Shown here: positions 1 to 64,000 of the stretch, one piece after another
How the letters are laid out: each line of letters begins with the position of its first letter
Numbering within the stretch: the stretch's first letter is position 1
Assembly (NCBI RefSeq): GCF_001412575.1
Contig: NZ_CP011834.1
Coordinates: 124,001 to 188,000 of the forward strand
Length of the DNA: 64,000 nucleotides
Source: Limnohabitans sp. 103DPR2
GTDB taxonomy: Bacteria > Pseudomonadota > Gammaproteobacteria > Burkholderiales > Burkholderiaceae_C
Direction: 5' to 3'
Program-made: the position numbers and the translations under genes
The notes under the pieces: generated by a model
Told to the model about the DNA's origin: nothing
The model's input: the letters and a program-made list of their open reading frames with translations, nothing else
The model's database searches: none

Positions 1-201
1 ACGGTTAGAGCCCACCACGATCATGTGCTCACCGCGCTTCAGGCCAGCTTGGTGCAGGCCACAGGCCATGTGGGTCACCATGGTGGCCATGTCTTGCCAG
101 CTGATGGTTTGCCAAATGCCATATTCTTTTTCACGCATGGCCGGCGCAGTGGGGCGCTGGGCGGCATGTGCCAGAAGCAATTGAGGAAAGGTCGTCTGCA
201 T
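1..201 (-). CDS. AMP-binding acyl-CoA ligase, N-terminal fragment
   Basis: Only the first 67 codons lie in the window; the gene continues past its left edge. The ATG at 201 begins MQTTFPQLLLAHAAQRP and continues through REKEYGIWQTISWQDM to a stretch with GLKRGEHMIVVGSNR. This is the usual N-terminus of long-chain or aromatic acyl-CoA ligases of the ANL family, which activate carboxylic acids with ATP and CoA. No catalytic motif is inside the fragment, so the substrate cannot be named. It is divergent from the Crp/Fnr gene, and the 167-bp gap between them holds two dyads. In Burkholderiales such ligases often sit with branched-chain-type ABC transporters, but that cannot be checked here. Confidence 0.75.
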   Translation of the reverse strand, partial: MQTTFPQLLLAHAAQRPTAPAMREKEYGIWQTISWQDMATMVTHMACGLHQAGLKRGEHMIVVGSNR

Positions 202-279
202 ACGGGTCCTGGTTAGGTCACCGTCTCGTCCAAAAAGAAGAGACTTGTTGATTTCTTGGACTGGATGCTAGACTTTGAT

Positions 280-308
280 TTGACGTCAAGTTGTCGTTTC
301 GACGACAA
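280..308. promoter_or_regulatory. Two adjacent dyads in divergent promoter region
   Basis: Two palindromes lie side by side between the acyl-CoA ligase and the Crp/Fnr regulator. Positions 280-289 are TTGACGTCAA, a perfect 10-bp palindrome. Positions 291-308 are TTGTCGTTTCGACGACAA, a 7-bp inverted repeat around TTCG. Half-sites of the TTG...CAA type fit a Crp/Fnr-family protein, so autoregulation by the neighbouring gene is an inference. A TTG codon at 291 is in frame with the regulator but falls inside the second dyad, which argues against it as a start. Confidence 0.5.
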
Positions 309-368
309 TCTAAGGTATCGCCCACTAGGATTTTCCCTAGGATTTTCAACGTCTTACATGAAGTTGAC

Positions 369-1112
369 ATGACATCTGACCTGCATCAAAGAAGACGTCC
401 CCCAACCGATGAGGAGTTGGGCAACATTCCATGGCTGCCTTTGCTCTTGCCCAAAGAACGTGAGCGCGCCATCAACGCCTTGCGTGTGGGCGACGCCGAA
501 AAAGGTGATTTTGTGTGCCGCGTGGGTCGCCCTGTCACTTACTGGTTTGGCACGGTGTCTGGCCTGCTCAAGATGAGCAGCGACAACGAGGATGGCCAAA
601 CCATGACCTTCACGGGTGTGCCACCAGGCGGCTGGTTTGGCGAGGGTACCGCCTTGAAGCGCGAGGTTTACCGATACAACATTCAAGCCTTGCGGGCCAG
701 TGTGGTGGCGGGTTTGCCCCTGGAGACCTTCCACTGGCTGATCGACAATTCGCTGGGCTTTAACCGCTTTGTGATGAACCAACTGAATGAGCGTTTAGGT
801 CAATTCATTGCTGCGCGGGAATTTGACCGTTTGAACAACCCCGACTTGCGGGTGGCACGTAACTTGGCCGCCTTGTTCAATCCTGTGTTGTTTTCTGGGG
901 TGGGCGATTTGCTGCGCATCACCCAACAAGAACTGGCTTATCTGGTCGGCTTGTCCAGACAGCGCGTGAACGAGGCCTTGATCCACCTGCAAGAAGAAGA
1001 ACTGATCCGCGTGGAATATGGGGGCTTGAGAATTTTGGATTTGCAGGGCTTGCGCACGCGCATGATTGACCGCAGAAACAGAGACAATCAGCTCACAGAA
1101 AAGATTCTATGA
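369..1112 (+). CDS. Crp/Fnr-family transcriptional regulator
   Basis: A 247-residue regulator with an N-terminal cyclic-nucleotide-binding-type beta-barrel (about residues 30-140, including [13 protein letters not shown] and a [10 protein letters not shown] turn) and a C-terminal winged helix (about 175-235, with [20 protein letters not shown] as the helix-turn-helix). No cysteine cluster like that of Fnr is visible, so oxygen sensing through an Fe-S cluster is unlikely. The ATG at 369 is preferred over an upstream in-frame TTG at 291 because that codon lies inside a palindrome. The last four bases overlap the next gene as ATGA, suggesting translational coupling. It probably controls the divergent ligase gene; the effector is unknown. 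Confidence 0.85.
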
Positions 1113-1963
1113 ACCAGCCACCCGCCAAACCCACTTTTACCCGCGCGCCTCGTCCGGCGAACGCGGTGTCAACCGCGCACCCCAGCGCGACTGGCGCCAC
1201 CACGGTGCGCCTGAACAAACGCATGGCAGAGCTAGGAATGTGCTCTCGCCGCGAAGCCGATGCATGGATTGAGCAAGGCTGGGTCTTGGTGAACGGCAAT
1301 GTGGCAGAAATGGGCATGCAAGTGGGCTCTGCCGATCGCATCACGATCGAACGCGCTGCACAAGCGCATCAAGAACAACAAGTGACCGTGCTGCTGCACA
1401 AACCCATGGGCTATGTGAGCGGTCAAGCGGAAGACGGACACGAGCCCGCCATGGTGCTGTTTCAAGCGCGCAATCAATGGTCGGGCGACACCACGAACAT
1501 TCGGTTCAGTCCTGCACAGTTCAAAGGCTTGGCGCCTGCAGGTCGATTGGACATTGACTCTGTGGGCTTGCTGGTCATGACGCAAGATGGCCGCGTGGCG
1601 CGTCAACTGATTGGCGAAGACTCAGACATGGAGAAAGAGTATTTGGTGCGCGTCACCTGTGCCGGTCCGCAGGGCGATATCACAGTGAACGTGCAGGCCC
1701 ACTTCCCTGCCGCACAAATGCAAAAACTGCGACACGGCTTGAGCTTAGATGGCAAGCCCTTGAAACCCGCGCAAGTGGAATGGCAAAACCCTGAGCAACT
1801 TCGTTTTGTGTTGAAAGAAGGCAAGAAGCGGCAAATTCGTCGCATGTGCGAGCAAGTGGGCCTGAAAGTGGTGGGCCTCAAACGTATTCGCATGGGCCGT
1901 GTGCATTTGGGTGCCTTGCCTGTGGGGCAATGGCGTTATCTGGGCCCCAAAGAAAGTTTTTAA
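1109..1963 (+). CDS. RsuA/RluB/E/F-type rRNA pseudouridine synthase
   Basis: A 284-residue enzyme that converts a specific rRNA uridine to pseudouridine. After a disordered Pro/Ala-rich leader of about 30 residues comes an S4 RNA-binding domain ([18 protein letters not shown]... about 33-80). The synthase domain follows, with the catalytic Asp in [17 protein letters not shown] and the late motif [21 protein letters not shown]. The arrangement best matches RluF (23S rRNA), but RsuA, RluB and RluE are close relatives and the exact target is not decided here. The start overlaps the stop of the Crp/Fnr gene by 4 nt. Confidence 0.85.
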
Positions 1964-2008
1964 GATTGAAGGCTTGCACTGCATTCCTATTTCGAGCGCA
2001 CAAACAAC

Positions 2009-3046
2009 ATGAACACGACTGCCATGAAAACTTTGAAACACAGCATCGCCTGGATTTTGGCCAGCGGCCTAATGGCCATCAACGCACAAGCGGCTACCGT
2101 CAACGCCATCTGCAGCACCGACCAAAGCTGGTGCGAGATGGCAGCGCAAGCCTTCACCAAAGCCACGGGCGTTACGGTCTTGCAAACCCGCAAAGCCACT
2201 GGCGAAGCCTTGGCGCAAATTCGCGCAGAGGCCGCCAATCCCAAAACCGACATTTGGTGGGGCGGCACTGGCGATCCGTTCTTGCAAGCGGCCGAAATAG
2301 GTCTGCTGGCCCCTTATCGCCCCGCCTACATCAATGACTTGTATGGCTGGAGCGTGCGCCAATACGCCATGTCTGAAAACAAAGTGGGCGGCTTCTACAC
2401 CAGCGCCATCGGCTTTGGATGGAACACGGAGTTGTTGAAAAAGAAAAACTTACCCGCACCCAAATGCTGGTCCGATTTGCTCAAGCCCATTTACAAAGGC
2501 GAAATTGAAACCTCTCACCCTGCGTCCAGTGGCACGGCTTACACCATCTTGGCGGGCTTGGTGCAGTTGATGGGCGAAGAGGCTGCCTTCGATTACATGA
2601 AAAAGCTGAACGCCAACGTGACGCAATACACCCGCAGTGGCACCGCCCAAGCACCCAATGTGGCCAAAGGCGAAGTGGCTGTGGGCGTCAGCTTTATCTT
2701 CGGCTTCGATCTTTGGAAACACAACAAATACCCCGTGCAATCCGGCGCTCCTTGCGAAGGCACCAGCTACGAAATTGGCGGCATTGCATTGATCAAAGGC
2801 GCACGCAACGCCGAAGCCGCCAAGCAGTATTACGACTGGTTGATGAGCCCAGAAGGTCAAAAAATTGGCGGCCTGTCGGGCAGCTTGCAGTTTCCGGCCA
2901 ACAAGACCTTCAAGCCCGATCCACGCATCCCCAGCTTGGACGATGTGCGCTTGATCAAGTACGACTTTGAAAAATACGGCAAAGCTTCTGAGCGCAAACG
3001 CCTGCTAGACCGTTGGAACAAGGAAGTGGGCGCCCAAGCCCGCTAA
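2009..3046 (+). CDS. Periplasmic iron(III)-type ABC substrate-binding protein
   Basis: A 345-residue secreted binding protein of the AfuA/FbpA-like group. A signal peptide (KTLKHSIAWILASGLMAINA, cleavage near AQA-A) is followed by a mature protein with WWGGTGDPFLQAAE, ETSHPASSGTAYTILAGL and the late DDVRLIKYDF. This pattern is typical of SBP_bac families for Fe3+, and relatives also bind phosphonates or polyols, so the ligand is uncertain. No permease or ATPase gene lies next to it, so it would have to work with a transporter encoded elsewhere. A second in-frame ATG at 2024 (MKTLKHS) is an equally plausible start. Confidence 0.75.
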   Translation: MNTTAMKTLKHSIAWILASGLMAINAQAATVNAICSTDQSWCEMAAQAFTKATGVTVLQTRKATGEALAQIRAEAANPKTDIWWGGTGDPFLQAAEIGLLAPYRPAYINDLYGWSVRQYAMSENKVGGFYTSAIGFGWNTELLKKKNLPAPKCWSDLLKPIYKGEIETSHPASSGTAYTILAGLVQLMGEEAAFDYMKKLNANVTQYTRSGTAQAPNVAKGEVAVGVSFIFGFDLWKHNKYPVQSGAPCEGTSYEIGGIALIKGARNAEAAKQYYDWLMSPEGQKIGGLSGSLQFPANKTFKPDPRIPSLDDVRLIKYDFEKYGKASERKRLLDRWNKEVGAQAR

Positions 3047-3057
3047 TTCTCAACCCC

Positions 3058-3086
3058 CTTGAAATTTCAAAAACCATCCCCAATTC
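3058..3086 (+). promoter_or_regulatory. Sigma-32 (RpoH)-like heat-shock promoter of htpG
   Basis: CTTGAAA at 3058-3064 matches the RpoH -35 consensus exactly. After a 13-bp spacer, CCCCAATT at 3078-3085 is close to the -10 consensus CCCCATNT. The site starts just after the stop of the preceding binding-protein gene and lies about 90 bp upstream of the htpG ATG. Heat-shock control of htpG is well established in proteobacteria. Confidence 0.75.
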
Positions 3087-3174
3087 AGGGGTGGTGGGTT
3101 GTTTCAACCCTGCGCTTGCCTCTTTATTTGCAAAGGCAAGCACTCTTTTTTAACCGCTTTGTATCGATTTGAAG

Positions 3175-5142
3175 ATGACCAAAAAGACCCATGCCTTTCA
3201 GGCCGAAGTAGCCCAGCTGCTCCATTTGGTAACGCATTCGCTGTATTCCAACCCCGAAATTTTTGTTCGCGAGTTGGTGTCCAACGCGTCCGACGCTTGC
3301 GACAAGCTGCGCTTTGAAGCGCTCAACAACGATGCGCTTTATGAGAACCAACCCAACTTGGAAGTTCGTTTGTCATTTGACACCGAAGCCAAGACACTGA
3401 CCATCGCTGACAACGGCATTGGCATGACGGCGCAAGAAGCCATCGACAACTTGGGCACCATTGCCAAGAGCGGCACCAAAGACTTCATGAGCAAACTGTC
3501 GGGCGATCAAAAGTCTGATGCGCAACTCATTGGCCAATTTGGCGTGGGCTTCTATTCGGGTTTCATTGTGGCCGACAAGATCACAGTCGAAACACGCCGT
3601 GCAGGGGCAACGGCGTCCGAAGGCGTGCGCTGGATCAGCGGCGGTACAGGCGACTTTGAAGTTGAAACCATTGAACGCGCACAACGCGGCACCAGCATCA
3701 TCTTGCATTTGCGCGAAGACGCCTTGCAATACGCCAACACTTGGAAACTGAAAGAAATCGTTGGCAAATATTCCGACCACATCAGCTTGCCCATCTTGAT
3801 GGAAAAAGAGGAGTGGAAAGACGGTGAACTCATTGGCAAGGACGAGAGCGAAGGCCGCAAACCCGGCGGCATGGTGAAGACTGGTGAGTGGGAAGCCATC
3901 AACAAAGCCACCGCTTTGTGGACCCGCCCCAAAAAAGACGTCACCGACGAACAGTACAAAGAGTTCTACAAGCAAATCAGCAAAGACTTTGCCGAGCCGC
4001 TCACCTGGACACACAACCGCGTGGAAGGCAGCACCGAGTACACACAGCTTTTGTACATTCCTTCACAAGCCCCGCATGACTTGTGGAACCGTGATAAAAA
4101 AGCCGGCATCAAGTTGTACGTCAAGCGCGTCTTCATCATGGACGATGCCGAAGCGCTCATGCCCAGCTACTTGCGCTTTGTCAAAGGTGTGGTCGACTCT
4201 GCGGATTTGCCTTTGAACGTCAGCCGTGAGTTGCTGCAAGAAAGTCGTGACGTTAAAGCCATTCGCGAAGGTTGTACCAAGCGCGTGTTGTCCATGTTGG
4301 AAGACTTGGCCAAACACAACGAAGCGCCTAAGGCTTCTGAAGATGGCGTGACCGATGTGGTGAGCGAAGAAGACAAAGCCAAACAAGGTCAGTACACCCG
4401 CTTCTACAAAGAGTTTGGCGCGGTACTCAAAGAAGGCTTGGGCGAAGACTTTGGCAACCGCGAGCGCTTGGCCAAACTCTTGCGCTTCGCCTCCACTTCA
4501 TCTGACGAAGTGAGCGTGTCCTTGGCCGACTACAAAGCGCGCATGAAAGAAGGCCAAGAAGCCATCTACTACATCACCGCGGAAACACTGGCCGCTGCCA
4601 AGCACAGCCCTCAATTGGAAGTGTTCAAGAAGAAGGGCATTGAAGTCTTGCTCATGACCGACCGCGTAGACGAGTGGGCCTTGAACTTCATGCACGAGTT
4701 TGATGGCACCCCCATGCAAAGCGTGGCCAAGGGCGCCTTTGACTTGGGCAGCTTGCAAGACGAAGAAGAAAAGAAAGCAGCTGAAGAAGCCGCTGAAACC
4801 TTCAAGCCTTTGCTGGCCAAATTGAAAGAAGCTTTGAAAGACAAAGCCGAAGACGTGCGCGTCACCAGCCGCTTGGTGGACTCACCTGCTTGCCTGGTGG
4901 TGACCGACAACGGGATGAGCATGCAGCTGGCACGCATGTTGAAGCAAGCGGGTCAGCAAGCGCCTGAATCCAAGCCTGTGCTGGAAGTCAACCCTGAGCA
5001 TGCGCTGGTCAAGAAGCTCGAAGGCTCTGTGCACTTCCATGACTTAGCCAACATTTTGTTTGACCAAGCTTTGTTGGCTGAAGGCGGCATGCCAGATGAT
5101 CCAGCAGCTTATGTGCGCCGTGTGAATGCGCTGTTGGTTTAA
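3175..5142 (+). CDS. htpG: Chaperone protein HtpG (Hsp90)
   Basis: A 655-residue cytosolic Hsp90 ATPase that helps fold client proteins under stress. The GHKL ATP-binding domain holds [18 protein letters not shown] (catalytic Glu and Mg-binding Asn), [12 protein letters not shown], and the lid motif [11 protein letters not shown]. The middle domain has the client and arginine region [19 protein letters not shown]. The C-terminal dimerisation domain is complete. An in-frame TTG two codons upstream (3169) is ignored in favour of the ATG. It is a monocistronic gene between a sigma-32-like promoter and a strong hairpin terminator. Confidence 0.97.
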
Positions 5143-5164
5143 TTCAAACCATTTGCATTTCAAT

Positions 5165-5194
5165 GAACAAGCCGCCTTCGGGCGGCTTGTTCGT
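5165..5194 (+). terminator. Intrinsic terminator between htpG and srkA
   Basis: A 12-bp perfect stem (GAACAAGCCGCC at 5165-5176, its complement at 5181-5192) closes a TTCG tetraloop and is followed by GTTTC. It lies 22 nt after the htpG stop and 8 nt beyond the end of the convergent srkA gene, so it can serve both, although the U-run is short on each side. Confidence 0.85.
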
Positions 5195-5200
5195 TTCTGC

Positions 5201-6331
5201 TCAAACCACCAACAGCGGTTCTTGCATTTGCTCGATCTGCTCTTCCAACATTTGAACTTGGCCGCGCCAATAATCAGGCGTGCCAAACCACGGAAAGTTG
5301 ATCGGGAAAATGGGGTCGTCCCATCGGCGGGCTAGCCACGCGCTGTAGTGCACCAAGCGCAGTGTTCGCAGCGGCTCAATCAAGGCCAGTTCACGTCGAT
5401 CAAAATCACGTACTTGCTCATACCCCTCCAGCAACATGCTCAGTTGACCTGAGCGCTGCTTGCGATCTCCCGACAAGAGCATCCACAAGTCTTGCACAGC
5501 AGGTCCCATGCGCGCATCGTCTAAGTCCACAAAGTGCGGGCCACCGCCTGGCAGGTCTGCAGGTGTCCACAAAATATTGCCTGGATGGCAATCGCCATGC
5601 AAACGCAACATTTGAAAATGCGGCCAATCGCTGCCATGCGCAGACCCTAAGCCAGCGGCATGCATCACGTCCATGGCCTGTTGCCACGCATCTTGCCATG
5701 CGCGCTCGACTTCCATGGGAATCGCTTTGTGCTTGAACAACCAATCCTTGGGCTCTTGCATGAAGGTGTCGATGCTGAGGGCGGGACGATTGTGAAAGGG
5801 CTGGGCAGCCCCCACGGTATGAATGCGCGCTAGAAAACGGCCAATCCACTCGAGCACTTCGTCATCGTCCAACTCAGGCGGACGACCGCCGCGTCGTTCA
5901 CTGACGGAAAAAGAAAAACCTTGAAACGCCTGGCCCTGCAAAGCAAGCTTCGCAGAATTTTCTGCAAACGCTTTGTGATGCAAGGTGTGGCCTTGCAAAT
6001 TGAGCGGCGGCACCACGGGCACTTCTGCAGCGACCAACTCCGCCGCAAAGTCATGTTCTTCTTGAATCTGCGCATCTGTCCAACGACTGGGCCGGTAAAA
6101 CTTAGCGACCACACTGGTGGGCACAGGCGTACCATCGGTTTGCGTGGGTGTGCGCTCGGTCTCCAATTGAATTTGATAGACGCGGTTTTCGTAGGAGCTG
6201 AGCGCCGTCAGGCGACCATCGCCCATCAAGGCGATGTCGGCCAATGCATCGAGAACGGCATCAGGCGTGAGTGAAGCATATGGATGCAAAGCGTCCCACT
6301 CGGATGGCCCTTGGGGGACTTCATTTGTCAT
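5201..6331 (-). CDS. srkA: Stress response kinase A (SrkA/YihE)
   Basis: A 376-residue kinase of the aminoglycoside-phosphotransferase/choline-kinase fold. Visible motifs are SYENRVYQIQL near the nucleotide loop, VVAKFYRPSRW with the ATP-anchoring Lys, LHGDCHPGNILW as the catalytic loop and FVDLDDARMGPAVQDLW as the metal-binding loop. In E. coli SrkA is a Ser/Thr protein kinase that counters stress-induced programmed death downstream of Cpx. Its start overlaps the end of the upstream kinase-USP gene by 11 nt, so it is the last gene of a signalling operon whose other members are a phosphatase and a second protein kinase. Confidence 0.9.
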   Translation of the reverse strand: MTNEVPQGPSEWDALHPYASLTPDAVLDALADIALMGDGRLTALSSYENRVYQIQLETERTPTQTDGTPVPTSVVAKFYRPSRWTDAQIQEEHDFAAELVAAEVPVVPPLNLQGHTLHHKAFAENSAKLALQGQAFQGFSFSVSERRGGRPPELDDDEVLEWIGRFLARIHTVGAAQPFHNRPALSIDTFMQEPKDWLFKHKAIPMEVERAWQDAWQQAMDVMHAAGLGSAHGSDWPHFQMLRLHGDCHPGNILWTPADLPGGGPHFVDLDDARMGPAVQDLWMLLSGDRKQRSGQLSMLLEGYEQVRDFDRRELALIEPLRTLRLVHYSAWLARRWDDPIFPINFPWFGTPDYWRGQVQMLEEQIEQMQEPLLVV

Positions 6332-7787
6332 TCAATGTTCCTAAAAATTCAAACGGCACATCTTGCTTGACCAAGATGACGGTGCATGGCGCGTTCATGG
6401 CCACCTTGATGGGTACAGTGGCTACAAAGCGCTGCATTTGCAGACCATGCGTGGCCGCACCCATGATCACCATGCCAACCTCATTGCTTGCAGCATACGT
6501 CACCAGTGCATGCGCCACATCGCTGGCTTCCAGCACGTGAAACGAAACTTGATGATCGTGCAAATCCAAGCCTTGTGACCATTGCTGCATGCGCGCCAAG
6601 TGCATGCGATGCACACTGCTTTCGCTTTTGCTTGAATCGGTACTGCTGGTGTCATTGGGCGATATGACCGTCACGCATGCCAAACGCGCACCCGGTCGAA
6701 TGCCCAAAGATCGATCGACCGCTTCGCGCAGCGAATACCACGTGGCATCGCTCACATCGGCGTGTGGCAAGGCCACCATCAAGATCGGTACTTCTTTGAT
6801 CTGCTTGGAAGGCAAGGGGCTGGGCTGGTAATGCATGCCCGCAGCTTTCAGCCATCGCTTGAAATGCTCTCTAAAGCCAGTGCCCTTGATTTGTTGACCG
6901 CGCTCTGTGATGCGAATTTGATCGGGGTTGCCCAAGTCCATGGCCAAGTGAGCCGCCGAGGGATATCGCTTGGCAGCCTCAGGATGCAGGCACTTCAAAA
7001 TCACTTCTTGCAACCATTCCGGCACCAAGGGGTTGCGCTTGCGAGGTGGCACAGGGTCCATCCACAAACGCTGACGCATGCCGCCCGCTGTGGCAGGCTC
7101 GCCAAACGGCAATTCGCCAGTTGCCAGCTCGTACAGCATCACACCGATGGCAAAAATGTCTGAACGGGGATCACCGCGCACACCCACCACTTGTTCAGGT
7201 GCAATCCACGCAGGTGAGCCCACCGCTTTGCGCATTTCTTCAGCCAGCAGATCCGGGTAATGTGCATGGCATGACAAACCAAAATCTAACAACACCACTT
7301 TGCCGTTGGGGCGGATCAAGACATTGGCTGGCTTGAGGTCTAAGTGACACACGTTTTGTTTATGCAAACTGTGCGCTGCATGCGCCAACTCAGCACCGAC
7401 ACGAGCAATGGCCCTGTCGTGTAAACCTGCTTGAAATAATTCTTTGTGAAAATTCTCGCGCCAGGTTTCAAGTGTCGACCCCTGCACATATTCCATGACC
7501 AAATAAGGCGTGCGAGACAAATCACCGGCTGCCACAAAGCGCGGCACATGGGAGCCCGACAGTGCGGGCAAGATTTGATGCTCAACCTCAAAGCTCACAA
7601 TGTTTTCTGCACCATCGCCAGCCGTCATGCGCGGAATCTTCATGGCCATCGGGAACTCTGATTCGCGGCGTGTGCCGTCTTCGCTCAAAGCGTACTGAAC
7701 GGTGTAGATGTGCGCCATGCCACCGGCATGCAAACAAGCTTGAATTTCAAAGCCATCGATCACATGGCCAGGATTGAGAAGTTTCAT
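6321..7787 (-). CDS. Ser/Thr protein kinase fused to universal stress protein domain
   Basis: A 488-residue two-domain protein. Residues about 10-280 form a Hanks-type kinase: glycine loop LHAGGMAHIY, ATP lysine in MAMKIPR, catalytic loop HLDLKPANVL, DFGLS, and activation-segment end GSPAWIAPEQ. Residues about 330-480 form a UspA-like fold (PILMVALPHADVSD at its start, MNAPCTVILVK at its end). The usual G-2x-G-9x-G(S/T) ATP motif of UspA is not intact (ATVPIKV in place of GSV-type residues), so this domain may not bind ATP. No transmembrane segment is seen, so the protein is cytosolic. It overlaps the phosphatase gene by 4 nt (ATGA) and srkA by 11 nt. Substrates are unknown. Confidence 0.88.
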   Translation of the reverse strand: MKLLNPGHVIDGFEIQACLHAGGMAHIYTVQYALSEDGTRRESEFPMAMKIPRMTAGDGAENIVSFEVEHQILPALSGSHVPRFVAAGDLSRTPYLVMEYVQGSTLETWRENFHKELFQAGLHDRAIARVGAELAHAAHSLHKQNVCHLDLKPANVLIRPNGKVVLLDFGLSCHAHYPDLLAEEMRKAVGSPAWIAPEQVVGVRGDPRSDIFAIGVMLYELATGELPFGEPATAGGMRQRLWMDPVPPRKRNPLVPEWLQEVILKCLHPEAAKRYPSAAHLAMDLGNPDQIRITERGQQIKGTGFREHFKRWLKAAGMHYQPSPLPSKQIKEVPILMVALPHADVSDATWYSLREAVDRSLGIRPGARLACVTVISPNDTSSTDSSKSESSVHRMHLARMQQWSQGLDLHDHQVSFHVLEASDVAHALVTYAASNEVGMVIMGAATHGLQMQRFVATVPIKVAMNAPCTVILVKQDVPFEFLGTLNDK

Positions 7788-8536
7788 CGCCCTAGCGCCA
7801 ATCGTTCAGCAAAAAAATCGGGCAGCCCTGCTTCGCGGATGGCCGTGGCGGCGGCTTGATGGTCATACGGCACTCGGTGGAAACTCATGCGCCCTGCTGT
7901 CTCATCGTAGAGGGCATACATCGCTTCGGGTTTGTGATCCCGCGGCTGCCCGACCGATCCCACCGTCGCCACCCATCGGCGGTGCGAAGGCATGGGCACC
8001 TGCACACCCGCTGTAGGTACGAACTTCATCATGCTGTGACCCGTGCCACGGTAGTACACCGTTTGGTGATGCACATGGCCCACCACCACATGACGTGCAT
8101 CGAAGTGTTGTAAGGCATGGTCTGCGCACAAGTCGGCGGCGCGTTCAGAGTCGACGTAATGCCAACGCTCGGGGGCATGTGCGCTGGCATGGACCAACAG
8201 CAGCGGCCCCGACAAGACCGTCAAAGGCAAGGCATTTAAAAAGCCACGCTGTGAAGCGTCCAATTGTTCAAAGGTCCATTGGGCTGTGCTGCTGCCCAGG
8301 CTGTCATCGCCAACGGGCGGTTTCACCGCCATGGCGTCGTGGTTGCCTTGTAGCACCCACGCACCTTCGTCGGCCAACTGCATGGCGATGTCGACCACTT
8401 CCTGAGGATTGCCACCGTAACCCACCAAGTCACCCAGCAAAGCCCACCGGTCAACGCCTTGCGCTTTGGCATGTGCCATGCAAGCATTCAGCGCTTGCAG
8501 GTTGGCATGAATGTCTGAGAGCAGCGCAATTTTCAC
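7784..8536 (-). CDS. Calcineurin-like metallophosphoesterase
   Basis: A 250-residue phosphoesterase with a complete dinuclear metal site: LLSDIHANLQAL, GDLVGYGGNP, GNHDAM, VHASAHAPERW and GHVHHQ in order. It resembles the small prokaryotic PP2A/YfcE-like group that acts on phosphoproteins or phosphodiesters; the substrate is not decided by sequence. Its stop overlaps the start of the kinase-USP gene by 4 nt and its start is 4 nt after the crotonase stop. Tight coupling to two protein kinases makes a protein-phosphatase role attractive, but this is inference. Confidence 0.88.
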   Translation of the reverse strand: MKIALLSDIHANLQALNACMAHAKAQGVDRWALLGDLVGYGGNPQEVVDIAMQLADEGAWVLQGNHDAMAVKPPVGDDSLGSSTAQWTFEQLDASQRGFLNALPLTVLSGPLLLVHASAHAPERWHYVDSERAADLCADHALQHFDARHVVVGHVHHQTVYYRGTGHSMMKFVPTAGVQVPMPSHRRWVATVGSVGQPRDHKPEAMYALYDETAGRMSFHRVPYDHQAAATAIREAGLPDFFAERLALGR

Positions 8537-8540
8537 AAGC

Positions 8541-9344
8541 TCATTTTCCGGTGAAGCGTGCGTCGCGCTTTGCGATGAAGGATTGCACGCCTTCTTTGGC
8601 GTCTTCGCTGTTGGACAGTGTTTTTTGGACTGAGATGAACTCGTGCATGGCCACTAGAGGGCCTTGCTCGACAGCCTTTAAAACACTCTGGCGCGTGGCC
8701 ACCACAGCCAAAGGTGCTTGTGCGGCAATCGATTGGGCAATCTTCAAAGCTTCGCTCAATTGCTCGCCTGCAGGTACCACGCGCTGCACAAAATTCAAAC
8801 GCAGGGCCTCTGCGCTGCCAAACTCATCACCCGTGAGCAAGTGCAACAAGGCGTTGCCCATGCCCGCACGCTCGGCCATGCGCAAGGTGGCACCGCCCGT
8901 GGCCATGATGCCGCGCTTCACTTCTAGCTGAGAAAAACGGCAATCGTCGGCAGCGACCACGATGTCGGCAGCCAGCATCAACTCAATGCCCAAGGTGTAG
9001 GTAATGCCCTGCACCGCCACCACCATGGGCTTGGTGCGGCGGCGATAGCCCTCCATGCCCAAGTTGAGCGGATCGACCAAACCCAAGGGCACGGCTTTTT
9101 CGCCGCGCTGCATGAGCGGTGCGATGGTGGGCAAATCAAGGCCCGCCGTGAAGTGCTCGCCCATGGCGTGCAAGACGCCCACCCTTAAAGCAGGCTCATC
9201 GTCTAGGCGTGTGTAGGCCTCGCCCAACTCGCGGTACATCTTGGGGGTGAAACCGTTGCGCTTGTTGGGTCGGTTGATGCCGATCAACAGCACGCCGTCA
9301 CGCACTTCCAAGTCAATGCTGCCTTCAGGATGAATGTTTGTCAT
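8541..9344 (-). CDS. Enoyl-CoA hydratase/isomerase family protein (crotonase)
   Basis: A 267-residue crotonase-fold enzyme. HFTAGLDLPTIAPL gives the first oxyanion-hole region, and YTLGIELMLAADIVVAADD with EVKRGIMATGGATLRM gives the second plus the catalytic-face helix. Crotonases hydrate or isomerise acyl-CoA thioesters in fatty-acid and aromatic catabolism. The neighbour upstream is a 3-hydroxyacyl-CoA dehydrogenase, the next beta-oxidation enzyme. A hairpin at 9371-9391 separates the two genes, so this gene may head its own transcript with the phosphatase and kinases. The exact substrate is unknown. Confidence 0.85.
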   Translation of the reverse strand: MTNIHPEGSIDLEVRDGVLLIGINRPNKRNGFTPKMYRELGEAYTRLDDEPALRVGVLHAMGEHFTAGLDLPTIAPLMQRGEKAVPLGLVDPLNLGMEGYRRRTKPMVVAVQGITYTLGIELMLAADIVVAADDCRFSQLEVKRGIMATGGATLRMAERAGMGNALLHLLTGDEFGSAEALRLNFVQRVVPAGEQLSEALKIAQSIAAQAPLAVVATRQSVLKAVEQGPLVAMHEFISVQKTLSNSEDAKEGVQSFIAKRDARFTGK

Positions 9345-9359
9345 AAATCGCCTTGCACT

Positions 9360-9391
9360 CAGAATAAAGACAAGTGCACCCCGTGCACTTG
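9360..9391 (-). terminator. Hairpin after 3-hydroxyacyl-CoA dehydrogenase gene
   Basis: A perfect 9-bp inverted repeat, CAAGTGCAC (9371-9379) and GTGCACTTG (9383-9391), has a 3-nt loop. Read on the minus strand it is followed by TCTTTATT, a partial U-tract. It lies 8 nt beyond the stop of the dehydrogenase gene and 27 nt before the crotonase start, so it fits a partial terminator or operator. Confidence 0.55.
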
Positions 9392-9398
9392 ACCCACA

Positions 9399-10247
9399 TC
9401 AATATTGGTAAACGCCGTGACCGGTCTTGCGACCCAAACGCCCTGCAGCCACCAACTCTTTCAGCAAGGGGCAAGGACGGTATTTGCTGTCGCCAAATTC
9501 TTTGAGGTAAACCTCCATCACGGCCAGGCACACGTCCAGGCCAATCATGTCGGCCAACGCCAGCGGGCCAATGGGTTGGTTACAACCGAGCTTCATACCA
9601 GCATCGATGTCGTCGGGTGTGGCCAAGCCTTCTGACAACACAAACAGCGCTTCGTTGATCATGGGTACCAAGATGCGATTGACCACAAAGCCCGGCGCAT
9701 TCTTCACCGTGATGGGGGTTTTGCCCAAAGCGGTGGCCAAGGCATGCACAGCATCGTGTGTTTCTTCGCTGGTTTGTAAGCCGCGAATAATTTCCACCAA
9801 AGCCATCATGGGCACGGGATTGAAAAAGTGCATGCCAATGAAACGATCGGCGCGGCTTGTGACAGCGGCCAATTGGGTGATCGAAATCGACGAGGTGTTG
9901 GAAGCGATGATCACATCAGGCGCCAGCATGCCGTCGAGTTGCTTCAGAATTTTGACTTTGAGGTCTTGGTTTTCAGTGGCCGCTTCAATCACCAAGTCGG
10001 CTTGCTTTAAATCCTCATAGTGTGTGCTGCCCTGAATTTTGGCCAAGGCAGCGGCTTTGTCAGCCTCTGTGATTTTTTCTTTTTTAAGCAAGCGGTCCAG
10101 ACTGCCAGACACTGTGGCGATGCCCTTGGCCACTGCCGCTTCAGAAATGTCCACCATCACCACGGGAATGCCTGCGACGGCGCATGCTTGTGCAATGCCG
10201 TTGCCCATGGTGCCCGCGCCAATGATGCCTACTTTTTGAATGATCAT
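9399..10247 (-). CDS. 3-hydroxybutyryl/3-hydroxyacyl-CoA dehydrogenase
   Basis: A 282-residue NAD(P)-dependent enzyme that interconverts 3-hydroxyacyl-CoA and 3-oxoacyl-CoA. The Rossmann fingerprint GIIGAGTMGNGIAQACAVAG is at the N-terminus. The family motif HFFNPVPMMALVEII carries the catalytic His, and KNAPGFVVNRILVPMINEA opens the C-terminal dimerisation domain. The length matches the single-domain HBD/PaaH-type enzymes rather than multifunctional FadB. Its place ahead of a crotonase suggests a role in short-chain acyl-CoA or PHB-linked metabolism. Confidence 0.93.
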   Translation of the reverse strand: MIIQKVGIIGAGTMGNGIAQACAVAGIPVVMVDISEAAVAKGIATVSGSLDRLLKKEKITEADKAAALAKIQGSTHYEDLKQADLVIEAATENQDLKVKILKQLDGMLAPDVIIASNTSSISITQLAAVTSRADRFIGMHFFNPVPMMALVEIIRGLQTSEETHDAVHALATALGKTPITVKNAPGFVVNRILVPMINEALFVLSEGLATPDDIDAGMKLGCNQPIGPLALADMIGLDVCLAVMEVYLKEFGDSKYRPCPLLKELVAAGRLGRKTGHGVYQY

Positions 10248-10293
10248 GATTTGAAAAATGAAAAGTTAAGAAAAAGAAAATGACAACCGAGCA

Positions 10294-11109
10294 TCAAGCC
10301 CTGAAACGTTTGCGCGTTAAGGCCAGTGCCACCCAAAACGCAGCCGCAGCAACACCCACCAGCAAACACACGTTGCCCACAAAGTGTTGGGGCCATTGAT
10401 CGAGGAAAAGTGGCCGCACCATTTCAACGGCGGCCGTCAATGGCAAATACGAGGTGATGGTTTGCAACCACTCAGGCAATTGCGTGCGCGGAAAATAAAT
10501 GCCCGACAAAAACATCATGGGCGTGAGAAACAAGGTGAAGTAATACGTGAAAAAGTCGTAGCCTTTTGCCAATGCATTGAAGATCAAAGCAATGCAGCTG
10601 AAGGTCACCCCCACCAACCACAAAATGGGCCACGCCAACAACAATTTCCAGCTGTGCGTGATGCCCAACACCAACATGACGCCCAAAATGGCGGTCACTG
10701 TGAAGATCGCTTTGTAAGCGGCCCACAGCATTTCGGCCATCACCACATCGTCGAGGCGAACCGGTGCGTTCATGATGCCGTCCCACGTCTTTTGCATGTG
10801 CATGCGAGAGAAGGCTGAATACAAAGCTTCAAAAGACGCCGCATTCATGGCACTCATGCAAATGCTACCGCTGGCCAAGAACAAGATGTAGGGCACTTGC
10901 TGCCCGCCGGTGTTCACCTCGCCCACCAAAGCACCCAGGCCATAGCCAAAGGCCACCAACCACATAAGGGGTTCGGCAATGTTGCCCACCAAACTGGGAA
11001 TGGCCAACTTGCGCCACACCAACAGATTGCGCAAGAACACAGGCCACCAGCGCATTGAGAGTTGCGGCGGCGCCCATACTGAAGGGATGACATGCTGTGT
11101 GTTCATCAT
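10294..11109 (-). CDS. ABC-2 type transporter permease (NodJ-like)
   Basis: A 271-residue integral membrane protein with about six hydrophobic segments of the ABC-2 exporter type. It includes the N-terminal LRWW-like stretch [18 protein letters not shown] and the [16 protein letters not shown] region seen in NodJ relatives. The ATG at 11109 overlaps the ATPase stop as ATGA and has an AGGGAGAA ribosome site; a longer open frame reaching 11196 is ignored because it runs into the ATPase gene. With the ATPase it forms a two-gene exporter; NodIJ exports lipochitooligosaccharides in rhizobia, but here the cargo is unknown. Confidence 0.87.
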
Positions 11110-12035
11110 GCGTTCTCCCTGATTTGACGGCCGGTGAGTTTCAAAAATAAATCCTCCAAATTGGCAGGGCGGTGCAGACTGCGAATGTGCGGCCAAGCAT
11201 GCAATGCCAGCAGCAAAGGCTCAGCTTGTGAGGTATAGAAAAAGACCGTTTCGCCACTAACTTCAACACGCGCCGCATGTTGTCTGAGTGGCGAGTCTTT
11301 GGCGGCCAAAGCCAAGGCGCCTTGGCCATACAACTCCACCACATCGGGCTCGAGGTGCTGTGCAATCAAATCGCGCGGCTTGCCTTCTGCAATTTTTTGG
11401 CCATGGTCAATCACCAACAAACGATCGCACAAGCGCTCTGCTTCGTCCATGAAATGCGTCGTGAGCAAAATCGATTTGCCTTCTTGCATCAGCATTTGCA
11501 AACGCTCCCACATCAAATGGCGCGCTTGTGGATCGAGACCTGTGGTGGGCTCGTCCAACATCAGCATTTGTGGTTGGTTGATGAGGGCCCGCGCCAAACT
11601 CAAGCGGCGCTTCATGCCACCCGACAATTCACCCGGCTTGGCTTTGGCCTTGCTGGTCAAGGCGCCAAACTCAAGCAGCGGTGAAATGCGCGCTTTGATG
11701 TCACGGTCTTTCATGCCGAAATAGCGGCCATAGACCAACAGGTTTTCTTCGGCCGTGAAGTCGGGGTCTAAGGTGTCCATTTGCGCCACCACACCCAAGC
11801 GCGATTTGATGGCCAGCGCATCTTGGGGCATCGACAAATTGTCGAAGTAAGTGATGCTGCCTGTATCGGGTGTGGTGAGCCCCAAACACATGCGCAAGGT
11901 GGTGGTCTTGCCAGCACCGTTCGGACCAATCACGCCCAAGCATTCGCCAGGGGCGATGTGAAACGACAAATCGTTCACCACGGTGTTGTCGCCAAAGCGT
12001 TTAACGAGGTTTTTTACGTTCAATAAATCTGTCAT
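11106..12035 (-). CDS. ABC transporter ATP-binding protein (NodI-like)
   Basis: A 309-residue ATPase with Walker [12 protein letters not shown]-loop [17 protein letters not shown], signature [15 protein letters not shown], Walker [13 protein letters not shown] and the switch histidine in [13 protein letters not shown]. The [15 protein letters not shown] segment is typical of NodI/DrrA-type exporter ATPases. About 85 C-terminal residues follow the nucleotide domain. It is translationally coupled to the permease gene and probably forms a homodimeric or heteromeric exporter with it. The substrate is not known. Confidence 0.92.
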
Positions 12036-12126
12036 CCCTCGATTGTGCCTCGCAGACCCTTAGGCCAGACTGACCCAAGCCATCAGCGCCTTTAGAAATC
12101 TGCGAGAACTTGGTGAAGCGCCCATC

Positions 12127-12142
12127 AATATGTATACTTATT
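12127..12142. promoter_or_regulatory. Dyad upstream of gentisate dioxygenase
   Basis: AATATGTATACTTATT is symmetric in 14 of 16 positions around a perfect GTATAC core. It sits about 30 bp upstream of the gentisate dioxygenase ATG, in AT-rich sequence suited to a promoter. The pattern resembles MarR-family operators. No MarR, LysR or IclR gene is adjacent, so any regulator would be encoded elsewhere. Confidence 0.5.
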
Positions 12143-12172
12143 AAAACCCTCCAATGAGACTTTAAGAACACC

Positions 12173-13228
12173 ATGAACCCCGCCAACCACTCTGACGCTT
12201 TGGGCCGCTTGGAAGATTTGCCAGCCGACTACATCGCCGACATGACCGCCCTGTCCATTGCACCGCTGTGGCCGCAATTGCGCGGGCTGTTGCCGCGCGG
12301 TAAACCAGCGCGGGCCACCCAGCCTTTTGTTTGGCACTACGCAGAGGTTCGCCCTCAACTCATGCGCGCTGGCGAATTGACGCCGATTGAAAAAGCCGAG
12401 CGCCGTGTCTTGGTCTTGTGCAATCCGGGCCATGGCATTGAAAAATTGGTGGCCACACCCAACATTTACGTGGGCATGCAATTGATTTTGCCCGGAGAGG
12501 TTGCCCCCAACCACCGCCACACACCCAGCGCCGTGCGCTTTGTGGTGGAGGGTGAAGGCGGCTTCACCACTGTGCAAGGCGAAAAATGCCCCATGCACAA
12601 AGGCGATTTGATCCTCACACCGGCAGGTCTGTGGCACGAGCATGGCCACGAAGGCAAGGGCCCCGTGGTCTGGCTGGATGCCTTGGATTTGCCCATGGTT
12701 TACAGCATGGAGGCCTCGTACGCCATAGAAGGTCCATCGCAAAATGCCCGCGCTGAGTTGGACGCCTCGCAAACCAAGTACCGCCGTGCAGGCTTGGTGC
12801 CCTTTGAGTCTCTTAGCTTGAAAACACGCACCGCATACCCCCAAATTCGTTACCCCTGGGTCGATGTGCGAGAGGCCTTGAATGCCCTCGACAAAGGCAC
12901 CCCCAAAGACGCTGCGGTTCAACTGGCGTATGTGAACCCCGAAACCGGCGCGCCCTGTTTACCCACGCTGGGCTTCTCTGCGCAGTTGCTGCGGGATGGC
13001 TTGGACTTCAGCCCCCGTCCGCGCTCGGCCAGCTCGGTCATGCACGTCATTGAAGGCCGCGGTGAATCGGAGATCGACGGCGTCACCCTGAAATGGTCAG
13101 AAGGCGATACCGTGGCCATTCCCACCCACGCACAGATCAAGCACCGCGCCAGCAACGGCAACGCTTACCTGTTCCATGTGGACGACGCCCCCACCCAGCG
13201 CGCCTTGGGCTTTTACCAAGAGTTTTAA
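12173..13228 (+). CDS. Gentisate 1,2-dioxygenase
   Basis: A 351-residue double-cupin, Fe(II)-dependent ring-cleaving enzyme that opens gentisate to maleylpyruvate. The first cupin supplies the iron ligands in NHRHTPSAVRFVVEGEG and LWHEHGHEG. The second cupin (HVIEGRGESEIDG, TVAIPTHAQIKHRAS) keeps the fold. The length matches bacterial enzymes, and the related salicylate and 1-hydroxy-2-naphthoate dioxygenases cannot be excluded. The usual companions, maleylpyruvate isomerase and fumarylpyruvate hydrolase, are not next to it. It stands alone between a divergent ABC exporter and psd, with a dyad in its promoter. Confidence 0.9.
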   Translation: MNPANHSDALGRLEDLPADYIADMTALSIAPLWPQLRGLLPRGKPARATQPFVWHYAEVRPQLMRAGELTPIEKAERRVLVLCNPGHGIEKLVATPNIYVGMQLILPGEVAPNHRHTPSAVRFVVEGEGGFTTVQGEKCPMHKGDLILTPAGLWHEHGHEGKGPVVWLDALDLPMVYSMEASYAIEGPSQNARAELDASQTKYRRAGLVPFESLSLKTRTAYPQIRYPWVDVREALNALDKGTPKDAAVQLAYVNPETGAPCLPTLGFSAQLLRDGLDFSPRPRSASSVMHVIEGRGESEIDGVTLKWSEGDTVAIPTHAQIKHRASNGNAYLFHVDDAPTQRALGFYQEF

Positions 13229-13326
13229 GCTGGACATAGCGTCCCATCGCGTCTTGTTGGCAGGCAGCAGGGATCCGGCCTGCAAGCCTCCTACAATAAG
13301 CTCCCAAGTGAAACGAGGGAGCCCCT

Positions 13327-14169
13327 GTGTCCGATCAATTGGCAGTATTGCCGCAATACCTCATGCCCAAGCAGGCCATGACCCAACTGGCGGGCCGTTT
13401 GGCCAGCGCCGAGTGGGGCAGTTTCACCACTTGGGTGATCAAACGCTTTGTCAAGCGTTACCAAGTCAACATGGACGAAGCCGTTCACGCTGATCCTGCG
13501 CACTACAAAAGCTTCAACGAATTTTTCACGCGGCCCTTGAGAGACGGTGTTCGTCCCATGGCGGCAAGCACCTGGGTCTGCCCTGTGGACGGTGCCATCA
13601 GCCAATGCGGCCCCATCGACAAAGATCAAATTTTTCAGGCCAAGGGTCATCACTACAGCACGCGTGCTTTGGTTGGCGGCGATGAAAAGCTGGCTGCGCA
13701 ATTTCAAAATGGCCATTTCGCCACTTTGTATTTAAGCCCACGCGACTATCACCGCATTCACATGCCCATTGGAGGTAAGTTGCTGCGCATGATTCATGTG
13801 CCTGGCGATTTGTTTTCGGTCAACCCCACCACGGCGCGAGGTGTGCCAGGTTTATTTGCGCGCAACGAGCGCGTGGTGTGCGAGTTTGAAACTGAAAAAG
13901 GACCGATGGTCTTGGTCTTGGTGGGTGCCACCATCGTAGGCAGCATGGCCACCGTGTGGCATGGCCAAGTGAACCCACCGCGTCCTGGCATGGTGCGCGA
14001 ATGGCGCTACGACACGCAAGATGTGCAACTGCAAAAAGGCGAAGAGATGGGCCGGTTTTTATTGGGCTCAACGGTGGTGATGCTGTTTCCGCAAAACAGC
14101 ATTCAATTTCCAGCCGATTGGCTCAGCACTCGCCCACTTCGCATGGGCGAGGCGATGAGCAGCATTTAA
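13327..14169 (+). CDS. psd: Phosphatidylserine decarboxylase proenzyme
   Basis: A 280-residue membrane-associated enzyme that makes phosphatidylethanolamine. The self-cleavage motif LGST lies in GRFLLGSTVVMLFP near the C-terminus; cleavage before the Ser yields the pyruvoyl prosthetic group. Other family blocks are FNEFFTRPLRDG, CPVDGAISQCG, YLSPRDYHRIHMP and HVPGDLFSVNP. The start is a GTG at 13327 behind a GAGGGAG ribosome site. The gene is convergent with kup, only 7 nt apart. The length is normal for the proteobacterial membrane-bound type. Confidence 0.96.
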   Translation: MSDQLAVLPQYLMPKQAMTQLAGRLASAEWGSFTTWVIKRFVKRYQVNMDEAVHADPAHYKSFNEFFTRPLRDGVRPMAASTWVCPVDGAISQCGPIDKDQIFQAKGHHYSTRALVGGDEKLAAQFQNGHFATLYLSPRDYHRIHMPIGGKLLRMIHVPGDLFSVNPTTARGVPGLFARNERVVCEFETEKGPMVLVLVGATIVGSMATVWHGQVNPPRPGMVREWRYDTQDVQLQKGEEMGRFLLGSTVVMLFPQNSIQFPADWLSTRPLRMGEAMSSI

Positions 14170-14176
14170 GCTTTCG

Positions 14177-16045
14177 TTAAATCTCGATCTTGGAGCCCAA
14201 CTCCACCACAGAGTTGTTGGGCAATTTCAAGAACTCGGCCGCCGCACTGGCATTCAAGTGCATTTGCGCAAACAACTTTTCACGCCATGTGGCCATGCCG
14301 CCACCGATGGTGGGAATGACAATGTCGCGTGACAAGAAGTAACTGGTCGTCATGGGATCCAAATCAGCGCCATGAACTTTCAACTGCTCCAAGGCCTTGG
14401 GCAAATCAGGATCATTTTTGAAGCCATAGTTGACGATCACTTGCCAGCAATCGTGATGCAAGGATTCAATTTCCAAGCGCTTGTTCAAACCAATCCAAGG
14501 CACCTCATGGCTTCGCACCGTCACAAACAAATTTTGTCGGTGCAACACTTTGTTGTGTTTGAGGTTGTGCAACAGCGCGTTGGGCACGCTGCCAATTTCG
14601 GCAGTTAAAAACACAGCCGTGCCTTCCACGCGGGCAGGTGGCGCTACAAAAATAGCTTCCAAGAAATCGACCAAGCCAAATGAATCGGCCTTCATGGATT
14701 CGTTCAACAATCGTCGGCCATCGCTCCAAGTGACCATGAGCAAGAAAATGCCGCCGGCAATGACCAGTGGGAACCAACCGCCTTCAAAGAGCTTCATCAA
14801 GTTGGAGGCCCAGAATGCAAAGTCAACCACAAAGAAAAACCCGGTGGCGCCAATGCAAAGTGACAGCGGCAATTTCCAGCCGTAACGAATCACAAAGAAA
14901 GTGAGCGTGGTGGTGATCAACATGTCGGTACACACCGCAATGCCATAAGCCGCCGCCAAATTGCTGGAAGATTTGAACAAGGCCACCGCCAACACAATCA
15001 AAACAAACAAGCCCCAGTTCACAAAGGGAATGTAGATTTGACCCAATTCCTTCACGCTGGTGTGAAGCACTTGTAAGCGGGGCAAGTAACCCAATTGAAT
15101 CACTTGTTTGGTGACGCTGAAGGCACCGGTGATCAAGGCTTGCGATGCAATCACCGTGGCCATGGTGGCCAAGCAGACCAAGGGGATGAGCGCCCATTCA
15201 GGGGCCATCATGTAAAAAGGATTCTTGACAGCCTCGGGGTTGGACAACAACAACGCACCCTGGCCAAAATAATTCAAAGTCAACGCAGGCATCACGGTGG
15301 TAAACCAAGCCAGTCGAATGGGCTGTTTGCCGAAGTGGCCCATGTCGGCATACAGCGCCTCGCCGCCGGTGACACACAAGACCACAGCGCCCAAAATGAT
15401 GAAGGTCGTACCTGGGTTTTCCCAGATGAACATCACGGCATAGTGCGGGCTGATGGCCCACAAAATTTCAGGGTGCGATGCGATGTGGTACAGACCCAAG
15501 ACGGCAATGGCCGCAAACCAAACCAAAGTGATAGGGCCAAAAAATTTGCCAATGCCCGCAGTGCCGCGTTTTTGCACCACAAACAGAACAAACAAAATCA
15601 ACAAGGTCAGCGGAATGACCGCCTTCTTAAAGGCAGGCGACACAATCTCCAAACCTTCAACGGCAGAGAGCACCGAAATGGCAGGTGTGATCACGCCATC
15701 GCCATAAAACAGACATGTGCCAAAAATGCCAACCATCAAGAGCACTTTGCGCAAACGCGGCTTGTCCTTAACTGACTGTGAGGCCAAGGCCAACATGGCC
15801 ACCAAGCCACCTTCGCCGTGATTGTCAGCACGCAGCACCAAGGTCACATACTTGACCGACACAATGGTGGTGAGCGTCCAGAAGAAAATAGAAAGGATGC
15901 CGTAGATGTTCTCTGGTGTGAAAGCCACATGACCAGAGCCAAAGACCTCCTTCAACGCATACAAAACACTGGTACCGATGTCACCATAGACCACGCCGAT
16001 GGCGCCAACGGTCAGGGCCATTAAAGAAGATTTGCTTGAAGACAC
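14177..16045 (-). CDS. kup: Low-affinity potassium transport protein Kup
   Basis: A 622-residue H+/K+ symporter. The N-terminal family signature [20 protein letters not shown] is followed by about 12 hydrophobic helices, with [17 protein letters not shown] in helix 3. A cytoplasmic C-terminal region of about 170 residues ends in the family block [10 protein letters not shown]. The start is a GTG at 16045, giving a leader of the same length as in E. coli Kup; an ATG at 16021 is the alternative. No ribosome site is obvious. A terminator-like hairpin with a U-tract ends right at the GTG. Confidence 0.96.
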
Positions 16046-16074
16046 AAAAAATTAGCCCAGCAACCAGTCTGGGC
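16046..16074 (-). terminator. Terminator-like hairpin abutting the kup start
   Basis: On the minus strand GCCCAG (16074-16069) and CTGGGC (16060-16055) form a 6-bp stem with an 8-nt loop, followed by TAATTTTTT, which runs directly into the GTG start of kup. It could end transcripts arriving from gshA or act as an attenuator for kup. It also occupies the place where a ribosome site is expected. Confidence 0.5.
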
Positions 16075-16152
16075 CTTAGTTCAGAATGACCGCGATTTTG
16101 CGCCTGTTTTCAAAAGATTGCCATGGAGTCTGTGCTCTAAAAGACAGCGCTG

Positions 16153-16183
16153 CCCTCAGTTGTTGCAGTGCAGCAACTGAGGG
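16153..16183 (-). terminator. Long hairpin after gshA
   Basis: CCCTCAGTTGTTG (16153-16165) pairs with CAGCAACTGAGGG (16171-16183) over 13 bp with one G-U pair and a 5-nt loop. It begins 16 nt beyond the gshA stop on the minus strand. There is no U-run right after it (a TCTTTT occurs about 15 nt later), so it may protect the transcript end rather than act as a full intrinsic terminator. Confidence 0.55.
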
Positions 16184-16198
16184 GAATTTACGAATGCT

Positions 16199-17494
16199 TT
16201 AGTCGTAAACTTCGGCTTCGGGGTCGGTGGCTTCCAACTCGTAACTGGCCGCCAACATGGCCAAACGGCCAATCACACCGTACATGTAAAAGCGGTTGGG
16301 CACACTGGCACCAGGCTTCATGCCAGGCTGCGGCAAATGTGGGGTGTCGGCAAAGGCCAACGGCACAAAGCTGGCGCCAGGTGCATTCAGGTTCTCGTCC
16401 ACACCGCGCTCGGCATGCACGCGGTAGAAACCGCCCACCACATAGCGGTCCATCATGTAGACCACAGGTTCGGCCACGGCATCGTTCATGCGCTCATTGG
16501 TGAGCACACCTTCTTGGATGATGACGTCGCTGACCACCTGACCGTCTTTGATGACGCTCATCTTGTTGCGCGTTTTGCGGTTGAGCACATCGAGGTCGGC
16601 CACATCGCGCACAGTCATGATGCCCATGCCATAAGTGCCATTGTCGGCTTTGACCACCACAAAAGGCTTTTCGTTGATGCCGTACTCTTTGTACTTGCGC
16701 TTGATTTTGGTCAGCAAGGCGTCGACGTTGCTGCGCAGTGCCTCAATGCCAAGGCCCTCTGCAAAGTTCACATCGCCACATTGGTTGAACATGGGATTGA
16801 TGAGCCAGGGGTCAATGCCCAACAACTTGCCAAAACGCTTTGAGACTTCTTCGTAGCTTTGGAAGTGCAAAGTTTTGCGACGCACGCTCCAACCTGCGTG
16901 CAAAGGTGGCAAGAGATGCTGCTCGTGCAAGTCTTCCAAAATACCAGGCGCACCGGCCGACAAATCGTTGTTCAGCAAAATGGTGCAGGGGTCAAAGTCT
17001 TTCAAGCCCACACGGTGCTTGGAGCGCAAGACGGGCTCAAGGGTCACTTGATCGCCGCCTGGCAACTCAATCGTCGTCAACTCTTTGATCTCGGGATTGA
17101 TCGAACCAATGCGCACATTCAAACCGGCCATGTGGAAGATGCGCTGAAGTTGCGCCACATTGCTCAAGTAGAACGTATTGCGTGTGTGGTTCTCGGGAAT
17201 GATCAGCAGGTTTTTGGCCTCAGGGCAGATCTTCTCAATGGCCGCCTGCGCAGCTTGCACCGCCAACGGCAGCATCTCTTGCGACAGATTGTTCCAGCCG
17301 CCAGGAAACAAGTTGGTGTCGACCGGCGCCAGCTTGAAGCCGGCGTTTCGAATGTCGACCGAGGTGTAAATGGGCGGTGTGTGCTCCATCCACTCCAAGC
17401 GAAACCAACGCTCGATGGCGGGCATGGAGTCGAGCACGCGCTGCTCGAGTTCGTTGATGGGCCCGTTGAGGGCAGTGACTAAATGCGGAACCAT
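16199..17494 (-). CDS. gshA: Glutamate--cysteine ligase (betaproteobacterial type)
   Basis: A 431-residue enzyme of the proteobacterial GshA type that differs from the E. coli form. It joins glutamate and cysteine, the first step of glutathione synthesis. Recognisable stretches are PVDTNLFPGGWNNL near the N-terminus, RNTFYLSNVAQLQRIF, LLNNDLSAGAPGILEDL, and the ATP-grasp-like VVVKADNGTYGMGIMTV. The gene lies 11 nt behind proA on the same strand, so both glutamate-using enzymes probably share a transcript. gshB is not in the window. A long hairpin follows the stop. Confidence 0.92.
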   Translation of the reverse strand: MVPHLVTALNGPINELEQRVLDSMPAIERWFRLEWMEHTPPIYTSVDIRNAGFKLAPVDTNLFPGGWNNLSQEMLPLAVQAAQAAIEKICPEAKNLLIIPENHTRNTFYLSNVAQLQRIFHMAGLNVRIGSINPEIKELTTIELPGGDQVTLEPVLRSKHRVGLKDFDPCTILLNNDLSAGAPGILEDLHEQHLLPPLHAGWSVRRKTLHFQSYEEVSKRFGKLLGIDPWLINPMFNQCGDVNFAEGLGIEALRSNVDALLTKIKRKYKEYGINEKPFVVVKADNGTYGMGIMTVRDVADLDVLNRKTRNKMSVIKDGQVVSDVIIQEGVLTNERMNDAVAEPVVYMMDRYVVGGFYRVHAERGVDENLNAPGASFVPLAFADTPHLPQPGMKPGASVPNRFYMYGVIGRLAMLAASYELEATDPEAEVYD

Positions 17495-17505
17495 AGCAGC
17501 CTTTG

Positions 17506-18771
17506 TTAATTTCTCACTTCACCTTCACCCAGTACGACGTACTTGAGTGATGTGAGGCCTTCGATCCCCACAGGACCTCGGGCGTGAAACTTGTCGGTTG
17601 AGATGCCGATTTCGGCACCCAGTCCAAATTCAAAACCATCGGCAAAACGCGTGCTGGCATTGACCATGACGCTGGCCGAATCCACCTCGCGCAAGAAGCG
17701 CTGCGCATGCATGTGGTTGCGCGTAAGGATGGCATCGGTGTGATGGCTTGAATAATGATTGATGTGGGCAATAGCTTGGTCGAGACCGTCCACCACCTTG
17801 ATGCTGATGATGGGCGCCAAGTACTCTTCAAACCAATCTTGCTCGGTGGCTTCCACCAGTTTGGCGCCAGCCACTTGCGACAAGATGGTTTTGGACTTCG
17901 GGCAGCAGCGCATTTCAACGCCTTTGTCGGCATACACCTTGCCAATGAGTGGCAAAAATTCAGCGGCCACGCCTTGGGCCACCAACAAGCCTTCGCTGGC
18001 ATTGCAGGGGCTGTACTTTTGCGTTTTGGCGTTGTCGGCCACTTTGACGGCCATGGCCACATCGCAAGGGTCGTCCACATACGTATGGCAATTGCCATCG
18101 AGGTGCTTGATGACGGGCACTTTGGCATCACGGCTGATGCGCTCGATCAAGCCTTTGCCGCCGCGAGGAATGATGACGTCGACATACTCGGGCATGGTGA
18201 TCAGTTGACCCACAGCTTCACGGTCGGTGGTTTGCACCAACTGCACCGCATCGGCTGGCAAACCTGACTCTTGCAGGGCTTGCTGCACCAACAAGGCCAG
18301 CGCTTTGTTGGACTCAATGGCTTCAGAGCCGCCGCGCAAGATGCAAGCGTTGCCGCTCTTGATCGACAAGCTGGCAGCTTCAATGGTGACGTTGGGACGG
18401 CTTTCGAAAATCATGCCGAACACACCAATGGGCACACGCATTTGACCCACCCGAATGCCGCTGGGTTGTTGTTTCATGCCCAAAATTTCGCCAATGACAT
18501 CGGGCATGGCGGCCAGCTGTTCGCAACCTTCTGCACACGTTTCAAGGACCTTGGGCGTGAGGCGCAAACGATCGACCATGGGGGCAGACAATCCGGCTGA
18601 CTCTGCGCGAGACAAGTCTTTGGCATTGTCGATTTGCAAGGCAGCCGAACTCTCGCGCAGCAAGGCTGCCAAGCGTTTCAAGGCTTTGTTTTTAGATGCC
18701 GTAGAGGCTTTGGCCATCAAGGCGGAGGCAACTTTGGCCTGTTGCCCGAGGGTCTGCATGGATGCGTTCAT
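17506..18771 (-). CDS. proA: Gamma-glutamyl phosphate reductase
   Basis: A 421-residue NADPH-dependent enzyme making glutamate-5-semialdehyde for proline synthesis. Typical blocks are [51 protein letters not shown] and [14 protein letters not shown]. The catalytic cysteine lies in the [12 protein letters not shown] region. proB is not adjacent. The gene follows the isocitrate-lyase-family gene by 24 nt and precedes gshA by 11 nt, so it may be read through from the tctC operon upstream as well as from its own promoter. Confidence 0.96.
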
Positions 18772-18795
18772 GCCCCTATTTTCGCACTCTTGTGC

Positions 18796-19731
18796 TCAAA
18801 CGGGGAACTGACGCTCCCAATTCTCAACTTCTGGCAGCCCTAAACAGTCGTTGTACTCTTTGGAAGTGAGCTGACGCGGCTTGGCCGCCAGGGTGTGGCC
18901 GTCGGTTTGCAAGTGCTGCAAGGCCTCGCGCATGGCAAAACCCACCGCATTGCGCAGCAAGGCGGGGTAAATGGCCAAGGCCACGCCATGGGTGTGCAAC
19001 TGGGTTGCGGGCAAGCCAAGCAAAGGGCCACCGGCATCGATGTTGACGGTGCAAGGAATGGTCAAAGCAGCTGAGATTTGCTTCAGATCGTCCAGCAAGC
19101 CGGGATGGGCTTTCAGCTCGACGAACACAGCATCGGCGCCTGCTTTTTGAAAGGCTTGCGCACGGGCAATGCCTGCTGCCAGGCCTTCGGCGCCCACGCT
19201 GTCGGTGCGGGCAATGATCATGAACTGATCGTCTTTGCGCGCCGCCACGGCCGCTTCAATTTTGGCAACAGCCTCGCGGAACGGCAACACACTGCGATCG
19301 CCCGGCAATTGGGCGCAGCGTTTGGGCGAAATTTGGTCTTCCATGTGGATGGCTGCCACCCCTGCCGCTTCAAATTCTTCAATGGTGCGGCGCACGCCCA
19401 CCACGTTGCCATAACCGGTATCGGCATCGCAAATGAGGGGCAAGTTGACGCACGCGGCCACGCGGCGGGCATGACCGGACATCAATGACAAGTCGACCAA
19501 ACCCACATCGGGGCGGCCCAACAAGGTGGCCGACACGCCGTTGCCTGTCATGTAGACCGCTTCAAATCCGAGTTGCTGCACCATGCGCGCGCCATAGCCG
19601 TCGTACACGCCAGGCGCCACCACCGCGGGGCCGCCCTGCTGTGCTTGCTTGAGCTTGGCCCGCAACTGTTGACGCAACTGAGTCGGCGTAAGTGCGCGCT
19701 GACTTTCTGCAGGGATTGGCGTTGCGCTCAT
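18796..19731 (-). CDS. Isocitrate lyase/PEP mutase family C-C lyase
   Basis: A 311-residue TIM-barrel enzyme of the superfamily that includes methylisocitrate lyase, 2,3-dimethylmalate lyase and oxaloacetate decarboxylase. It shows VVAPGVYDGYGARMVQQLGF at the substrate side, the metal site DADTGYGN, and EDQISPKRCAQLPGD in place of the KKCGH loop of true lyases. The ATG at 19731 overlaps the LeuD-like stop as ATGA; a longer frame to 19746 is less likely. As the last gene of an operon with an aconitase-type hydratase and a TctC receptor, it probably cleaves the hydrated dicarboxylate, as in the dimethylmaleate pathway. That substrate is inference. Confidence 0.82.
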   Translation of the reverse strand: MSATPIPAESQRALTPTQLRQQLRAKLKQAQQGGPAVVAPGVYDGYGARMVQQLGFEAVYMTGNGVSATLLGRPDVGLVDLSLMSGHARRVAACVNLPLICDADTGYGNVVGVRRTIEEFEAAGVAAIHMEDQISPKRCAQLPGDRSVLPFREAVAKIEAAVAARKDDQFMIIARTDSVGAEGLAAGIARAQAFQKAGADAVFVELKAHPGLLDDLKQISAALTIPCTVNIDAGGPLLGLPATQLHTHGVALAIYPALLRNAVGFAMREALQHLQTDGHTLAAKPRQLTSKEYNDCLGLPEVENWERQFPV

Positions 19732-20237
19732 GCTGTGATTTTCCAATCAGGGTATTTTTTCAAAAAGGGAATGAGACCGCCTTCGGCCAAAATGGCCAGG
19801 ATGGCTTCAGGCACTGCGCCCAAAGGTCGCATTACATGGCGGTTGGTGACCTCTAGTTTTTGGCCAGCCATGTCGATGCGCAGCGTGTCACCTTCTTCAA
19901 TACTGGCCACATCGCACTCAATCACGGGCAGGCCATTGTTGATGGCGTTGCGGAAAAATTGGCGGCCAAACGAGGGCGCCACAATGGCTGCCACACCCAT
20001 GCGACGCAAGATGTGAACAGCTTGTTCACGCGACGAGTTGATGCCAAAGTGCGTGCCCGCCACGATGACGCTGCCCGCGACAAAGCGAGACGCAAAACCG
20101 GGTGACACCGCATCAAAGGCTTGCGCAGCAATGAAGGCTTCGTCTTTGCCAGGCAAGTACTTGCCCGAGCAATTAAGGTCGGTGTTGACGTCGTCACCCA
20201 AACGGTAAACACGTCCTTGAAGGGTGTGATCAAGCAT
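19728..20237 (-). CDS. LeuD-like hydratase small subunit
   Basis: A 169-residue swivel-domain subunit of the aconitase superfamily. YRLGDDVNTDLNCSGKYLP and AGTHFGINSSREQAVHILRR (the loop carrying the substrate-binding Ser-Arg) are clear. It is shorter than leucine-pathway LeuD proteins (about 200 residues) and matches the short subunits of 3-isopropylmalate-type or dimethylmaleate-type hydratases. It overlaps the large-subunit gene by 8 nt and the lyase gene by 4 nt, so subunit balance is probably set by translational coupling. Confidence 0.82.
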   Translation of the reverse strand: MLDHTLQGRVYRLGDDVNTDLNCSGKYLPGKDEAFIAAQAFDAVSPGFASRFVAGSVIVAGTHFGINSSREQAVHILRRMGVAAIVAPSFGRQFFRNAINNGLPVIECDVASIEEGDTLRIDMAGQKLEVTNRHVMRPLGAVPEAILAILAEGGLIPFLKKYPDWKITA

Positions 20238-21516
20238 GTGAAGCCTCCCACTGGCCGCCCGCCACAGTGCGGGGATCGGTGATGTAGCCGGTCAATGCCG
20301 AGGCCGCCACGGTGGCTGCAGAGCCCAACCAAATGTCGGCATCGTGGTTGCCCAAGCGGCCTTGGAAATTGCGATTGGCACTGGAGATGACCACTTCGCG
20401 GTCGCCTGGAATCAGGTGATTGGTAATGCCAACGCAGGTGCCGCAGCCGGCGGCTTCGACGGACGCACCGGCTTCGGTCAAAGCTTCGATCAGGCCTTCA
20501 CGCGCAGCCGCCAGATAAATTTGGCGTGAAGCGGGCGTGATGATCATGCGCACGCCTTTGGCCACGCGCTTGCCTTTGAGCACCGCAGCGGCTTGACGGA
20601 TGTCGTCCAAACGGCCGTTGGTACATGTGCCAATTAAAGCGAAATTGATTTTTTGGCTCACCACCTCGTGCGCCGACACGATGTCGTCGACGGAATGTTT
20701 GCGCGCCACTTGCGGGGCCAGTTGCGATGCATCGATCTCAAAGTGATCGGCGTAATGCGCATCGGCATCGGCACTCAAAGGCGCGGGCGTTTTGGCGCCA
20801 TGGGCTTTGAGCCAGGCAAAGGTTTTTTCGTCGGCCTCGAGCAATGCAGCTTTGGCCCCCAGCTCGGCGGCGTGGTTGCACAGCGTCATGCGGTCGTCGA
20901 TTTCCATGGCCTGTACAGCCGAACCGACGTATTCAATGGCGCGGTAGTTCAAGCCTTCTGCGCCAAATTTGCCCAGCATGTGCAAGGTCACGTCTTTGGC
21001 CCAGACGCCAGGCTGCAAGTGGCCCTTGAGGGTGACGCGCACAGACTCGGGAACTCGCAACCACACTTTGCCTGTGGCCATCACGGCGCTGACGTCGGTG
21101 CCCTCGATGCCTGTGCCAAACGCATTGAAAGCGCCATACGTCACAGAGTGCGTGTCGGTACCGACAATCAAATCACCGCATGTGAGGTGGCCACCTTCGG
21201 GCATCACTTGGTGGCAAATGCCATCGCCAATGTCGTACAACACGCTGCCATGTTCGTCGGCAAATTTGCGCATGGCCGTGTGGCCTTGCGCCGCCTCCAC
21301 CGTGGGCGGTGGTGAAAAATGATCGAGCACCCAAGCCGTTTTGTTAGCAAAGGGCAAAGATTTGGCGCCCATTTTTTCAACCATGCGGATGGCATTGGGC
21401 GCACGTGCATCGTGCACCATGGCGAAGCTGACGTTGGCCACCACCAGGTCACCCGCGCGGGTGCTTGGCAAACCGGCATGGCGCGCCAATAGTTTTTCTG
21501 CGAGGGTCAAACCCAT
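20230..21516 (-). CDS. LeuC-like hydratase large subunit (Fe-S)
   Basis: A 428-residue aconitase-superfamily subunit carrying a 4Fe-4S cluster that reversibly dehydrates a hydroxy-dicarboxylate. Cluster cysteines are seen in LIGTCTNGRLDDI and AAGCGTCVGITNHLIPGD. GTDTHSVTYGAFNAFGTGIE is the other signature. The size (428) fits the short, archaeal-like type rather than the about 470-residue leucine enzyme, and no leuA or leuB is nearby. The start of the gene lies 18 nt behind tctC. The likely partner reaction is cleavage by the isocitrate-lyase-family gene downstream. Confidence 0.83.
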   Translation of the reverse strand: MGLTLAEKLLARHAGLPSTRAGDLVVANVSFAMVHDARAPNAIRMVEKMGAKSLPFANKTAWVLDHFSPPPTVEAAQGHTAMRKFADEHGSVLYDIGDGICHQVMPEGGHLTCGDLIVGTDTHSVTYGAFNAFGTGIEGTDVSAVMATGKVWLRVPESVRVTLKGHLQPGVWAKDVTLHMLGKFGAEGLNYRAIEYVGSAVQAMEIDDRMTLCNHAAELGAKAALLEADEKTFAWLKAHGAKTPAPLSADADAHYADHFEIDASQLAPQVARKHSVDDIVSAHEVVSQKINFALIGTCTNGRLDDIRQAAAVLKGKRVAKGVRMIITPASRQIYLAAAREGLIEALTEAGASVEAAGCGTCVGITNHLIPGDREVVISSANRNFQGRLGNHDADIWLGSAATVAASALTGYITDPRTVAGGQWEASHA

Positions 21517-21534
21517 GATGTGCTTTCTGAAAAA

Positions 21535-22536
21535 TTAACTGCCTTTGATGTTCGCTTTGCGAACCACACTGCCCCACTTGTCGCTCTCGGCCTTGATGTA
21601 ACGGGACGCTTCAGCTGGCGTGGTGGGCGTAGGCTCTAAGCCCAGCTTGCGCAATTGCGCCACCACACCGGGATCTTTCAAAGTGGCCACCAAGGCCGCG
21701 TTCAAACGCTTGATGACTTCAGGTGATGTTTTGGCAGGTGCCGCAAAGGCATACCAATTGGTTGCTTCAAAACCAGGATAGCCTGACTCTGCAATGGTGG
21801 GCACGTTCGGCAAAGCCTCTAAGCGCTTGGCACCGGTGGTGGCCAGCGGGCGCAACTTACCGGTTTGAATGTGCTGCACCGCATCAGTGGGGCTTGAGAA
21901 GATGGAGGGCAACACACCGCCAAGCAAATCGTTCATGGCAGGCGCACCCCCGCGATAGGCCACGTGCTGGTTGTTCAAGTTGGCTGCAATTTTGAGCAAC
22001 TCACCGGCCAAATGACCGCCGCCGCCAATGCCAGATGAGCCAAAGGACATCTTGGAATTTTCTTGGCGTGCTTGTTTCAGGTAGTCGTCAAAGGTTTTGA
22101 CATCGCTGGCCGAGTTGACCACCAACACATTGCTGAACACCACGCACAAGGTCAAGGCTGCCGTGTCGACAACGGGGTCGTAGTTCAACTTGTTCAAGTG
22201 CTGGTTCACCGACAAAGAACCCACGGTACCCAGCATGATGGTGTGACCATCGGGCGTCGCCTTGGTTAACAAGTCGGTGGCAATGTTGCCGCCAGCGCCG
22301 GGCTTGTTGTCGATCACGACGTTTTGCTTGAACAACTCGGTCAACTTGGGCACCATGATGCGGGCCACCGTGTCGGAGCTGCCACCGGGGGCAAAGCCCA
22401 CCAATATTTTGATGCTCTGTGAAGGGAAGTTGCTGTCTGCTGCCGTTTGGGCTTGCACAGAAAACAAAGTTTGGGCACCGAGCAGTGCCACAGTCAACAA
22501 GGCTTGACGGCGCAACGACGAAAAAGCAAATGGCAT
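21535..22536 (-). CDS. TctC/Bug-family periplasmic binding protein
   Basis: A 333-residue secreted receptor of the tripartite tricarboxylate family. The ATG at 22536 has a strong AGGAG ribosome site and begins a signal peptide (SLRRQALLTVALLGAQTLFS, cleavage near VQAQ). The mature protein shows IKILVGFAPGGSSDTVARI, NKPGAGGNIATDLLTKATPDG, and HVAYRGGAPAMNDLLGG. Such proteins bind small carboxylates. No TctAB membrane genes are beside it, so it would use a transporter elsewhere or signal ligand presence. It heads the hydratase-lyase operon, which suggests that its ligand is the substrate of those enzymes. Confidence 0.9.
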   Translation of the reverse strand: MPFAFSSLRRQALLTVALLGAQTLFSVQAQTAADSNFPSQSIKILVGFAPGGSSDTVARIMVPKLTELFKQNVVIDNKPGAGGNIATDLLTKATPDGHTIMLGTVGSLSVNQHLNKLNYDPVVDTAALTLCVVFSNVLVVNSASDVKTFDDYLKQARQENSKMSFGSSGIGGGGHLAGELLKIAANLNNQHVAYRGGAPAMNDLLGGVLPSIFSSPTDAVQHIQTGKLRPLATTGAKRLEALPNVPTIAESGYPGFEATNWYAFAAPAKTSPEVIKRLNAALVATLKDPGVVAQLRKLGLEPTPTTPAEASRYIKAESDKWGSVVRKANIKGS

Positions 22537-22621
22537 GGCTTGTCTCTCCTGAATTGGGATGCGGTGAGTGTAGGCCCAAGCCCCCTCTTTGCAAGCAAAT
22601 GACTGGGGTTTGAGCTTGCGT

Positions 22622-22640
22622 CTGTGAGTTGCCCTCACAG
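22622..22640. promoter_or_regulatory. Dyad between holA and the tctC operon
   Basis: CTGTGAG (22622-22628) and CTCACAG (22634-22640) form a perfect 7-bp inverted repeat with a 5-bp spacer. It lies about 85 bp upstream of the tctC start and 21 bp beyond the holA stop. It has no U-run on either side, so an operator for the catabolic operon is more likely than a terminator. The regulator is unknown. Confidence 0.45.
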
Positions 22641-22661
22641 CGCGCCACAAGTCAAATGACT

Positions 22662-23717
22662 TTAGTTTTTGGCAGCACAAGCGCTGGCTACGCGCAAGGC
22701 CAGACGGTGCAATGCTTGCCAGGGGTCGGTAGGCCAATCTGCTACTTTCAAACCTTTGACAATGCCATCCACTTGGTGGGCGTTTTGCAGCAATTGCGCC
22801 AGGCGGCTGGCCGACAAACGTGGCAAGACCCGCTCAAATTGTTTTTCGCGAACGCCCCAAATGCGTTGCTCGCGCAAGGCCATGGGCAAGGGCTTTCCTT
22901 CGGCCATCGCGTCTTTGACGCGCTTAAGCGCTCGAATGTCTTCGGCCAAGGTGTAGTGCACCAACACCGCAGCTTCGCCTTCAGCTTGTAAGCCATCGAG
23001 CATGCGCTGCACACGTGCCACTTGCCCCGACAACACCGACTCTGAGAGTTTGAACACATCGTAGCGCGCCACATTGAGCACGGCGCTTTCAACTTGGGAC
23101 TGCGTCAGCTCGCCTGCCGGATACAGCAATCCCAGTTTTTGAATTTCTTGGTGGGCCGCCAACAAGTTGCCCTCAACACGGTCGGCAAAAAATTGCAAAC
23201 AATTTTGGCCATCTTGGCCTGCCACCACGCTTTGCCCTTGCAACTTCAAGCGCTGCGCAATCCATTGCGGCAACTGCGCACGGTCGAGTGAATCAATCTG
23301 CACCGTGACGCCGTACTGATCGAGTGCACCAAACCAAGCACCTTTCTTGGTGGCATTGTCCAATCGCGGCAAGATGAACAAGGTCAAGGTGCTGTCATTG
23401 CCTTCTGCGGTTTGTGCCAGCTGCTGAATCATGGGGCTGCCTTCTTTGCCAGGCTTGCCCGTGGGAATGCGAATCTCCAACAGTTGCTTGTCGGCAAACA
23501 AGCTCATCGAGCCGCCGGCTGCCAACACTTCACTCCAATCAAAGTGCGCACCCGACACCACATGCACACTGCGCTCGGTAAAGCCTTGGCTGCGTGCTGC
23601 GGCGCGAATGGCGTCTGCGGCCTCTTGCACCAACAGGGCCTCATCGCCATGCAAGGTGTACAAGCTGCGCAAACCTTTTTGCAAATGCGCTTGGATTTGA
23701 GGCAGGGCCAGTTGCAT
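22662..23717 (-). CDS. holA: DNA polymerase III subunit delta
   Basis: A 351-residue clamp-loader subunit that opens the beta sliding clamp. It has the HolA pattern: an N-terminal domain with LYTLHGDEALLVQEAADAIR, followed by GGSMSLFADKQLLEIRIP, and the middle and C-terminal helices with DVFKLSESVLSGQVARVQRML and LKVADWPTDPWQALHRLALR. It is encoded directly after lptE (37 nt), the same order (leuS-lptE-holA) as in E. coli, which supports the call. No P-loop is expected or seen in this subunit. Confidence 0.95.
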   Translation of the reverse strand: MQLALPQIQAHLQKGLRSLYTLHGDEALLVQEAADAIRAAARSQGFTERSVHVVSGAHFDWSEVLAAGGSMSLFADKQLLEIRIPTGKPGKEGSPMIQQLAQTAEGNDSTLTLFILPRLDNATKKGAWFGALDQYGVTVQIDSLDRAQLPQWIAQRLKLQGQSVVAGQDGQNCLQFFADRVEGNLLAAHQEIQKLGLLYPAGELTQSQVESAVLNVARYDVFKLSESVLSGQVARVQRMLDGLQAEGEAAVLVHYTLAEDIRALKRVKDAMAEGKPLPMALREQRIWGVREKQFERVLPRLSASRLAQLLQNAHQVDGIVKGLKVADWPTDPWQALHRLALRVASACAAKN

Positions 23718-23754
23718 GGGAGAAAACTTTAATCGCGCAACAAGTGCAGGCTTG

Positions 23755-24312
23755 TCAAAGCGACTTCACGGCGGCCAAGCGTCGCAACATTTGCTGCACG
23801 ATGTCCACTTGCATGTCGCGGTACATCATGGCTTCTTCAATTTCTTTGGACAAAGCCGCAGACTCCAAGAAGCTCAGGTCGCGCTGCTGCTGCAACTCCA
23901 CTTCGGGAATCAAATTTTTGCCCTGCGGTGTGCGCAAGCGAAATTTCACTTTCAAGCGCAGTTGCAATTCACGCACTTGACCCGATGCGTTGAGGCCGAC
24001 CACTACGCGCTCACGAACTTCAGACATCACGTCCAGCACCACCTCACTGGCCGCCATGTCTTTGGCTTCGGTGAAGACGGTCAAGTTGGCATTGCTGGCC
24101 AAATGACGGCGCAGGTCTACGCCCAATGCCGATTGACGCGGCAAGATCAGGAACAAAGACTTGAAGGGCAAGTCGGCACTTTGGCGCAATTGAAAACCGC
24201 AGCCCGACAAGCCTGCAGCGGCCACGCCACTCAACAGCACGCCACCCGCCATTCTGCGCCCCAAGGTTTGCAGCGATTGGCGACGGGTTAGCAACTGTGG
24301 GGCTTTGTTCAT
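23755..24312 (-). CDS. lptE: LPS-assembly lipoprotein LptE
   Basis: A 185-residue outer-membrane lipoprotein that plugs the LptD barrel during lipopolysaccharide export. An unusually long N-region (LTRRQSLQTLGRRMAGGVLL) leads to the lipobox LSGC, after which GFQLRQSADLPFKSLFLI matches the LptE start. A C-terminal coiled region ends in MYRDMQVDIVQQMLRRLAA, a usual family feature. It lies 38 nt after leuS. The twin Arg pairs in the leader are noticed, but the lipobox makes a lipoprotein signal the simplest reading. Confidence 0.93.
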   Translation of the reverse strand: MNKAPQLLTRRQSLQTLGRRMAGGVLLSGVAAAGLSGCGFQLRQSADLPFKSLFLILPRQSALGVDLRRHLASNANLTVFTEAKDMAASEVVLDVMSEVRERVVVGLNASGQVRELQLRLKVKFRLRTPQGKNLIPEVELQQQRDLSFLESAALSKEIEEAMMYRDMQVDIVQQMLRRLAAVKSL

Positions 24313-24350
24313 GGTGTGTGCTTTGAAGCGATTGGCGTGCGGCAGTGTGC

Positions 24351-27017
24351 TTACAACACCACGTTGACCAATCGGCCCGGCACCACAATGATTTTCTTGG
24401 GCTGCGTGCCTTGCTTGGTCACTTGCTCATGCGCCGCCGCCGCTTGTTCAATGGCGGCTTTGTCAGCATTCGCAGGCACCGTGAGCGAGCCACGCAGCTT
24501 GCCGTTGATTTGCAACATGAGTTCAATTTCGTCACGTTGCAAAGCCGTTTCGTCCACACCAGGCCAAGCCACATCGAGCAAATCGCCGCAGCAAGTGCCG
24601 TAGCCCAACTCGTTCCACAACTGGAAGGCCAAGTGTGGGCAGGCGGGGTACATCACGCGCAGCAAAATGGAATAGCACTCGGCCAAAGCGGCGTTGTCGT
24701 TCACATCTTTGGAAGTCGACAGCGGAGAGTCTTCCAACGTGTTGAGCATCTTCATCAGCGCCGAAACCACCGTGTTGTATTGCATGCGCTCGTAGTCGTA
24801 ATTGGCTTGGCGCAGCACCGAGTGAATTTCGAGGCGCAACTTCTTGGCCTCGGCACTGAAGGTGATGGGCTGAGAACGGTCGACTGTGAGACCCACTTTC
24901 AAAGCGCTTTCCACTTTGACCGCGTAGTTCCACACACGGCGCACAAAACGGTAGCTGCCTTCCACGGCCGCGTCGTTCCACTCCAAAGTGGCTTCGGGCG
25001 GTGCCGTGAACATGGTGTACAGACGCGCAGTGTCTGCGCCGTATTTTTCAATCAGGTCTTGTGGATCGACGCCATTGTTTTTGGACTTGGACATGGTGCC
25101 CACGCCTTCGTAATCGATGGCGGTGCCCACAGGCAAATCGCCCACCGCATTTTTCAAACGCGCGCCAATGACTTTGCCGTCGTCGGCCAACACGTGCTCG
25201 ACATCGTGGGGCCAGAAATAATCCTTGCCACCTTTGTCGGTGCGGCGAGAGTAAATGTGGTTCAGCACCATGCCTTGCGTGAGCAACTTGGTGAAAGGCT
25301 CGTCCACTTTGACCAAGCCCAAATCGCGCATCACTTTGGTCCAGAAGCGCGCATAGAGCAAGTGCAAAATGGCGTGTTCAATGCCGCCAATGTACTGGTC
25401 CATCGGCATCCAGTAGTCGGCGCCTTCGGCCACCATTTGCTCGGTGTTCTTGGGATCGCAATAGCGCATGAAGTACCAGGACGAATCGACAAACGTGTCC
25501 ATGGTGTCGGTTTCGCGGCGCGCGGGTTTGCCGCACACGGGACACACCACACCTGCGTGGAAGCCTTCGTGTTTGTTGAGCGGATTGCCAGAGCCATCGG
25601 GGATGCAATCTTGCGGCAGCACCACAGGCAAATCTTTTTCGGGCACGGGCACGGCGCCGTGTTCATCGCAATGGATGATGGGAATGGGAGTGCCCCAATA
25701 ACGCTGACGGCTGATGCCCCAGTCACGCAAACGCCAAGTGGTTTTCTTCTCGCCCAAACCTTTGGCAGCCAAGTCGGCGGCCACGGCTTCTAAGGCGTCT
25801 TTGAAATTCAAGCCATCGTATTTGCCGGAGTTGACCAGCACGCCGTTGACCTTGTCGCCAAAGCCATCGTGCCACTCGGTGTGGCTGAAGGTCACGCCTT
25901 TGGAGGCCACCACTTGCTGAATGGGCAATTGGTATTTGAGTGCAAACGCGAAATCACGCTCGTCGTGCGCTGGCACGCCCATCACGGCGCCATCGCCGTA
26001 GCTCATGAGCACGTAATTGCCCACCCACACTTCCACAGGTTTGCCTGTGAGCGGGTGCGTGACGGACAAGCCCGTGCGCATGCCTTCTTTTTCTTTGACA
26101 GCCATCTCGGCTTCGGTGGTGCCGCCCTTTTGGCAGGTCTCAATGAAGGCCGCCAAAGCAGGTTGCGTAAGGGCTGCATGCGCAGCCAATGGATGCTCCG
26201 GGGCCACAGCGCAGAAGGTCACGCCCATGATGGTGTCGGGTCGTGTGGTGAACACATACATCTTGCCGTCTTGAATCAGCTGACCATCGGCTCCACGAAT
26301 GTCGTGCGGGAAGGCAAAACGCACACCAGTGGATTTGCCAATCCAGTTTTCTTGCATGAGCTTCACGCGCTCGGGCCAACCGGGCAACTTGTCGCCGGTG
26401 ACAAAGTCGAGCAACTCTTCAGCGTAATCGGTGATCTTCAAGTAGTAGCCAGGGATCTCGCGCTTCTCAACCACCGCACCTGTGCGCCAGCCTTTGCCGT
26501 CAATCACTTGCTCGTTGGCCAACACGGTTTGATCAATCGGGTCCCAATTGACAACCTGCGTCTTGCGATAGGCCACGCCCTTCTCGAGCATCTTCAAGAA
26601 CAACCATTGGTTCCACTTGTAGTAGCTGTCATCACAGGTGGCCACTTCGCGGCTCCAGTCGATGGCCAAGCCCATGGCCTGCATCTGCTTCTTCATGTAA
26701 GCGATGTTTTCGTAGGTCCACTTGGCGGGCGGCACGCCGTTTTTAAGTGCGGCGTTTTCAGCGGGCAAACCAAACGCATCCCAGCCCATGGGCATGAGCA
26801 CGTTGTAGCCGTTCATGCGCAAATAGCGCGTGAGCATGTCGTTGATGGTGTAGTTGCGCACGTGGCCCATGTGCAGCTTGCCGCTGGGGTAGGGCAGCAT
26901 GGAGCAGGCGTAAAACTTCTTTTTGCTGGCGTCTTCGGTAACGCGGTAGGCATCGCGAGCGTTCCACTGGCTTTGCGCCGCGGGCTCAACTTCGAGGTGG
27001 TTGTACTTGTCTTGCAT
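24351..27017 (-). CDS. leuS: Leucine--tRNA ligase
   Basis: An 888-residue class I aminoacyl-tRNA synthetase. The HIGH-type motif is [18 protein letters not shown], and the KMSKS-type loop is [13 protein letters not shown], with Thr replacing the first Lys as often seen in LeuRS. The editing domain ([20 protein letters not shown]) and the zinc-like region ([20 protein letters not shown]) are present. The ATG at 27017 (MQDKYNH) is used; an open frame running to 27125 lacks similarity. It is followed by lptE and holA. Confidence 0.97.
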
Positions 27018-27078
27018 GATGGTGCAAATTGTAGGTGTTTGGCGGGGTGAATTCCCCGTCAAGGCAGGCACAGGGCCA

Positions 27079-27513
27079 TTAGCGTGCAGGACTGTTGCCC
27101 GATCCTGGCGCCGCCACGAAGCCAATGCGGCTCAACCCAGCTTGCTGGGCCAGGCTCATCAGTTCTAAAACCTGGCCATAGGGCACCGATTGGTCCACCC
27201 GAAGCTGCACCTCGAGCTGCGGCTTTTGCGTGGCCATGCGCTGGAGGGCCTCGGGCAAGGCGGTCAGGGCAATGGGTTGGTCGTTTAAGAACAGCTCTTG
27301 CGCCTGATTCAGGCTGAGCGTGAGCGATTCAGGCGCTTCTCCTGCTTGGGCCGCCTTGGCTTGTGGCAAATCCAAGCGAATGGCGCTGGTGAGCAAGGGC
27401 GCCGTGAGGATGAAAATGACCAACAAGACCAGCATCACATCCACCAAAGGCGTGACATTGATGTCACTGAAGGGTTTGGCGGGGGTGGGGCGGGGAAAGC
27501 GACCGAAGGCCAT
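27079..27513 (-). CDS. exbD: ExbD/TolR-family biopolymer transport protein
   Basis: A 144-residue inner-membrane protein with one transmembrane helix. The motif [20 protein letters not shown] carries the proton-path Asp, and a periplasmic domain of about 110 residues follows. With the ExbB/TolQ protein encoded 32 nt upstream it forms a proton-driven motor, powering TonB uptake or the Tol system. No tonB, tolA, tolB or pal gene is here, so ExbBD versus TolQR cannot be settled; the position between dapB and leuS is seen in other Burkholderiales from memory. Confidence 0.85.
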
Positions 27514-27545
27514 GGCGGGTGGGGGGTGTGGGTGGAAGCGCTGCG

Positions 27546-28190
27546 TTAACGCTGACGACCTGTGAGCAAGTTCAACAGGTCTTGGGCAAAACCTTCCAAC
27601 TCAATTTCAATGTGGGCAACTTTGCGGCCCAACACGTTGTAGGCCAGCACGGCAGGAATGGCCACCGCCAAACCCGCAGCGGTCATGACCAGCGCTTCAC
27701 CCACAGGACCTGCAACGCGGTCGAGGGTAATTTGTCCAGCTTCCGCCATGCCACTGAGGGCGTTGAAAATGCCCCACACTGTGCCCAACAAACCCACAAA
27801 GGGAGAGATGGCGCCTGCAGTGGCCAACATCAATTGGCCCCATTGCAGTCGACGAACCGTGGCCTGCATGCTGTCGCGCAGCACACGGGTGAGTTGGTGG
27901 TCGCGCTCGCCCGCAGCGGCCAAAGTGCCGCCCAACGGCAAGACCGTGGCGTCCAGCATGGGTTTGACGCACTGGTCGCGGTCAAATTGCGCCACTTTTT
28001 GCAAGGCGTCATCGAACTGCGCTGCTTGCCAAAATGCCGCAATGCTTTGAGGCACGTCGTGCTGCACACGTTGCAACACTGCCCACTTCCACACAATGAC
28101 AACCCAGGTGCTGACCGACAGCGCCAGCAGCGCCACAGCCACGAGACGGATGACAAAGTCGCCTTGCAGCCAAAAGGTAAGCAAGCTCAT
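27546..28190 (-). CDS. exbB: ExbB/TolQ/MotA-family proton channel protein
   Basis: A 214-residue membrane protein with three predicted helices: about residues 10-35 (VIRLVAVALLALSVSTWVVI), 100-130 (LMLATAGAISPFVGLLGTVW) and 150-180 (ALVMTAAGLAVAIPAVLAYN). The GTVWGIFNALSGM segment and the Thr/Pro-rich third helix are the family hallmarks. It lies 8 nt behind dapB and just before the ExbD/TolR gene, its expected partner. The short length and two-gene set fit either ExbBD or TolQR. Confidence 0.87.
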   Translation of the reverse strand: MSLLTFWLQGDFVIRLVAVALLALSVSTWVVIVWKWAVLQRVQHDVPQSIAAFWQAAQFDDALQKVAQFDRDQCVKPMLDATVLPLGGTLAAAGERDHQLTRVLRDSMQATVRRLQWGQLMLATAGAISPFVGLLGTVWGIFNALSGMAEAGQITLDRVAGPVGEALVMTAAGLAVAIPAVLAYNVLGRKVAHIEIELEGFAQDLLNLLTGRQR

Positions 28191-28198
28191 GGGCAGAC

Positions 28199-29035
28199 TT
28201 AACGAAGGGAGAGCACGTCAAACATGTCGAACAGGCCCGTTTGTTGGCCTGCCAAGAAACGCACCGCCCGCAAGCTGCCCTGGGCATAGGTGGCACGGCT
28301 GGAAGACTTGTGTGTCACTTCGATGCGTTCGCCCGTGCCGGCAAACAAAACGGTGTGATCGCCCACAATGTCGCCACCGCGAATGGCGGCAAAGCCTATG
28401 CTGGAAGGATCGCGTTCACCGGTGACGCCTTCGCGGGCATAAACGGCGCAATCTTTGAGATCGCGGCCCAAGGCGTCCGCAATGACCTCGCCCATTTTGA
28501 GGGCGGTGCCCGAGGGCGCATCGACCTTGTGGCGATGGTGCGCCTCGATGATTTCGATGTCGTAGCCTGTGGCCAAAGCTTTGGCAGCCATTTCAAGCAG
28601 CTTGAGCGTGACGTTGACACCCACGCTCATGTTGGGCGCCATGACGATGGCGATGTCTTTGGAGATGGCTTTGATTTCGGCTTTTTCGGCATCGGAAAAA
28701 CCGGTGGTGCCAATGACCGCCTTCACGCCCAAGGCTTGACACACTTTGAGGTGCGCCAAGGTGCCTTCGGGTCGTGTGAAGTCAATCAGGTAATGAGAGT
28801 TTTGCAAGCCCGCCTTGAGATCGCCTGTGACCAAAACGCCACTGGCTTTGCCCAAAGACGCGCTGGCATCGGTGCCCACCGCAGCGCTGGTGGGCAGGTC
28901 CAATGCGCCCGACAAGCGGCAGTCGTCAGACTGGGTGATGGCTTCAATGAGCATGTGGCCCATGCGGCCAGAGGCGCCAGCCACGGCAATGGCGTGGATC
29001 GCAGCGCCTGAAGAATGTGTAGAAACTGTGGTCAT
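28199..29035 (-). CDS. dapB: 4-hydroxy-tetrahydrodipicolinate reductase
   Basis: A 278-residue enzyme of lysine and diaminopimelate synthesis. The nucleotide-binding fingerprint is [16 protein letters not shown], and the catalytic block is [30 protein letters not shown] and [13 protein letters not shown] are also typical. The ATG at 29035 is chosen; a TTG at 29047 would overlap the bamE stop. The protein has a short extra N-terminus of about 12 residues before the Rossmann strand. It is preceded by bamE and followed by the exbB-exbD pair. Confidence 0.96.
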
Positions 29036-29043
29036 GGGATTGA

Positions 29044-29598
29044 TCAACGCGAAGCGGGTTCTAGCGGAGGATAAGAAGCGGGCAAGGGCGCAGCAGGCGC
29101 AGCGGCAGGCTCGGCTTTGCGAACGGGCACAGGGAATTTGCGCAAGTCTTCGTCTTTGGCTTCGAGCGTGGGCACATTGAGGTTGGGCTTTTGCGCCACC
29201 AATTTGGTGACAAACTCGTTTTCGCTAGGCAACTCATCGCCAGTGATCCGGTCTAAGAGCTCGCCTTTGAACCAAACACTCAAGCTGAAGTTTTGGGGTG
29301 GGACACCTTGCCGGCGGATGGTGAACACGTAGTCCCAGCGGTCTTCGTGGAACACGCTGGACACCAAGGGGGTGCCCAAAACTTCACGCACTTGCAAGCG
29401 GGACATGCCTGGCTTGAGAAAGTCTTTTTGCTCTTTGGACACAAAGTTGCCTTGAACCACCTCAGGGATGTACAAAACCGCATCGGCGGCCACATTCAAG
29501 CGGGGGACACTGCAGGCACTGAGCAAGCCCAACAGCAAGGGCATGACAAGACCCAAGGTCCAGGGAGAGCGCAAAGGATGACGAATTTGTTTTTTCAT
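29044..29598 (-). CDS. bamE: Outer membrane protein assembly factor BamE
   Basis: A 184-residue lipoprotein of the BAM complex, which inserts beta-barrel proteins in the outer membrane. The signal ends in the lipobox LLSAC. The small SmpA/OmlA domain has [42 protein letters not shown] and [20 protein letters not shown] Pro/Ala-rich C-terminal tail of about 45 residues is longer than in E. coli BamE (113 residues). It is divergent from fur, a pairing (omlA-fur) known in beta- and gammaproteobacteria. Confidence 0.94.
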
Positions 29599-29704
29599 GG
29601 ATGCTTGGCAGGCCATATGATCGGGTCATTGTAGCGGTAGCATCTGGCTCTGGCACATTTGCCCGGGCCAATCCCCTCTCACTTTCAATTGCAACCGAAA
29701 AGAC

Positions 29705-30127
29705 ATGGACGAACTCAAAAGTACAGGCTTGAAAGCCACCGTGCCCCGGCAGAAAATTTTGGAAATCTTCCAAAAGGGCATGCAGCGGCACATGACCGCC
29801 GAGGATGTGTACAAGCAGTTGCTCAAGGACAATGCCGACATTGGCTTGGCCACCGTCTACCGGGTCCTGACACAGTTTGAACAAGCGGGCCTGCTCAGCC
29901 GCAACCACTTTGAAAGCGGCAAGGCGGTCTACGAGTTGAACGAAGGTCAGCACCACGACCACATGGTCTGCCTAGACTGCGGCAAAGTGGAAGAGTTTTA
30001 CGATGCCGAAATTGAAAAGCGCCAGCACGATGTGGCCTTGGCGAAAGGCTTTGTCATTGCCGACCATGCCCTGAGCTTGTATGCCCATTGCACGCGCAAC
30101 CCCTGCCCCCATCGTGAACGAGGCTAG
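29705..30127 (+). CDS. fur: Ferric uptake regulator Fur
   Basis: A 140-residue metal-sensing repressor. The winged helix is in the first 80 residues ([45 protein letters not shown]), followed by the dimerisation domain with the metal ligands [16 protein letters not shown]. The second cysteine pair is in HCTRNPCPH. With Fe2+ it would repress iron uptake genes. No clear Fur box was seen in the 106-bp fur-bamE gap. The gene ends 12 nt from the convergent hprK stop. Confidence 0.96.
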
Positions 30128-30139
30128 CACGCAAGGGCT

Positions 30140-31081
30140 TTAGCCCATGGCGGCGCGTTGCCGCGCCATGAAGTCTTGGTAGGTGTCAATGCCGCGCATT
30201 TGCAAAATGGTGTTGCGCACTGCAGCCTCCACCAACACCGCAATGTTGCGACCGGCCACCACCTGAATCACCACCTTGCGAACGGGAATGCCCAACACGT
30301 CTTGGGTGAGTGGTTCTGTGGGAATGCGCTCGTAATCACGTTCAAAGTTTTCACGGCGGACCAAGTGCACGATGAGTTTCAAGCGCATTTTTCGGCGCAC
30401 TGCGGTTTCGCCAAAAATACCGCGAATGTCGAGCAGACCAATGCCGCGAACTTCTAACAAGTTCTGCAGCAACTCTGGGCATCGGGCTTCAATGGTGGTT
30501 TGGTTGATGCGGAACAAATCGACCGCGTCATCGGCCACCAAGCCATTGCCACGCGAAATCAACTCCAAACCCAACTCGCTTTTGCCCAAGCCTGACTCGC
30601 CTGTGATCAGCACGCCCAGGCCCAAAATGTCCATGAACACGCCGTGCATGGTGGTGCGATCGGCAAAGTGTTTGGACAAATACGCCCGCAGCACATCGAT
30701 CACAAAAGCCGACGACTCGGGTGTGGCAAACATCGGTATTTGGGCTCGTTCGCAAACGCGGTACAAAGCTTCAGGCGCCGTTTGGCCATCGGCGAGCACC
30801 AAGACCGGTGGCTCGAGGGTCACAATGCGCGACACCCGGCGGACGCAATCCTCTTCCGTGCCACGCGTCAAATAGGCCACTTCGCGTTCACCCAAAATTT
30901 GCACGCGGTAAGGATGGATGTAGTTCAGGTAACCCACCAAGTCGGCGCCCGAACGCGCAGCGCGCACGGCCACTTCATCGAAGCGACGCTCTGAAGCACC
31001 CAAGCCTGCAATCCACTGCCACTTGAGTTTGCCTCGGTGGTCTTCAAACAGCGCATCAGCGCTGACAGCGGTAGGCTTCAT
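30140..31081 (-). CDS. hprK: HPr kinase/phosphorylase
   Basis: A 313-residue bifunctional enzyme that phosphorylates and dephosphorylates a Ser in HPr-type proteins. The P-loop is [15 protein letters not shown], followed by [14 protein letters not shown], and the HprK signature [27 protein letters not shown] follows. An N-terminal domain of about 130 residues is present. It lies 35 nt after ptsN. In proteobacteria this gene commonly goes with a PTS-Ntr branch used for regulation rather than sugar uptake. No ptsH-type gene is in the window. Confidence 0.95.
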
Positions 31082-31116
31082 CGCAACCTCGTCTTGTTAA
31101 GAACTTCAGGGGCGCC

Positions 31117-31578
31117 TTAGCTGGCAGGAGACCAGCGGGCAATGAGGCTGTGCAAGGCATCTGCGCTGGGACTGCCTAGCAAACCATCGCGCAAACTGCC
31201 ATTGCTCAGCAACTCGGCAATTTCAGACAAAATTTCCAAATGCTTTTGGGTGGCCGCTTCAGGCACCAACAAAAAGATCAGCAGCTTCACGGGCTGCTCG
31301 TCGGGGGCATCAAAGCCAATGGACTGGGCCAGCTGAAACACAGCGGCCATGGGGGCTTTGAGACCCTTGATCCGGCCATGCGGAATGGCCACGCCATGGC
31401 CGAGGCCTGTGGAGCCCAAGCGCTCGCGTGCAAACAAACTGTCGGTGACCAGCGCTCGCGACAGACCATGCAAATTCTCGAACAACAAGCCCGCCTCTTC
31501 AAAAGCACGCTTCTTGCTGGTGGCATCAACGCCAACCAGCACTTGTTCAACAGGGAGGATGGCTGCAAGTCTGTTCAT
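31117..31578 (-). CDS. ptsN: PTS IIA-like nitrogen regulatory protein
   Basis: A 153-residue EIIA(Ntr) phosphocarrier. The phosphorylated histidine is in HGVAIPHGRIKG, and the flanking LFARERLGSTGLGHG block is diagnostic. LLIFLLVPEAATQKHLEILSE completes the domain. It regulates potassium transport, nitrogen and stress responses in other proteobacteria. It sits between hpf (upstream, behind a strong terminator) and hprK. The rpoN gene usually found just upstream of hpf in proteobacteria is not present at this locus. Confidence 0.95.
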   Translation of the reverse strand: MNRLAAILPVEQVLVGVDATSKKRAFEEAGLLFENLHGLSRALVTDSLFARERLGSTGLGHGVAIPHGRIKGLKAPMAAVFQLAQSIGFDAPDEQPVKLLIFLLVPEAATQKHLEILSEIAELLSNGSLRDGLLGSPSADALHSLIARWSPAS

Positions 31579-31617
31579 ATCGAGGGCGGATTATGCACCC
31601 TTGGCAAGGGACCGACG

Positions 31618-31645
31618 AAAAAAAACCGCACCGATGAAGGTGCGG
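31618..31645 (-). terminator. Intrinsic terminator after hpf
   Basis: On the minus strand CCGCACC and GGTGCGG (31645-31639 and 31632-31626) form a 7-bp GC-rich stem with a 6-nt loop. A run of eight T residues follows (positions 31625-31618). It lies 33 nt after the hpf stop and before ptsN, so it should reduce read-through into ptsN-hprK. Confidence 0.88.
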
Positions 31646-31678
31646 CAGGGCCCAGCTAAAGGAAATGGCAATGAAATT

Positions 31679-32008
31679 TCACATCATGCGCTTGGGTGCG
31701 CTGTGATGATGGTCCGTGATGCGGTCTTTGTGCTTCATCACTTGGCGGTCTAATTTGTCGACCAGCTCATCGACTGCGGCATACAAGTCTTCGTGGGCAC
31801 TTTCTGCAAACAGATCGTTGCCTTTCACATGAATATTGCATTCAGCGCGCTGGCGTTTTTCCTTTTCTTTTTGCTTTTCAACAGTGAGCAAGACTTTGAC
31901 ATCAACCACTTGGTCAAAATGTCGCGTGATGCGGTCCAATTTACCCGTCACATATGTTCGCAAGGCGGGTGTCACTTCAAGATGATGACCGCTGATCGTG
32001 AGATTCAT
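31679..32008 (-). CDS. hpf: Ribosome hibernation promoting factor HPF
   Basis: A 109-residue short-type HPF/RaiA that binds the ribosome and supports 100S dimer formation in stationary phase. The family pattern [20 protein letters not shown] is at the start, with [20 protein letters not shown] in the middle and [20 protein letters not shown] at the end. The ATG at 32008 follows a perfect AGGAGG site; a longer frame to 32041 is ignored. It has no C-terminal dimerisation domain, as expected for the short form. Confidence 0.95.
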
Positions 32009-32074
32009 AAATAGCCTCCTGATGCTCTCTTTGTTGAACAACCACCACCCTGCAAAAGGGGGTGGGGTGAAGCC

Positions 32075-32103
32075 ACTATGCGCCCCACCTTTCAGAAAAG
32101 CAA
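32075..32103 (-). promoter_or_regulatory. Sigma-70-like promoter candidate for hpf
   Basis: On the minus strand TTGCTT (32103-32098) and CATAGT (32080-32075) are 17 bp apart, ending about 65 bp before the hpf ATG. The match is moderate. A short C/G-rich inverted repeat at 32045-32065 lies in the leader downstream of it. Confidence 0.45.
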
Positions 32104-32188
32104 GCCAGCGGGGCTAAGCCCTCGAACTTGGTCGGGAGTTCGGTTTTTCAGCCAAAAAGCTGATAGATTCCCATCTTGAAGCCAAACC

Positions 32189-33415
32189 CTAAGGCGCCGT
32201 GGTCCCATGCAGGCGCAGCTTAGACGAGAGCACAAAGCTCAACACACTGGCACTTCCCCCCACCAAAGCCGCCACCCAATAATGGGTCAGTTGACCGTTG
32301 CCGTCTCGGCCCAAGATCAGGCCGCCCACCAAGGCTGCGCTGCCCATGGCCAGAGATTGCACCGCGGAGTTCAAGGTCATGAAACTGCCACGCCTTTGCG
32401 GGTCAGCAGATGCGCCGATCAGCGCCATGCCCGGAATCATGCGACCGCTCATCACGACAAACAAGATCGACGAGACCACCAAAACGCCCGCTGTCGGCAG
32501 TTCGGCAGACAGGGTCATGCCCAACAAAGGCAAAGGCATCAGCAAAGCCAAGCGGCGAAAGGCATAGGCCTTGCCTGCGCGATCTGACCAGTGGCCAATC
32601 CAGCGTGCCGTGGCCAAGGTGCTGATGCCCCCAAACAAGTAGACATAAGGGATTTGCTCAGCCTGAAAGCCTGCATTGGCCTGCAAATACAAAGTGATGT
32701 AGGGGATGACGGCGAATCCGGCAAACACCATGCTGGCGGACATGGCAAAGGCGCGCAAGTGATTGGGGTCAACCACCACTGCCCGCAAATTGGCCAAGAT
32801 CACACGCAATGCGTTGCCATCAGCGTGCGTTTGCAAATGGCCTTTGAGACTGGGCAAAATTTGACTAGCCACTGTGGCCACCACAGCGACCATGATGGCG
32901 ATGGCCACAAAGGGCGCATGCCAATTGAAGTGCGACACCAAGAACAAGGCCAGAGGCACACCGGCCACCGTGGCCACCGAGAAAGATGTCATGACCACGC
33001 CCATGGCCCGGCCGCGTCTTTCGAATGGAATCACCTCGGCCACAATGGTTTGCGACAAAGCCATTAATACGCCGCCAAAGAAACCAGATGCCACTCGCGC
33101 CACCATCAACCAACCAAAGGAAGGTGCCAAGCTGCAAGCCAAGGCGGCAAGGCCAAACAAGGGGTAGAAGGTCAGCATCATGCGCTTGCGGCCCAAGCGG
33201 TCAATGTAGGTGGAGGCCAAAAATCCGGACAAACCCGCTGAGAAGGTATAGGCAGACACCAAGAAGCCAAATTGACCCGCCGAAATGCCAAACAACTGCG
33301 TCAGTTGGGGCCCCAGTGGCATCATGATCATGAAGTCGAGCACGCTGGTAAATTGGATGCTGGCCAAAGTCAGCAAGAGCCAGCGCTCTCGTTGGGGCGT
33401 CAAAAGTGTCGTCAT
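32189..33415 (-). CDS. MFS transporter
   Basis: A 408-residue, 12-helix major facilitator of the drug/sugar-export (AraJ/Bcr-like) type. Helix 1 carries FTSVLDFMIMMPLGPQL; the loop 2-3 signature is YIDRLGRKRMM; the antiporter-type motif C region is in VATVAGVPLALFLVSHFNWHAPF. The second half begins with MSASMVFAGFAVIPYITLY. The substrate is unknown. It is divergent from the patatin gene with a 38-bp gap and stands alone on its strand ahead of hpf. Confidence 0.85.
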   Translation of the reverse strand: MTTLLTPQRERWLLLTLASIQFTSVLDFMIMMPLGPQLTQLFGISAGQFGFLVSAYTFSAGLSGFLASTYIDRLGRKRMMLTFYPLFGLAALACSLAPSFGWLMVARVASGFFGGVLMALSQTIVAEVIPFERRGRAMGVVMTSFSVATVAGVPLALFLVSHFNWHAPFVAIAIMVAVVATVASQILPSLKGHLQTHADGNALRVILANLRAVVVDPNHLRAFAMSASMVFAGFAVIPYITLYLQANAGFQAEQIPYVYLFGGISTLATARWIGHWSDRAGKAYAFRRLALLMPLPLLGMTLSAELPTAGVLVVSSILFVVMSGRMIPGMALIGASADPQRRGSFMTLNSAVQSLAMGSAALVGGLILGRDGNGQLTHYWVAALVGGSASVLSFVLSSKLRLHGTTAP

Positions 33416-33453
33416 CTATGGTGTTCCTGAACCACTGACTCTATCATTCGACC

Positions 33454-34731
33454 ATGCATTTGAATGACTTGACACGCAATGCCCCTTTGGGTGGGCCATC
33501 GCAACACAGCCCTCCAAATTCAACGCGCAGCTTGGTGCTCATGGGCGGCGGCGCACGCACGGCTTATCAAGCAGGGGCCTTGCAGGCCTTGGCCCAATTG
33601 TTGGCTGCTGAGCAAACGTCAGGGCCTTCTGCCTCGGCCCTGAAAGCGGGTGCAACACGTTTTCCTTTTCAAATTTTGGTCGGCACCTCCGCCGGTGCAT
33701 TGAATGCCACGTACCTGGCCAGTCGCGCCATAGATGGGCTGGACGCCTTGAATGGCTTGGGTGAGTTCTGGCATGGTCTGCATTCGCACTTGGTGTACCA
33801 CCTGCCCGACACACCATTGGCCAAGTTCAGCCGATGGGCCACCGCCTTAGGCGTTTCCTTGTCGGTGAGGCGGCAAGGTGCCGCATTGGACAGCATGCCC
33901 TTGGTCGACACCCTGCATCGCCGCATTGCACTGAACAACATTGCACAAGCTTTGGACAGCGGCCATTTGAAAGCCTTGGCCGTGACGGCCTCCAGTTACA
34001 CCACAGGTGTGCACTGGACCTTTTGCCAGACCCACGCGCAAATTGAACCCACGGCTTGGAGCCGGCCGGGTCGCCGCGCTGAACTGCAAGACATCACCAT
34101 CGAACACCTGATGGCGTCCAGTGCCATCCCTTTTTTGTTTCCGGCCACACCCCTTTGGGTCGATGGCAACATGGAATACTTTGGCGATGGCTCGATGCGG
34201 CAAAGCTCACCTTTGTCGCCCGCCGTTCACTTGGGCGCCAACAAAATATTGGCCATTGGGGTGGGGCAACCCCAACGCGGGCGCCTGGGTCAAGCCCATG
34301 AAAGCCCCACGGCCAGTCGGCGCCCCAGCCTCGGCAACATTGCAGGGCACGCCATGGCCAGCGTCTTCAACGACACCTTGCTGGCCGATGTGGAGCAGGT
34401 GCAACGCGTGAACCAAAGCATCCAGCAACTCAAGCACCATTTAAGTGACCATCACAGCCCCGCCTTGGCGCAATCTTTGCCATTTCATGAAGTGGAGGTG
34501 CTGGCACTGCAACCCAGCGCTTCCTTGGATGCCTTGGCACAGGCCCATGTGCACGAACTGCCTCGCCCCGTGCGCCGAGTCTTAGAAGGCTTGGGAGCCT
34601 TGAAAGGCTCGGGTGCATCGCTCTCCAGTTACTTGCTGTTTGAGCCTGGCTTCTTACGCGCCTTGATGGCCTTGGGCGCACACGATGTGATGCAGCGAAA
34701 AGAAGAGCTTCTGGCTTTTTTTGCCGACTAA
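33454..34731 (+). CDS. Patatin-like phospholipase
   Basis: A 425-residue lipid acyl hydrolase of the patatin family. The oxyanion loop is LVLMGGGARTAYQAGAL, the nucleophile motif is GTSAGALNATYLAS (GXSXG), and the catalytic Asp lies in YFGDGSMRQSSPLSP. No signal peptide or membrane helix is seen, so it is probably cytosolic or peripheral. The region after residue 260 is variable and includes a helical QRVNQSIQQLKHHL stretch. It is divergent from an MFS gene and followed by the structured corA leader. Confidence 0.88.
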   Translation: MHLNDLTRNAPLGGPSQHSPPNSTRSLVLMGGGARTAYQAGALQALAQLLAAEQTSGPSASALKAGATRFPFQILVGTSAGALNATYLASRAIDGLDALNGLGEFWHGLHSHLVYHLPDTPLAKFSRWATALGVSLSVRRQGAALDSMPLVDTLHRRIALNNIAQALDSGHLKALAVTASSYTTGVHWTFCQTHAQIEPTAWSRPGRRAELQDITIEHLMASSAIPFLFPATPLWVDGNMEYFGDGSMRQSSPLSPAVHLGANKILAIGVGQPQRGRLGQAHESPTASRRPSLGNIAGHAMASVFNDTLLADVEQVQRVNQSIQQLKHHLSDHHSPALAQSLPFHEVEVLALQPSASLDALAQAHVHELPRPVRRVLEGLGALKGSGASLSSYLLFEPGFLRALMALGAHDVMQRKEELLAFFAD

Positions 34732-34767
34732 ACCAAGACCAGGGTTTCATTGCCGACGATGCGGTGC

Positions 34768-34973
34768 CATAATCGCACCCATCATTATTTTGGAGTTTGC
34801 TCCGTGGAAAGCCACCCTAGTTGGTAGCTTTCGAATGAAATGGTCTCTTCGCTGCACCTAGCGCCACTTTAGCGCTCTGCAGCCCTGCCAGTCGTTCGAA
34901 AGCTGCTTCATCACACTGCCGCCTTATCGAACACCTGGCTCCCCGTTTTTTTGGGGGCTGAAGGAGATCTGCC
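34768..34973 (+). promoter_or_regulatory. Structured 5' leader of corA
   Basis: Starting from a -10-like CATAAT at 34768-34773, about 195 nt precede the corA ATG. The leader holds a GGAG-TTTG-CTCC hairpin (34792-34803) directly followed by a GTGG-AAAG-CCAC hairpin (34804-34815). A long-range 12-bp stem (34824-34835 with 34895-34906) encloses a further hairpin (CTGCA/TGCAG with AGCGC/GCGCT, about 34852-34882). A C-run/G-run hairpin (34941-34957) sits just before the AAGGAG ribosome site. A Mg2+-responsive leader is the obvious idea, but it matches no riboswitch class I can name. Confidence 0.6.
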
Positions 34974-35960
34974 ATGCTCAACATTTTCACATTGGCCAAC
35001 GGCCGCCTCGTCCAAGAAGAGATTGAATCTCTGGAAGAGTTGTCCAAGTTCCAGCCTATTTGGGTGGACCTGGAGTCACCCACCGTTGAAGAAAAACGCT
35101 GGATCAAACAATACTATGGCCTGTCCATTCCAGAAGATGCGATGGACGAGGACATTGAGGAGTCTGCGCGCTTTTACGAAGAAGACAACGGCGAGTTACA
35201 CATTCGCTCTGACTTTTTGATTGCCGACGAAGACGAACCTCGCACCGTGCGTTGTGCGTTCATCTTGAACCAACACAATGCCGACTTGCGCAGCCGCGGC
35301 GTCTTGTTTTCCATTCACGACGAAGACGTGCCCGTGTTTCGTTTGCTGCGTTTGCGCGCGCGCCGTGCACCGGGCTTGTTGGAAGACGCCAAAGAAGTGT
35401 TGCTGAAGTTGTTTGACGCCGACGCCGAGTACTCCGCCGACACGCTAGAAAACATTTACGACAAATTGGAAATTGCCGGCAAGCTGGTGCTGTCAGGCGA
35501 CGTGACCGACGCCATGGCCGGCGAAGTGCTGGGCGCCATTGCGCGACAAGAAGATTTGAATGGCCGCATTCGCCGCAATGTGATGGACACCCGCCGTGCG
35601 GTGAGCTTCATGATGCGAAGCAAGATGCTGAATGCCGAACAGTTTGAAGAAGCGCGTCAAATTTTGCGCGACATCGACTCGCTCGACTCACACACCGAGT
35701 TCTTGTTTGAAAAGATCAACTTCTTGATGGACGCCACCGTCGGTTTCATCAACATCAACCAGAACAAGATCATCAAGATCTTCTCGGTGGCCAGCGTGGC
35801 TTTGCTGCCGCCAACACTCATTGCCAGCTTGTACGGCATGAACTTTCAGTACATGCCTGAGCTGTCGCAAACCTGGGGCTATCCGTATGCGCTTTGCCTG
35901 ATGGTGGCCAGTGCGGTGGTGCCGATGTGGTATTTCCGCAGACGCGGTTGGTTGAAGTAA
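34974..35960 (+). CDS. corA: Magnesium/cobalt transport protein CorA
   Basis: A 328-residue pentameric Mg2+ channel. The large N-terminal cytoplasmic domain includes FQPIWVDLESPTVEEKRWI. The stalk helix leads to two C-terminal membrane helices, the first ending in the selectivity motif YGMNFQYMPEL. The protein ends in WYFRRRGWLK, the usual basic tail. The ATG follows AAGGAGATCTGCC, a good ribosome site. A leader of about 195 nt with several hairpins precedes the gene. No partner gene is required for function. Confidence 0.96.
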   Translation: MLNIFTLANGRLVQEEIESLEELSKFQPIWVDLESPTVEEKRWIKQYYGLSIPEDAMDEDIEESARFYEEDNGELHIRSDFLIADEDEPRTVRCAFILNQHNADLRSRGVLFSIHDEDVPVFRLLRLRARRAPGLLEDAKEVLLKLFDADAEYSADTLENIYDKLEIAGKLVLSGDVTDAMAGEVLGAIARQEDLNGRIRRNVMDTRRAVSFMMRSKMLNAEQFEEARQILRDIDSLDSHTEFLFEKINFLMDATVGFININQNKIIKIFSVASVALLPPTLIASLYGMNFQYMPELSQTWGYPYALCLMVASAVVPMWYFRRRGWLK

Positions 35961-35992
35961 ACGCATGGGATTCGCCGTCAAATGGCGGCGCA

Positions 35993-36694
35993 TCACGCTG
36001 TGGGCAATCGCTTTAAAAACGCCGACACAATGGCCGCGCTGAAGGGACTGGCCACAGCCTTCACGAACTGGACGAAGTCCGTGTGTGCATCGTCATCTGC
36101 GCGATCTGACAAAGTTCGCACCACAGCCATCGGAATGCCGTACGCATGGCAAACCTGCGCCAGTGCGGCACCCTCCATCTCAACCGCCAATGCATCAGGG
36201 ATGTGAGATTGCAAGCGTTGGCTTTCAGATGCACTTGAGACAAACTGATCGCCACTGATGATGAGGCCCGTGTGCACTTGAGCGTGGGGCAAGGCCAGCG
36301 CTGCACTTTCAATCAAGCACTGCGTCATGACATCGTCAGTCTGAAATCTTGCGCGTCCCAACAAGGGCACTTCGTATGGAGGAAACAAGGGTGAGGCGTC
36401 CATGTCGTGTTGAAGCAATTCTTTGCCAACGACCACATCACCTACTTTCACATGTGACGCCAAACCACCGGCCACACCGGTGAACAAAATTCTATTGACT
36501 TGGAACTTTTCAATCAGCACGGTGGCCGTGATGGCCGCCGCCACTTTGCCAATGCCAGACAACACCGCCACCACCGCATGACCGTGCAAATGGCCTTGCC
36601 AAAATTGACGCCCGGCCACAGTTTGGCAACTTGCATCTGGCATCAGTGCCAGCACGGCCGACAACTCTTCCTGCATGGCCCCAATCAGGGCCAT
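35993..36694 (-). CDS. mtnN: 5'-methylthioadenosine/S-adenosylhomocysteine nucleosidase
   Basis: A 233-residue enzyme removing adenine from MTA and SAH in the methyl cycle and quorum-sensing waste path. It starts MALIGAMQEELSAVLALM, in register with the E. coli protein, and has FTGVAGGLASHVKVGDVVV, SGDQFVSSA and AVEMEGAALAQVCHAYGIP with the catalytic Glu. The C-terminal Asp is in RTLSDRADD. Starts at 36721 or 36751 are open but would overlap the fadD end. It follows fadD by 13 nt on the same strand. Confidence 0.93.
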   Translation of the reverse strand: MALIGAMQEELSAVLALMPDASCQTVAGRQFWQGHLHGHAVVAVLSGIGKVAAAITATVLIEKFQVNRILFTGVAGGLASHVKVGDVVVGKELLQHDMDASPLFPPYEVPLLGRARFQTDDVMTQCLIESAALALPHAQVHTGLIISGDQFVSSASESQRLQSHIPDALAVEMEGAALAQVCHAYGIPMAVVRTLSDRADDDAHTDFVQFVKAVASPFSAAIVSAFLKRLPTA

Positions 36695-36707
36695 GCGCGG
36701 CACACTG

Positions 36708-38396
36708 TCACTTAGGGGCATCGCGCAACTCACGTCGCAGAATTTTTCCAACTGCGGTTTTGGGCAGCTCAGTTTTGAACTCGATCACTTTAGGCTGTTT
36801 GTAGCCGGTCATGTTGGCGCGGCAATAAACGCGCACTTGATCTTCAGTGAGCTTGGGGTCTTTTTTGACAATGACCAATTTGACGGCTTCGCCCGTCTTC
36901 TCGTCGGGCACACCGACCGCGGCACATTCAAGCACACCGGGGCACAAGGACACGGTTTCTTCAACATCGTTGGGGTACACGTTGAAGCCACTGACCAAAA
37001 TCATGTCTTTTTTGCGGTCCACAATTTTGAAAAAGCCTTTGGCATCGCGAATGCCAATGTCACCCGATTTGAAATAACCATCGGCTGTCATGCAACGTGC
37101 TGTTTCATCGGGGCGCTGCCAATAGCCGGCCATCACTTGCGGGCCCTTGATGGCAATTTCACCAGGTTGGCCTAGCTCTGTCACTTCGTTGCCTTCATCG
37201 TCCAACAACTTCATGAAGGTGCTGGGCAAGGGCACGCCAATGGTGCCGGTGAATTGGGTGCTGGTGGTGGGATTACAGCTGGCCGACGGGCTGGTCTCTG
37301 ACAAGCCATAACCTTCGCAAATGGGGCAACCTGTTTTCTCAAGCCACAGCGCAGCCACTGCGCTGGTGACAGCCATACCGCCGCCCACCGACACCTTCAA
37401 ATTGGACCAGTTCACTTTGCCAAAGTCGGGGTGATTGGCCAGCCCATTGAACAAGGTGTTGACCGCCGGAAAACTGTGGAAGGTGTGCTGAGACAACTCT
37501 TTCAACACCGCTGGTAAATCGCGAGGATTGGGAATCAAAATGTTTTTGCCGCCCGTGCGCAAGCCCAGCATCATGTTCACAGTGAAAGCGAAGATGTGAT
37601 ACAGCGGTAGTGCGCACACCGAGGTGGGCTGCTCGTTGGCCGGCACACGCTTCATGACGGGATCGTTCCACGCCTCCGATTGCAACAAGTTGGCAATCAC
37701 GTTGCGATGCAAAAGCACGGCCCCTTTTGACACACCGGTGGTGCCGCCGGTGTATTGCAACACCGCGATGTCATCGCTTTTGACCACCGGTTTAACAAAC
37801 GAAGCATCCTTGCCGCGACGCACGGCTTGATTGAATTTGACGGCGCCCGGTAAGTCAAAACTGGGCACCAAGTTTTTGACATTGCGAACCACAAAGTTCA
37901 CCAAGGCGCCTTTGGGCCAGCTGAGCATATCGCCCATGGCGCACAGCACCACATGTTTGACTTGCGTTTCTGCAATGCACTTCTGCAAGGTGATGGCAAA
38001 GTTTTCAATGATGACGATGGCTTTGGCGCCAGAGTCTTTGAGTTGGTGCTCAAGTTCACGGGGGGTGTACAGCGGATTGACGTTGACCACCACCAAGCCG
38101 GCACGCAAGATGGCGGCCACAGCCACCGGGTATTGCGGCACGTTGGGCATCATGATGGCCACGCGGTCGCCTTTTTCTAAACCCAAGGATTGGAAATAGG
38201 CCGCCAGTGCTTGGCTTTCGACATCGGTCTGCGCATAACTGATGTCTTGCCCCATGTAACTGTAGGCGGTGCGGTCGGCATATTTGGCAAAGCTGTCTGC
38301 CATCAAGCCCACCAATGAATCGTACTGAGAAGCGTCTATGTCAGTCGGTACGCCCTCAGGGTAACTGTCTAACCAAACGCGCGCTGCATTCATCAT
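36708..38396 (-). CDS. fadD: Long-chain-fatty-acid--CoA ligase
   Basis: A 562-residue ANL-family enzyme that activates long-chain fatty acids with ATP and CoA. The AMP-binding signature is YTGGTTGVSKGAVLLHRN, with GYGLSETSPSASCNP as the second core motif and GYFKSGDIGIRDAKGFFKIV near the hinge. The C-terminal catalytic lysine is in LPKTAVGKILRREL. The length matches E. coli FadD (561). It could supply the crotonase and dehydrogenase of beta-oxidation. Three ACTTACAA repeats lie in the upstream region. Confidence 0.94.
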   Translation of the reverse strand: MMNAARVWLDSYPEGVPTDIDASQYDSLVGLMADSFAKYADRTAYSYMGQDISYAQTDVESQALAAYFQSLGLEKGDRVAIMMPNVPQYPVAVAAILRAGLVVVNVNPLYTPRELEHQLKDSGAKAIVIIENFAITLQKCIAETQVKHVVLCAMGDMLSWPKGALVNFVVRNVKNLVPSFDLPGAVKFNQAVRRGKDASFVKPVVKSDDIAVLQYTGGTTGVSKGAVLLHRNVIANLLQSEAWNDPVMKRVPANEQPTSVCALPLYHIFAFTVNMMLGLRTGGKNILIPNPRDLPAVLKELSQHTFHSFPAVNTLFNGLANHPDFGKVNWSNLKVSVGGGMAVTSAVAALWLEKTGCPICEGYGLSETSPSASCNPTTSTQFTGTIGVPLPSTFMKLLDDEGNEVTELGQPGEIAIKGPQVMAGYWQRPDETARCMTADGYFKSGDIGIRDAKGFFKIVDRKKDMILVSGFNVYPNDVEETVSLCPGVLECAAVGVPDEKTGEAVKLVIVKKDPKLTEDQVRVYCRANMTGYKQPKVIEFKTELPKTAVGKILRRELRDAPK

Positions 38397-38424
38397 GGGG
38401 TCGCTTTTATCATGTCTTCTGAAA

Positions 38425-38503
38425 ACTTACAAAACTTACAAGATTCTGTATTGTGCTTGATATCACACGAAAAGCGATGCAAGGGGTTTAAATCCACTTA
38501 CAA
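38425..38503. repeat. Three ACTTACAA repeats upstream of fadD
   Basis: The octamer ACTTACAA occurs at 38425-38432, 38434-38441 and 38496-38503, all in the same orientation. The first two are spaced 9 bp apart. They lie 29 to 107 bp upstream of the fadD start, in AT-rich sequence. A binding site for a fatty-acid regulator is a possible role; it does not match the FadR or PsrA sites I know. Confidence 0.4.
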
Positions 38504-38532
38504 GGTCAGAGAATGCCAGGCCAACAGTCGGT

Positions 38533-39282
38533 TCAGGGCTGAGTGCTGACTTTGATGCCTGCGGCGACTTGGTCTAGCCTGGCCTGTTCGGCCAAGACTT
38601 TGGCGACGTAATCGGTTTCGCCCTGGATGCTGTCACCGCCCAAATAGAACAGCAAGCCTTGCTCGACCGAGCCACTTTTGAGTCGAATGTACTCTTGCAA
38701 GACCGCCACGCCTACGCGCATGTTGGTCAATGGATCGAAAGCGGCCAGTTTGCCACCGTACTTTTGGTATTTTTGGGCATGGATCTCGGTCATGACTTGC
38801 ATCAGACCTTGCGCGCCGGCCTGGCTTTGCACATAGGGGTGAAAGCTCGACTCGATGGCCATGACCGCCAAAATCAGGTGGGGTTTTAAACGTGAGGTTT
38901 CAGACAGCGCATAAGCCTCCGACACCAAGGCGGCAATGGGCTCAGGCGCCACCTTGTATTTCTTGGCCAGCCAGGCTGCCACCGCAGCTTGCCTGCTGGG
39001 GATGTCTTTCAAATCGGTCGCTGTGGCGCGATCGGCCGTATTTTGAGGCTCCCACCACAAACTCAATTGACGCTCACGCAGAAACGCATAGACCGAGGTT
39101 TCGGCTTGACTGAGCAAATCGGGGCGAAAGACGGCGCCACCCAGCCCCACCACCAAAACCAAGCCCAACATGGCCAACCCACTGTGGGTCAGCGTCAGCA
39201 CGCCGCGGGCCACATCGCGCACAAAAGTGCTGATGGCCACTCGCAGTTTGTGCATGGCGGTCGGGCTGCTTGGCGGGTTCAT
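38533..39282 (-). CDS. Membrane-anchored lytic transglycosylase (SLT family)
   Basis: A 249-residue peptidoglycan-cleaving enzyme. One transmembrane helix (GLAMLGLVLVVGLGGAVF, about residues 37-54) places the rest in the periplasm. The catalytic domain starts near residue 120: LILAVMAIESSFHPYVQSQA contains the catalytic Glu, GAQGLMQVMTEIHAQKY is the second motif, and NMRVGVAVLQEYIRL the third. The exact subgroup (MltC/Slt/EmtA) is not decided. It sits between fadD and the divergent mnmA. Confidence 0.88.
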   Translation of the reverse strand: MNPPSSPTAMHKLRVAISTFVRDVARGVLTLTHSGLAMLGLVLVVGLGGAVFRPDLLSQAETSVYAFLRERQLSLWWEPQNTADRATATDLKDIPSRQAAVAAWLAKKYKVAPEPIAALVSEAYALSETSRLKPHLILAVMAIESSFHPYVQSQAGAQGLMQVMTEIHAQKYQKYGGKLAAFDPLTNMRVGVAVLQEYIRLKSGSVEQGLLFYLGGDSIQGETDYVAKVLAEQARLDQVAAGIKVSTQP

Positions 39283-39341
39283 GATTCGCCCAAGTATAGA
39301 TTCTTCATCGCCAGGGGGTTGATCAAGAGATAATTGAAGCC

Positions 39342-40460
39342 ATGAAGCATCACCGTATCGTTGTGGGATTGTCTGGCGGCGTCGACTCCGCCGTCACCGC
39401 CCATTTGTTGAAAAAGCAAGGCCACGAAGTGGTCGGCATTTTCATGAAAAACTGGGAAGACGATGACGACAGCGAGTTTTGCTCGTCCAACATCGACTTT
39501 GTCGATGCCGCAGCCGTGGCCGACGTGGTGGGCATTGAAATTGAGCATGTCAATTTTGCCGCTGACTACAAAGACCGTGTGTTTGCCGAATTTTTGCGCG
39601 AATACCAAGCAGGCCGCACGCCCAATCCCGACATCCTGTGCAATGCCGAGATCAAGTTCAAATCCTTTTTAGACCACGCCATGCACGTGGGGGCCGAAAA
39701 AATTGCAACGGGACACTATGCGCGTGTGCGATTGAACGAAGCCACGGGCTTACATGAATTGCTCAAAGGACTGGACAACAGCAAAGACCAAAGCTACTTT
39801 TTGCACCGCTTGAACCAAGCGCAGTTGTCCAAAACTTTGTTCCCTGTGGGCGAGTTACTTAAAACGCAAGTGCGCCAAATTGCGGAAGAGATTGGCTTGC
39901 CCAATGCCAAGAAAAAAGACTCGACGGGCATTTGCTTTATTGGCGAACGACCTTTTCGTGAGTTTTTAAATCGCTATATTTCGAAAGAGCCAGGTCCTAT
40001 TAAAGATCCAACGGGTCGCACCATCGGCAAACATGTGGGCTTGAGTTTTTACACGCTGGGTCAACGCCAAGGTTTAGGGATTGGCGGCATCAAAGAAAAA
40101 GGCGCGCAGCGCGGCGGCGGTGAACACACGCCTTGGTTTGTGGCGCGCAAAGACATGGTGAAGAATATTTTGTGGGTGGTGCAAGGGCATGACCATCCAT
40201 GGCTCTTGTCGCCGCAGTTGGATGCGGCCGATGCCAGTTGGTGCGCAGGCACTGCACCCGTTGCAGGACGCTACGCCGCCAAGACACGCTATCGCCAAGC
40301 GGATGCCGCTTGTCACTTGACGTCTTCGCAAGTGGCCGAATTTTCACTGGCCTTTGATGAGCACCAATGGGCTGTGACGCCCGGACAAAGTGCAGTGCTG
40401 TACGACGGCGAAGTGTGCTTGGGCGGAGGCGTGATCAACGCCGCCACTACGCTGGCCTGA
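39342..40460 (+). CDS. mnmA: tRNA-specific 2-thiouridylase MnmA
   Basis: A 372-residue enzyme that puts sulfur on the wobble uridine of Lys, Glu and Gln tRNAs. The PP-loop is [16 protein letters not shown]. The catalytic cysteines are in [16 protein letters not shown] and [30 protein letters not shown] residues ([17 protein letters not shown]) follow. The family length is about 370 residues. It is monocistronic and convergent with tcuB, with 6 nt between the stops. Confidence 0.97.
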
Positions 40461-40466
40461 ACAAAC

Positions 40467-41663
40467 TCAGTCGCTGCCCAGCGCCAATTTGCTAGGCTGA
40501 CGTTTCTCCACAGAGAAACGCAGCAACGACGCCGTTCTGAAAATGCCGTGTGCAAATTTGCCGTAAGGCAAAGTCAAAAACAAGGCCATCACCAAGCCCA
40601 AATGCAGTGCCAACAATGAAGGCATGGCGGCGGTGTTTCTGGACAGCATCAAGGCCAAACCTGTGACACTGATCAAGAACAACAAAGCAATGAAGCCACG
40701 GTCCATCGGGCGTTGTTGGACATCGCCGTGGTTGGGGTCGCGTGCCAAATTAAGACGCCACAAGCCCAAGGTGCCAAGCGCCAAAGAAATGCCGCCGATG
40801 GTGCCCAAGAATTTGGGCAGGCTGGTGAAATCGTAAGGCGCTGGCCAGCCAAAAGCATAGTGGTACAGGGTGGCCACACTGGTCGCAGCAAAGCACAACA
40901 TGAACCCGTAAAACGTGAGGTGGTGCGTGCGTTTGCGCGCCAAGGTGAAGGCGTCGTCTTCGTTGTTGCAACCATCGCCATGGCCACCGCCCAAGTACTT
41001 CAACTTCAGCGCATCGTGCGTGGCCTCGGCTGCTGCAGGTGTACTCAAAGGCGCGCCACTGGTGGCAGGGGTCACATCTTTCCAAAACTTGCGCACGCCC
41101 ATGCCCAGCGCAAACACAGCCCACAAGAAAACAGGCGCAAACAAACTCACCATGAGGTTGTGCGGAAAGATGGCGTAGAAACCTTGTTGGCCGTTTTGCA
41201 CCAACGGACCCCACAAGGTGCCATTGCTTTGCAACGCCAGCAACATGAACAAAGTCAAACTGGCAGCCAGGGCCAAAGACAGTGTCAAACCATTGCGTTG
41301 GTAAAGCTTGCCAAGCGCTGGCGGCCAGGCGTAATCGGCATAGGTTTGTCCGCGCACAGTGGCCATGGCCTTGGGCACATTGATGGCAAATTCATGTGGC
41401 GGTGCGTACTGACAGGCGTGCAGACACGCGCCGCAGTTGTGGCACAAATTGGCCAAGTAATGAATGTCGGCTTTGCCAAATTCCAAGCGCCGCGTCATGG
41501 CCGGAAATACCGCACAGAAGCCTTCGCAATAACGGCAGCCATTGCAAATTTGAAGTTGACGGGCAACCTCTTTTTCAGAACCCGTTAAAACGATTTCGCC
41601 ACGCGCCAAAGCTTGTGCTTCTTGTGTCAATTGCTGAAGTGTTTGCATTGTTGTTCTTCTCAT
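40467..41663 (-). CDS. tcuB: Tricarballylate utilisation protein TcuB
   Basis: A 398-residue Fe-S/membrane protein that reoxidises the FADH2 of tricarballylate dehydrogenase and passes electrons to quinone. Two ferredoxin-type clusters are visible in the first 90 residues: [17 protein letters not shown] and [18 protein letters not shown]. About six membrane helices follow (for example [20 protein letters not shown]), with [19 protein letters not shown] between them. The start overlaps the tcuA stop by 4 nt. The role is known from Salmonella TcuB. Confidence 0.93.
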
Positions 41664-43150
41664 GCAGACACGAAAGTGTCTAAGTCGGCAGTGCCTTGCA
41701 TGACACGCTGTGCCAAGGTGGGCACTGAAGCGGGTGTACCCAAGGCAGCACGCGCAGCCTGTTCACCGGAGATGCGTCCAAAAGCGGTGCCAATGGTCAT
41801 GCCCACACCGGCGGTATAGCCCTTGCCCAATACGTTTCCGGCCATCATCTCACCCGCCACAAACAAGTTGGGGCTGGCTTGGTCTTGAAACCTGACAGCG
41901 GTGGTCTCGTCGGTCTTCAAACCAAGGTACGTGAAAGTGACGCCAGGTTTGACGGGATACGCATAAAAAGGTGCGGTATCGAGCGGCAAGGCCCAGTGTG
42001 TTTTGGCCGGCGTCACGCCTTCGGTATGGCAATCGTCCAGCACGGTGTGGTCAAAATGACCGGGCACGCAAGCTTGGTTGTAGGCATTCAAGGTGGCCAT
42101 GAAGGTGTCAACATTCAAGCCCAACTTCTGCGCCAAATCGGGCAGTGTTTGCGCCACAGTGCCTTCAAACACGGGCGGCATGAAGCGGCCTACGGCTTTG
42201 GCATCCGTGATGGAGTAACCAACTTGACCAGGTTGCTGCGCCACCAAGCGGCCCCAAATGGCATAACGCTTGGGCCAAAAATCTTCGCCTTCGTCGTAGA
42301 AGCGTTCGGCATTCTTGTTCACCACCACACCCAAGGAAACGCAATCGATTCGGGTACAAATGCCGCCGTCGTACAAAGGCGCACGCGCATCAATGGCCAC
42401 CATGTGGGCTTGTGTGGGATCGCCAATTTGGTCAGCACCTTTGTCAAGCAAATGCTTGAGCAAAGTGCCCTGGTTGAATTTGGTGCCGCGAATGAGGAAG
42501 TTGTCCGCCGGAAATTCGCCTTGCGCGTTTTGACCCCATGCCTCTTTCAGCCAAGGAATATTGGATTCAAAACCACCCGCCGCCATGACACAAGCTTTGG
42601 CCGTGATGCGCTCGGTGCGCAAGACCTCGCCTTGGGGTGACTTGTGCTTCACCAACGCGGCTTTGAAGACACCGTTTTCCAACTCGAGTTCGTTGACTTC
42701 AGCGTTGTAGTGAATTTGAATCCCGAGTTTTTCGGCGCTGCGGTAATACGCATTGATCAGCGCTTTGCCACCACCCATGAAAAACGCATTGGTTCGCGCT
42801 GTGTGCAAGGCACCCGACAAAGAGGGCTGAAAGCGCACACCATGCTTGACCATCCAAGGGCGGCAATGGTGGGAGTGGCGAATGGCCAATCGCGCCATGT
42901 GCTCGTCGGTGAGGCCGCCAGTCACTTTGAGCAAGTCTTGCCAAAACTCTTCTTCTGGGTAGGCTTCGACCAACACATCTTGCGGTGCATCGTGCATACA
43001 GCGCAAATTGCGTGTGTGCATCGAGTTGCCACCACGCCATTCACGCGGCGCAGATTCGAGCACCATGACACTGGCGCCAGCTTCTCTGGCCATCAACGCC
43101 GCACTCAACGCAGCGTTTCCACCACCAATGACCAAGACATCCAAACTCAT
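41660..43150 (-). CDS. tcuA: FAD-dependent tricarballylate dehydrogenase
   Basis: A 496-residue flavoprotein of the fumarate reductase type. The FAD site is at the N-terminus: [20 protein letters not shown]. The substrate side shows [20 protein letters not shown] and the late [20 protein letters not shown]. It oxidises tricarballylate to cis-aconitate, which then enters the TCA cycle. It is coupled to tcuB by an ATGA overlap, and 28 nt upstream lies a TctC receptor, in place of the TcuC permease of Salmonella. Confidence 0.92.
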
Positions 43151-43178
43151 GCCAACTCCAACTTAGCTTGCAATGACA

Positions 43179-44189
43179 TCAATCGGCCTTGATGTCTGCG
43201 CGTTTAACGATGTCGCTCCAAATGCGCTGCTCATTTTTAATGAAAGCGGCAAATTCCGTCGCAGGGCCGCCACCGCCCACCGCGTTGTCAGTCGCGAAGC
43301 GTTCTGTGACTGCACTTGATTTGAGCGCTTTGTAAGACTCCTCTTGCAAGCGCTTCACAATCTCAGGCGGTGTGCCAGCGGGGGCCATGATGCCGTACCA
43401 CTGTGAGGTTTCGAAATCCTTAAAGCCCAACTCAGCCACTGTGGGCACATCGGGCAATGCAAGAATGCGCTGCTGCGTACCCACCGCAATGGCGCGCAAT
43501 TTGCCGCTGCGAATGTGCGCACCCAATGCGGGCATGCCCGCAGAAGAAGCTTGTGTGCGGCCGGCCAACAAATCCGTCAACTGAGGGCCCGTGCCGCGGT
43601 AAGGAATGTGCGTGATGTACATGCCGGTCACCAACTTCAAATACTCCATGGCCAAATGACCTGCGCTGGCATTGCCAGCAGAACCATAATTGAGTTGACC
43701 TGGGTTTTTCTTGGCATAGGCCACAAACTCTTTGAAGTTTTTGGCGGGCACATCGGGGTGAATCACAAACACATTGGGCACTTTGGCCAGCAATGTGACC
43801 GGCATGAAGTCTTTGTTGACGTCGTAGGGTTGGTTTTTCAGCATGTACGGATTGACCGCCAAGGTGCCCACGTGACCCAAGATGATGGTGTGTCCATCGG
43901 GTGCAGCCTTGGACACGTCCACCATGGCCGTGACGCCGGCACCGCCGGGTTTGTTCTCAACATAGACACTGACACCCAATTGCTTGGTGAGCTCGGCCGC
44001 CACGGAGCGCGCCACAATTTCGCTGGTGCCGCCAGGGGCAAAGGGCACTACAAAGCGAATGGCTTTGCTGGGCCAATTGCTTTGCGCTTGGGCACTGGAT
44101 GTTGCCAGGCCTAAACCACCCGTTGCCAATGCAGCGCCCATCGCCAAGGCACCGACTTCGCGGCGGTTGTAAGTTTTTTCTTGTGTCAT
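43179..44189 (-). CDS. TctC/Bug-family periplasmic binding protein
   Basis: A 336-residue secreted receptor. The ATG at 44189 has a GGAG site and starts with a Tat-like leader (TYNRREVGALAMGAALATGG). The mature protein shows IRFVVPFAPGGTSEIVARSV, ENKPGGAGVTAMVDVSKAAP, and YITHIPYRGTGPQLTDLLAG. The ligand is probably a tricarboxylate, as the gene immediately precedes tcuAB on the same strand. TctA and TctB are not in the window. An open frame to 44267 runs over the next gene and is not used. Confidence 0.9.
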   Translation of the reverse strand: MTQEKTYNRREVGALAMGAALATGGLGLATSSAQAQSNWPSKAIRFVVPFAPGGTSEIVARSVAAELTKQLGVSVYVENKPGGAGVTAMVDVSKAAPDGHTIILGHVGTLAVNPYMLKNQPYDVNKDFMPVTLLAKVPNVFVIHPDVPAKNFKEFVAYAKKNPGQLNYGSAGNASAGHLAMEYLKLVTGMYITHIPYRGTGPQLTDLLAGRTQASSAGMPALGAHIRSGKLRAIAVGTQQRILALPDVPTVAELGFKDFETSQWYGIMAPAGTPPEIVKRLQEESYKALKSSAVTERFATDNAVGGGGPATEFAAFIKNEQRIWSDIVKRADIKAD

Positions 44190-44241
44190 GTGTGTCTCCT
44201 TTGATGCAAACAGTTTAGTCACATCTTGCGTTATTTGCCTT

Positions 44242-44997
44242 TTAGAACTGATAGCGGCGCAAACCACCGTCCACAGGAATCACGGCACCTGTGATGTAGC
44301 TGGCCAAGGGTGACGACAAGAAGGTCACCAAGTTGGCCATGTCTTCAGGTTCGCCATAGCGGCCCATGGGAATTTCGTTTTCGCATTGCCACTGACGGTA
44401 TTCAGGGGTGTAGTTGCGGAAAATTTGTTCGGAGTGAATGCGGCCAGGCGGTATGCAGTTCACGGTGATGCCGTGGGGTCCCACCATGCGCGACAAGCCT
44501 TTGGCCCAACTGTGAATACCCGCTTTGGCACAGAAAGCACCATTCACGTGATCGGGTTCGCTCTTGCCTGTGATGTTGATGATGCGGCCCCATTTGCGTG
44601 CAATCATTTGATCGATCAAGGCATCGGCTACTTGGCGGGGGCGGTGAAAGTTCAAAGTGATGGCTTCTTGCCACGCCTCTTCACTCACATGCAAATCTTT
44701 GAAGCTGCGTGAACCGCCAGCGTTGTTGACCAAAATGTCGACATGGCCCAAGCCTTGAATGGCAGCTGATGTGAGTTGGGCAGCGGCGTCTGCAGCATAC
44801 AAGTCCGATTCAATGATCACTGGCGGCAAGCCACCAGAGGCCACAATTTCTTGCGCCAATTCCTCCAACTTTTCTTTGCGCCTTGCAGAGATGGCAACCC
44901 TCACACCTTCGGCAGCCAATGCTTTCGCAATACCGCGGCCAATGCCCACACTGGCGCCCGTGACCAGTGCTGTTTTGTTCTTGAGTTGCAAATCCAT
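44242..44997 (-). CDS. Short-chain dehydrogenase/reductase, atypical active site
   Basis: A 251-residue SDR with a normal Rossmann start (ALVTGASVGIGRGIAKAL) and NNAG motif (DILVNNAGGSRSF). The C-terminal PVDGG motif is present. The catalytic segment is unusual: instead of YxxxK the sequence reads NGAFCAKAGIHSWAKGLSR, with no Tyr four residues before the Lys. The preceding Ser is part of NITGKSEP. It may be a non-classical SDR or have lost redox chemistry. It lies between the LysR gene and the tctC-tcuAB set on the same strand, so it probably belongs to that catabolic group. Substrate unknown. Confidence 0.85.
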   Translation of the reverse strand: MDLQLKNKTALVTGASVGIGRGIAKALAAEGVRVAISARRKEKLEELAQEIVASGGLPPVIIESDLYAADAAAQLTSAAIQGLGHVDILVNNAGGSRSFKDLHVSEEAWQEAITLNFHRPRQVADALIDQMIARKWGRIINITGKSEPDHVNGAFCAKAGIHSWAKGLSRMVGPHGITVNCIPPGRIHSEQIFRNYTPEYRQWQCENEIPMGRYGEPEDMANLVTFLSSPLASYITGAVIPVDGGLRRYQF

Positions 44998-45089
44998 GAT
45001 GAGATTCCGTCGATTGAAAGTTGGTGGATAAAAAGCGTTGCAAGCTTACCTAATTTTGAAAATGTTCAAGCTGCTTGGCAGCAATAAGC

Positions 45090-46001
45090 CTAGGCCAATT
45101 GTTTTTTTCTGCGCAGTGCAGATGATAAATGCTCATGGAACATGGCTGCGGCGGGTCGCAACGCAGCGCCTTGCTTGCGCAACAGACCCAAACTTCTAGA
45201 AATAGTGGGCTGCCGTAAGGGAAGGCCAATCACAGCGGCATGGTTCACGGGCAGGGCCATGCGTGGCACCGCTGCCAAGCCAAGGCCAGCCTCTACCATG
45301 CCCAACAAAGTACCAATGTGACTGACCTCAAAGGCAAAGTCGGGGTGCATGCCCGATTTGGTCATGGCATCGTCCAACAATTGACGGTTGCCGCTGCTGC
45401 GAGAAACAGAAATCAGTTGTTCTCCCTCGATCGCCGACCAGCTGATGGTTTTTTGCTTGGCCAGCGGATGGTCCCTTCTCATCGCCAAGACAAATGGATC
45501 GCTGTGAATGGCTTCAAACGTGATTTCTGGCATGAGATTGCTCATGAAGCCGATGCCGAAATCTGATTCACCCGTTAAAACACTTTGCAAAGTCTGGTTC
45601 ATCGACTCGTCAATTACACGAATGCGGATGGACGGGTATTTGGCAGAAAAACTGCGAATAACCTGTGGCAAAAAATAAAGTGCAGCAGAAGGCACACAGG
45701 CAACCGTCACGCGACCACTTCGGGTGGCCGCAATGTCAGAAATACCCAGCATGGCCGATTCAAGGTCATCAATGGCCGAGCGTGCCCGGTCTAGAAAAAC
45801 CCGACCCAAACTGGTCAACTCCACTTCCCGCGTGGTGCGATTGAACAAGCGAGTTCCGATGATGGACTCCAACTTTTCAATCCGTCGGCTGAGCGCAGGG
45901 GGCGACAAATGGATGTGATCGGCAGCTGAGCGAAAGCTGCCGCGTTCGGCCACAGCGATGAAGGCTTGCAATTGCTGCAAATCGAAATTGATGCGTTTCA
46001 T
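45090..46001 (-). CDS. LysR-family transcriptional regulator
   Basis: A 303-residue regulator with an N-terminal winged helix: FDLQQLQAFIAVAERGSFRS then PPALSRRIEKLESIIGTRLF. The C-terminal co-inducer domain begins near residue 90 (RVTVACVPSAALYFLPQVI). It is divergent from the tctC / PrpF-TctC pair, with 105 bp between starts, and precedes the SDR and tcu genes on its own strand. It is the only regulator in the island, so it probably controls both sides. A carboxylate co-inducer is inference. Confidence 0.9.
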   Translation of the reverse strand: MKRINFDLQQLQAFIAVAERGSFRSAADHIHLSPPALSRRIEKLESIIGTRLFNRTTREVELTSLGRVFLDRARSAIDDLESAMLGISDIAATRSGRVTVACVPSAALYFLPQVIRSFSAKYPSIRIRVIDESMNQTLQSVLTGESDFGIGFMSNLMPEITFEAIHSDPFVLAMRRDHPLAKQKTISWSAIEGEQLISVSRSSGNRQLLDDAMTKSGMHPDFAFEVSHIGTLLGMVEAGLGLAAVPRMALPVNHAAVIGLPLRQPTISRSLGLLRKQGAALRPAAAMFHEHLSSALRRKKQLA

Positions 46002-46015
46002 GCATCAATCATATT

Positions 46016-46044
46016 AAAAATTGCACTTCAACAAAACAATTTTT
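46016..46044. promoter_or_regulatory. Candidate LysR operator in the divergent promoter
   Basis: AAAAATTG (46016-46023) and CAATTTTT (46037-46044) form an 8-bp inverted repeat separated by 13 bp. It lies 14 to 43 bp upstream of the LysR start and 62 to 91 bp upstream of tctC. Position and spacing fit a LysR-type recognition site (dyad with an ATTG/CAAT core). Confidence 0.55.
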
Positions 46045-46106
46045 TTCGCGAAGATCGGGGTCATTCGCTGAGCAGTGTTTGCATTCAGCGCCACCAAGGA
46101 CCTCAC

Positions 46107-47063
46107 ATGATGACAATTAAAAAATGGATCGCAGCAATCTGTTTGCTGCCTGCAATGGCCGTTTGGGCTCAAACCGACAAACCGATCACCATCGTCGTTC
46201 CGACAGCGGCCGGCGGTGGCAACGATGCCATGGCACGCACGGTTGGACAAAAAATGAGTGTGCTGCTGGGTCGAACCGTGATTGTGGAAAACAAAGCAGG
46301 CGCCAACGGCGCTTTGGCGGCCGAGTACGTTGCACGCGCAGCACCCGACGGCAACACCTTGATGTTTGGTTACATTGCGACGCACGGCATGAACCCTGCC
46401 TTGCAAAAATTGCGTTACGACCCCATCAAAGACTTTGAGCCAGTGGGCCTGGTCGGTTACTCCCCCACAGTTTTGGTCGTCAACCCCACAGTGAAGGCCA
46501 AAGATGTCAAGGAATTGGTCAAGTTACTTAAGGACAAGCCTGACGCTTACAGCTTTGCCTCTGCTGGCAATGGCACAGCACCCCACTTCACGGCAGAGTT
46601 GTTCAAACTGACCACCCAAACGCAACCCCTGCATGTGCCCTACAAAGGCTCAGCACCAGCCATTACAGACACCATTGGAGGTCAAACCCAATTGATGTTC
46701 CCCAGTCTTTTTACAGCCTTGCCTTACATCAAATCAGGCAAACTCAACGGCCTGGCCATTGCGGGCGCGAAACGCTCAAGTGTCTTGCCTAACGTTCCCA
46801 CTCTGAAAGAGCAGGGCATTGACGGCGTCGATGTAGAACAGTGGTACGGTTTTTTTGCACCCGCTAAAACGCCCAAAGAAACCATTGCCAAACTGAATCA
46901 AAGCTTGAACAAAGCGCTGGCCGATCCTGAAATCATCAAACGTTTGGAAGGCCATGGTGCCGACGTTGAGTCGGGCACCCCCGAGCAGCTGGGTGATTTG
47001 GTTAAAAAAGATCTGGCCAAATGGCGAAGCGTCGTTCAACGCGCCAAATTGCAAGCGGATTGA
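46107..47063 (+). CDS. TctC/Bug-family periplasmic binding protein
   Basis: A 318-residue secreted receptor. ATG codons at 46107 and 46110 are both possible; a signal peptide (KWIAAICLLPAMAVWAQ) follows. The mature part has ITIVVPTAAGGGNDAMARTV, ENKAGANGALAAEYVARAAP, and the ligand loop HVPYKGSAPAITDTIGG. It ends in TGATG, so its stop overlaps the start of the PrpF-TctC fusion gene. The binding domain is about two thirds identical by eye, over the first 100 mature residues, to the C-terminal half of the next gene. Confidence 0.92.
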   Translation: MMTIKKWIAAICLLPAMAVWAQTDKPITIVVPTAAGGGNDAMARTVGQKMSVLLGRTVIVENKAGANGALAAEYVARAAPDGNTLMFGYIATHGMNPALQKLRYDPIKDFEPVGLVGYSPTVLVVNPTVKAKDVKELVKLLKDKPDAYSFASAGNGTAPHFTAELFKLTTQTQPLHVPYKGSAPAITDTIGGQTQLMFPSLFTALPYIKSGKLNGLAIAGAKRSSVLPNVPTLKEQGIDGVDVEQWYGFFAPAKTPKETIAKLNQSLNKALADPEIIKRLEGHGADVESGTPEQLGDLVKKDLAKWRSVVQRAKLQAD

Positions 47064-49117
47064 TGATGACCCATCGCAACATCCCATGCGTGTTGATGCG
47101 CGCAGGAACGTCTCGTGGGCCTTTCTTTCTTCGTGAATGGCTACCAGACAAGGATGCTGAACGCGATCAAGCCTTGATTGGCGCGATTGGCGCCTCCGAT
47201 CCTTTGCAACTGGATGGACTGGGCGGAGGCAGCACTTTGAACAGCAAAGTCGCCATCGTCTCTCCTTCCCAAAAGCCCGGCTGTGACTTGGATTATTTGT
47301 TTGCGCAAGTTGGCGTAGGTCACCAGTCTGTCGACACACGGCCTAATTGCGGCAACATGTTGGCCGGCGTCGCACCCTTTGCAATTGAGCAAGGACTGAT
47401 TGAAGCGCAAGAAGGCACCACCACCGTTCGCATTCACAACGTCAACACGGGCGCAACCATTGAGTCAACGGTTTGCACGCCAGGTCGCAAAGTCACTTAC
47501 GAAGGCGACGCACGCATTGACGGTGTTGCTGGTACCGCTGCACCCATCTTGCTGAATTTCTTGGACGCCTGGGGCGCAGTGACTGGCAAAGTTTTCCCAA
47601 CAGGCAATCGCATTGATGTTGTCGATGGCTTAGAAATCACTTGCATTGATGCCGCCATGCCTTTGATGATTGTGCGTGCGAAAGACATGGGCGTGACGGG
47701 GCGGGAACGTCCTGCTGAATTGGACGCCAACCGCCCCCTCTTAGAGCGCATTGAAAAACTCCGACTTGAAATGGGGCGGCGCATGGGCTTGGGCGATGTC
47801 ACAAACAGCGTGATTCCCAAACCTGTCTTGGTGAGTGAGGGGGATCAAGCTGACAGCATTGTTTCCAGATATTTCACGCCGCACAAATGCCACATGTCAC
47901 ACGCGGTCACAGGGGCCATTGGCGTGGTGACCGCTTTTGCCATGCCCGGCACTGTGGCCAGTGGCATCACGCGCAAAGCAGGCCGGCATCCATTGTCAGT
48001 GGTGCACCCGCAAGGACAAATTGATTTGGACGTTGAACTCACAGGCGAAGGCGTCAACCTCAATGTGGTGCGTGCAGCCTTGGTCCGAACTGCTCGAAAA
48101 ATCATGCAAGGCGAATTGCATTTGCCGCAGTACGTGTTTCCAAGTCCAAGCTCAGAAAAAATTGAAGCACAGAAATTGGCAGACCATTACCCACAGCACG
48201 AGGTCAAAATCATTGTGCCCACCAGTGCTGGGGGCGGTAACGACACCATGGCGCGCATCATCACGCGCAAAATTGGCCCCTTGTTGGGCAATGTGGTGAG
48301 CGTGGACAACCGAACAGGCGCTAACGGCAGCGTGGCCGCAGAGTATGTTGCGGCTTCTCAGCCCGATGGTCACACACTGATGTTTGGCTACATCGCAACG
48401 CATGGCATCAACCCGGTGATGCAATCGCTGCGCTACAACCCTGAGCAAGACTTTGCACCTGTCGGCATGGTCGGTTACTCGCCCACACTGCTGATAGTGA
48501 ATGCGGCCTTGCCTGTTCGGAATTTTCAAGACTTCATGGACCTGATGAGGACCACTGACAAGCCCTTGAACTATGCCTCCGCAGGCGAAGGCACCATTCC
48601 GCACTTGGCCGCGGAAATGCTTCGCAGAACACTGTCAGTTGAAGGCTCAAGCTTGACTGCGGGTGAACACCATGCAGGCGCAGCGCCAGCCATCAACGCC
48701 TTGGTGCGCGGCCAAGCCCAATGGATGTTTCCTAGTTTGTTCAGTGCCTTGCCTTACCTAAAGAGTGGCAAGGTCAAAGCACTGGCCATTGCCACACCCA
48801 AGCGTCTCACAGAATGGCCAGACATTCCTACTTTGTCAGAATGGGGCTTGGACGATTTCGACCTGACGCAGTGGTACGCCTTGTTTGCCCCAAGCGGCAC
48901 CTCACCTGAGATTGTGGACAAGATCAATCAAACACTGAATGAAGTGCTGAACGATCCTGAAGTGCGGGCCCGAATGGCGCAAGATGGTGCGCAGGTGAAG
49001 CCAGGTACACCGCAACAACTCTCACGACATGTGCAGACTGAAATTCAACGATGGCGAAAAGTCATTGCCAGCACGGGCTTGTCGACACACAGTCAAGTTG
49101 AGACAGCGGAAGCCTGA
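47063..49117 (+). CDS. PrpF/4-oxalomesaconate tautomerase-type isomerase fused to TctC domain
   Basis: A 684-residue fusion. Residues about 5-365 are a PrpF-family isomerase: IPCVLMRAGTSRGPFF, GGGSTLNSKVAIVS, the cysteine motif TRPNCGNMLAGVAPFA, and HKCHMSHAVTGAIGVV. Family members isomerise methylaconitate, aconitate or oxalomesaconate. After a short linker, residues about 381-670 are a TctC/Bug domain (VKIIVPTSAGGGNDTMAR, GANGSVAAEYVAASQPDG, FGYIATHG). The TctC domain has no signal peptide of its own, and its HVPYKG ligand loop is replaced by a longer AGEHHAGAAPA-type loop. The start at 47063 overlaps the stop of the neighbouring tctC. No stop or frameshift separates the two parts. Confidence 0.85.
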   Translation: MMTHRNIPCVLMRAGTSRGPFFLREWLPDKDAERDQALIGAIGASDPLQLDGLGGGSTLNSKVAIVSPSQKPGCDLDYLFAQVGVGHQSVDTRPNCGNMLAGVAPFAIEQGLIEAQEGTTTVRIHNVNTGATIESTVCTPGRKVTYEGDARIDGVAGTAAPILLNFLDAWGAVTGKVFPTGNRIDVVDGLEITCIDAAMPLMIVRAKDMGVTGRERPAELDANRPLLERIEKLRLEMGRRMGLGDVTNSVIPKPVLVSEGDQADSIVSRYFTPHKCHMSHAVTGAIGVVTAFAMPGTVASGITRKAGRHPLSVVHPQGQIDLDVELTGEGVNLNVVRAALVRTARKIMQGELHLPQYVFPSPSSEKIEAQKLADHYPQHEVKIIVPTSAGGGNDTMARIITRKIGPLLGNVVSVDNRTGANGSVAAEYVAASQPDGHTLMFGYIATHGINPVMQSLRYNPEQDFAPVGMVGYSPTLLIVNAALPVRNFQDFMDLMRTTDKPLNYASAGEGTIPHLAAEMLRRTLSVEGSSLTAGEHHAGAAPAINALVRGQAQWMFPSLFSALPYLKSGKVKALAIATPKRLTEWPDIPTLSEWGLDDFDLTQWYALFAPSGTSPEIVDKINQTLNEVLNDPEVRARMAQDGAQVKPGTPQQLSRHVQTEIQRWRKVIASTGLSTHSQVETAEA

Positions 49118-49144
49118 GTTTTCAAACCGCTTCTTGTTGTCGCT

Positions 49145-49372
49145 TTACTCTGAAGCGGAACAAGGGGCGGCATCAGGCACGCCCAACTTGCGCAAAATCC
49201 AGCCCATCGGACACACATTGCTGAAACCAAACTGAAACAAGTTAGCGCCCACAAAAGCTGTAAAGGCCAAGGCCCACGAGCTGACAAACAGCGGGCTCCC
49301 CTCAATGCCCAGGGCCAGTGAGGTCAAGATAAATAAACCAGCAATGATGCGGATGTAGCGTTCAACAGTCAT
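49145..49372 (-). CDS. DUF2892 small membrane protein
   Basis: A 75-residue protein with two hydrophobic helices (RIIAGLFILTSLALGI and ALAFTAFVGANLFQFGF) followed by SNVCPMGWILRKLG, which matches the DUF2892 pattern seen at the C-terminus of the rhodanese YgaP and in sulfur-linked loci. Function is not established. The ATG overlaps the RND permease stop by 4 nt, so it is the third gene of the efflux operon. The CPM cysteine is a candidate thiol or metal ligand. Confidence 0.85.
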   Translation of the reverse strand: MTVERYIRIIAGLFILTSLALGIEGSPLFVSSWALAFTAFVGANLFQFGFSNVCPMGWILRKLGVPDAAPCSASE

Positions 49373-52300
49373 ACAGACTCCTTCGGTTGGAACAATGAAA
49401 AATAGAGCACAGGAATCACCACCAAGGTGAGCAAGGTGGACACCAAAATGCCAAAGATGAGGGACACCGCCAAGCCATTGAAGATGGGGTCGTCCAGAAT
49501 AAAAAACGCACCAATCATGGCGGCCAAGCCGGTGAGCACAATGGGCTGGGCGCGCACTGCGGCCGATTGAATGACGGCTTCTTTGAAGGCCATGCCCTGC
49601 GCCACTTGCAGCTCAATAAAGTCCACCAACAAGATGGAGTTGCGCACGATGATGCCGGCCAAGGCAATCATGCCAATCATGCTGGTTGCAGTGAACTGAG
49701 CGTTGAGTAAAGCGTGACCTGGCATCACACCGATCAGGGTGAGCGGAATGGGCGCCATGATCACCAAGGGGGTGAGGTAGCTCTTGAACTGCGCCACCAC
49801 CAAGAGATAAATCAGAATCAAACCGACGCCATAGGCTGCACCCATGTCACGGAATGTTTCGTACGTGATTTGCGATTCACCATCCCATTTGATGGCGTAC
49901 TCACGGTAGGAGTCGCTAGGCTGCTGCGTCCAGTACTCGCCCAATGCACCTTGACCTGGCAGTGCGGCATCCTTGAGATGAGAACGAATGCCAAACAAAC
50001 CATACAAAGGCGAGTCTTGTGAGCCTGCCATGTCACCCATGACATAGCTCACGGGCAGCAAGTCTTTGGTGAACAGCGGCTTTTGAATCACGCCCGATTT
50101 GACTTCCACCAATTCAGACAAAGGCACCAGCTGACCATTGGCGGCACGCAGGGGCAAGGCCAACAGATCTTTCAAACCTACTTGTGATTGAATCGGCAAC
50201 TGCAACCTGACAGGCACAGGCATTTTGCTGATGCCATCGTGCAAGTATGTGGCATCGACACCTTGCAGTGCACCTTGCACCGTTTGAGCAATGGCACCAC
50301 CAGAGATGCCCAGGGTTTCGGCGCGCTGTCTGCGCACTTGCAACCATTGCCGAGGTGCATCTGCTTTCAGTGAGGTGTCCACACCCACAATGCCAGGCGA
50401 TTGCGCAAAGATTTTTGCCACATGGGCCGCCAAGGCCTGACGACCCGCTTCATCGGGACCATAGATTTCAGCCACGAGGGGACTGAGCACGGGCGGGCCG
50501 GGTGGTACTTCAACCACCTTGATGTTGGCACCATGTTCGGCTGCAATTTTTTCCAAAGCAGGACGCAAGCGCTGTGCAATGGCATGGCTCTTTTCTGAGC
50601 GTTGGTGTTTGTCGACCAAATTGACTTGCAAGTCACCTTGCTCGGCATCGGCACGCAAATAGTATTGGCGAACCAAACCGTTGAAGGTGATGGGGCTGGC
50701 GGTACCCGCATAGGTTTGCACGTCCAACACTTCTTTTTGCTGCGACAAATAGGCGCCCAAGTCTTGCAATGCAGCGGCGGTGTTTTCCAAGGGCGTGCCA
50801 GCAGGCATGTCGACCACCACTTGGAATTCGCTCTTGTTGTCAAAGGGCAGCATCTTCATGATGACCCACTGCATGCCAGCCAAACCCACCGACAAGAACA
50901 TGGCCAACACAATGCCGCCCAAGAGCTTCCAGCGTTGACGGCTGCTGTTCAAGAAGGGGCGCAAGATGCGACCAAACAAATCTGGCAAGCGCGCGGCAAA
51001 GCCTGTGACAGGGGCATGCAAAGTTGTGTGTGCGGCTTCATGGTGGTGACGGCCATGGTGTGACTTCATCCACTTCAGGGCCAACCATGGCGTGACTGTG
51101 AAGGCAATCAACAAAGACAGCGCCATGCCTAAACTGGCGTTGATGGGAATGGGACTCATGTAGGGGCCCATGAGGCCCGACACAAAAGCCATGGGCAGCA
51201 GGGCGGCGATCACCGTGAGCGTGGCCAAGATGGTGGGGCCACCCACTTCGTCCACCGCCGCTGGAATGATGTCTTTCAATGACTTGTTGGGGTACAGCTG
51301 TTGATGGCGGTGAATGTTTTCCACCACCACAATGGCATCGTCGACCAAAATGCCGATGGAGAAAATCAAGGCAAACAAGCTCACCCGATTCAGGGTGAAG
51401 CCCCATGCCCAGCTGGCAAACAAAGTGGCGGTCAAGGTCAAAATGACTGCGCCGCCCACAATGATGGCTTCCCGTTTGCCCAGTGCCAAACCCACCAACA
51501 AAATCACCGAGGCGGTGGCAAAGGCCAACTTCTGAATCAGCTTGTTGGCTTTTTCTGCAGCGGTTTCGCCGTAGTCGCGTGTGATGGTGGCTTCAATGCC
51601 TTGGGGCAATACGGTGTTGCGCATTTGCTCAACACGTGCACGAGCAGCACGCGCCACATCGACCGCATTTTCACCCGGCTTCTTGGTCACAGTCATCGTG
51701 ACAGCGGGGTACATCTGACCCTTCAAATCGGCCTGTGAAGCGCCCGGCATGTAGCTCACAAATTGCTGGGCTTGCTGCGCACCTTCTTCAATTTGCGCCA
51801 CTTCTTTCAAATAGATGGGTTTGCCTGCGTGCACACCCACCACCACATCGGCAACGTCTTGGGCCGACTCAAAAAAGTAACCCGTTTCAATGTGGATGCG
51901 TTGGCCAGCTGATTGATCGGGGTTCATCACATACCCCGATAGTGCGCCCACGTTGGCACCCGCCAAGGCGCTTTGCACACTGCGCATGTCCAAACCTCGC
52001 TCACGCATGCGTGTCGGGTTCAAGTTCACTTGAACGGCTCGGCCTGGGCCGCCGATGGTTTGCACTTCACGTGTGCCCTTCACCTGCTTCAAATCCATCT
52101 CCAAACTGCGAGCCACACGCTCAAGCTCTAGCGCTGACGGTGCATCTTTGCCCCACAGAGTGACCGCCAACACCGGCACATCGTCGATGCCTTTGGGTTT
52201 GACGATGGGCGCCAAGGTGCCCAGGTCACGCGGCAACCAGTTTTGATTGGCATTCAGCACGTCATACAAACGCACCAAAGCTTCTGTGCGCGGAACACCC

Positions 52301-52644
52301 ACTTTGAATTGCACCGTGAGCACGGCCATGCCCGGACGCGACACCGAATAAGTGTGTTCAATGCCGGCAATTTGTCCAAGCACTTGTTCGGCAGGTCGGG
52401 CCACTTTGCTTTGCACGTCTTCACTGCTCGCGCCGGGAAACGGAATCAGCACATTGGCCATGGTCACATTGATTTGCGGCTCTTCTTCACGGGGTGTGAC
52501 CATCACGGCAAACAAGCCCATCAGCAACGCCACGATGGCCAACAAAGGCGTGAGTGCGTTGTTTTGAAACTTGGCGGCCAGCTGACCGGCAAAGCCAAAC
52601 TTGCTGGGGTCAGGCCGCTGATCCTGATGTTTATCGTGCGACAT
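49369..52644 (-). CDS. RND efflux pump permease subunit
   Basis: A 1091-residue proton-driven inner-membrane pump of the AcrB/CusA superfamily. It has the first helix (LTPLLAIVALLMGLFAVMV), a large periplasmic loop with PGASSEDVQSKVARPAEQ, and helix 4 with the proton-relay Asp pair in FSIGILVDDAIVVVENIHRH. The second half repeats the fold, with a GMIALAGIIVRNSILLVDFI stretch. The sequence alone does not say drug or metal. It overlaps the adaptor gene by 14 nt. The DUF2892 partner and the operator hint at a metal or sulfur stress role. Confidence 0.93.
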   Translation of the reverse strand: MSHDKHQDQRPDPSKFGFAGQLAAKFQNNALTPLLAIVALLMGLFAVMVTPREEEPQINVTMANVLIPFPGASSEDVQSKVARPAEQVLGQIAGIEHTYSVSRPGMAVLTVQFKVGVPRTEALVRLYDVLNANQNWLPRDLGTLAPIVKPKGIDDVPVLAVTLWGKDAPSALELERVARSLEMDLKQVKGTREVQTIGGPGRAVQVNLNPTRMRERGLDMRSVQSALAGANVGALSGYVMNPDQSAGQRIHIETGYFFESAQDVADVVVGVHAGKPIYLKEVAQIEEGAQQAQQFVSYMPGASQADLKGQMYPAVTMTVTKKPGENAVDVARAARARVEQMRNTVLPQGIEATITRDYGETAAEKANKLIQKLAFATASVILLVGLALGKREAIIVGGAVILTLTATLFASWAWGFTLNRVSLFALIFSIGILVDDAIVVVENIHRHQQLYPNKSLKDIIPAAVDEVGGPTILATLTVIAALLPMAFVSGLMGPYMSPIPINASLGMALSLLIAFTVTPWLALKWMKSHHGRHHHEAAHTTLHAPVTGFAARLPDLFGRILRPFLNSSRQRWKLLGGIVLAMFLSVGLAGMQWVIMKMLPFDNKSEFQVVVDMPAGTPLENTAAALQDLGAYLSQQKEVLDVQTYAGTASPITFNGLVRQYYLRADAEQGDLQVNLVDKHQRSEKSHAIAQRLRPALEKIAAEHGANIKVVEVPPGPPVLSPLVAEIYGPDEAGRQALAAHVAKIFAQSPGIVGVDTSLKADAPRQWLQVRRQRAETLGISGGAIAQTVQGALQGVDATYLHDGISKMPVPVRLQLPIQSQVGLKDLLALPLRAANGQLVPLSELVEVKSGVIQKPLFTKDLLPVSYVMGDMAGSQDSPLYGLFGIRSHLKDAALPGQGALGEYWTQQPSDSYREYAIKWDGESQITYETFRDMGAAYGVGLILIYLLVVAQFKSYLTPLVIMAPIPLTLIGVMPGHALLNAQFTATSMIGMIALAGIIVRNSILLVDFIELQVAQGMAFKEAVIQSAAVRAQPIVLTGLAAMIGAFFILDDPIFNGLAVSLIFGILVSTLLTLVVIPVLYFSLFQPKESV

Positions 52645-53701
52645 GTGCGCCTTTCATGCCGGCTTGAATGGCATCCACGGCAATCAACTCACCCTCTTTC
52701 AAGCCAGCCCAAATTTCAACGCCTGCACTACCATGGTCTGCCCCAATGCGCACCAGTTTCATGGCGAAGCCGTTTTCTTGGGCCACATACACGGCCGTGA
52801 TTTCGCCGCGTCGCAAGATGGCAGAGGCGGGCACCAAGCCCTTGGCTTGCGAGGTGCCAGCTGTGCGTACGCGCACTTGCATGCCAGGCGCTGCTTGAAG
52901 GGCCACACCGGTGCGCGGCAAATCCAACTTGATGCCAATGGTTTGACTCACGCCGTCTGCATTGGGCATGACTTGCATGGCCACGGGCTTGATGGCTTCA
53001 GCGCCCATTTGAATTTGAATGTCTTGCAATTTGGGCAGGTTGTTTTTTTCAGAAGCGGGCCACTGCATCACCACCCGCAGGGGTTGCGGTGCATACACCG
53101 TCATCAATGGTTTGCCGGGCAATGCCAAGTCGCCTGCTTGTGCCGATGTTTCCAACACCCATGCGTCATACGGAGCCGTTACTTTTGAAAAAGACTGCGT
53201 CACTTTGGCCTGATCAGTTGCTGCACCCGCACTGTCACGCCCGGCTTTGGCCGCTTTGTATTGCGCCTCGGCCAGGTCCAGTGCCGCAGAACTGACAAAG
53301 CCTTGTGTTTTTAAATCTTGGGTACGCTTTAAAGCGATTTGCAACTGACGAAGTTCGGCATCACTTTGCTGCAATTGCGCTTGGCTTCTCAACACGCCTG
53401 TTTGGGTTTCTCTGTCGTCAATCGTGGCCAAGACTTGGCCAGCTTTGACGCGGTCACCGGCTTTGACATTCAAGCTGAGCACGCGACCCGCAATTTGAGA
53501 GGACAAGGTGCTTTGCATCACCGCTTCCACCACGCCGTCAATGTCGTTGATGTTGGCAACTGATTTTTTCCCAGCGGCGATGACCTTCACAGCAGGCCCT
53601 GTTTGCACGCCCTGTGCATAGGCATGGCTGCAACCCAATACCAAGCCAACAGCCAACACGGCGCCTTTGAGGCCAGATGAAATTTCAAAGCTCTTTTTCA
53701 T
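52631..53701 (-). CDS. RND efflux periplasmic adaptor subunit
   Basis: A 356-residue membrane-fusion protein that joins the RND pump to an outer-membrane channel. A signal peptide (SGLKGAVLAVGLVLGCSHAYAQ) is followed by the lipoyl/hairpin region (LSSQIAGRVLSLNVKAGDRV, GQVLATIDDRETQ), the coiled-coil hairpin with SAALDLAEAQYKAAKAGRD, and beta-barrel domains. It has a GGAG site before the ATG. No outer-membrane TolC-like gene is adjacent. The operator with the TATACCCC half-site covers its promoter spacer. Confidence 0.92.
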   Translation of the reverse strand: MKKSFEISSGLKGAVLAVGLVLGCSHAYAQGVQTGPAVKVIAAGKKSVANINDIDGVVEAVMQSTLSSQIAGRVLSLNVKAGDRVKAGQVLATIDDRETQTGVLRSQAQLQQSDAELRQLQIALKRTQDLKTQGFVSSAALDLAEAQYKAAKAGRDSAGAATDQAKVTQSFSKVTAPYDAWVLETSAQAGDLALPGKPLMTVYAPQPLRVVMQWPASEKNNLPKLQDIQIQMGAEAIKPVAMQVMPNADGVSQTIGIKLDLPRTGVALQAAPGMQVRVRTAGTSQAKGLVPASAILRRGEITAVYVAQENGFAMKLVRIGADHGSAGVEIWAGLKEGELIAVDAIQAGMKGAHVAR

Positions 53702-53724
53702 GTCGTCTCCAACGAAAGCGTCAT

Positions 53725-53752
53725 CTTATCATATACCCCATGGGGTATACAA
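53725..53752 (-). promoter_or_regulatory. RND operon promoter with CsoR/CstR-like operator
   Basis: TATACCCCATGGGGTATA at 53732-53749 is a perfect 18-bp palindrome. It fills the spacer between TTGTAT (-35, 53752-53747 on the minus strand) and GATAAG (-10, 53730-53725), 16 bp apart. The ATACCCC...GGGGTAT half-sites resemble CsoR/RcnR/CstR-family operators. No such regulator is encoded in the window. Confidence 0.7.
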
Positions 53753-53760
53753 GTGCTGAC

Positions 53761-53787
53761 AAAAAAGCCTGTTGCAAAGAACAGGCT
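53761..53787 (-). terminator. Intrinsic terminator of ssb
   Basis: On the minus strand AGCCTGTT (53787-53780) and AACAGGCT (53773-53766) form an 8-bp stem with a 6-nt loop, followed by TTTTT (53765-53761). It lies about 30 nt beyond the ssb stop. Confidence 0.88.
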
Positions 53788-53815
53788 CGTGGTGTTTAAG
53801 GGCTGCGAATGCGGC

Positions 53816-54307
53816 TTAAAACGGAATGTCGTCGTCCATGTCATCAAAACCACTGGCAGGCTTGGCGGCGGGTCGGCTAGCAGGCGCACTGGCCGCTGGA
53901 CGGGGTGCGGCTGAAGGACGGCGAGCAGGCGCGCCACCGTCTTCGTCGCCACCGCTGGGGCCGCCCATGCCTTCACGGCCGCCGAGCAATTGCATTTCGG
54001 TGGCGATGATGTCGACGGTGTTTTTCTCAACGCCGGCTTGGTCGGTGTACTTGCCGTACTTCAAACGACCTTCGACATAAATGGGGCGGCCTTTTTTGAC
54101 GTACTCGCCAGCAATCTCGGCCAGGCGGTCGTAAAAAGTGACGCGGTGCCATTGGGTGTCTTCAACCGTTTCGCCAGAGGTGCGGTCTTTGCGGCGGCTG
54201 GTGGTGGCAATGCTGATGTTGGCCACGGCCTGGCCAGAAGGCAAGTAGCGAATTTCGGGGTCACGGCCACAGTTGCCGATCAGAATGACTTTGTTGACGG
54301 ATGCCAT
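53816..54307 (-). CDS. ssb: Single-stranded DNA-binding protein
   Basis: A 163-residue SSB. The OB-fold start [20 protein letters not shown] is typical, with [17 protein letters not shown] and [20 protein letters not shown] following. A Pro/Ala/Arg-rich linker of about 45 residues leads to the acidic tip DDDIPF, which binds partner proteins. The ATG at 54307 has an AAGGAAA site. It lies 48 nt behind the MFS gene on the same strand and ends in a hairpin terminator. No LexA box was recognised upstream. Confidence 0.96.
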
Positions 54308-54355
54308 GTTTATTTCCTTGAAATCTCTTGAAGTGAACAGTCGCAATTATGCTTG

Positions 54356-55600
54356 TTAGCGGGCCGGTGCCTCAATGGGTGCCATGAACCATGCAACCAA
54401 AAGCCAGACCAAAGTGGCCAGGCCACACACCCCGAATAAAACCTGCGCGCCGCCTGCTTTCATGAGCGCGCCACCTGCAGCACCGCCCGCAAAAAAGCCC
54501 AAAGACTGCAAGGTGTTGTAAAAGCCCATGGCTGTACCTCGGGCATGAGGAGGCGCCGCACGGGATGCAATGCTGGGCTGGCAGGCCTCCAAAATGTTGG
54601 AGCCGCAGAAAAAAACAAACAAGATAGCGGCAAGGCACCCTAAATCAGGCTTGCCACCAGCGACCAGCGCCAGGCTGAACATGACCAAGGCAATGACCAT
54701 GGCCGAAGCTAAAAACACCGCTCTGAGATACCCTTTGCGCTCTAGCGGAAACAGGGTTTTGCCCATGACCAAAAAGCCAAAAGACACAGCAGGCAAATAG
54801 ACCCACCAATGGTGCTCTTTGGACAAGCCAGCGTCTACCAACATTTGCGGCACAGCCACCCACATGGCTAACATCACGGCATGCAATACAAACACACCTA
54901 AATTGTTGCGAAGGGAGGGCACATGCGTCAGGACTTCCTTCAAACTGCCCTTGGGTGCTGCAATTTGGTGGGGAGGCTCAGGCGGCACCCACCAAATGGC
55001 CACCACCACCCCGCCCAAGGCCAACACGCCTGTGAGGGTGAACAAGCCGGGCAAACCAGCCACTGTGTTCAAAGCTGGCGCCAAAATCAGAGACAAAGCG
55101 AACATCAAACCAATGCTGGCACCAATCAAGGCCATGGCCTTGGTGCGAACCACGTCACGTGTTTGGTCGGCCAACAAAGCTGTGACTACCGCAGAGACAG
55201 CCCCTGCACCCTGCAAGGATCGGCCCAAAATCAGGCCCGACAAAGAGTCGGCGGCGGCGGCAACAAAACTGCCGCCGGCATAGACCAACAAGCCAAAGAC
55301 AATGACTTTTTTGCGGCCCAATTTATCGGAGGCCGCGCCGAAAACCAGCTGCAAGGCCCCCTGAGTTAGTCCATATATGCCCATGGCCAAACCCACCAGG
55401 GCCGCATCGGTCCCGCCAGGGTATTTGGCAGCTTCGATGGCAAAAACGGGCAGCACCACAAACAAGCCCAACATCCGCAAGGCGTAAATGGACGCCAAAG
55501 AGAAGCTAGAACGCTTTTCAAGGCCGGTCATGAGCGCGTCAGCACCGCCGTGAGAAGGCGTCACTGTCGGGTTGGAAACTGGGGAAGGGGTTACATGCAT
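54356..55600 (-). CDS. MFS transporter (YajR-like)
   Basis: A 414-residue 12-helix transporter. It starts with a 30-residue leader, then FSLASIYALRMLGLFVVLPV, the YajR-type first helix, and the loop 2-3 motif GAASDKLGRKKVIVFGLLVY. The antiporter motif A region is complete. The C-terminal RRM-like domain of E. coli YajR is absent. The substrate is unknown. It is divergent from the HiPIP and uvrA genes and upstream of ssb. An internal ATG at codon 24 is an alternative start. Confidence 0.87.
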   Translation of the reverse strand: MHVTPSPVSNPTVTPSHGGADALMTGLEKRSSFSLASIYALRMLGLFVVLPVFAIEAAKYPGGTDAALVGLAMGIYGLTQGALQLVFGAASDKLGRKKVIVFGLLVYAGGSFVAAAADSLSGLILGRSLQGAGAVSAVVTALLADQTRDVVRTKAMALIGASIGLMFALSLILAPALNTVAGLPGLFTLTGVLALGGVVVAIWWVPPEPPHQIAAPKGSLKEVLTHVPSLRNNLGVFVLHAVMLAMWVAVPQMLVDAGLSKEHHWWVYLPAVSFGFLVMGKTLFPLERKGYLRAVFLASAMVIALVMFSLALVAGGKPDLGCLAAILFVFFCGSNILEACQPSIASRAAPPHARGTAMGFYNTLQSLGFFAGGAAGGALMKAGGAQVLFGVCGLATLVWLLVAWFMAPIEAPAR

Positions 55601-55615
55601 AAGGGTTATTCTGAG

Positions 55616-55649
55616 CCCTGATTGTCCCTGATTCAGGGAGCATTCCCTG
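55616..55649. promoter_or_regulatory. Overlapping repeats between MFS and HiPIP genes
   Basis: The octamer CCCTGATT occurs twice (55616-55623 and 55626-55633), 10 bp apart, one helical turn. The second copy leads into CCCTGA-T-TCAGGG (55626-55638) and CAGGGA-GCAT-TCCCTG (55634-55649), two interlocking inverted repeats. Their position, 16 bp upstream of the MFS start and 118 bp upstream of HiPIP, suggests a regulatory site. A promoter-like TTGACG-N16-TTAATT lies at 55715-55742 for HiPIP. Confidence 0.45.
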
Positions 55650-55766
55650 TCAGACGCAATTCCTTGACTAAATCAATCAAGTTGTTGGCCGAGGACAGAG
55701 ACGACAATTCATTTTTGACGTTAATATTCGTCCGGATTAATTTTTTGCAACTTCACTGGAGATTTT

Positions 55767-56066
55767 ATGAAACAAACCAATCGTCGCGTTTTCATGATGC
55801 AAGTGGCTTTAGGCGGTACAGCCTTGGCAGCTACCCAAGCCATGGCTCAAGCCATGGTCAACGAAAAAGACCCACAGGCTACAGCATTGGCTTACGCCGC
55901 TGACGCCTCCAAAGTGAAGAACCCCAAGTACGCTGCTGGCCAAAAATGCAGCAATTGCGCTTTGTACCAAGGCAAACCTTCCGACGCAGCGGGTGGTTGC
56001 CCTCTGTTTGCAGGCAAGCAAGTGGCCGGCAATGGCTGGTGCTCTGCCTACGCCAAAAAGGCCTAA
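55767..56066 (+). CDS. High-potential iron-sulfur protein (HiPIP)
   Basis: A 99-residue periplasmic 4Fe-4S electron carrier. A twin-arginine type leader (TNRRVFMMQVALGGTALAAT) ends near AMAQA, consistent with export of a folded Fe-S protein. Four cysteines arranged CSNCALYQ, GGCPLFAG and GWCSAYAKKA match the HiPIP cluster pattern. HiPIPs carry electrons to photosynthetic reaction centres or to terminal oxidases; the window gives no photosynthesis gene, so a respiratory role is more likely. It is followed by two consecutive hairpins and then uvrA. Confidence 0.93.
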   Translation: MKQTNRRVFMMQVALGGTALAATQAMAQAMVNEKDPQATALAYAADASKVKNPKYAAGQKCSNCALYQGKPSDAAGGCPLFAGKQVAGNGWCSAYAKKA

Positions 56067-56088
56067 GCTCAGGGCCTTCAGCCCGCCA

Positions 56089-56138
56089 AGCCACCTTGAG
56101 GGGTGGCTCACAAAAAGCCAGCGTCAGCTGGCTTTTTT
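56089..56138 (+). terminator. Double hairpin terminator after HiPIP
   Basis: AGCCACC (56089-56095) pairs with GGTGGCT (56102-56108), and AAAAAGCCAGC (56112-56122) pairs with GCTGGCTTTTT (56127-56137) around a GTCA loop. The second is a classic intrinsic terminator with a T-run at its 3' end; its A-run also makes it work in reverse. Confidence 0.9.
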
Positions 56139-56292
56139 GTTGCCCAACGAAACCGCCTTTCGAGTGCTGACTGGCAGATCAAGACAGGACGGTCTGAACT
56201 GGCGATAATCGAGGGTTTTGTTTGGCACTCCGATTTTGAACGCTCCCAACGCCCCCGCTAGTTTGACCACCTTGGCAACGCCACTCAGTGCC

Positions 56293-59277
56293 ATGGACAA
56301 AGTTCGTCAGTTGGAAGCTGAGCTGGCGGCTGCGCGGCAAGAGGCCGCCCTGGCTGCCCACAATTCAGACGATGGTGCCTACCTCGCCAGCGCCCTGCGC
56401 CAAACGCACATCAGCGTGCGCGGCGCCCGTACCCACAACCTCAAAAACATCGACCTGGACATTCCGCGCAACCAACTGGTGGTGATCACGGGGCTGAGCG
56501 GTTCTGGCAAATCCAGCTTGGCCTTTGACACTTTGTATGCAGAAGGCCAGCGCCGATACGTTGAAAGTTTGTCGGCTTATGCGCGCCAGTTTTTGCAACT
56601 GATGGACAAGCCCGATGTGGATTTGATTGAGGGCCTGTCGCCCGCCATCTCCATCGAGCAAAAAGCCACCAGCCACAACCCGCGCTCCACTGTGGGCACC
56701 GTGACCGAAATTCACGACTACCTGCGCTTGTTGTTTGCCCGCGCAGGCACACCGTATTGCCCCGATCACAACTTGGCTCTGCAAGCGCAAACCGTGAGCC
56801 AAATGGTCGATGCGGTTTTAGAACTGCCAGAAGACACGCGCCTCATGATCGTGGCGCCCATTGCGCGCGAGCGCAAAGGTGAGTTTGAAAAAGTCTTTGA
56901 GCAAATGCAGGCTTTGGGCTACGTGCGCTTTCGCATCAACGGCGAAACCTTCGAAGTGGAAGATTTGCCCACCTTGAAGAAAACCGAAAAGCACGACATC
57001 GATGTGGTGGTCGACCGTCTCAAAATTCGCCACGAACCCGAAGCGCCAGCGCGCGACGCACTGCGCCAGCGCATTGCCGAAAGTTTTGAAGCGGCTTTGC
57101 GCTTGGCAGAGCAACGCGCGGTCGCGGTTGAAATGGACACGGGCAAAGAACATTTGTTCAACGCCAAGTTTGCGTGTCCTGTTTGTCATTATTCTATTGC
57201 CGAACTTGAACCGCGCTTGTTCTCGTTCAACTCGCCTATGGGCGCTTGCACCACCTGCGATGGCTTGGGTACCACCGAAGTGTTTGACATTGACCGTGTG
57301 GTGGCCTTTCCTTCTTTGAGCTTGGCCAGTGGCGCCATCAAAGGTTGGGACCGTCGCAATGGTTTTTATTTCAGCATGCTGGAAAGCTTGGCCAAGCATT
57401 ACGCATTTGATGTGGAAGCTTCCTTCGAATCTTTGCCCGACAACGTTCGTCATGTGATCTTGTGGGGCTCGGGCGAAGAAGACATCAAGTTCAGTTACAT
57501 CGTGGAGTCGGGTGCGTCACAAGGCAAACGCGTGAGCAAGAAGCATCCGTTTGAGGGCATCATCCCCAACCTCACGCGACGTTTTAAAGAAACCGACTCC
57601 AGTGTGGTGCGCGAAGACTTGGCGCGCATGCGCAGTCACCATGCTTGTTCAGATTGCAAGGGCACACGCTTGCGCCGCGAAGCGCGTCATGTGCGCGTAG
57701 GCGAGGGCGATCAAGCGCGCGCCATTTACGAAGTGAACCATGTCACCTTGGGTGAAGCCCAAACGTATTTCCAAAGCTTGAAGCTGCGTGGCGCCAAAGC
57801 CGAAATTGCCGACAAAGTGGTGCGCGAAATTGGCTCGCGCTTAAAGTTCTTGAACGACGTTGGCTTGAACTATTTGAGCCTCGACCGCAGTGCCGACACC
57901 CTGTCGGGCGGCGAAGCCCAACGCATTCGCTTGGCCAGCCAAATTGGTTCTGGCCTTACCGGCGTGATGTATGTGCTCGATGAACCCAGCATTGGTTTGC
58001 ACCAACGTGACAACGACCGCCTCATTGGCACTCTCCAACATTTGCGTGACATTGGCAACAGCGTGCTGGTGGTAGAACACGACGAAGACATGATCCGCAT
58101 TGCCGACCATGTGATCGACATGGGCCCAGGCGCAGGCGTGCATGGCGGCCGCGTGATGGCGCAAGGCACTTGCGCAGACATTTTGTTGGCACCCGATTCT
58201 TTGACGGGTCAATATTTGTCTGGCCGCAAAGCCATTGAAGTGCCTGCCAAGCGCAACGCGCCCGGCAAAGACTTCATTGAAATCATCGGCGCCACAGGCC
58301 ACAACTTGAAAGATGTGCGGGTTGCATTTCCGGTGGGCTTGCTCACTTGCGTCACAGGCGTGTCGGGTTCTGGCAAGTCAACACTGGTCAACGAAACTTT
58401 GTACACCGCGGCAGCGCGCAGCATTCACCGTGCGCATGATGAACCTGCCGCACACGAAGACATTTTGGGTCTGTACCACTTTGACAAAGTGATCAACGTG
58501 GACCAGTCGCCGATTGGCCGCACACCCCGCAGCAACCCCGCCACTTACACCGGCTTGTTCACCCACATTCGCGATTTGATGACGGAAGTGCCTGCTGCAC
58601 GCGAACGCGGTTATGGCCCGGGCCGCTTCAGCTTCAACGTCAATGCCTCCAATGGCGGCGGCCGCTGCGAAGCGTGTCAAGGCGACGGCATGGTCAAGGT
58701 GGAAATGCATTTCTTGCCCGACGTGTATGTGCCTTGCGACGTGTGTCACGGCCAACGCTACAACCGCGAAACTTTGGAAATTTTGTACAAAGGCAAGAAC
58801 ATTGCCCAAGTGCTCGACATGACGGTTGAAGCGGCATACGAATTCTTCAGCGCCGTGCCCGCCATTGCGCGCAAGCTGCAAACTTTGCTCGATGTGGGTT
58901 TGAGCTACATCCGCTTAGGGCAAGCGGCTACCACCTTGTCGGGTGGTGAAGCGCAGCGTGTGAAGTTGGCACTCGAATTGTCCAAGCGCGACACCGGCCG
59001 CACTTTGTACATCTTGGATGAGCCCACCACAGGTTTGCACTTTGCCGACATTGCATTGCTGCTGAAAGTGTTGCACCAACTGCGCGACGCTGGCAACACC
59101 ATCGTGGTGATTGAGCACAACTTGGATGTGATCAAAACCGCCGATTGGTTGATTGACATGGGCCCTGAAGGCGGCTCCGGCGGTGGCACGGTTGTGGGTA
59201 TTGGCACACCCGAAACACTGGCAGAGAATCCAGACAGTTTCACAGGTCGTTACTTAAAGCGATTGCTCCAAAAATAA
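56293..59277 (+). CDS. uvrA: Excinuclease ABC subunit UvrA
   Basis: A 994-residue damage-recognition ATPase of nucleotide excision repair. Two ABC modules are complete: [20 protein letters not shown] with [18 protein letters not shown], and [16 protein letters not shown] with [17 protein letters not shown]. Zinc-type cysteine pairs are in [14 protein letters not shown] and [15 protein letters not shown]. The ATG at 56293 ([11 protein letters not shown]) is used; it adds about 50 residues before the usual [11 protein letters not shown] start, and a TTG at 56218 would add 25 more. It is monocistronic and convergent with pyrF. Confidence 0.95.
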
Positions 59278-59339
59278 AGCGCCCTGCACGCGGCTAAGCG
59301 TGAGGACGCTGAATGCCCTTGTATGTAACCCGAAGCCGC

Positions 59340-60182
59340 TTAGCCTTGCGCTGCGGCCTTTAAGACATCCCGTGTCCGCATGGCTTCTTTGCGCGCGGCT
59401 TGCGCAAAGTCATCACCCGATGACGCATACAAAATGGCACGTGATGAATTCACAATGACCGCACCCGTGGTGGCGCCATGGCTTTGGCGGTAACCCGCTT
59501 TGATGGTGGCCACCGCATCGCCACCTTGCGCACCCACACCTGGAATGAGCAAAGGCAAGGTGGGCGCCAAGCTGCGCACGCGTTCAATTTCTGCAGGGTA
59601 AGTTGCGCCCACCACCAAGCCCAATTGACCGTTCAAATTCCAAGGGCCTTGTGCCAGCTTGGCAATGTGTTCGTACATCAAGGGCTGGCCTTCTACAGAA
59701 GCCAAACGTTGGTTCTGCAAATCATCGCCGCCAGGGTTGGACGTGCGGCACAACAAGAACGCGCCTTTGCCGTGGTATTTCAAATAAGGCTGCACAGAGT
59801 CAAAACCCATGAAGGGCGACAAGGTGACCGCGTCGGCACCATAGCGCTCAAAGGCTTCTTTGGCGTATTGCTCGGCAGTCGAGCCAATGTCGCCGCGTTT
59901 GGCATCCAAAATGACAGGTACATGCGGCGCATTGCGGCGCATGTGTTCCATCAGTTTTTCCAATTGGTCTTCGGCGCGGTAGGCCGCAAAGTACGCAATT
60001 TGGGGCTTGAACGAAATGGCCAAATCGGCCGTGGCATCGACAATCTGCGCGCAAAAATCAAAGATCTTGCTGGCGTCGCCCTTCATGCCCGCAGGGAATT
60101 TGCTGGGTTCGGGGTCCAAGCCCACACACAACAGGGAGCCGTTTTGGCGCTCGGCGCCTTGCAGTTGTTCTAAGAAGGTCAT
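59340..60182 (-). CDS. pyrF: Orotidine 5'-phosphate decarboxylase (long type)
   Basis: A 280-residue enzyme making UMP. It belongs to the longer group 2 type found in many betaproteobacteria and mycobacteria. [20 protein letters not shown] is near the start, the catalytic motif is [20 protein letters not shown], and [17 protein letters not shown] and [19 protein letters not shown] follow. It is a stand-alone gene, convergent with uvrA and divergent from the EamA transporter. Confidence 0.96.
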
Positions 60183-60270
60183 GCCCTGATTTTAAAGGCT
60201 TCAAACGACCGGCCTCAAGCAGACGGCCCCAGATAAAGCAATGCCAGCCGTTTGCCTCTAAGATCGCCCC

Positions 60271-61164
60271 ATGCACTCACTCACCACGCGCCAATGGCTG
60301 GTCTTGGCACTTCTCACCGTTGTCTGGGGCCTGAACTGGCCCATCATGAAAATGGGTGTGACGGGCTTTCCACCCCTCACTTTTCGTTTCATCTGCTTGC
60401 TGATTGGCACCCCGGTGCTGGGCCTGGGCCTGTGGGCCATGAAAGTGCCTTTCCAAATTCCAAGGCGCTATTGGCGTGAACTCTTGGTGCTGGCCATTTT
60501 CAACATGTTCATTTGGCATGCCTTGATCATTTTGGCTGTGCAGTATTTGTCCAGCGGCCGTTCGGCCATTTTGGGATACACCATGCCCATTTTTTCTGCG
60601 CTCATTGGCGCTTGGGTGTTCAAGAATCAATTGGCGCAACGCGCATGGGGCGGTGTTGCAGCTGCGGCATTGGGCGTGGTCTTGCTGCTTTGGCACGAGT
60701 TGTCCAACCTGTCAGGCAAGCCCATTGGCGTGGTGTTGGCCCTAGTGGCTGCCAGCACTTGGGCCTTGGGCACGCAATTGCTCCGCCGCACCAGCATCCC
60801 CTTGCCCACACTCACTTTGTCTTTTTGGATGACGGCCATGACCACCGTGGTGATGGGCCTCTTGTCGTTTGCGTTTGAGTTCGATCGCTGGCAAGAACCG
60901 AGCGCCACGCACTGGGCCTCCATTGTGTACAACGCCGTGTTGGTCTTTGGCTTTGCCCATGCCGCTTGGTTTTACTTGGCCCGCAGTTTGCCGCCCGTGG
61001 CCTCCACCTTGAGTGTGATGATGATTCCCATCTTGGGCGTGTTCAGTGGCGCTTGGGCTTTGAATGAAACCCTGCATTGGCAAGACTGGGCCGCCATGGG
61101 TTTGATGGTGGTGTCGATTGCCAGCGTGCTGTGGCCAGCCAAGCCCGCGCCAGCGCAGGACTGA
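60271..61164 (+). CDS. EamA/DMT-family transporter
   Basis: A 297-residue, ten-helix transporter of the drug/metabolite superfamily. It begins QWLVLALLTVVWGLNWPIMK, a common EamA start, and repeats the five-helix unit (second unit from about residue 150: PIGVVLALVAASTWALGTQL). The end of each unit has the GAW-type motif (LIGAWVFKNQ, GVFSGAWALNETL). The substrate (metabolite or amino acid) is unknown. Its stop is one base from the convergent uracil-DNA glycosylase gene. Confidence 0.87.
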   Translation: MHSLTTRQWLVLALLTVVWGLNWPIMKMGVTGFPPLTFRFICLLIGTPVLGLGLWAMKVPFQIPRRYWRELLVLAIFNMFIWHALIILAVQYLSSGRSAILGYTMPIFSALIGAWVFKNQLAQRAWGGVAAAALGVVLLLWHELSNLSGKPIGVVLALVAASTWALGTQLLRRTSIPLPTLTLSFWMTAMTTVVMGLLSFAFEFDRWQEPSATHWASIVYNAVLVFGFAHAAWFYLARSLPPVASTLSVMMIPILGVFSGAWALNETLHWQDWAAMGLMVVSIASVLWPAKPAPAQD

Positions 61165-62013
61165 TTAAGACTGCACCAGGCTGGCAGCCAGGCACAAATC
61201 GGCCCAAGCCTTGGCCTTGTCGGCCTGATTGCGCAGCAAATAAGCTGGCGGATAAGTGACCACCACAGGCACGCCGTGGAAACTTTGCACTTCTGCGCGC
61301 AACTTGCCCAAGGGCTCGGTGCTTTGCAGCAAAGCCAAGGCCGCCGTTCGGCCCATTGCCAAAATCACTTTGGGCTGCACCAAGGCCACTTGCCTGGCCA
61401 AGTAAGACGCGCAATGCGACACCTCAACTTGGCTGGCGCTGCGGCCAACAGGCGTGCGGCATTTGAGGGCATGCGTGATGTAAACGTCAGCGCGCGTCAG
61501 ACTCAAAGCCTTCAACATGTTGTCTAGCAGTTGACCTGCGGGACCGGCAAAGCTGGCCCCTGCTTTGTCTTCATCTTCGCCAGGCGCATCGCCCACCACC
61601 ATCCAGTCAGCGGTGGCAGGACCTTCTCCCGGAATGGCTTGTTGACGGCCTTGGCTTAAGCCGCACCCCGTGCACGACGACACCGCTGTTTGCAGGGCCG
61701 CCCAATCCATCTGCGCAATGCCTTCGGGCAATGCCGAAATGTCCACCACGGGCACCGTGACCATTTTGGGCGGTGGCGTTGTGGACCGAACAGGCGCTGC
61801 CGCAGACGCAGGCGCGGACACAGGTGTAGCAACTGCTGATGAGGCAGGTGCAGTGACAGGTGCACTTGCAGGTGTCTGCACAGCATCTTCTGCAAGGGCT
61901 GCGGCCTGAGGCTTCGACTTGGGCATCCACACACGCACGCCCATCTCGGCCAGCATCGCGCGTTGGCGATCGTCCAATTCAAAACGGGTGTCGATGTCAG
62001 TGTGGTCGGTCAT
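61165..62013 (-). CDS. Family 4 uracil-DNA glycosylase (Fe-S)
   Basis: A 282-residue base-excision enzyme. The catalytic domain is at the C-terminus: CTGCGLSQGRQQ starts the Fe-S ligands, GDAPGEDEDKAGASFAGPAG is motif 1, YITHALKCRTPVGR supplies another Cys, CASYLARQVALVQPKVILAM follows, and VVVTYPPAYLLRN is the late motif. Family 4 enzymes normally have HPxxLLR; here it is YPPAYLLR. Residues about 40-85 are a low-complexity Ala/Pro/Ser/Thr linker. The start overlaps the rimI stop by 4 nt, so it lies in the tsaB-rimI operon. Confidence 0.9.
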   Translation of the reverse strand: MTDHTDIDTRFELDDRQRAMLAEMGVRVWMPKSKPQAAALAEDAVQTPASAPVTAPASSAVATPVSAPASAAAPVRSTTPPPKMVTVPVVDISALPEGIAQMDWAALQTAVSSCTGCGLSQGRQQAIPGEGPATADWMVVGDAPGEDEDKAGASFAGPAGQLLDNMLKALSLTRADVYITHALKCRTPVGRSASQVEVSHCASYLARQVALVQPKVILAMGRTAALALLQSTEPLGKLRAEVQSFHGVPVVVTYPPAYLLRNQADKAKAWADLCLAASLVQS

Positions 62014-62510
62014 TGGGTAGAGTTTAGTGCCATGCGCATCACCACGGCAGCTTCGCGGCTGCTTCTGCCCACAGGGTAGTAGTCTTTTCGCAATCCCACT
62101 TGTTCAAAGCCAAAGGATTGATAGAGCTTGAGCGCGCGCACATTGCTTTCGCGAACCTCCAACCACAAACTGCTGGCCTGATGCGCTTGCGACCACAAAC
62201 TCAAAGATTGCAGCAAACAACGCGCCCAACCTTGGCGCTGAAACGTGGGCGCCACGGTGATGTTCAGCAAGTGCACTTCATCGAGCACTTGCATGGCCAC
62301 GAAGTAGCCCACCCATTGATCGCCGGCCTTCAAGCCCTGTGCCAAATTGCCGGCTTTGAAGGCGTCTCTGAAATTGCCCAATGACCAAGGATGAGAATAA
62401 GCCAACTTCTCCACAGCCACCAAGGCCTCCACATCGGCCTCTGTCAAGGTGGTCAACGCCACCGTGAGTTGCTCGGTTTCAAGTATTTGACCCAGGGTCA
62501 GCGCCGTCAT
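62010..62510 (-). CDS. rimI: Ribosomal protein S18-alanine N-acetyltransferase
   Basis: A 166-residue GNAT enzyme. The fold is clear: LTEADVEALVAVEKLAYSHP, VHLLNITVAPTFQRQGWARC as the acetyl-CoA loop (Q/RxxGxA form: QRQGWA), and SLWLEVRESNVRALKLYQSF. RimI acetylates the N-terminal alanine of S18. It overlaps the tsaB gene by 4 nt, the common tsaB-rimI arrangement. The length is slightly longer than in E. coli (148). Confidence 0.92.
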   Translation of the reverse strand: MTALTLGQILETEQLTVALTTLTEADVEALVAVEKLAYSHPWSLGNFRDAFKAGNLAQGLKAGDQWVGYFVAMQVLDEVHLLNITVAPTFQRQGWARCLLQSLSLWSQAHQASSLWLEVRESNVRALKLYQSFGFEQVGLRKDYYPVGRSSREAAVVMRMALNSTQ

Positions 62511-63283
62511 GACCCCTCCGGTGCCAGCCCTGCCAATTTGGCCGCCTTGATGGCTTCACGCTCGGCGGTGGTTTGGGCGACTTTGTCACGGATGTAAAGC
62601 GGCTGCACACCTTCAGGGTCAACCGCTTTGCCTGCAGCCCAAAGTGCAGGCGCCAAACGCAGCAAAGCCAAAGCATGGGGCACGGCGGGCACGCACAACA
62701 CAGGTGTATCGCTGCACTTTGCCAAGGCTTCAGAAAAAGCGTCTGGGTAAACTTCAAAACCATTGCCTGCCAAGACACCCGACACCTCATGCGCGGTGAT
62801 CAGGGCTTGCGCTACTTGCGCCGGCGGTCCTACTTGCAAAGGGACTGTGGCGTGCCACTGCGTACTGTCGGCGTGCCACGCATAGGCACCGCCATAGACC
62901 TCGCCCATGCGGGCATCCATCACCACACTGACTTGCGATGTGAGCGCTGTTGACAAACTGGCGCGGGCATCTTCGGCCACCGCCATCAAGGTATCGACGG
63001 GTATCACTTTCAGTTTGGCCCCCATGGCCAAACCTTGCGCCACTGAACAGGCGGTTCGAAGGCCTGTGAACGACCCAGGCCCATGACCGATGACCAACGC
63101 ACTGAGGTCAGACAGGCGAAGTTGCGCTTGCGCCAGCAAGTTGTGAATGCTGGGAATCAATTGTGCTGACGCGTTGGCGCCGCCTTGCGTGTGCAGGTGC
63201 CACGTTTGATCGCCCACCCCTAGCGCCACCGACATCATGTCAGTGCTGGTTTCAAACGCTAAAAATTTCAAAGGATGCGGCAT
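62507..63283 (-). CDS. tsaB: tRNA threonylcarbamoyladenosine biosynthesis protein TsaB
   Basis: A 258-residue ASKHA-fold partner of TsaD in making t6A at position 37 of ANN-decoding tRNAs. It starts LKFLAFETSTDMMSVALGVG, the ATPase-like first strand, and has VIGHGPGSFTGLRTACSVAQ as the family motif. The catalytic residues are incomplete, as in all TsaB proteins. It lies 6 nt after the partial EamA gene and overlaps rimI. tsaD and tsaE are not here. Confidence 0.95.
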   Translation of the reverse strand: MPHPLKFLAFETSTDMMSVALGVGDQTWHLHTQGGANASAQLIPSIHNLLAQAQLRLSDLSALVIGHGPGSFTGLRTACSVAQGLAMGAKLKVIPVDTLMAVAEDARASLSTALTSQVSVVMDARMGEVYGGAYAWHADSTQWHATVPLQVGPPAQVAQALITAHEVSGVLAGNGFEVYPDAFSEALAKCSDTPVLCVPAVPHALALLRLAPALWAAGKAVDPEGVQPLYIRDKVAQTTAEREAIKAAKLAGLAPEGS

Positions 63284-63289
63284 GAAAGT

Positions 63290-64000
63290 TCAGGTCGATT
63301 GTTTCACCAAAGCTTGGCGTACACCAAACAAAATGCCACCAGTGACCAAGGCCAAACCAGCCCACAAATTCCAAGACAAGGGCTCACCCAAAAACACCAC
63401 GGCGCCCAGAGCCGACAAACCCGGGACCAAGGCTGTGATCATGGTGGATTTAACCGGCCCATAAGCGCGAATCATTTGTGTGAAGGTGATGCCCGAAATC
63501 ACCACCGAGCCCACGCCTTGAAAGACCGCTTGAAACACGATCTCCGACCAAGAGGCTTGCGCCATGTGGCTTGGCAACACATCCAAACTCACCAACACCG
63601 CGTAGCCTGGCACAAAGCAGACCAAGGCAAACGCCGTGATGGCCATGGTGGCACGCACGGCATCTAAACCATAGCGGCGCACCGTGACGCTGTAGGCCGA
63701 CCAACAAAACGCGGCCGTCATGAACAGCACGTCGCCAATCCACACTTCGCCTCCCTCAAAGGCCTTGAGCAAGCTCATGCCACCCACCAACACATCACCG
63801 CACACAATCATGAGCAAACCGATGGCGCGGTTCAAGCCAATTTGCTCGCGCAAAAAGAGCCACATCAACAGCGTGGTCCACAGAGGCAAGCTGCCAGGCA
63901 TCAACACCGAGGCGTGCCCTGCAGGCGCGTAAAAGAAACCGATGTACGCCAACACGGCATACAAAAATCCGCCAAAAAATCCGGCTTGAACGGTGATGCG
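63290..64000 (-). CDS. EamA/DMT-family transporter, partial
   Basis: The window holds 236 codons and the stop; the start lies beyond the right edge, and the frame stays open to the last base. It reads GFFGGFLYAVLAYIGFFYAP at the edge, then LPLWTTLLMWLFLREQIGLN, ALVPGLSALGAVVFLGEPLS and VTGGILFGVRQALVKQS at the C-terminus, the EamA pattern. The substrate is unknown. It is followed by tsaB 6 nt downstream, so it could be the head of the tsaB-rimI-udg operon. Confidence 0.85.
   Translation of the reverse strand, partial: RITVQAGFFGGFLYAVLAYIGFFYAPAGHASVLMPGSLPLWTTLLMWLFLREQIGLNRAIGLLMIVCGDVLVGGMSLLKAFEGGEVWIGDVLFMTAAFCWSAYSVTVRRYGLDAVRATMAITAFALVCFVPGYAVLVSLDVLPSHMAQASWSEIVFQAVFQGVGSVVISGITFTQMIRAYGPVKSTMITALVPGLSALGAVVFLGEPLSWNLWAGLALVTGGILFGVRQALVKQST

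Follow-up and report, generated by a model that had tools for sequence, protein, structure and literature searches.

A PrpF-family isomerase joined in one frame to a signal-less TctC-type domain in Limnohabitans and related Burkholderiales: a candidate aconitate isomerase

The DNA analyzed here, referred to as the window, is a stretch of 64,000 nucleotides from Limnohabitans sp. 103DPR2, and positions are counted from its first letter. At 47063–49117 a single open frame of 684 codons joins a PrpF-family isomerase to a complete TctC-type binding domain, as the preliminary description had reported. Both Pfam models score well above their cut-off of 27 bits, with 360.9 bits for PF04303 (PrpF) on residues 6–355 and 185.1 bits for PF03401 (TctC) on residues 397–673. 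The fusion and its surroundings comprise the following features.

40467–41648, minus strand: TcuB, tricarballylate utilization 4Fe-4S protein (685.9 bits; cut-off 524)
41660–43150, minus strand: TcuA, FAD-dependent tricarballylate dehydrogenase (750.6 bits; cut-off 369)
43179–44189, minus strand: another TctC gene of the cluster
44242–44997, minus strand: SDR-family oxidoreductase
45090–46001, minus strand: LysR-type regulator, divergent
46107–47063, plus strand: TctC gene with a signal-peptide-like start, upstream of the fusion
47063–49117, plus strand: fusion gene, PrpF-family isomerase and TctC-type domain, 684 residues, single open frame, of the junction type called class B below
47078–48127, plus strand: PrpF domain, residues 6–355, matching the PF04303 profile
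48128–48190, plus strand: short hydrophilic linker, about residues 356–376, without an SD plus start
48191–49084, plus strand: TctC-type binding domain without a signal peptide, about residues 377–674

The ATG of the fusion overlaps the stop of the upstream TctC gene (TGATG), so the two genes are probably translated in coupling. Relative to this upstream protein, the fused domain has 65 identical residues in the best 100 and 49% identity over 298 residues, in agreement with an earlier estimate by eye of two thirds over 100 residues. In the window's own genome (2.95 Mb), a search with the fusion gave 66 matches, nearly all of them TctC genes. TctC solute-binding proteins are strongly expanded in this genome.

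In the PrpF half, K62 and C96 align with K66 and C100 of LigU, the residues changed in LigU crystal entries (mutants named in the PDB titles), which we take to be the catalytic Lys and Cys of the PrpF family. Both K62 and C96 are invariant across 56 aligned fused proteins. Among solved structures, the PrpF half is closest to YbhH and LigU, and the TctC half to AdpC, 2dvz and MatC. As modeled, both domains of the fusion are folded (mean pLDDT 80.6), while their relative orientation is uncertain (pTM 0.51; pLDDT under 50 at linker residues 358–370).

Two pincers and a PxxAGGxxD motif have been described for TctC/Bug proteins (PMC5812351). The motif is present in the TctC half of the fusion, where the first pincer reads PTSAGGGND (residues 386–394). 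In the second pincer P-Y-K is replaced; the HVPYKG loop is altered and four residues longer, as had been noticed at the outset, and this four-residue insertion is absent from the more distant same-genus fusions L004–L008. The junction lacks a Shine-Dalgarno (SD) motif with a start codon as well as any hydrophobic stretch (best 15-residue hydropathy −0.45), which bears out the early view that the signal peptide of the domain is gone. The fusion product should stay in the cytosol.

Two types of junction were distinguished among relatives of the fusion. Class B linkers of the search set are 11–26 residues long and none of the 30 has an SD-like motif with an in-frame start; the 25 further class B linkers from named genomes also have no SD plus start. 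L227, with a linker of 32 residues and neither SD nor signal, was counted as class B, although a length cut of 30 residues would misplace it. Class A linkers span 34–47 residues in the search set, where all 28 contain an SD, a start and a hydrophobic signal-like stretch, and reach up to 72 residues in the named set. Class A loci include L037–L049, L054–L064 in part, L131–L136 and L138. With SD, start and signal inside the frame, these genes are predicted to be able to make a long chain together with a free secreted TctC protein, and class A is thus a possible two-product gene or signal-peptidase-cut chain.

Split pairs have the gene order of the fusion; their second gene may or may not be in frame with the first. 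In L009–L012, PrpF and a secreted TctC protein share one frame with a single TAA just before the SD, an arrangement that appears close to the expected pre-fusion state. A class-A-like linker in L061 (about 4173–5304) is interrupted by a stop codon within the signal peptide, and no complete TctC follows. This locus, entered as "alone" (PrpF without a complete TctC after the linker), represents either decay or an assembly error, the assembly being fragmented.

The fusion recurs at 99% identity in two further assemblies and at 69–71% in five genomes of the same genus, in every case without a stop, so it is not a sequencing error. Full-length open fusions occur in 8 of 90 same-genus genomes, the window's own included; in four of the 90, PrpF and TctC stand in one frame with one TAA between them, and some others have PrpF without the fused domain. 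A search of the order (399 genomes) gave four matches besides the window's own, three of them fusions. The family search, also of 399 genomes, returned 61 matches at E 1e-130 or better: 47 fusions, one of them truncated at a contig end, and 12 loci without the fusion, the remaining two lying outside the count. Counted as non-redundant loci, with two plasmid records included, the search set holds 30 class B fusions, 28 class A fusions, 17 split pairs and six PrpF genes without a downstream TctC gene. A scan of named genomes covered the best 80 of at least 575 relatives; 23 of these duplicate the search set and 57 are new (25 class B, 11 class A and 21 split).

The domain-architecture search advised in the preliminary description thus recovered the signal-less fusion from 30 search-set loci and 25 named genomes, and the class B carriers of both sets are nearly all Burkholderiales. 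Among the best 80 of at least 575 named relatives, class B is represented by Limnohabitans, Hydrogenophaga, Rhodoferax, Polaromonas, Variovorax, Pseudorhodoferax, Caenimonas and Massilia, and class A by Ramlibacter, Rhizobacter, Sphaerotilus, Ideonella, Rubrivivax and Roseateles. Three named class B entries bear other labels: one is a MAG labeled Modestobacter, and two read only "uncultured bacterium" and "Proteobacteria bacterium". No fusion outside the order was seen in 33 loci from class and phylum searches (E limit 1e-95), which were a single draw of genomes with about a dozen further matches beyond these 33 loci. The alphaproteobacterial plasmid loci L129 and L130 are split or alone. The fusion is found in a group of freshwater and soil bacteria. 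In a Variovorax plasmid record it is annotated as a single CDS, "4-oxalomesaconate tautomerase", and stands behind a LysR gene and a TctC gene, which is the layout of the window. A separate secreted TctC lies directly upstream of the fusion in about half of the class B loci. Literature searches, of partial coverage and so weak as negative evidence, brought up no earlier description of a PrpF–TctC fusion that we recognized.

Careful trees were calculated from 43 of 103 TctC rows and 30 of 80 PrpF rows; the careful TctC tree is without L137 and 12 of 20 upstream copies, all trees are without duplicates, L018 and L094–L126, and the residue and rate counts are without L129. The PrpF tree nests 29 of the 30 class B rows inside class A. 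The class B TctC domains form one clade (30 rows, support 93; 14 rows without L137, 100/99), which joins class A and a few split-pair domains (95; 99/99). The TctC protein upstream of the window's fusion falls outside this fused-domain group together with its kin; the upstream copies of L021 and L022 lie inside it, among class A. A Limnohabitans-specific duplication, with fused and upstream copies grouped, was rejected (AU p 1.2e-6), and the initial proposal that the TctC gene just upstream was duplicated and then fused fails at the level of this lineage. Grouping class B with the eight upstream copies used gave an AU p of 0.198, by which a deep common origin is not rejected.

Since class A keeps the signal inside the frame, the signal was probably lost after the merger, and the outer position of most split pairs in the tree points to the direction from split to fused. 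The trees thereby suggest an order in which a split pair merged in frame with an internal signal, which was lost later. By its PrpF half, L137 is placed with class A (AU p 0.0006 for a single class B clade), as expected of a second signal loss, but the TctC tree puts its domain in class B. L137 may have lost its signal independently, with a long branch disturbing its placement, or may have exchanged a domain. In the same-genus loci L013 and L014, PrpF ends before the linker, and the upstream TctC and TcuA/TcuB are kept. Their position is inside class B (a class B clade excluding both has AU p 0.003), so they appear to have lost the TctC domain.

The dN/dS of the class B TctC domain was 0.023–0.292 in 18 chosen pairs, several of which have dS above 1, where the estimate saturates. 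These values indicate that the fused domain is under purifying selection. The TctC value exceeded that of PrpF in 16 of the 18 class B pairs, compared with three of 12 class A pairs. Over 427 class B pairs, the TctC distance was a median 2.47 times the PrpF distance; the corresponding medians were 0.86 for 376 class A pairs and 0.96 for 116 pairs of split loci. These pairs share branches and the medians are descriptive. For the upstream TctC of 15 class B loci the ratio was 1.52 (100 pairs), compared with 2.66 when the fused domain of those pairs was used instead.

The P, both G, the N and the D of the first pincer are invariant in class B, as are several other residues. The Pro-Tyr-Lys of the second pincer, 95–100% conserved in secreted relatives, is lost or variable. 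Among columns at least 95% conserved in 61 secreted and class A rows, class B keeps 24 of 29 in pocket-like motifs and 48 of 78 elsewhere (Fisher p 0.04), a comparison that is weak because the motif ranges were picked after conservation had been viewed and in which the assignment of motifs other than the two pincers to the pocket is a guess. Owing to the loss of P-Y-K and the fast evolution of the domain, ligand binding may be altered or lost.

Beside the fusion in the window, TcuA and TcuB, both above cut-off, mark a Tcu (tricarballylate utilization) cluster. In many relatives the fused gene is accompanied by genes for a CaiB-type CoA-transferase and a MaoC-like protein, for a CitE/RipC-like lyase that scores only 145.9 bits where the RipC cut-off is 375, and for a protein of the adenylosuccinate-lyase family whose best solved match is trans-aconitate decarboxylase 1 (the Tad-like gene). 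This CaiB–MaoC–RipC-like–Tad-like cluster was observed in L076–L078, L080, L081, L083–L088, L128, L131, L132, L136, L138 and others, and is a probable bacterial route of degradation from aconitate to itaconate. Of 23 class A loci, 18 have the Tad-like gene, compared with 10 of the 24 class B loci and none of the 12 split loci; for TcuA the counts, in the same order, are three, eight and seven. One or the other is found in 16 of the 24 class B loci (in all of these neighbor counts, five of the 61 loci have stretches shorter than 14 kb). A search with the Tad-like gene at 1e-60 gave no match in the window's genome or in nine of ten relatives tried; with its absence from all 12 split loci, the link to Tad is not a property of the whole family.

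According to PMC4720413, a PrpF-family aconitate isomerase and a trans-aconitate decarboxylase make itaconate in Ustilago, and PMC11495376 reports TarA as a PrpF-family aconitate isomerase in Bacillus. Because of these isomerases and the Tcu- and Tad-like context, the loci are read as serving tricarballylate or aconitate degradation, often via itaconate. In the window's genome, which has no Tad-like match at 1e-60, the isomerase would deliver cis-aconitate to the citric acid cycle. We infer that the PrpF half is an aconitate delta-isomerase (cis/trans-aconitate) within a tricarballylate/aconitate degradation cluster.

In the explanation that we prefer, a two-gene operon of an isomerase followed by a secreted TctC protein would have lost the stop between the genes. 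A later loss of the internal ribosome site together with the signal peptide, in one large clade, would have left one protein. Its PrpF half would interconvert cis- and trans-aconitate, whereas the TctC half would still bind a tricarboxylate such as aconitate and, on its flexible tether, would capture or buffer substrate beside the isomerase. Taken whole, this account of operon merger, signal loss and an aconitate isomerase with a captured tricarboxylate-binding, substrate-holding domain seems to us about evenly balanced between right and wrong. The continuous frame, conservation, intermediate forms and purifying selection were read from sequence and the order of events from trees; the ligand of the TctC half and the tethered capture are conjectural. 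Tethered capture is favored because pocket-like motifs are kept, the linker is flexible and it would be beneficial to hold trans-aconitate, which PMC4720413 describes as an aconitase inhibitor. Capture or buffering rather than allosteric control is the step held least certain, allosteric control and a structural passenger being almost as likely.

A periplasmic receptor may have become the substrate-holding or sensing half of a cytosolic enzyme by way of class A, which itself would provide a secreted receptor and a membrane-anchored or signal-peptidase-cut isomerase–receptor chain; this wider picture is tentative and leans toward the doubtful. The preliminary description had proposed a sensor or allosteric module; in this reading, closure of the TctC half around a ligand would switch the isomerase. 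Ligand-driven closure makes a binding-protein fold a natural switch, the pocket-like motifs are kept and the fusion is old and maintained. Nevertheless, the model contains no confident contact between the domains across the poorly predicted linker, and the enzymes of L013 and L014 exist without the domain, which leaves the sensor unlikely. A structural passenger that no longer binds ligand, and stabilizes the isomerase or helps to assemble it, would be in line with the high divergence relative to PrpF in class B compared with class A and split pairs, the lost P-Y-K and the dropping of the domain in two genomes. As the low dN/dS and, weakly, the retained pocket-like motifs speak against it, we regard it as unlikely too.

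That the fusion is simply the 4-oxalomesaconate tautomerase of the protocatechuate/gallate pathway, with a domain added, is distinctly unlikely, even though NF033377, the NCBIfam equivalog of that name, scores 492 bits on it (cut-off 440) and YbhH and LigU are the nearest solved structures. Six PrpF proteins tried all score 484–511 bits with no separation; the NCBIfam name was dropped as evidence of substrate since the model does not discriminate among them. The window's own genome has, at about 1.525 Mb, a second PrpF with oxalomesaconate hydratase directly after it and 2-pyrone-4,6-dicarboxylate (PDC) hydrolase nearby (together L231:5646–7865 and 10530–11444). This PrpF is likely the true oxalomesaconate tautomerase. 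With the hydratase-linked PrpF elsewhere in the genome, that of the window would be freed from the oxalomesaconate task; the window fusion has TcuA/TcuB among its neighbors, not the hydratase cluster of the aromatic pathway. The first assignment as a PrpF/oxalomesaconate tautomerase therefore holds for the family and not for the substrate name, the context probably favoring aconitate. For class B it is hardly credible that the fusion is an error of sequencing or annotation, or that its frame gives two products as class A relatives with their internal start may do; here 55 of 55 linkers are without SD plus start and the frame is open in all 55 loci, so that neither an error that removed a stop nor a family of uniformly split genes was found.

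According to PMC5812351, the Bug/TctC family has undergone a huge expansion in Bordetella and other proteobacteria, and an evident membrane partner is lacking for most of its members. A signal-less, enzyme-borne TctC clade with living intermediates offers a direct way to ask for roles besides transport, and a way to ask how a secreted domain becomes intracellular. The results also suggest a possible role in aconitate/tricarballylate degradation for genes that carry the 4-oxalomesaconate tautomerase label in these bacteria.

Compared with the split prpF–tctC operon pairs, which share its gene order and are its outer relatives by tree, the fusion is one gene in place of two, the second gene of the pair having a signal-peptide-like start and the pairs a context with TcuA in seven of 12 loci and the Tad-like gene in none. 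Adi1 of Ustilago and TarA/TbrA of Bacillus belong to the same superfamily as the window PrpF according to PMC4720413 and PMC11495376, a likeness taken from the superfamily assignment in those papers and from gene context, not from sequence alignment. Adi1 is paired with Tad1, and many class A and class B loci carry a Tad1-like gene. The PrpF-family allylic isomerases LigU and YbhH, as solved, have one such domain; the window fusion adds a TctC domain, and its neighbors are not those of the aromatic pathway. In comparison with the TctC/Bug proteins MatC (6hke), AdpC (5oei), BugD (2f5x) and BugE (2dvz), the fused domain is without a signal peptide, has a changed second pincer and is covalently joined to an enzyme.
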